DNA from: a virus | IMG/VR virus record: IMGVR_UViG_3300009593_000125 | Location: 1 to 23,579 of that record | DNA length: 23,579 nucleotides | Direction: 5' to 3' (one strand) | Part shown: positions 1 through 23,579 of the stretch, piece after piece | Layout: each line of letters begins with the position of its first letter | How positions within the stretch are numbered: position 1 is the first letter of the stretch | Notes under the pieces: generated by a model | The model's input: only the letters and a program-made list of their open reading frames with translations | Told to the model about the DNA's origin: nothing | Databases searched by the model: none | Program-made: the position numbers and the translations under genes

Positions 1-1
1 A

Positions 2-952
2 AGACCTTCCGATCCTGGAGTAAAACCACAAGAAACATTGATGGGTGAAGAACCATCTATTGGTGGTGGTGGAGGTATGGGAAGAGGTGGTCTCAGTCCA
101 CAACAAAAAGCATTTGCAGAGACTGTGGCCTTTGCAGAAGGAACCTCAGGGGATGCGGGTTATAATACCTGGTTTGGTGGATCTGAATATGGGGGAGACC
201 TGAGTAGATACACTATTAATGAAGTTGTAGAGTTACAGAAAAAATTCTTAGCAGAAGGTAGAGGTAAGTTTGACGGTGGTCGTAAACAATCTGCTGCTGT
301 TGGTAAGTATCAGATGATTAAACCAGAAGCTTATGCAACTGTTGCTGGTCTTGACCCTGCTGTAGATAAGTTTACTCCTGAAAATCAGGATAAATTGTTC
401 CTACATGGTTATGTGATGAAACAGGCAGGAGTGACAATGGAAGAAATCAACTCTCCTACAATGTCGGATGAGACTATTGATAAGTTGGCACCTGTTTTTG
501 CTTCTTTCCCCAATCTTATTGGTCCTGATAAGCAGGGTAGGGTTGGAACTAACACCAGTTACTATGGTCAAGGTGGGAAGAGTGCGGAACAGATTAGACA
601 AATGTATCAACAACAAAGGTCTAAAATGTCTGAATTTAAACAACCATCTTCTGTATTACCTCTTCAACCATCAGATAATACCAACGAGATGGATACAAAT
701 CAGTGGTGGGATCCTCTTAAAATAATTCCTGATAATTGGTTTAGTGGTGCTAATGTTCGACAAGATATTAAACCACCACTATCAGCTACATCAGTATCCG
801 TCATTGGTGGACTTGGTGGTGGTAAAACTCCAAGTGTTAATACTAGTACAGCTGGTGCCAGTCAAAGTAGAATAGTTGCATTCTCTGCATCTGATCCAAC
901 AAATACAAGTATACTTGGTGCTAAATCAGTTTATGGGGTAGTAGCGGGATAA
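2..952 (+). CDS. Tail-associated protein with GH104/lambda-endolysin-like muramidase domain (5' partial)
   Basis: The frame is open from position 2. The first start candidates (TTG 38, ATG 41) have no ribosome binding site, so I read this as the C-terminal part of a longer protein. After a glycine-rich linker, about 120 residues resemble the lambda endolysin / GH104 lytic transglycosylase fold. A candidate catalytic Glu lies in AFAEGTSGD (E34 counted from 38). It is followed by GYNTWFGGS and then SAAVGKYQMI, which matches the family's (T/A)GxGxYQ block. The likely role is cutting host peptidoglycan while the tail penetrates. The last ~100 residues are low-complexity and end in a SASDPTNTSILGAKSVYG tail. 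The next start is 3 nt away, so the gene belongs to the hub operon. The domain call rests on motifs read by eye, and the full length is unknown. Confidence 0.6.
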   Translation, partial: RPSDPGVKPQETLMGEEPSIGGGGGMGRGGLSPQQKAFAETVAFAEGTSGDAGYNTWFGGSEYGGDLSRYTINEVVELQKKFLAEGRGKFDGGRKQSAAVGKYQMIKPEAYATVAGLDPAVDKFTPENQDKLFLHGYVMKQAGVTMEEINSPTMSDETIDKLAPVFASFPNLIGPDKQGRVGTNTSYYGQGGKSAEQIRQMYQQQRSKMSEFKQPSSVLPLQPSDNTNEMDTNQWWDPLKIIPDNWFSGANVRQDIKPPLSATSVSVIGGLGGGKTPSVNTSTAGASQSRIVAFSASDPTNTSILGAKSVYGVVAG

Positions 953-955
953 ACT

Positions 956-2728
956 ATGGCACTTCCAATACCTTCAAAAAAAATAACAAGTGCATTAGTA
1001 AAGACGGGTGATGATGCAAAGAAAGAGAATAAGAAAATATCATCAGAGAAGTTACTTCCTGGTTCAACTGATAAGAATAAAGTAAAGGTATCTCAATTTA
1101 GAAGTAGAAGACCCAAGACTTATAGAAAGAAGTTTGAAACTTCTAAGTTCTTACCTCCTTCAAAGATTGAGGAACAGTTTGATATGAAAAAAATGGATGA
1201 TCTTCTTACGTCTTTGGTAGATAATACTAAAGATTTAAAGAAAGTCACCAAGAAAGATGTTGATGATGAAAAGGAAAAGAATATTCAAAAGGATAAGGTA
1301 AAAAGTAAATTAAAGAGAAACAAGAGGGAAGAAAAAACTGAAGAGAAGAAAACGGTTGCAAAAGTTTCAAAACCAATGAAATTTAAGTCACCAGACTTCT
1401 TGAAGGATATTGTTGGTATGGGGGGAAGACTTGTTTTAGCAACAGGTATCATGTCCATACTCAATTATCTTACAGATCCTGAGAAGAAAGATGGATTGAT
1501 TCAATTTTTGACAGACCATATGGATAAAATTATCCTTGGAATTCTGGCAACATTGGGTGTAACTTTTGTTGCTTCATTCTTACCTGTTATAGGTATAGCG
1601 GGGAGTATTCTTTCATTATTGTCTCCCTTAATAGGAACTTTGATTTCAATTTGTATTGCTACCTTACCTGCAGCACTTGCCTTTGCTGGTGGATATCTTG
1701 TTCCCAAATATTTTCCTGATACTGTAAACAAGCAAGAAAGAAAGATTGATCAGCTACCAGGAACAAGGGAAGAAAAGATTACAGTATTAAAAGAACAACT
1801 TAAGAATCTAAACTGGTTTGATAGATATGTTCGTGGAATGGGTTCTGAAATTGAGGAACAAATTTATAGATTAGAAACTGGTCGGACAAAGTCTTATGGT
1901 AAAAATTTTGGACAGGCTGGTGATCCTCTTTACACGGATGATGATGAAAGACGAGAAACTAGTACAGAAGTTCAAGAACCCATTGTTAAACCTCAAACAA
2001 AGGTATTACCTGGTCTTAAACTAGGTAGTTTAAAAGGAGATAGTGGTTCTGTTGCATATGCTGGACAAAAACGTGCTTCATTAAGTACAGAGTATAGTCC
2101 ATTTGCCCAAAGTGATATTGATGAACAAAATTTGTCAATTATATCTGGTATGGGGTATAGGGAAAATAGTGGTAGAGATCATAAAGGATATGATATACCT
2201 GCAGAAGAAGGTACACCAATTCGTGCATACTTTCCAGGGGTTATTCTAAGAAACATGCCAAATGTAAAAGGATATGGAAACCTTGTAGAATGGAAAGATG
2301 ATGTATATGGTCAGACTCATATGTTTGCTCATATGATGGAACCATCCACACTCAGTCCTGGAACTAAGTTTAAAAAAGGGACTGTATTAGGAAAAATTGG
2401 TAATACTGATGGTGGAACTGGTATATCTGAAGGACCTCATTTACATTGGGAGATTGGACCTCAGGGTGCTGAGGTGGATCCGGGTGAATGGGTCAGAAAA
2501 CATCCTTTAAAAGTGTCACCAAATCAACCAAAATCTAATCAAGATCAAAATGTAAGTTCTCAAACATCATATGAAAAATCTGGAACACAGGTTGCAATGG
2601 TTCAAGTTCCTACACCAGTTCCTATGCCTTCTGGTGGTGGACCTGGTGGTGAAGGGGTAATAATAGGTACAGGTCGAGGTGAAAATGTAAATAGATACAT
2701 ACTTGCAACACATTATAAAGAGGCGTAA
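956..2728 (+). CDS. M23 (LytM-like) peptidase-domain tail protein with membrane-type segments
   Basis: 590 aa. Residues 1-145 are very rich in Lys and Glu and probably form coiled coil. Residues ~158-172 and ~191-250 are strongly hydrophobic with Gly and Ala. Residues ~390-520 match the M23/LytM endopeptidase fold: H409 and D413 (HKGYD), H459 (FAHMM), and H495-x-H497 (HLHWE), which gives a complete set of Zn ligands and catalytic His. The C-terminus is a Pro/Gly-rich linker. The expected activity is cleavage of peptidoglycan cross-links. Hydrophobic segments plus a muralytic domain suit a tape-measure-like or hub-lumen protein released into the envelope at infection; that role is inferred. 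It starts 3 nt after the upstream gene and its stop overlaps the next ATG (TAATG). Confidence 0.75.
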   Translation: MALPIPSKKITSALVKTGDDAKKENKKISSEKLLPGSTDKNKVKVSQFRSRRPKTYRKKFETSKFLPPSKIEEQFDMKKMDDLLTSLVDNTKDLKKVTKKDVDDEKEKNIQKDKVKSKLKRNKREEKTEEKKTVAKVSKPMKFKSPDFLKDIVGMGGRLVLATGIMSILNYLTDPEKKDGLIQFLTDHMDKIILGILATLGVTFVASFLPVIGIAGSILSLLSPLIGTLISICIATLPAALAFAGGYLVPKYFPDTVNKQERKIDQLPGTREEKITVLKEQLKNLNWFDRYVRGMGSEIEEQIYRLETGRTKSYGKNFGQAGDPLYTDDDERRETSTEVQEPIVKPQTKVLPGLKLGSLKGDSGSVAYAGQKRASLSTEYSPFAQSDIDEQNLSIISGMGYRENSGRDHKGYDIPAEEGTPIRAYFPGVILRNMPNVKGYGNLVEWKDDVYGQTHMFAHMMEPSTLSPGTKFKKGTVLGKIGNTDGGTGISEGPHLHWEIGPQGAEVDPGEWVRKHPLKVSPNQPKSNQDQNVSSQTSYEKSGTQVAMVQVPTPVPMPSGGGPGGEGVIIGTGRGENVNRYILATHYKEA

Positions 2729-4098
2729 TGTCGAACCCACCATATAAAGAGTCTATCAGACCTGGAGATATAAAGGTATTTAAGATTAGTGGTTCTAATG
2801 GTGAATCCGTTGACATTAGTGGATCTATTGGAGACTTTTTTTATTATGAAAGTATCCTCTCAAATACTGTAACTGCTACTGTTACATTTATTGATACAGG
2901 ATTTGAGAAGGAAGGAAATAGTAGAATTAAAACCACTGGTATTGTTGACAGTCTTGAATTAGTTGGTGGTGAAAAGGTTGAGTTTGAAATAGTTGATAGT
3001 AATAATATGTCTAGTGAATCTGAGGGAACTATCACCTCTCAGATTGGTGATTCAGATACAATGTATATTAAAACTATCCGAGATGTTAGTACTTCAACTA
3101 CAAAGAAGACTTTTATTCTGGATTTAGTATCTAAAGAATATTGGACTAATGAAACGACCAGAGTTACCAAGAGATATGATGGTAACCCAGGTAGTCATGT
3201 TGAGGATATTCTTAAAAATATTTTGAAGGTTACTGATAGTGATATTGAACAAAGTAGTTATGATTATAATTTTATCGGTAATACAAAGAAACCACTTTAT
3301 ACCTGTACTTGGTTAGCCTCTAAGTGTTCATCATCAAGTACTGCATCTGATGATCCAAAGAAAGGAACACTACAAGGTGTCAGTGCAGGATTCTTTTTCT
3401 TCCAGACCCGAGATAGGTATTACTTTAAATCAATTGATACACTTTCTGCTCAGGCCGTAAAACCAGGTAGAGATTTTATCTATAATAATACTGGTAAAGA
3501 ACCAGTTGGTGGTATTGGTGGTAAGAGAGTGAATATTTTAGATTATTCTACTCAACAACAAGCTGATATTGGAAAGGATTTGTCTTTAGGTGTTTATAAT
3601 AACAAGACTATATTCTTTGATGTTTATAGAATGTACTCTCCACCTCCTACAAACTTTAGTTTCGATGAAGATAAGAAAGGGAAAGTAAAACTGTTGAATG
3701 AAAGGACTAACCAAGCACAGAAAGAAATTACAGAAACCCCATCCAGGTTGATGTTTAGTGTTCTTGATGTTGGAACTCTACCTAATGGTAATGTATTGGT
3801 AGATGATAGAGAAAATCCGTCATTTACGACTAGATCTCCAGAATCAATGGTTCAATCGGTGATGAGATATAATGAATTGTTTAGAACCAAAATAAATATT
3901 ATTATTCCTGCAGATTTTAGTATCAGGGCTGGTGATGTGGTACATTGTACGTTTGTTAATTTAAATACTGATGTTTCTGGTGGTAGTGAAACACTTTCTG
4001 GAAACTTTGTCGTTGCAAATGTGTGCCACAAAATTGATTCAGAACAAACACTATCAAGTCTTGACATTATTAGAGACAGTTTAGGGGACATTGATTAA
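2728..4098 (+). CDS. gp27: Baseplate hub protein, gp27-like
   Basis: 456 aa, somewhat longer than T4 gp27 (391 aa). The N-terminal half is beta-rich (VFKISGSNGESVDISGSI onward). The C-terminal ~70 residues (RTKINIIIPADFSIRAGDVV through FVVANVCHKIDSEQTLSSLDII) match the gp27/VgrG-type pattern, in which a strand rests on a ground state of GxxV and is followed by a V-x-H-x-(I/L) strand. Position supports the call: it lies directly before the gp5 OB-fold gene, and gp27 forms the trimeric torus that holds gp5. The ATG overlaps the upstream stop (TAATG) and has an AGAGG ribosome binding site close by. Identity to T4 is low, so gp27-like hub is partly based on context; another hub or tail-tube-end protein of that fold is the alternative. 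Confidence 0.6.
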   Translation: MSNPPYKESIRPGDIKVFKISGSNGESVDISGSIGDFFYYESILSNTVTATVTFIDTGFEKEGNSRIKTTGIVDSLELVGGEKVEFEIVDSNNMSSESEGTITSQIGDSDTMYIKTIRDVSTSTTKKTFILDLVSKEYWTNETTRVTKRYDGNPGSHVEDILKNILKVTDSDIEQSSYDYNFIGNTKKPLYTCTWLASKCSSSSTASDDPKKGTLQGVSAGFFFFQTRDRYYFKSIDTLSAQAVKPGRDFIYNNTGKEPVGGIGGKRVNILDYSTQQQADIGKDLSLGVYNNKTIFFDVYRMYSPPPTNFSFDEDKKGKVKLLNERTNQAQKEITETPSRLMFSVLDVGTLPNGNVLVDDRENPSFTTRSPESMVQSVMRYNELFRTKINIIIPADFSIRAGDVVHCTFVNLNTDVSGGSETLSGNFVVANVCHKIDSEQTLSSLDIIRDSLGDID

Positions 4099-6459
4099 AT
4101 GTTAGATCAACTTTTATACAACAAGAATTTTGTAGGAAGAGATGGATTCTATTGGTGGATCGGTCAGATTCCTAATGAAGAAGTTTGGAAAGAAAATATT
4201 TCTGGTTTTCCTGCAAAAGAAAACACAGAATCTAAGGGATTTGGTGAGAGATATAAAGTTCGTATCATGGGTTCTAATTTAGACTCATGGAATAGTGATG
4301 CATCAACAGAAGATCCTGATATCCCAGATAAAGATTTACCATGGGCAATTGTAATGTATCCTGTGACTGCAGGTGGTGGTCCTGGTGCATCTTATCAGTC
4401 TGCCAACTTGACACAGGGAACATATGTATTTGGTTTCTATCTTGATGGTGAGGATGGACAACAACCTATTATTATGGGAACACTTGGTTACAATGATTTC
4501 AACCAAGTTAGTGCAAATTCTCCCACATTCTTTCCCACAACTGGATTCACACAAAATGATAGAGAGTTTATTCCACCTTTAGCACTAAGAGAAGTACTTG
4601 ATGGAAACATATTTGCAGAGAATTATGAGTACCTTGCATTTAATACAGCTACCTTATGGACTGAGTCTGTAAATGGTGACAACACCATGTTTGACTGGGG
4701 TTCTGGTCAAGCAGCAAGAGATGGTAAAGGGAAAGTAGCTCTTCCACCTTCACCTGACTGTAAGTCTCCTTTGAGTGCAATGCAGTTACAGTTGAAGAAT
4801 ACGATTCAAGAGGTTGAAAAAGCAAAAAAATCTGTATATGATTTTAGATTAAATCTCAATAAAGATATTGCAAAGTCACAAGAATGGATTGATGCTAAAA
4901 TTATAGAGGGTGCCAAGATAGTTGCAGGTGCTATCAAGTGGTTGTTTACTGAGATTGAAAAGTTTGTCATTGCACAAGTTAATAATGCAGCGAAGAAGAC
5001 TTATAATTTATTGATGCCCAATGAACAACCCCTAATGAAGGAGGGAATGGAAACTGCTAGTGATATTATTGCATGTCTTTTTAAAAAGATCATAGACAAA
5101 CTCTTTGATATAGCTCTTGGTTTCCTTAAGGGAATGGTTGATAGAGTTGTTAATACGGCAGAGTGTCTTGTTAATAATTTTTTAGGTGGATTACTTGGTC
5201 AACTTGCTGGTCTTATTGATGGGGCTGTTGGTCAAGCATTTGGTTCAATTCAATCTATTATTAATGGTGTCGGTGGTATTGCTGACAGTGCCCTTGGACT
5301 TGCAAGTGATGGTCTTAAAATTATTTTAGATGTTCTCTCATTCTTGAATTGTGAAGAAAAACCAGAGTGTTCTAGTATTGATGAGTGGAGTATATGGGAT
5401 GGTGCAAATGGTGGATTAACTGGTAATTTTGATAGTTTGATTGATAATATCACTAATACTGCTGGTGCAATTACAAATGCTATAGATATTGATAATTTTG
5501 ATTTCAACTTAGACTTTAATTCTCAGTTTGATCCTTCTTCTTGTAATACTGGACCGAGAGTTTGTGGTCCACCAACTCTTGATATCTTTGGGTCGGGTGT
5601 AGGTGCAGCAGTTAATTTAGTTGTAGGTAACACTGGAGAAATTCTTGCAGCTGATATTGTTAATTCGGGTTATGGATACGTCGTAGGAAGTACATATACA
5701 AAAGTTACGGATGATTGTGGTGTAGGACAAGGTGGTATAGTTTATCCTGAATTTGGTCCAGTTACAGATCCCAATGGTAATCCTAGTATTGGTATCACAG
5801 GTGTTGTGATAACTGCAACAGGTAAAGATTATCTACCATCTCCCAACGGTTCTACTGGTGGTGATGGTAGAGTTTGGGCAAATCCAGAAGATACTAATGT
5901 CACAAATGATGATGGGACTATTAGAGTTCCTATTCCACCAGAGAATCCTATTGGTGTAAGTCCTGGAGATGAAGTTACTACTCCACCAGGAACTGAAACG
6001 GAAACTGATAATGGTCAAAAAATTATTGGTGGAATACCAACAGTTATTGTAAATGAAGGTGTACTCACAACTCCCCCTCTTACTATTGTCAAACCTCTTC
6101 CTGAATATCCAACATTAGAAATTGGTTCTTATCCAGTTATTCTTTACCTTTGTGATGTGATTATTGAAAGTCCGGGTATTAATTATAAAGAAAGTGATGA
6201 AGTTGTTATTGAACCATCAATGGGAGCAACTGTAGAATTTAAACTTGGTGACTTTGGAAAGATTGTAGGAGTTAAAGTTACTAATGGTGGTGAAGGATTT
6301 ACTGAAATGCCTAAGATCACAGTTAAGTCTCAATCGGGATTCAATAGTATATTAATTCCAAAATTCTGTATAGATAGGATAGGTGAGAATGATTTAGAAA
6401 GAGATCCTGATTATCAAGATAAGATCATTTCTGTTATAGATTGTGTAGGTAAGTTTTAA
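4099..6459 (+). CDS. gp5: Baseplate hub/needle base protein, gp5-like, without lysozyme domain
   Basis: 786 aa. Residues 1-140 match the gp5 N-terminal OB-fold: FYWWIGQIPNEE, YKVRIMG, DLPWAIVMYPVTAGGGPG, then GTYVFGFYLDGEDGQQPIIMGTLG, parallel to T4 gp5's LPWMSVIQPIT and GTRVYGHFLD blocks. T4 gp5 has its lysozyme after this fold. Here residues ~215-450 are instead long amphipathic or hydrophobic helices with no lysozyme motif. Residues ~505-600 and ~665-760 carry a repeated G-x-G-Y/F beta module (VNSGYGYVVG, VTNGGEGF). No C-terminal needle beta-helix is visible; the next gene may supply it. The gene abuts gp27-like (stop TAA directly before ATG) and overlaps the next gene by TAATG. The gp5 OB-fold call is strong; the helical insert is unexplained. 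Confidence 0.8.
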   Translation: MLDQLLYNKNFVGRDGFYWWIGQIPNEEVWKENISGFPAKENTESKGFGERYKVRIMGSNLDSWNSDASTEDPDIPDKDLPWAIVMYPVTAGGGPGASYQSANLTQGTYVFGFYLDGEDGQQPIIMGTLGYNDFNQVSANSPTFFPTTGFTQNDREFIPPLALREVLDGNIFAENYEYLAFNTATLWTESVNGDNTMFDWGSGQAARDGKGKVALPPSPDCKSPLSAMQLQLKNTIQEVEKAKKSVYDFRLNLNKDIAKSQEWIDAKIIEGAKIVAGAIKWLFTEIEKFVIAQVNNAAKKTYNLLMPNEQPLMKEGMETASDIIACLFKKIIDKLFDIALGFLKGMVDRVVNTAECLVNNFLGGLLGQLAGLIDGAVGQAFGSIQSIINGVGGIADSALGLASDGLKIILDVLSFLNCEEKPECSSIDEWSIWDGANGGLTGNFDSLIDNITNTAGAITNAIDIDNFDFNLDFNSQFDPSSCNTGPRVCGPPTLDIFGSGVGAAVNLVVGNTGEILAADIVNSGYGYVVGSTYTKVTDDCGVGQGGIVYPEFGPVTDPNGNPSIGITGVVITATGKDYLPSPNGSTGGDGRVWANPEDTNVTNDDGTIRVPIPPENPIGVSPGDEVTTPPGTETETDNGQKIIGGIPTVIVNEGVLTTPPLTIVKPLPEYPTLEIGSYPVILYLCDVIIESPGINYKESDEVVIEPSMGATVEFKLGDFGKIVGVKVTNGGEGFTEMPKITVKSQSGFNSILIPKFCIDRIGENDLERDPDYQDKIISVIDCVGKF

Positions 6460-7040
6460 TGGCACAAATTAAAGATTATCATGTTATTAGATATGGTAAT
6501 AAACATGGAGAACTAAAATTTGGACACATCTGGCCAGATAATAATCAGTCTGCTGTCCTTCTAAGAAGTGGTAGGAATGATGACCATTACATCACTTTAG
6601 AACAAAAAGGTGGACCACATAGAAAAAATGGTACAATATGTAGATCACCTGGTGCATTTCAGGTAAAAGCTGGTGATCAGTGTACTGAAAAAGATGAACC
6701 TGGTGTATTCATCGATGCTGTAAGTGGAGACATTAAACTTAATGCACCTAAAGGTAATGTCGAAATCAGAGCCAGAAACATAAGAATTTATGCTACGGCT
6801 GATGGTAATGATAATGGTACTATTGAAATGCAAGCCAATGAAAAGATCATTGGTAAAGCACAAAGTATTGATATCAACTCAAAGGTTTCTACAAAAATCT
6901 TCTCTGAGAAGTCTGTCGAAGTTATTGGTAAATCTGTGTTAAATATATATGGTGGAATGATTGACTGTGCTGATGGTCCCACAGAAGTTAATGGATCAAA
7001 AGGAGTACCATCAACTAACGAAATTAAAAACAGAGCATAA
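6459..7040 (+). CDS. Beta-helical needle/spike-like baseplate protein
   Basis: 193 aa. Residues ~1-85 form a compact domain (DYHVIRYGNKHGELKFGHIW, RSGRNDDHYITLEQKGGPHR). Residues ~85-175 consist of short alternating strands, VFIDAVSGDIKLNAPKGNVEIRA and so on to KSVEVIGKSVLNIYGG. This is the pattern of an intertwined triple beta-helix like the C-terminal needle of T4 gp5 or VgrG. Because the preceding gp5-like protein lacks such a needle, this product may form it as a separate chain, or may be another spike-associated protein. It overlaps gp5-like by TAATG and the next gene by TAATG. Fold and role are inferred from the residue pattern and position. Confidence 0.6.
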   Translation: MAQIKDYHVIRYGNKHGELKFGHIWPDNNQSAVLLRSGRNDDHYITLEQKGGPHRKNGTICRSPGAFQVKAGDQCTEKDEPGVFIDAVSGDIKLNAPKGNVEIRARNIRIYATADGNDNGTIEMQANEKIIGKAQSIDINSKVSTKIFSEKSVEVIGKSVLNIYGGMIDCADGPTEVNGSKGVPSTNEIKNRA

Positions 7041-7738
7041 TGAAAGTACCTGATTTATTTGTAGGAAAAAGATTTTTTCTTGGTTTAGGAAACCCTGAAC
7101 TTCTTGGGCGTGGACCTTTGGAGGTTCGTGGTTCGGGGTATGTTGAGGGTCCTACTATTAATGGTGATCCCAATGGTCAATTTGATCCAATCACTGCTGT
7201 TGCAGATGGATTACCTGTAGGACCCACTAATGGTACTGCCAATGTGATGATTGGTCAGAATAAGAATATTGAGATGAAACCCATCCCATTCTATGCTCTG
7301 ATGGTGAAAACTTTTGCAAGGATCAAGAGTTTCTTAAAGGTTGATACTCTTTTGACTGTTAGGACAATTAAATCAAAGATTATCTACACTGAAGTTCTTC
7401 TTGCAAGATCAAAGAACTTTATGATACCTCATCCAGACGATCCTAATAAACAGCTTGTTTATGCTTGTCTGGAAGGACCAGAACATTCTGTGTATGTAAG
7501 AGGTCAGTTGAGGAATAAAGATACTATTATTTTACCAGAGGTTTGGAGAAACCTTGTAGATGAAAGATCTATTACTGTTTCATTAACTCCAGTTGGAACT
7601 CACCAGGAGTTAATTGTAAAGAGAATTCAAGATAATCAGATTGTAGTAGGAACAAAACCAGGACTACCTATCAATTGTTATTATCATATATTTGCAGAAA
7701 GAAAGGACATTCCTAAATTAGTGACGGAGGTTGAGTGA
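7040..7738 (+). CDS. Virion structural protein with shared C-terminal fibre domain (paralog A)
   Basis: 232 aa. Residues ~1-120 contain Gly-rich short-strand sequence (NPELLGRGPLEVRGSGYVEG, then MIGQNKNIEMKPIPF), as in the shaft of a trimeric fibre. Residues ~125-230 form a compact domain: KNFMIPHPDDP, LVYACLEGPEHSVYVRG, LPEVWRNLVDE, ITVSLTPVGTHQELIV, INCYYHIFAERKDI. The next gene repeats this domain almost block for block. I recognise the pattern from tail-fibre proteins of marine T4-like phages but know no assigned function; a trimerisation, chaperone-like or fibre-base domain is plausible. TAATG overlap with the gene before, TGATG overlap with the gene after. Confidence 0.7.
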   Translation: MKVPDLFVGKRFFLGLGNPELLGRGPLEVRGSGYVEGPTINGDPNGQFDPITAVADGLPVGPTNGTANVMIGQNKNIEMKPIPFYALMVKTFARIKSFLKVDTLLTVRTIKSKIIYTEVLLARSKNFMIPHPDDPNKQLVYACLEGPEHSVYVRGQLRNKDTIILPEVWRNLVDERSITVSLTPVGTHQELIVKRIQDNQIVVGTKPGLPINCYYHIFAERKDIPKLVTEVE

Positions 7739-8580
7739 TGCCTGGACCATTTCAGTTAAGAAATTATGCAACATTTACTGGACCTCTTCAGAAAGATGAA
7801 TTAGCATACAGTTATGACCTTTCTGAAGTAGAAGGTGTTTGGCATACTGACATTCCTGTTGATACATCATTTCCAAACTTTGATGTAGGAGTTCTTTTCT
7901 TTAGAGATCCGACTGATTATACACACTTTCATTTATATGGTCCTGCACCACAAATTGTTGTTCTTGAAAAACAAGCATATCAACCACTTCCAGGTTTATT
8001 TTTAGAAGTTCTGAATACTGTTGTAAACGGAAACATTATTGCGAATGGTAGTATTGTTTGTAATGATAATGTTATATGTAATGGGGTTACCCTCATGAAT
8101 GGTGTTATCAACATGAAGTCCGTAGCACTTCTTTCTGGTATTGGTAATGTTAAAACATACATGACTACAACAAGAGCAATTGCACAATCCAAAAAGTCAT
8201 TTGATATTCCACACCCAACCAAAGAAGAACATAGACTGAGATATGTTTGTGTTGAGACACCAAAGGCAGATGTATATGTTAGGGGTAAATTGAATGGTAG
8301 TAATGTAATTGATCTTCCAGATTATTGGAAAGACTTGGTTGACCCTGACAGTATTGATGTTGTCCTCACACCTAGAGGATCCTTCCAAGAACTCTTTGTA
8401 GAAGATATTCAGTGGGGAACTAAGGTTATTGTCAAGAACAATGCTGGTGGTTCCATTAACTGTAGTTACGTTGTTTATGGTGAGAGAAAGGATGTAAGTC
8501 CTAACATTCCTGAGTATCAGGGGTTGACAGAAGCAGATTATCCAGGAGATAATAGTGAATATATCGTTAACTCTGATTAA
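7738..8580 (+). CDS. Virion structural protein with shared C-terminal fibre domain (paralog B)
   Basis: 280 aa from ATG 7738. This start is preferred over GTG 7735 because GGAGG at 7726-7730 is 7 nt upstream of the ATG and the ATG overlaps the previous stop (TGATG). Residues ~95-140 are a run of short N/G-turn strands (VVNGNIIANGSIVCNDNVIC), the look of a beta-helical shaft. Residues ~150-260 repeat paralog A's domain: KSFDIPHPTKEEH, YVCVETPKADVYVRG, LPDYWKDLVDPDSIDVVLTP, QELFVEDI, INCSYVVYGERKDV. The N-terminal ~60 residues differ from paralog A. The protein probably sits in the baseplate or fibre with paralog A; function is not established. The acidic tail (TEADYPGDNSEY) is specific to this copy. 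Confidence 0.7.
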   Translation: MPGPFQLRNYATFTGPLQKDELAYSYDLSEVEGVWHTDIPVDTSFPNFDVGVLFFRDPTDYTHFHLYGPAPQIVVLEKQAYQPLPGLFLEVLNTVVNGNIIANGSIVCNDNVICNGVTLMNGVINMKSVALLSGIGNVKTYMTTTRAIAQSKKSFDIPHPTKEEHRLRYVCVETPKADVYVRGKLNGSNVIDLPDYWKDLVDPDSIDVVLTPRGSFQELFVEDIQWGTKVIVKNNAGGSINCSYVVYGERKDVSPNIPEYQGLTEADYPGDNSEYIVNSD

Positions 8581-9257
8581 TGAACAAAGTACATGAGATA
8601 TTCCCTCTGGTAATTTATCAAGATAGTATCGATTGTCATAAAGAATTCAAAAAGGATAATATTGACTCTATAAGAGAGTATTGGTTCAATGGATATAAGA
8701 ATGAGAGTCCAGAGTATTCTGGAAAGATCTTTCTTCATCGGGATGACCGATACAATATATTCTTTGATGATCTGAAGAGATCAATTGATAATTATTTTTA
8801 TCATCTCAATGTTGATTATTCAAAACTCAATTATCATGTGATAAAGTCCTGGGTTGGTTATCATAAAGATAATGACACTCCATCTATCCCGTCCCACTTT
8901 CATAATGAGTCTAACCTTAGCTTTGTTTATTATCTGAAGACCGATTCAACCTCTGATAAGTTCTGTCTTCAACAGTCTAGTAATAGGAATGAAAGTGTTG
9001 GAGGTCTTTTTGAAACTTCACATACCAACAATATATTATTCTCATTTAATAGGTATAATTGTAATTATTATACTATCACTCCACATGAAGGAACAGTAGT
9101 TGTTTTTCCAAGTAATGTATCTCACTTTACCAAGAAAGATAAAGTAAGGAATGAGGAGAGAATTGTAATTGCTGGTGACGTAAGAATCACTCTCAAAGAA
9201 GAACACTACAATCATCATCAAGGTTCTACACATCCAAATCAATGGAAACAGATCTAA
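8580..9257 (+). CDS. Putative 2OG-Fe(II) oxygenase
   Basis: 225 aa. It fits the phage/bacterial 2OG-Fe(II) oxygenase group with the pattern W-x-n-H-x-H....LSxVYYL...G..vvFPS...H.....R. Visible blocks are SWVGYH, SHFHNESNLSFVYYL (H106, H108, E110), TPHEGTVVVFPSNVSHF (H182) and EERIVIAGDVRI (R194, candidate 2-oxoglutarate ligand). These proteins hydroxylate proteins or small molecules using 2-oxoglutarate, O2 and Fe(II). Marine T4-like phages often carry one next to fibre genes, and its substrate there is unknown; modification of a structural protein is a guess. ATG overlaps the upstream stop (TAATG), so it is the last gene of the packed operon. Which acidic residue completes the metal triad is uncertain. 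Confidence 0.7.
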   Translation: MNKVHEIFPLVIYQDSIDCHKEFKKDNIDSIREYWFNGYKNESPEYSGKIFLHRDDRYNIFFDDLKRSIDNYFYHLNVDYSKLNYHVIKSWVGYHKDNDTPSIPSHFHNESNLSFVYYLKTDSTSDKFCLQQSSNRNESVGGLFETSHTNNILFSFNRYNCNYYTITPHEGTVVVFPSNVSHFTKKDKVRNEERIVIAGDVRITLKEEHYNHHQGSTHPNQWKQI

Positions 9258-9260
9258 ATA
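9254..9260 (+). promoter_or_regulatory. Candidate late promoter box CTAAATA
   Basis: CTAAATA lies 21 nt upstream of the ATG at 9282 and includes the TAA stop (9255-9257) of the oxygenase gene. It resembles the T4 late promoter core TATAAATA, read by phage sigma gp55. The same spacing of 21 nt recurs before 10542. No Shine-Dalgarno sequence is evident before 9282. Confidence 0.4.
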
Positions 9261-9281
9261 ACAAAATAGTAGTTTTATAAG

Positions 9282-10514
9282 ATGTCTACATTATCCACAA
9301 CTGGAAAATTCGTTACTGTTGGTCTTACCACACAAAAAGATGATAGACTTACAGAGAATGATGTATATAACCACCCTGTTGGAATTGCATCTACTGTAGT
9401 AGATAGGTATCAGGTAGTATCAAAAGAACTTGATGCAGAAGTTCTTAGTAATGTTGAAGGAACTATTGATATTATTAATAATAAGAAAAATCAACTTATT
9501 GGACTTGGAAATATAGCAGCAGGTCCTTTTAAAGCTGGTGTATTTCCACCTATCTGTGGACTTTATTCAGATAAAGATGATGTTAATAATAATGTAAACT
9601 CTGGTAATGGAGAGGTTAAAGCGGTTGAAGGTGGAGGTATTGGTGGAGGAACTACAACACCTGCAGTTGCATACTCTGTTATAAGAGGAGATTATGTAAG
9701 AATAGAGAGATATCCTAATTTAGAACAGAGAACCGCTCCAAATGACAATGCTCTTGATAATATGAAGTTTCCCATTTTGAGTGGGGGCAATGCAGGTCAA
9801 GGAAAAGAAAATATTTATTTTATAAACTCTATGTATGAGGAGACAGATGTTGGAGTTACATATTATGTGACTGATAATGAGGGTAGTTGGAACGTTGAAG
9901 GATTTGACGATACAGAAGGTGATATTTTAGGTGTATATTATCCAGTAGATCCTACTGGGGTTGCTAATACTACTATTAGTATTCCAGGTAAAGTGTCTTC
10001 TGGATTAGTTTTTTCTCCAGATAGTCTTTACAGTGGAATTTCTTCATTTTTTAATGGTGTTCAAACCGGTACTTGGACTACTGGATTCAGTACAAGTTCT
10101 GTTGAGTGGGATGTTCTTACCGGTCAATTGGAATCAACAGGAATTTCATTTATTGTAAAGGGTACAGGTAAGTTGATTGTAGATGCTGCACAGGTATGTA
10201 GTGGTATTGCCGCATCTCAAACTTCAATACAGAATGATATTGATACGTTAAGAACAAGTATAAATCCATATTTTGTTTCTGCCAATACGACAAAAATAAC
10301 AAAACATGCTTCACAACTTAAATTATGGTCTGCAGAAAGAGTAAAGACTAGAAACCTTGAAGAATCTACAGGTTTAAATAATTTTCCAAGAGATCTTGAA
10401 GTTGCAGTACCAACAGTTGAATCGATAGATCCTCAACTTCCAACCAATAGTGATACAGCAGATAATACTACAATTACCGCAGACAATACACTCATTACTG
10501 CAGATAGTCGGTAA
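9282..10514 (+). CDS. Virion structural protein of unknown role
   Basis: 410 aa, no enzyme motif recognised. It begins MSTLSTTGKFVTVGLTTQKD. A low-complexity Gly stretch (AVEGGGIGGGTTTPA) at ~115-128 is followed by YSVIRGDYVRIERYPNLEQR and a beta-rich centre. Residues ~300-375 look helical (SGIAASQTSIQNDIDTLRTS, then KLWSAERVKTRNLEE). The C-terminus is a Thr/Asp near-repeat (DNTTITADNTLITADS). Position between hub operon and fibres, and a candidate late promoter in front, argue for a structural protein of the baseplate or fibre attachment. Similar proteins of unknown function occur in marine T4-like phages; I cannot assign it to a T4 counterpart. Confidence 0.6.
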   Translation: MSTLSTTGKFVTVGLTTQKDDRLTENDVYNHPVGIASTVVDRYQVVSKELDAEVLSNVEGTIDIINNKKNQLIGLGNIAAGPFKAGVFPPICGLYSDKDDVNNNVNSGNGEVKAVEGGGIGGGTTTPAVAYSVIRGDYVRIERYPNLEQRTAPNDNALDNMKFPILSGGNAGQGKENIYFINSMYEETDVGVTYYVTDNEGSWNVEGFDDTEGDILGVYYPVDPTGVANTTISIPGKVSSGLVFSPDSLYSGISSFFNGVQTGTWTTGFSTSSVEWDVLTGQLESTGISFIVKGTGKLIVDAAQVCSGIAASQTSIQNDIDTLRTSINPYFVSANTTKITKHASQLKLWSAERVKTRNLEESTGLNNFPRDLEVAVPTVESIDPQLPTNSDTADNTTITADNTLITADSR

Positions 10515-10520
10515 TAAATA
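10514..10520 (+). promoter_or_regulatory. Candidate late promoter box ATAAATA
   Basis: AATAAATA at 10513-10520 shares its first bases with the stop codon of the 410-aa gene (TAA 10512-10514). It sits 21 nt upstream of ATG 10542, the same distance as the box before 9282. A CGGAGA ribosome binding site follows it. It resembles the T4 late promoter core. Confidence 0.4.
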
Positions 10521-10541
10521 ACCTTACGGAGATCACTAATC

Positions 10542-10898
10542 ATGACAAAACAAACAATTAATTTGGGTTCAACTCCTAATGATGGGGCAGGGGATCCTCT
10601 GAGATCATCTTTTGATAAGACAAATGATAATTTTAACGAGATTTATAGTACCTTTGGTGATGGAAGTACACTTAGTGGTATAGGTATTTCTGTCGGTATT
10701 GCCAATTACGCAAACAATGCAGGTATTTCATCTCATGCACAAGGAATTATTGGAGCACCTGATATAAATGTTGGTATTGTTACTGCTAATGGATTTATAA
10801 GTGCAGCAGGTGTAACACCAGTTGAGATCACCCATACTGGAACTACACTGACATTCACAGTAGCTGGTATTGGATCGACGAACCTGACACTTTCGTAA
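10542..10898 (+). CDS. Short fibre-like protein with INLGxxPNDGxGDPLR N-terminal motif
   Basis: 118 aa. Residues 4-40 carry TINLGSTPNDGAGDPLRSSF followed by DKTNDNFNEIY. This N-terminal motif recurs in phage tail-fibre and neck-type proteins and is thought to join a fibre to its attachment site. The rest is a run of short beta strands with Gly turns (GISVGIANYANNAGISSHAQ) ending in EITHTGTTLTFTVAGIGSTN. The chain is very short for a fibre and may be a minimal fibre or connector. It has its own CGGAGA ribosome binding site and candidate late promoter. Its stop codon lies in the loop-proximal part of a stem-loop (10885-10904). The motif is clear; the role is inferred. Confidence 0.65.
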   Translation: MTKQTINLGSTPNDGAGDPLRSSFDKTNDNFNEIYSTFGDGSTLSGIGISVGIANYANNAGISSHAQGIIGAPDINVGIVTANGFISAAGVTPVEITHTGTTLTFTVAGIGSTNLTLS

Positions 10899-10904
10899 GT
10901 GTCA
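10885..10904 (+). other. Stem-loop over the stop codon of the short fibre gene
   Basis: TGACACTT (10885-10892) pairs perfectly with AAGTGTCA (10897-10904) around a TCGT loop, giving an 8-bp stem that contains the TAA stop (10896-10898). There is no T-run after it, so it is not a standard intrinsic terminator. It may mark an mRNA 3' end, slow decay, or insulate the small-gene island. A second, competing pairing (TGTCA at 10900-10904 with TGACA at 10914-10918) overlaps the -35 of the next promoter. Confidence 0.5.
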
Positions 10905-10912
10905 CAGGGTTC

Positions 10913-10941
10913 TTGACAGGACACTCCCCAAGACCTATAGT
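10913..10941 (+). promoter_or_regulatory. Near-consensus sigma70-type promoter
   Basis: A perfect -35 TTGACA (10913-10918) and a 5/6 -10 TATAGT (10936-10941) are separated by exactly 17 nt. The expected start is near 10948, about 15 nt before ATG 10964. This is the form read by host polymerase with the main sigma factor, as in T4-type early promoters, and differs from the ATAAATA boxes before the neighbouring structural genes. Confidence 0.6.
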
Positions 10942-10950
10942 ATGAGAGTT
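10939..10950 (+). repeat. AGTATGAGAGTT element, copy 1
   Basis: AGTATGAGAGTT overlaps the -10 of the promoter before 10964. It recurs exactly at 11449-11460 before the 89-aa gene. In both places TTGA(C/T)AGGA begins 26 nt upstream, so spacing is conserved as well as sequence. A shorter match, AGTATGAGA, occurs at 11227-11235 at the start of the 61-aa gene. Confidence 0.5.
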
Positions 10951-10963
10951 CATACCAAAATCT

Positions 10964-11185
10964 ATGGAATACGATAGAGAAGATTTCCTCGTTGAGAGTG
11001 AAGATGATGAGTATATTGTTAGTTGCGTTGTTGATCTAATGAGACGTACCTTCATTTTGTATTCTAATGAGGGTGATAGTAATACTGTCAATTGTGAAAC
11101 TTCAGAGGAGTTCATGAATGTTATAGAAGTAATTAGAGCAGTATTGCCAGAAAAAATTATTAAGTATATACAACCGTATGAATAA
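10964..11185 (+). CDS. Small acidic protein, unknown function
   Basis: 73 aa, not recognised. The N-terminus is strongly acidic (MEYDREDFLVESEDDEYIV). A predicted beta segment (CVVDLMRRTFILYSNEGDSN) and a helix (SEEFMNVIEVIRAVLPEKII) follow. It has no membrane segment or signal peptide. It is the first gene of the small-gene island, directly downstream of the near-consensus promoter, which points to early or constitutive host-polymerase expression. The spacing to any ribosome binding site is poor and the leader would be very short. Small acidic phage proteins sometimes bind host nucleic-acid-binding proteins, but nothing here shows that. Its stop TAA forms part of a following ATAAATA box. Confidence 0.55.
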   Translation: MEYDREDFLVESEDDEYIVSCVVDLMRRTFILYSNEGDSNTVNCETSEEFMNVIEVIRAVLPEKIIKYIQPYE

Positions 11186-11188
11186 ATA
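11182..11188 (+). promoter_or_regulatory. Candidate late promoter box ATAAATA
   Basis: ATAAATA contains the stop codon of the 73-aa gene (TAA 11183-11185). It lies 35 nt upstream of ATG 11224, the same spacing as the box before the 1951-aa fibre gene. It resembles the T4 late promoter core, though the gene it precedes is not structural. Confidence 0.35.
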
Positions 11189-11223
11189 TTCTTCTAATTT
11201 TTATCAAGAAATCCTCACATGTT

Positions 11224-11409
11224 ATGAGTATGAGACCAAAAACACGTCAGTCTATGGAAATGTTATTCTCTGCGAAATGGAATCTTCCCAAGGCGGCAAA
11301 CAATGCGGATCTAACCTACAAGGAGATGAAAATATGTTTTTCTGAATATGTCAATCTAAATCCTACCACCTATAGGGAAGAAGATGTTCAATTGACCCTT
11401 GAAATTTGA
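11224..11409 (+). CDS. Small basic protein, unknown function
   Basis: 61 aa from ATG 11224 (59 aa from ATG 11230). Not assigned. Residues 3-45 (MRPKTRQSMEMLFSAKWNLP, then KAANNADLTYKEMKICFSEY) look helical. The part KAANNADLTYKEMKICFSEY reads like a helix-turn-helix-like or TPR-like segment, but it is too short to call. There are no Cys motifs or membrane segments. The opening ATGAGTATGAGA resembles the repeated element found before the genes at 10964 and 11465. It lies in the small-gene island and no clear ribosome binding site is visible. Confidence 0.5.
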   Translation: MSMRPKTRQSMEMLFSAKWNLPKAANNADLTYKEMKICFSEYVNLNPTTYREEDVQLTLEI

Positions 11410-11422
11410 AGTTGTTCTTCTT

Positions 11423-11460
11423 TTGATAGGAGTCTATATATACTTTCAAGTATGAGAGTT
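11423..11460 (+). promoter_or_regulatory. Composite promoter-like element, copy 2
   Basis: TTGATAGGA (11423-11431) and AGTATGAGAGTT (11449-11460) repeat the order and 26-nt offset found at 10913-10950. The aligned -10 position is poor here, but TATATATACT (11435-11444) lies between the two parts. GAGAG inside the element is 6 nt from ATG 11465 and may serve as the ribosome binding site. Promoter strength is uncertain; the conserved spacing is the main evidence. Confidence 0.4.
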
Positions 11461-11464
11461 GTAA

Positions 11465-11734
11465 ATGAAATATAAGATTGATTCTAAATTTGTTTGGCTT
11501 AATGATAAGGCAACTTTGGTATTAATGTACTTTATACAAGGTATTCCATTTACTTTTGATGAATGTGAGGAAGAATATTATTTTGATTATGAAGTTGTTG
11601 ATGAAGCAAACAATCAACCGGGATATACTATAGATAATGTACATCAAGCATCATACTATTTGATCGCTGAAGAATGTCATCCTTTATTATTTGAGTTAGA
11701 ATTAGAAAACCCCGAACTTTTGCCGGTAGAATAA
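11465..11734 (+). CDS. Small acidic protein, unknown function
   Basis: 89 aa, not recognised. It opens MKYKIDSKFVWLNDKATLVL and continues with a very acidic, aromatic stretch (FDECEEEYYFDYEVVDE) and a helical C-terminal part (HQASYYLIAEECHPLLFELE). Three cysteines lack a metal-binding spacing. It looks cytoplasmic. It is the third gene of the island, preceded by the second copy of the composite element, with GAGAG 6 nt before the ATG. The next 57-aa gene starts 1 nt after its stop, so the two are probably co-translated. Function is unknown. Confidence 0.55.
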   Translation: MKYKIDSKFVWLNDKATLVLMYFIQGIPFTFDECEEEYYFDYEVVDEANNQPGYTIDNVHQASYYLIAEECHPLLFELELENPELLPVE

Positions 11735-11735
11735 T

Positions 11736-11909
11736 ATGAAAATTAATCTCTGGTATTGTTATGACATGGAACAATGGAGATGGACTTTAACTGAGAATAA
11801 CACTAACAAAATTGTTTGGCAAGAATCAGGACAGAGATCAGATTTGAGAGAAGCGATGAATGATGTTGCAACTACAGTGGAATATTTACTTAATAAAAAT
11901 ACTGTATAA
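11736..11909 (+). CDS. Small Trp-rich protein, unknown function
   Basis: 57 aa, ATG 11736 to TAA 11907-11909. It opens MKINLWYCYDMEQWRWTLTE, continues with NNTNKIVWQESGQRSDLREA and ends in a helix (MNDVATTVEYLLNKNTV). Four tryptophans in 57 residues and an amphipathic C-terminal helix argue for a folded protein. The start is 1 nt after the stop of the 89-aa gene, typical of a coupled pair. I recall similar small proteins in marine T4-like phages but know no function. It fills what would otherwise be a 225-nt gap. Confidence 0.55.
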   Translation: MKINLWYCYDMEQWRWTLTENNTNKIVWQESGQRSDLREAMNDVATTVEYLLNKNTV

Positions 11910-11917
11910 AAAAAGAA

Positions 11918-11924
11918 ATAAATA
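11918..11924 (+). promoter_or_regulatory. Candidate late promoter box ATAAATA before the large fibre gene
   Basis: GAAATAAATAAGG lies 9 nt after the stop of the 57-aa gene; the ATAAATA core ends 35 nt before ATG 11960. Together with the similar boxes at 9254, 10514, 17812 and 19848 it fits a T4-type late promoter for the fibre gene. Confidence 0.45.
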
Positions 11925-11959
11925 AGGTATAAGAAGACTTGTGCACAGGTTGAAGTAAA

Positions 11960-14900
11960 ATGCCATTATCGCGTCTCGATAACTTTCTCAAGAATGTCCG
12001 TGGAAATATCCTTTATGTAGACCCTAATAGTTTAGATGCTACTGATAGTATTACTAACCAGGGTAATTCTCTTGCCAGACCTTTCAAAACTATTCAAAGA
12101 GCTCTAGTAGAATCTTCAAGATTCTCCTACCAGAAAGGTTTGGATAATGATAGATTTGAAAAGACAACTATTATGTTGGCTCCTGGTGAGCACTTTGTAG
12201 ATAATAGACCTGGATGGATACCAGATGGGTCAAATAATTATAAATTACGAAATGGTCAAACAAGTACAGAATTTGAACCGTTTGATATATACACCAATTT
12301 TGATGTAAATAGTCCTAATAACCAACTTTACAAATTGAATAGTATCTACGGTGGTGTCATCGTTCCTAGAGGTACTTCTATTGTTGGTCAGGATCTTCGT
12401 AAGTGTAAAATCCGTCCTCTGTATGTTCCAAATCCAGAGAATGATGATATTGAGAGATCTGCTGTTTTTAGAATAACTGGTGGTTGTTATCTAAACCAAT
12501 TCACTGTCTTTGATGCTGATCCAAATGGTAATGCATATAAAGATTATACTGATAATACGTCTGTTCCTAATTTTTCACATCATAAACTGACTACTTTTGA
12601 GTATGCTGATGGTGTTAATAATGTAGAAATTGATGATGAGTTTATTAGTAATTATTCTACTAATAGAACTGACCTTACCATGTATTATGAAAAGATTGGT
12701 ATTGCATATGGTCCATCTTCTGGTCGTGCAATCAATCCTGACTATCCAAGTGCTGGTGTAGACATTCAAACAAAGGTTGATGAGTATCGTATTGTTGGTC
12801 CAACTAGTGGAACTGTAGGTGTAAGTAGTATTAGAGCAGGCGATGGTTCAACCGCATCTACAATAGTTACTGTCACTCTGAGTGAAGGTATTAAGGGATT
12901 GAATGTTGACACTTACTTCCAAACCAATGGTGTCACTGATCAATCATATAACGGTACATTTGTTGCAACTCAAATTCTTACTACAGATGGAGAAGGTAAA
13001 ACAACATCTTTCACATATGAAACATCGACAGTTCCTTCAAATGCACTACCATCAGTAACAGGTGTATCAATTGAACTATCTAGTGATACAGTATCTGGTG
13101 CTTCTCCATATATCTTTAACTGTTCATTGAGATCAGTTTATGGTATGTGTGGTATGCATGCCGATGGGTCTAGGGCATCTGGATTCAAGTCAATGGTTGT
13201 TGCCCAGTTTACGGGTGTCAGTCTCCAGGTTGATGATAATGCATTCGTAAAATATAATGAGTCTAATGGTACATATGATGATTCATCGTCAGTAGATAAT
13301 ATTCACTCAAGTTCTGAAGCAAAATATAAACCAGAATATTCTAATTACCATATTAAGGCATCTAACAACGCAATTATTCAGTTGGTGTCTATCTTTGCAA
13401 TTGGTTTCTCGGAACACTTTACAACAGAATCTGGTGGTGATTTCTCAGTTACCAACTCTAATTCCAACTTTGGTCAGCTTTCTCTGAAATCTGGTGGTTA
13501 TAAAGAAGATGCATTTGGTGTTGATGACATTGGGTATATCAGTAACATTATTCCACCAAAAAGAATTGATACTACAAGTATTAATCTTGAATATGATTCT
13601 ATTGATGTTGTTAGAACTATTGGTATAGGGTCAACAAGTAGGCTTTATCTATACAATAAAAATAATCCAGATATCAAACCAAATTCTAAGATTCAGGGTT
13701 ATAGGGTTGGTGCAAAGAGTGATGATAAACTTTACGTTATTATTCCTGATGGTAGTGAATCTAAGTCATATGATTCAACAATTGTGATGCCAGATAATAA
13801 CACTGGTTCAAGTAATGTGACCAGTGTTAAAGTTTCATCAGTTGGTAGAGCCGTAGGAACAGGTAATAGTATTAGTAGTAATGTAATCACCTTCACTGAG
13901 GACCATAAATTCTTGAATGGTGAAACCATCAGAATTTTGAGTGATAATTCAAGACTTCCTGATGGTCTTGAAAATAGTTACCTTTATTATGCAATAACAG
14001 ATGGTCTAAATGCCAATCAAATTAAGATTGCACAGACTCAAAAAGATGCAGAGTTTGGAACAGAACGTACTATTAACAATCTTGGTGGTAATCTGAGCGT
14101 TCAAAGTAGAGTTAGTGATAAGATCTCTGGTGATCCTGGTCATCCAATTCAATTTGACTCTAGTGTCAATCAATGGTATGTGACCGTTGGATCTGCTGCA
14201 ACTGAAAATACAATATATTCCAAATTGGTAAGTTTGGGAGCCACTACTCTTGGAGACACTACTTCCAGAACGTATATCACAAGAATTCCTGACAACAGAT
14301 CATCTGGTGATAGAATTTATAAGTACAGATATGTAATTCCTGGTTCATCAGGAATTGGAACTGCTAGAGTTCCTAAAGATAGTTTTATTCTTCAGGAATC
14401 TAATAATGTTATTGGTCAGACAGACACAGAAGTAGAACTACAATATAACCCAGGATCTGTTACTATGAGTAACAGTGGTCAATTGAGAAATCCTTCTTAT
14501 ATCTCTGATGTAAAATATGATAGTGGAATCGCATTCTATCTGACAGAAAGAAATCATCAACTTTCAATTGGATCTACAGTTCAAATTAACAATGTAACCA
14601 GTACAAACTTTACTGTAGGAACCGCACAATCTGGTTATAATGGTAAGTTTAAAGTTATTGGTATTCAAAGTGCAAGATCATTCTCTGTTGAAGGTATTCC
14701 TACTGATCCTGGAACATTTACCAATAATACTTCCAACAGAAGCCTAAGTCTTCCTACTTTCAAACGTAAGAACTTCAATAATGATTATTTTGTTTATGAT
14801 GTTGAACAGGTTGAAGAATATGTTCCTTCACAACAGGATGGTGTTTATTATCTGACTATTCTTAATACCTCAAACACTCCTCAGGTTGCACCATTTGATA

Positions 14901-17815
14901 ATTCAAGTGACTATAGTTTCAGACAACCTGTTGTCAACCTTTATCCACAACTTGATAGAGATAATCCAGAATCTGATCCAGAACCATCTGTAACCTATGC
15001 AAAACCAGATCGTATTGGTAGGACTGTTATTAGTGATCCAAAAAATAGTATCAGTAAAGAAACTCTTGATTTAATTACTAATGAAGTTAATTCTGGTATA
15101 GGTATAACTGATATCCAAACTTCAGAAGATGGATCAAACATTATAATCTTCACTGACCGTGATCATGGATTAAATCGACTCACCAACGTAAGTATAAGTG
15201 GGGCAGGTGCTGGATATGGTAATGGTACTGGTGGAATAGAAAACCTTTACAATGCAGTCCTTTCTGGTTCAACATCTGGAACTGGTGCTCTGGCAAGAAT
15301 CACTGTTGATTCTTCTGGTAGTGTTACTGATGTTCATATTATGAACAGTGGTAGTGGGTATGTTCCGACTGAAACATTGAATATTGTTGGAACTTCTCAG
15401 ACCACTGGTTATTCACAAGCATCTGTCACTGTTGATAAGATATACAACAATATTAACGATACTATTCAAATTTCTGGTGTAGTTTCTGACGATTATGTTC
15501 AGTATAATCAACTCTATAGAATTTCTGAAATTATTAGTAACAATTCTATTAGAGCAATCCCAGTTGATACAATTACTTCTGGTATTAATACCACAGGAAT
15601 TGGTTCTGTTACAACTATAGATTCATCATTTGGTCTTACAGGTCCAACTCTTGGTGTTAGTACATTTGTATATAATAATACTAGTGGGTTGGCAACAGTC
15701 ACCACAGCCCAAGGTCATGGTCTGAGAATTAATAATACTGTAAGAATTGGTGGTGTGGATTCGGAGTTCTTCAATAAAGAATTCCTTGTTAGTGATAATG
15801 TAGGCATTAATACTTTCACAATCAATGTTGGTGTTAACACTGTTAACCCAGGAACTGGTGGAACAATTCGTGCATACAAAACAAGTACCAGCTCACAGGG
15901 TGGAAATCTTACAATTGGTTCTGATGAACTATTTGGTGGAAGAGATGTTAATTCTTATGCTGGTATTACAACAGTCATTTCTTCAGAAATTTCTAATACA
16001 ACGACTGATGAGATTAATATTAGAAATGTCACAGATTTCAATTTCCAAATTGGTGATTATCTGAGAGTTGATGATGAAATTGTAAGAATTAAGACGACTG
16101 TAGGAACTAACCCTGTTAGGGTTTTCAGGGGTTTGATGGGCACAAGACCTACAACTCACTTAGATGAAAGTGTGATCAAGAAGGTCAATGTTGCACCTGT
16201 TGAATTTAGAAGAAATTCAATCATCCGTGCTTCCGGTCATACTTTTGAATATCTTGGTCATGGTCCTGGTAATTACTCTACTTCACTTCCAGTCAAACAG
16301 AAAAAACAACTTTCTGTTGATGAACAACTAAATTCCCAGGCACAATCTTCTGGTGGTGGTGTTGTTGTTTATACTGGTATGAATGATGCTGGTGACTTCT
16401 TCATCGGTAATAAGAGAATTTCTTCTAACACAGGTAAAGAAATTGTTTATGATACTCCTATTCAAACTGTAACTGGTGAAGACTTTGTTAATGGTGAAAA
16501 TTCATCCTTCGGTATTGATGTTCTTGAGACCCAGGAAGTCATCGCTTCTAGAGCACTGAAAGTTAATGGTGGTCCTTCAAATAATATTCTTTCGGAGTTT
16601 GATGGACCAGTCGTATTCAATGAGAAACTAACTTCTACATCTAATAATGGTATTGAAGCTAATTCAATCTTCCTTCAAGGTGATGCTATTGTTTCTAGAA
16701 ACTACACTGTAGGAATTGCAATTCCTACAGACGCAGGAAATCCTGGTGATGTTGTTTATAATGCAAATCCAACAAAGGGTGGAACCATTGGTTGGACTTA
16801 TACTGTAGAAAATGGTTGGTATGCTTTTGGTGGTGTTACCTCTGATGGTAATCAGTTTATCTTTGAAAAGGTTGGTATTGGAACAACAACTGCAGGAAAT
16901 TGTACTCTGAAGGTTGGTTCTGGTACTTCAGAACTCTGTGTTGATGAAAATGGTGTTGGTATTGGTGGTAGCATGGCTACCCCAACAGAAAAACTGAAGG
17001 TCAATGGTGTTGTTGTAGCAACGGCATTTACTGGAGATGGTTCTGGTCTTACCAATCTTCAAAATGATAGTCTATTCCAAGGTGTTACTGCTGGTTTAGG
17101 AACTGGTATTCATCCAATTGATGGAAGGAATGTTGGTTTTGGTACTACTGCCTTTACTGCAGACTACACTGTTCATATTGGTTCTCCTGGAACAGGTAAG
17201 ACTGATCTTCTTATCAATAATCAATCTAGATTTATTGGAACTGCCGATTTCGCAGATGTCAATACATCTGGAACATTAATAGCAAGTGAAGTTGATATTA
17301 AAAGTGGAACGGTCCAGGCTGGTGTCATCACGGCAACCAGTCAACTGAGAGTTGGTGCAGCTAACACTATATTCTCCGCTACTACTTCTGGTGTTGGCAT
17401 CGGAACAGCAACTCCAAGAGATGACTTGGATGTTGAGGGTAGAGCAAGACTGAAGTCTTACTATGAAACTTCTCAAACTCTGGTGTCCACATCAAACCGT
17501 ATTGAGATTGATATTGCGAGAGGTCAATCCTTCACACATACAACAACTGAGAGTGTCAATGACTTCAGAATTATCAATCCTCCATCAGGCGGAACCTTTG
17601 CTTTCACCCTGAAGATTGTTCAGGGAACTACTCCAAGAGGTGTTGGTATTGATACGTTTGTCAATAGTGGTGGTAGTACAGTCGATGTCTTCTGGCCTGC
17701 TGGTGTTACACCTATAGTCACTCAGACGGGTGGGGCTACTGATATCTACTCCTTCATGAGTTTCGATGGTGGTTCTACACTGTATGGTGGAGCTGTTGGT
17801 CAAAATTTCACCTAA
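11960..17815 (+). CDS. Very large virion structural protein, beta-helical tail fibre/tailspike-like
   Basis: 1951 aa. It starts MPLSRLDNFLKNVRGNILYV, then has a pectate-lyase-like beta-helix entry (ARPFKTIQRAL, ~40-50). Helix-like strands continue with IYGGVIVPRGTSIVGQDLRK and, near residue 450, YHIKASNNAIIQLVSIFAIG. The centre (~550-1400) is a long series of beta domains, including a G-x-G-Y module at ~1077-1160. A conserved block GHGPGNYSTSLPVKQKKQLS with VVYTGMNDAGDFFIGNKRIS lies at ~1430-1480. The C-terminal third has fibre repeats (KVGIGTTTAG, LKVNGVVVATAFTGDGSGLT) and ends DIYSFMSFDGGSTLYGGAVG. Proteins of this type are virion structural proteins of marine T4-like phages. Receptor binding or a fibre shaft is the likely role; no catalytic residues of a depolymerase are evident. 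Confidence 0.8.
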   Translation: MPLSRLDNFLKNVRGNILYVDPNSLDATDSITNQGNSLARPFKTIQRALVESSRFSYQKGLDNDRFEKTTIMLAPGEHFVDNRPGWIPDGSNNYKLRNGQTSTEFEPFDIYTNFDVNSPNNQLYKLNSIYGGVIVPRGTSIVGQDLRKCKIRPLYVPNPENDDIERSAVFRITGGCYLNQFTVFDADPNGNAYKDYTDNTSVPNFSHHKLTTFEYADGVNNVEIDDEFISNYSTNRTDLTMYYEKIGIAYGPSSGRAINPDYPSAGVDIQTKVDEYRIVGPTSGTVGVSSIRAGDGSTASTIVTVTLSEGIKGLNVDTYFQTNGVTDQSYNGTFVATQILTTDGEGKTTSFTYETSTVPSNALPSVTGVSIELSSDTVSGASPYIFNCSLRSVYGMCGMHADGSRASGFKSMVVAQFTGVSLQVDDNAFVKYNESNGTYDDSSSVDNIHSSSEAKYKPEYSNYHIKASNNAIIQLVSIFAIGFSEHFTTESGGDFSVTNSNSNFGQLSLKSGGYKEDAFGVDDIGYISNIIPPKRIDTTSINLEYDSIDVVRTIGIGSTSRLYLYNKNNPDIKPNSKIQGYRVGAKSDDKLYVIIPDGSESKSYDSTIVMPDNNTGSSNVTSVKVSSVGRAVGTGNSISSNVITFTEDHKFLNGETIRILSDNSRLPDGLENSYLYYAITDGLNANQIKIAQTQKDAEFGTERTINNLGGNLSVQSRVSDKISGDPGHPIQFDSSVNQWYVTVGSAATENTIYSKLVSLGATTLGDTTSRTYITRIPDNRSSGDRIYKYRYVIPGSSGIGTARVPKDSFILQESNNVIGQTDTEVELQYNPGSVTMSNSGQLRNPSYISDVKYDSGIAFYLTERNHQLSIGSTVQINNVTSTNFTVGTAQSGYNGKFKVIGIQSARSFSVEGIPTDPGTFTNNTSNRSLSLPTFKRKNFNNDYFVYDVEQVEEYVPSQQDGVYYLTILNTSNTPQVAPFDNSSDYSFRQPVVNLYPQLDRDNPESDPEPSVTYAKPDRIGRTVISDPKNSISKETLDLITNEVNSGIGITDIQTSEDGSNIIIFTDRDHGLNRLTNVSISGAGAGYGNGTGGIENLYNAVLSGSTSGTGALARITVDSSGSVTDVHIMNSGSGYVPTETLNIVGTSQTTGYSQASVTVDKIYNNINDTIQISGVVSDDYVQYNQLYRISEIISNNSIRAIPVDTITSGINTTGIGSVTTIDSSFGLTGPTLGVSTFVYNNTSGLATVTTAQGHGLRINNTVRIGGVDSEFFNKEFLVSDNVGINTFTINVGVNTVNPGTGGTIRAYKTSTSSQGGNLTIGSDELFGGRDVNSYAGITTVISSEISNTTTDEINIRNVTDFNFQIGDYLRVDDEIVRIKTTVGTNPVRVFRGLMGTRPTTHLDESVIKKVNVAPVEFRRNSIIRASGHTFEYLGHGPGNYSTSLPVKQKKQLSVDEQLNSQAQSSGGGVVVYTGMNDAGDFFIGNKRISSNTGKEIVYDTPIQTVTGEDFVNGENSSFGIDVLETQEVIASRALKVNGGPSNNILSEFDGPVVFNEKLTSTSNNGIEANSIFLQGDAIVSRNYTVGIAIPTDAGNPGDVVYNANPTKGGTIGWTYTVENGWYAFGGVTSDGNQFIFEKVGIGTTTAGNCTLKVGSGTSELCVDENGVGIGGSMATPTEKLKVNGVVVATAFTGDGSGLTNLQNDSLFQGVTAGLGTGIHPIDGRNVGFGTTAFTADYTVHIGSPGTGKTDLLINNQSRFIGTADFADVNTSGTLIASEVDIKSGTVQAGVITATSQLRVGAANTIFSATTSGVGIGTATPRDDLDVEGRARLKSYYETSQTLVSTSNRIEIDIARGQSFTHTTTESVNDFRIINPPSGGTFAFTLKIVQGTTPRGVGIDTFVNSGGSTVDVFWPAGVTPIVTQTGGATDIYSFMSFDGGSTLYGGAVGQNFT

Positions 17816-17818
17816 ATA
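17812..17818 (+). promoter_or_regulatory. Candidate late promoter box CTAAATA
   Basis: CTAAATA includes the stop codon of the large fibre gene (TAA 17813-17815) and is 22 nt upstream of ATG 17841. An AAGGAG ribosome binding site (17824-17829) follows. It closely copies the arrangement at 9254-9260. Confidence 0.45.
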
Positions 17819-17840
17819 CCTTGAAGGAGAATTGTGAACA

Positions 17841-18248
17841 ATGATACCTGTCTCTCTTAGACATTTCAGAACACCAAATACTAACTTATACTTGAATGGT
17901 CCGATTCTACAAATCGTTGGTGAACCTTCAAGTATGACTGTTGGTATTGCTTCGACTGTTATTTTTAGTGGTTTTGCCACAGCAACATTTGAACAGAATC
18001 CAACGGCTATTTTGGATGGTGAGGTAACTTATAGATGGTATCTTTCGGACGATTCTACACCACCAGAACTTACATTATTACCAGAAGGAACAAAGTATGT
18101 TGGTACAGCAACTTCTCAATTAACTATTAATGATGCATCAGCAGGTGATAATCAAAAGAAATTTCTTTTTGAACCAGGTTATATACCAAGTGCTGAACTT
18201 GATGGTTATCTGAACGATCCGACTTCGGGGAATGCAACAGATGAGTAG
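17841..18248 (+). CDS. Fibre protein with incomplete Ig-like domain (upstream half of a split gene)
   Basis: 135 aa. It starts MIPVSLRHFRTPNTNLYLNG, then from ~30 reads as an Ig-like domain: PSSMTVGIASTVIFSGFATA, VTYRWYLSDD (the central Trp strand) and TATSQLTINDASAGDNQKKF. It stops at GNATDE, just where the last (G) strand of the Ig fold is due. That strand (RSVEVLLTVLP) is encoded at the beginning of the next ORF in the +1 frame. The two ORFs therefore look like one fibre protein, joined by frameshifting, broken by a mutation, or made as two coupled chains. AAGGAG lies 11 nt before the ATG. Expected location is the virion surface. Confidence 0.55.
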   Translation: MIPVSLRHFRTPNTNLYLNGPILQIVGEPSSMTVGIASTVIFSGFATATFEQNPTAILDGEVTYRWYLSDDSTPPELTLLPEGTKYVGTATSQLTINDASAGDNQKKFLFEPGYIPSAELDGYLNDPTSGNATDE

Positions 18249-19848
18249 TATTCGGTCAGTTGAAGTACTTCTTACAGTACTTCCAGTTGTTACAATTACC
18301 TCTCAACCAGAAAGTATAAGAACTGCAATAGGTGTTGAGACATCATTTATTGTAGAAGCATCTATTACAGACACTAGATATACCATCCAATACTATTGGA
18401 CAATTGATGATGTAATACAAAATAATTCAAATTCTAGAATTTTTACTGTTTCAGGATCTGAGATAGGTGAAAAAAAGGTAAGAGCATATGCATATATTGA
18501 CGTTACTTCAGAAAATGAGGGTAAAACTGTTACTAATAGATCAATTAATTCTTCTGATGAAGTAACCTGGAATATTGGTCCACCAAGAAGTATTATTAGA
18601 TTTGAAGGATTTACACCAACAGGTGGATATAAGTATGTTGATGCCAACCTTGATGACGGTGATTTTACTCTTGATAACTCCATTTTTGATAGTACTTACA
18701 ATATCGTAACTTATTACGCAAGAGAAAAGGATCTTCAACTTACTCTCCATATGGATGGAGCACCTGGTAAGGCAGATGATCCTAATTCCCCACAAACTCC
18801 TGGAGAAGGTGGAAGATCCTTAGTTACACTTGATCATACACAAAATATTGAACATACGGTCTTAGGAACTACCAACAACTCTGCAGTATTTCTTTATAGA
18901 GGATCAAATTTATTATTGGTTGCAGGACAAGGTGGTTCTGGTGGTTCAGGATACTACGGCGGTGATGGTGGTGGTGTTAATGTTGCTGGTGCTAATGGTC
19001 ATAATAATGTTGCTGATGGTGGTCAATTAATCTCTATAGGTAGTTTAAACTTAAATGGTGAGTTTGGATCTAATTTAACCAATGTAACCCTACAATCAGG
19101 AGATACGTTAGCAAACCCACCCTTCGGCGGAAGAACTATTTCTTGTTCCAAGGGTTCTTATTGGACTGGATTGGGTATATCACCTTGTGAGGATAATTCT
19201 ACCAGTCAAATTAAATTCCGAATTGCAGATGGAACGGAAGTTATTTTAAGTGATAATATTATCAGAGGATTTAAACCAGGATATACAATCACTAGTACAG
19301 AAGGTAGAGCTGAAAATACAACAACTGGTGTAGGTGGTAGAGGTGCAACTGGTGGATGGGGTGCAACAGTTACTGGTTATGGAGGTGGAGGAGGATCAGG
19401 TTATAGTGATGGTACTGCAACAATTTTTACTACTCAACTTGGTGGAGTTCCTATAGGTGAGACTGCAAAAATTAAATTTAGTCTTGTACCACCACCACCA
19501 CAAACTAAGACCGGAACAGTTACTCATGGATTTAATAATAGTACTAATACGGATATATTCTTGAGTTTTGATGGTGCTATCGTAAATTGTGAACCACAAA
19601 ACCGTGGTGCAGCAAATAGACAGGGAGGTACGGGGTATCATCTTAAGTATTATATCCTTACTATGAATAGTAATTATACCAATCTTTCTGTTGAGTTACT
19701 TCAAGATGCAACTGCTGGTGGTGGTCCTGGTATGGGTCTACGGCCAACTAAGATTGAAAAGACTGATAATTATAGATGGAGTATTTGGTTCAATAAAGCA
19801 ATTGGATATAATAGCTTTGCTAGAAATTGGTCAGTAACGGGAAGTTAA
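18241..19848 (+). CDS. Ig-like and glycine-rich adhesin/fibre protein (downstream half of a split gene)
   Basis: 535 aa from ATG 18241. I prefer this start over 18232 because GGGGA (18227-18231) is 9 nt upstream and ATGAGTAG overlaps the previous stop. Residues 3-14 supply the missing last strand of the upstream Ig domain; residues ~15-110 form another Ig-like domain (SQPESIRTAIGVETSFIVEA, then YYWTIDD). A glycine-rich region at ~190-400 (GGSGGSGYYGGDGGGVNVAG, GGWGATVTGYGGGGGSGY) resembles polyglycine-sandwich tips of phage adhesins. The C-terminal ~130 residues contain PPPPQTKTGTVTHGF and YILTMNSNYTNLSV. The likely role is host recognition. It has no own late box in front, in keeping with coupling to the upstream ORF. 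Confidence 0.65.
   Translation: MSSIRSVEVLLTVLPVVTITSQPESIRTAIGVETSFIVEASITDTRYTIQYYWTIDDVIQNNSNSRIFTVSGSEIGEKKVRAYAYIDVTSENEGKTVTNRSINSSDEVTWNIGPPRSIIRFEGFTPTGGYKYVDANLDDGDFTLDNSIFDSTYNIVTYYAREKDLQLTLHMDGAPGKADDPNSPQTPGEGGRSLVTLDHTQNIEHTVLGTTNNSAVFLYRGSNLLLVAGQGGSGGSGYYGGDGGGVNVAGANGHNNVADGGQLISIGSLNLNGEFGSNLTNVTLQSGDTLANPPFGGRTISCSKGSYWTGLGISPCEDNSTSQIKFRIADGTEVILSDNIIRGFKPGYTITSTEGRAENTTTGVGGRGATGGWGATVTGYGGGGGSGYSDGTATIFTTQLGGVPIGETAKIKFSLVPPPPQTKTGTVTHGFNNSTNTDIFLSFDGAIVNCEPQNRGAANRQGGTGYHLKYYILTMNSNYTNLSVELLQDATAGGGPGMGLRPTKIEKTDNYRWSIWFNKAIGYNSFARNWSVTGS
18262..18283 (+). other. Stem-loop just downstream of the split-gene junction
   Basis: GAAGTACT (18262-18269) pairs perfectly with AGTACTTC (18276-18283) around a TCTTAC hexaloop. 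The stem begins 13 nt after the TAG of the upstream ORF. With GGGGA at 18227-18231 before the junction, the layout is reminiscent of recoding sites that use an upstream SD-like sequence and a downstream hairpin. It could also be chance structure in a repetitive coding region. Confidence 0.4.
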
Positions 19849-19865
19849 TAAATAATAAATAAATA
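19848..19865 (+). promoter_or_regulatory. Triple overlapping ATAAATA boxes
   Basis: Three ATAAATA cores lie at 19848-19854, 19855-19861 and 19859-19865, the first sharing the last A of the previous stop (TAA 19846-19848). They sit 32-43 nt before ATG 19898. This is the densest cluster of the late-promoter-like motif in the window. Confidence 0.45.
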
Positions 19866-19897
19866 GAGAGGTGGATAGTGAAACCTCTGAGGTATCA

Positions 19898-21118
19898 ATG
19901 GCCGTTAACAAGAACTTTGTAGTCAAAAATGGTGTAGAGGTTTCTACAGATCTCATCTATGCCGATAATAGTATTGATAAGGTTGGTATTGGTACGACTA
20001 CGCCAGGAGCCAAACTTGAAGTTGTTGGAGATATTGTAGGTGTAGGACTTACTTTATCAGGATCAACTACTGGAACAGATGCCAATTATTCGGGTATTGT
20101 TACTGCGAGTAGTGGTTTAAAAGTTGGATCAGGTGGAACTTCCATTACTGTTGATGTTACAAACAACAGTGCAGGATTTAACACTACAACACCTGATACT
20201 AGGTACGTTTTAGATGTTCAAGCAGGTGCTGGTCAATCAGCAGCTAACTTTGGTGGCGGAGTTGATATTGAAGGTGACTTAAATGTTACTGGTTCCTTTT
20301 CTGGAACAATTCAGACATTAAATAATCCAACAATTACTGGTGTAGTCACTGCAAATGATGCAGAGATTTACACACAGTTCAATGTAATCAATAACAGTAC
20401 ATCAGCTTATCAATATCAGGCAACTGGTATTGGTTTCACACAGAATACTGATAATCCAATTCTTTATCTGATTAGGGGTAAGAAGTATCATTTCAATCTG
20501 AATGCTTCTGGACACCCATTCTATATTAAAACGCCTGAAGCAGGTATTGGTTCAGTTGGAACCACACTCCTATATGATGATGGAGTTGAAGGACAAGGAA
20601 CACAAGTAGGTATTCTTACGTTCAAGGTTCCATATAATGGACCAAGTAATGTTTATTACCAGTGTTCTGTTCATACCGGCATGGGTAACACCATGTACTT
20701 GCTGGATGGAACTGGAATAGGTGGTGGTGGTGGTGGATCAACTGGAATTTCCAGTATCACTGTCATGGATGATGGTTCTGTAGTTGGTTTTACAACAATA
20801 TTAAATGTTACTGGAGATGGGGTATCTGCTACTGTTAACAGTAATAGAATTGATATTGATATTCCTGGTGGTTCAGAGTGGACTGGTATTGGTTCTCCTA
20901 TCAAGTATACTGATGGATCTTTCTCACCATTTACATATATTGATGAGGAATCCAGTGTTACTAGTAACATGGTTTTGGATAATACCAATACTGGTCCAGG
21001 AACATCATATGTTATTGTTGCAACACCGAGAATGGTTATTCAGTCGGGTGTTGGTATAACACTTGGACTTGGTAAGACAATGATTGTTGATATATTAGAT
21101 CTTAGTTCTTACAACTGA
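19898..21118 (+). CDS. Tail fibre protein with cupredoxin-like domain
   Basis: 406 aa from ATG 19898. The start is chosen because MAVNKNFVVKNGVEVSTDLI is the usual N-terminus of these marine fibre proteins and TGAGG lies 5 nt upstream; GTG 19871 would add nine untypical residues. Residues ~1-150 carry fibre repeats (DKVGIGTTTPGAKLEVVG). Residues ~170-275 look like a cupredoxin fold: LYLIRGKKYHFNLNASGHPF, a LTFKVPYNGPSNVYYQ strand, and CSVHTGMGNTM. This offers H206, C256, H259 and M262 in the order of a type 1 copper site. A GGGGGG linker precedes a C-terminal beta domain (TVMDDGSVVGFTT onward). It is probably a receptor-binding or lateral fibre; copper binding is not shown. Confidence 0.7.
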   Translation: MAVNKNFVVKNGVEVSTDLIYADNSIDKVGIGTTTPGAKLEVVGDIVGVGLTLSGSTTGTDANYSGIVTASSGLKVGSGGTSITVDVTNNSAGFNTTTPDTRYVLDVQAGAGQSAANFGGGVDIEGDLNVTGSFSGTIQTLNNPTITGVVTANDAEIYTQFNVINNSTSAYQYQATGIGFTQNTDNPILYLIRGKKYHFNLNASGHPFYIKTPEAGIGSVGTTLLYDDGVEGQGTQVGILTFKVPYNGPSNVYYQCSVHTGMGNTMYLLDGTGIGGGGGGSTGISSITVMDDGSVVGFTTILNVTGDGVSATVNSNRIDIDIPGGSEWTGIGSPIKYTDGSFSPFTYIDEESSVTSNMVLDNTNTGPGTSYVIVATPRMVIQSGVGITLGLGKTMIVDILDLSSYN

Positions 21119-21143
21119 TTCCTACCCCATAGCATAAAATAAG

Positions 21144-21911
21144 ATGTCACAACTTAATGTAAACATAATTAAGAACAGGGTAGGAAATAATGGTCCTACT
21201 ATCTCAGGAAATACCTCTATAAGTGGTATTTTAACAGCAATTAGTTATTATGGTGATGGTTCTAATCTGACTGGTATTGCCGTCACAGGTGGTGATAATA
21301 CTTTTGATAATATTTTCGTTACTGGTATATCAACATTCCAAGGGGATGCAAACTTTGATGGAAATGTAACCATTGGAGGAACTCTTACCTATCAAGACGT
21401 TACAAATATCGATGCTGTCGGCATGATTACGGCGAGAAAGGGTATTGAAGTCCTGGCAGATGGTATTCAGGTCAATGCTGGTATTGTTACTTCAGCTAGT
21501 GGATTTGATGGTTCATTAACTGGTAACGTAATAGGTGATTTAACTGGTAATGTAACTGGTAATTTGATTGGTGGAACTATTGTTGGAACCAGTGCTTCTG
21601 TAAGTGGGATGACCACTGTAGGAAACCTGGATGGGGTGATATATAGTGGAGTATCTATTACATCTACTAATAAAACTGTGACTAATAGAGAATTTTGTGA
21701 GGTTACTGCTGCTGGTCAGACAATCACACTTCCTGCTTCACCTTCCGTAGGTCAACAATCAATTGTTGCAATCGGAAACTTTACTGATACTGTGGTTGCA
21801 AGAAATGGAAGTAATATTATGAGTCTTGCTGAAGATATGACACTTGATGTTGCTTACAAAGAAGTAAGTTTCACTTATATAGACGGTACTATTGGTTGGA
21901 GGATAGACTAA
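21144..21911 (+). CDS. Tail fibre protein with tandem TGN repeats
   Basis: 255 aa. It starts MSQLNVNIIKNRVGNNGPTI. Fibre repeats follow: YYGDGSNLTGIAV, FQGDANFDGNVTIGG, and TLTYQDVTNIDAVGMITARK, the last a phrase common in marine T4-like fibre proteins. A short tandem repeat lies at ~125-145 (LTGNVIGDLTGNVTGNLIGG). Residues ~165-255 form a compact C-terminal domain (TNREFCEVTAAGQTITLPAS, YKEVSFTYIDGTIGWRID) that looks like a trimerising or tip domain. The start has no clear ribosome binding site (ATAAGATG, as also before 9282). Its stop directly touches the ATG of the next gene, so fibre and glycine-rich adhesin are probably co-translated, much like a fibre with its tip protein. Confidence 0.7.
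   Translation: MSQLNVNIIKNRVGNNGPTISGNTSISGILTAISYYGDGSNLTGIAVTGGDNTFDNIFVTGISTFQGDANFDGNVTIGGTLTYQDVTNIDAVGMITARKGIEVLADGIQVNAGIVTSASGFDGSLTGNVIGDLTGNVTGNLIGGTIVGTSASVSGMTTVGNLDGVIYSGVSITSTNKTVTNREFCEVTAAGQTITLPASPSVGQQSIVAIGNFTDTVVARNGSNIMSLAEDMTLDVAYKEVSFTYIDGTIGWRID
21516..21575 (+). repeat. Tandem [T/L]-T-G-N/G-D coding repeat
   Basis: About 60 nt with imperfect copies of ACTGGTAA(C/T)GTAA encode LTGNVIGDLTGNVTGNLIGG. Each short unit is one strand plus a Gly-Asn/Asp turn, as in a triple beta-helix shaft. Unit number is likely to vary between related phages by slippage or recombination. Confidence 0.6.
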
Positions 21912-23099
21912 ATGGCTGCTCAAAAACAATTTACTACCTCTGCAGGTAGTCATCTCAAAAATAGGGAGATTTTTTACGGTCCAGATTCTCCCGGAACTAC
22001 ACCGTATACTTGGTCAGTCCCAAGTGGAACCACTGAAGTCCATGTTCATGTTTGGGGTGGCGGTGGAGCTGGTCATTATGCCAGCTATTCAGGGGCTGGT
22101 GGTGGAGGAGGTGGTTATGCCAGAGCACCATATACAGTTACTGATTCTGATACTTTATCAATCACTGTTGGTAGTGCAGCTGCATCCTCATCTGTAACAA
22201 TTCCAACTCAGGCCCCTACTTCTCCTGTAAGTGCAACTAATGGAAGTATTGGCAGCGTTCCTGGTAATAATGGTGGTCCTGGCGGTAGTGGAGCGGTTAC
22301 TTTAAATCCTACATTTCCACAATATTATTGTATGACTGCCGATGGTGGTTGTGGTGGATGGAAGCCCAGTCCGGCGTATCCAGGTCCGTATACGGGATCT
22401 GGTGGTGCTGCTGGTTCCCCTTTAGGTACTGGTGGCGATGGTGGATGGGGTTGTAGTAACTTTGGAGGTGGAATCGGTCAAGCACCTGGTTTCAATCGGC
22501 ATTGTCAGCGATTCGCCTATTGTGTTGGCGGAGCAGGTCCTTTTACACAAGAAGGGCCAGTTACTAATTGTCACGGTGGGAATTACTTGACAGGTAGAAA
22601 GAGTGGCTGTTACTCCAACCCCGACAATTACAATAATTATAGCCCGGCCGTGGGACCTATTGGTGATTATGCAACTATCGTACTTGGATCAGTGGGTCGT
22701 AGTAACTTCATGGAAAATATTAAAACTTGTTGGCATTGTTGGAATCAAGCATCATATACACTCAGTACCTGTCCAGGTGCGATGACTCGCACATATTCTG
22801 GACCTGAAGCTAATACAAGTAGGGGTGATGAGTGGTTCTGGGTAGAAGATATGGCAGGATCTGGTGGTTATCAGTATACTTCTCCTGTCTCAGATGATAA
22901 CAGGGGTGACGCAGGAGCAGGAGCAGGTGGTGGTGCTAATGGACAGGCTGGTATATTAGGAGGTGGTTCTCAGTGTAGTTCAACCACTTGGGCCCTACCA
23001 ACTTCAGCGGGATATGGAGGTGGAGGTGGTAGTAATGGTAGTGCACCTCCACAAGGGCCTCTTACTGGTGGTGCTGGCTTAGTTATTCTTTACTGGTAA
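21912..23099 (+). CDS. Glycine- and cysteine-rich adhesin (fibre tip protein)
   Basis: 395 aa. The start ATG touches the previous stop. Residues 1-130 contain LKNREIFYGPDSPGTTPYTW, a V-h-V-W-G strand (TEVHVHVWGGGGAG), a GGGGGGYARAPYTV stretch and SVTIPTQAPTSPVSA. Residues ~135-310 are unusual: Gly-rich with ten of the protein's 11 Cys and many Trp and aromatic residues (CMTADGGCGGW, RHCQRFAYCVGG, KTCWHCWNQASYTLSTC). The C-terminus is Gly-rich and ends GGAGLVILYW, an ending common in phage glycine-rich tip domains. The layout recalls T-even gp38-type adhesins with polyglycine sandwiches; receptor binding is inferred. Codons in the cysteine part are more G+C-rich than those around it. The next gene is a paralog of its first ~140 residues. 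Confidence 0.65.
   Translation: MAAQKQFTTSAGSHLKNREIFYGPDSPGTTPYTWSVPSGTTEVHVHVWGGGGAGHYASYSGAGGGGGGYARAPYTVTDSDTLSITVGSAAASSSVTIPTQAPTSPVSATNGSIGSVPGNNGGPGGSGAVTLNPTFPQYYCMTADGGCGGWKPSPAYPGPYTGSGGAAGSPLGTGGDGGWGCSNFGGGIGQAPGFNRHCQRFAYCVGGAGPFTQEGPVTNCHGGNYLTGRKSGCYSNPDNYNNYSPAVGPIGDYATIVLGSVGRSNFMENIKTCWHCWNQASYTLSTCPGAMTRTYSGPEANTSRGDEWFWVEDMAGSGGYQYTSPVSDDNRGDAGAGAGGGANGQAGILGGGSQCSSTTWALPTSAGYGGGGGSNGSAPPQGPLTGGAGLVILYW
22196..22337 (+). repeat. Segment duplicated at 23444-23579
   Basis: Two blocks of this segment match the next gene at the DNA level. 22196-22238 against 23444-23486 agrees at 40 of 43 positions, and 22281-22337 against 23523-23579 at 49 of 57. The spacer between the blocks is only loosely similar and differs slightly in length. 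Conservation including third codon positions points to recent duplication or gene conversion. Confidence 0.75.
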
Positions 23100-23102
23100 A
23101 TA
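23096..23102 (+). promoter_or_regulatory. Possible late box GTAAATA with RBS
   Basis: GTAAATA includes the stop of the preceding adhesin gene (TAA 23097-23099) and runs straight into AGGAG (23102-23106), 8 nt before ATG 23115. The ribosome binding site is convincing. The box matches the late motif less well and is only 12 nt from the start codon, so it may be coincidence. Confidence 0.25.
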
Positions 23103-23114
23103 GGAGATTAAACA

Positions 23115-23579
23115 ATGTCAAATTATAGTCAATTTTTTCCTACTAGTAGTGGTGGAGGTGGTGGAGAAACTTCTACACCAGGTAATAGATTAAATAGAAG
23201 AATTTTTTACGGTCCTCTCGACAGTCCTACTGCCGCTACTGTTAATTGGACAGTTCCTGATAATACTACTACAGTAGAAGTCCATGCATGGGGTGGTGGT
23301 GGAGGTGGCTTTGACCCAACCCCTGGTACAATGAATTGTTTCGGTGGTGGTGGAGGTGGTGGTTACGCCCGTGCTGAATATACTGTAACTGGTGGTGATA
23401 CTCTTGCTCTTACTATTGGTGGTATATCAGGAACCTCATCTATAACAATTCCAACGCAGTCTCCTACTTCTCCTGTAAGTGCAACTGCTGGTGCTAATAC
23501 TACTACAGGCAGTGGAGCTGCTGGTGGTAGTGGAGCGGTTACTCTAAATCCTACATTTCCAACCTCATATTGCATGACT
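23115..23579 (+). CDS. Glycine-rich adhesin, paralog of the preceding gene (3' partial)
   Basis: 155 codons from ATG 23115, open to the window edge. AGGAG lies 8 nt before the ATG. It starts MSNYSQFFPTSSGGGGGETS, then NRRIFYGPLDSP, TVEVHAWGGGGGG, a Gly-rich GGGGGGGYARAEYTV stretch, SSITIPTQSPTSPVSA, and GGSGAVTLNPTFPTSYCM. These blocks follow the order of the preceding 395-aa protein. The N-terminal 20 residues are different. It is probably a second fibre-tip adhesin made by tandem duplication, likely with its own variable Cys/Gly-rich region beyond the edge. No late promoter is certain, so it may be transcribed with the upstream gene. Confidence 0.7.
   Translation, partial: MSNYSQFFPTSSGGGGGETSTPGNRLNRRIFYGPLDSPTAATVNWTVPDNTTTVEVHAWGGGGGGFDPTPGTMNCFGGGGGGGYARAEYTVTGGDTLALTIGGISGTSSITIPTQSPTSPVSATAGANTTTGSGAAGGSGAVTLNPTFPTSYCMT

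Follow-up and report, generated by a model that had tools for sequence, protein, structure and literature searches.

A tail-fibre gene of T4-like marine phages divided inside an Ig-like domain and kept as two overlapping, putatively coupled genes

In a 23.6 kb IMG/VR fragment of a T4-like marine phage (37% GC; the whole stretch is referred to below as the window), which carries its baseplate and tail-fibre region, a fibre gene is divided into two overlapping ORFs inside an Ig-like domain, and the division is conserved among close relatives. The annotated relatives of the window are mostly Kyanoviridae cyanophages. The explanation that we favour, with a probability of about two in three, is that the ORFs are coupled genes, the second being translated by re-initiation at the overlap, and that the two chains complete one Ig fold in trans. 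A single event that changed the reading frame, in the F-G loop of the first Ig domain, would have divided an ancestral tail-fibre/adhesin gene of the phrog_24848 family of T4-like marine cyanophages, and the two halves would since have persisted as translationally coupled genes. The features concerned are listed in Table 1. A sequence-only reading of the window had described the two ORFs, the GNATDE-TAG end of ORF1, the +1 frame of ORF2, the GGGGA and the 8-bp stem, all of which hold; it had offered three options for the junction, of which coupled re-initiation is now best supported, recoding is unlikely and a recent frameshift or error is excluded.

Table 1. Features of the divided fibre gene and its junction (window coordinates)
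Feature	Position	Strand	Remarks
ORF1, 135 aa	17841..18248	+	N-terminal conserved segment (MIPVSLRHFRTPNTNLYLNGP) and Ig-like domain 1, strands A-F
ORF2, 535 aa	18241..19848	+	Strand G of Ig domain 1, Ig domain 2, glycine-rich fibre region, C-terminal domain
Start/stop overlap ATGAGTAG	18241..18248	+	ORF2 start codon over ORF1 stop codon; spacing -8 nt, 8 nt shared
GGGGA, Shine-Dalgarno-like site for ORF2	18227..18231	+	Duplex -5.7 kcal/mol, 9 nt 5' of ATG 18241
Codons for VLLTVL, ORF2 residues 9-14	18265..18282	+	Modelled as strand G of the ORF1 Ig domain (AlphaFold2)
8-bp stem-loop, stem GAAGTACT/AGTACTTC	18262..18283	+	Judged a chance feature

Both ORFs match the phrog_24848 profile, ORF1 at positions 4-125 (E 6e-17) and ORF2 at positions 453-787 of 799 (E 2e-73), and between them they cover N- and C-terminal parts of it. 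A single continuous ORF, which is the usual form of this family and lies outside the profile itself, is found in the other relatives and is replaced by a split gene in the window and ten relatives. Homologues of ORF1 are present in 11 contigs, and scans of IMG/VR identified the same split in ten contigs besides the window. Four of these (L020-L023) have an ORF2 73-90% identical to that of the window and the same -8 overlap, although L020-L022 appear near-identical to one another and hence are not fully independent; the remaining six (L024-L029) have an ORF2 56-66% identical and an ATGA overlap (-4). A single ORF runs through the junction in about 45 other relatives, as well as in the isolates P-TIM68, S-SM2 and Bellamy; a few fragments among the 45 stop short of the junction site, and every other checked relative spanning it has one ORF across it. 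Thus the protein is continuous in distant relatives and split in close ones, which answers the comparison proposed in the sequence-only reading; relatives all carrying two self-contained proteins, which would have spoken against a divided fold, were not found. In a maximum-likelihood tree of the shared region all split members fall on one branch (100/100 support), nested among fused relatives under a midpoint root, and one gene fission is therefore the simplest history of the split. L090 was set aside as a chance match and not a relative.

Some other features of these fibre genes were also seen. In L004 (3968-7402; SynMITS9220M01 genes 28-30) the homologue seems interrupted: gene 28 enters a long proline/arginine run and unrelated sequence, and the fibre protein is taken up again in gene 30, which could reflect an insertion or an assembly fault. 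Close to its C-terminus the unsplit L050 protein (4566-7328) apparently contains a tandem pair of Hint/intein-like segments, with a match to Pfam PT-HINT (3e-7) and, on a different stretch, a weak match to Hint; this is unusual for a tail fibre. The C-terminal domain of ORF2 (residues about 405-535, about 19453-19845) is found in L040 and L053 and is missing from most unsplit relatives, a distribution that makes it look like a mobile module of the fibre tip.

Purifying selection acts on ORF1 and ORF2 alike, as judged from the substitution patterns. Comparison between the subclades gave dN/dS values of 0.29-0.39 (ORF1) and 0.29-0.30 (ORF2), and the L024/L029 comparison within the second subclade gave 0.25 and 0.55, respectively. 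Constraint on ORF1 is not uniform, because the window and its closest relative, L020, differ there by clustered substitutions, almost all of them nonsynonymous (dN 0.118, dS 0.060, dN/dS about 2); this suggests that the first Ig domain is under diversifying selection or is locally mosaic. The synonymous divergence of ORF2 from L023 is near zero at about codons 35-160 and high beyond, and the abrupt change between the two suggests that recombination has occurred within the fibre gene.

The position of the break can be seen by alignment with unsplit relatives. The continuous protein of L036 reads ...TSGNATNSPLDSNAVSLTVWPSLSITTQP..., and the window reads ...TSGNATDE-stop followed by MSSIRSVEVLLTVLPVVTITSQP, so that the break lies in the F-G loop of Ig domain 1, the length of which varies. 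ORF1 thus ends without the last strand of this domain, and the VLLTVL of ORF2, whose N-terminus reads MSSIRSVEVLLTVLP..., aligns with SNAVSLTVWP of the unsplit relatives. The AlphaFold2 predictions agree with the alignment. The read-through sequence, for which a 22-row alignment was used and the +1 step was bridged by one four-letter word, was modelled at a mean pLDDT of 86, with VLLTVL placed as strand G at 142-147 (pLDDT about 95) and the F-G loop at the junction poorly defined; this model gives the position that strand G would take and does not show binding in trans. ORF1 together with the N-terminus of ORF2 is accordingly predicted to form an Ig-like (I-set) two-sheet fold that includes strand G, and ORF2 residues 9-14 are predicted to sit as the G strand of the ORF1 domain. 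In Ig folds the A' strand pairs with strand G. When ORF1 was modelled alone the mean pLDDT was 72, the A' strand was lost, and the tail (120-135) was disordered, with no substitute strand and an open edge; most ORF1 strands were still modelled, and the drop in confidence is only moderate. In Foldseek searches the read-through model hit tandem Ig structures (E 1e-8) and cyanophage relatives; below 1e-3 there were 639 matches for this model and 0 for ORF1 alone, a difference that is weak evidence since the read-through model holds two domains. The earlier claim that the cut falls just before the last Ig strand is thus backed by both the alignment and the structure prediction.

The putative translational coupling of ORF1 and ORF2 is well supported by comparison of the junction among relatives. 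The ORF2 start overlaps the ORF1 stop in 11/11 split contigs, with a spacing of -8 in the window and L020-L023 and of -4 in L024-L029, and in all of them it lies within the limit of 10 nt used as a coupling criterion (PMC3711429). Start/stop proximity is taken as the mark of translational coupling (PMC3711429), and both spacings are among those enriched in overlaps, although overlaps larger than -4 lower the efficiency of coupling in some studies (PMC12548453). It should be noted that an ATG with -8, -4 or -1 spacing accompanies 22% of all + strand stop triplets of the window; we therefore attach no significance to the overlap by itself, and it is its conservation in 11 contigs that counts. 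Half of the gene junctions in the window have a spacing of -8 to 0 or close to this, so coupling would be ordinary in this operon. Elsewhere in the window a GTGA start/stop overlap joins a tandem pair of adjoining paralogous genes, 7040-7738 and 7735-8580 (39% identity over 134 aa, E 6e-30). The Shine-Dalgarno-like motif is GGGGA or AGGGA in the split relatives, with GGGA kept throughout. Its strength is middling, as 20% of the other ATGs in the window have sites of -5 kcal/mol or stronger. The site gains support from codon choice: of the 58 all-Gly columns of the split relatives, the one at this site alone has GGG throughout; GGG is used by 0/18 of the fused relatives that have Gly at this position, and makes up 4.9% of the Gly codons in the window. 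Other starts for ORF2 were considered and rejected: the in-frame ATG at 18232 has a poor Shine-Dalgarno match (-1.1), and in L024-L029 there is no in-frame ATG, GTG or TTG 5' to the overlapping ATG.

From these features we infer that ribosomes ending ORF1 would re-initiate at the overlapping ORF2 AUG, aided by the GGGGA, and would thereby produce the two chains in linked amounts. The first strand of ORF2, VLLTVLP, may then insert as strand G into the open Ig domain of ORF1 and so complete the fold in trans. The N-terminus of ORF1 is common to nearly all unsplit relatives and may anchor the fibre; ORF1 would in this way hold ORF2, with its second Ig domain, glycine-rich and C-terminal parts. 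Coupled genes need not encode chains that interact, and the products could instead stay apart, ORF1 working in truncated form and the N-terminal strand of ORF2 being a leftover. The persistence of most strands in the model of ORF1 alone is consistent with this, yet we consider it doubtful: the supposed leftover, LTVLP, is identical in 11/11 split contigs while adjacent residues vary, and the ORF1 model retains the unfilled edge and disordered C-terminus described above. Without such a joint ORF2 would moreover lack the near-universal N-terminal segment, which ORF1 carries, and so be cut off from any structure to which that segment attaches. Complementation in trans, by which two separately translated, coupled chains would restore one Ig domain of a virion fibre through strand G and form a non-covalent joint between fibre base and adhesin tip, appears to us fairly probable.

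A long ORF1-ORF2 fusion made by programmed ribosomal frameshifting, besides a short ORF1, is an unlikely explanation of the junction. Ig-like domains are often added to phage proteins by frameshifting, in a direction that can vary from phage to phage (PMC5009743, a review); a gene pair may be both recoded and coupled (PMC3711429), and the unsplit relatives show that a fused form exists. A programmed frameshift should occur at a constant site and in a constant direction, but ORF2 lies in the +1 frame in the subclade of the window and in the -1 frame in the sister subclade (L024-L029), a difference caused by a net 5-nt difference in length around the junction. Direction alone is not decisive, because phage Ig extensions elsewhere use both; here, however, it changes inside one close clade. 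As the sequence-only reading had noted, no slippery heptamer was seen in the ORF1/ORF2 overlap. The stem-loop to which it had drawn attention is present, but unremarkable: it is one of 114 inverted repeats in the window (at least 8 nt, within 30 nt), its stem is mismatched in the closest relatives and missing from the sister subclade, and it was rejected as a recoding signal. Frameshifting is thus made improbable by the differing direction, the lack of a slippery site and a stem-loop that is not conserved, and under it the precise start codon with its Shine-Dalgarno-like site would serve no purpose. Although unsplit relatives exist, a sequencing or assembly error or a recent inactivating indel is scarcely credible, as the split is shared by ten other contigs in two different junction forms with both ORFs open and under purifying selection; the split is real and inherited.

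The protein family, phage Ig domains and coupled overlaps are all already known. In the literature searched, coverage of which was incomplete, we found no description of a split Ig fibre gene, nor of a phage fibre in which an Ig fold is stably divided, with the junction in two forms and continuous relatives alongside. The phrog_24848 proteins of P-TIM68 (AIR93406), S-SM2 (SSM2_031) and Bellamy (gp28) occupy the same position after the long tail-fibre gene and share with the window the N-terminus, both Ig domains and the glycine-rich region, but each is one continuous gene rather than two overlapping ones, so that split and unsplit relatives are at hand for direct comparison. Hoc, the highly immunogenic outer capsid protein of T4-like phages, also has tandem Ig-like domains and is the best PDB sequence match (E 2e-17); it is a capsid decoration made as a continuous chain, unlike the split fibre of the window. 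As in other coupled overlapping pairs (NTGA, -4; -8), there is a conserved start/stop overlap with a Shine-Dalgarno-like site; the present pair, however, stems from a fission within one domain and not between separate proteins. A published filter rests on the assumption that two genes cannot share one conserved domain between them (PMC3711429), and the gene pair of the window appears to be an exception. In the frameshifted Ig-like extensions of phages (Fraser et al. 2006; SPP1 gp17.1*), a virion Ig-like domain likewise involves a change of frame, but a whole Ig domain is appended by recoding, whereas here the cut is inside the fold and there is no conserved recoding signal. If our interpretation is correct, frame breaks in phage Ig proteins do not always indicate recoding, and translational coupling can preserve a virion Ig domain whose fold has been interrupted. 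In chaperone-usher pili, the following subunit donates its N-terminal strand to an Ig-like fold that lacks strand G and thereby completes it (donor-strand complementation). The proposed joint would resemble this in the way it works, with no homology, chaperone or polymer implied, and would represent a natural, evolutionarily stable counterpart, in a phage fibre, of laboratory split-protein systems.
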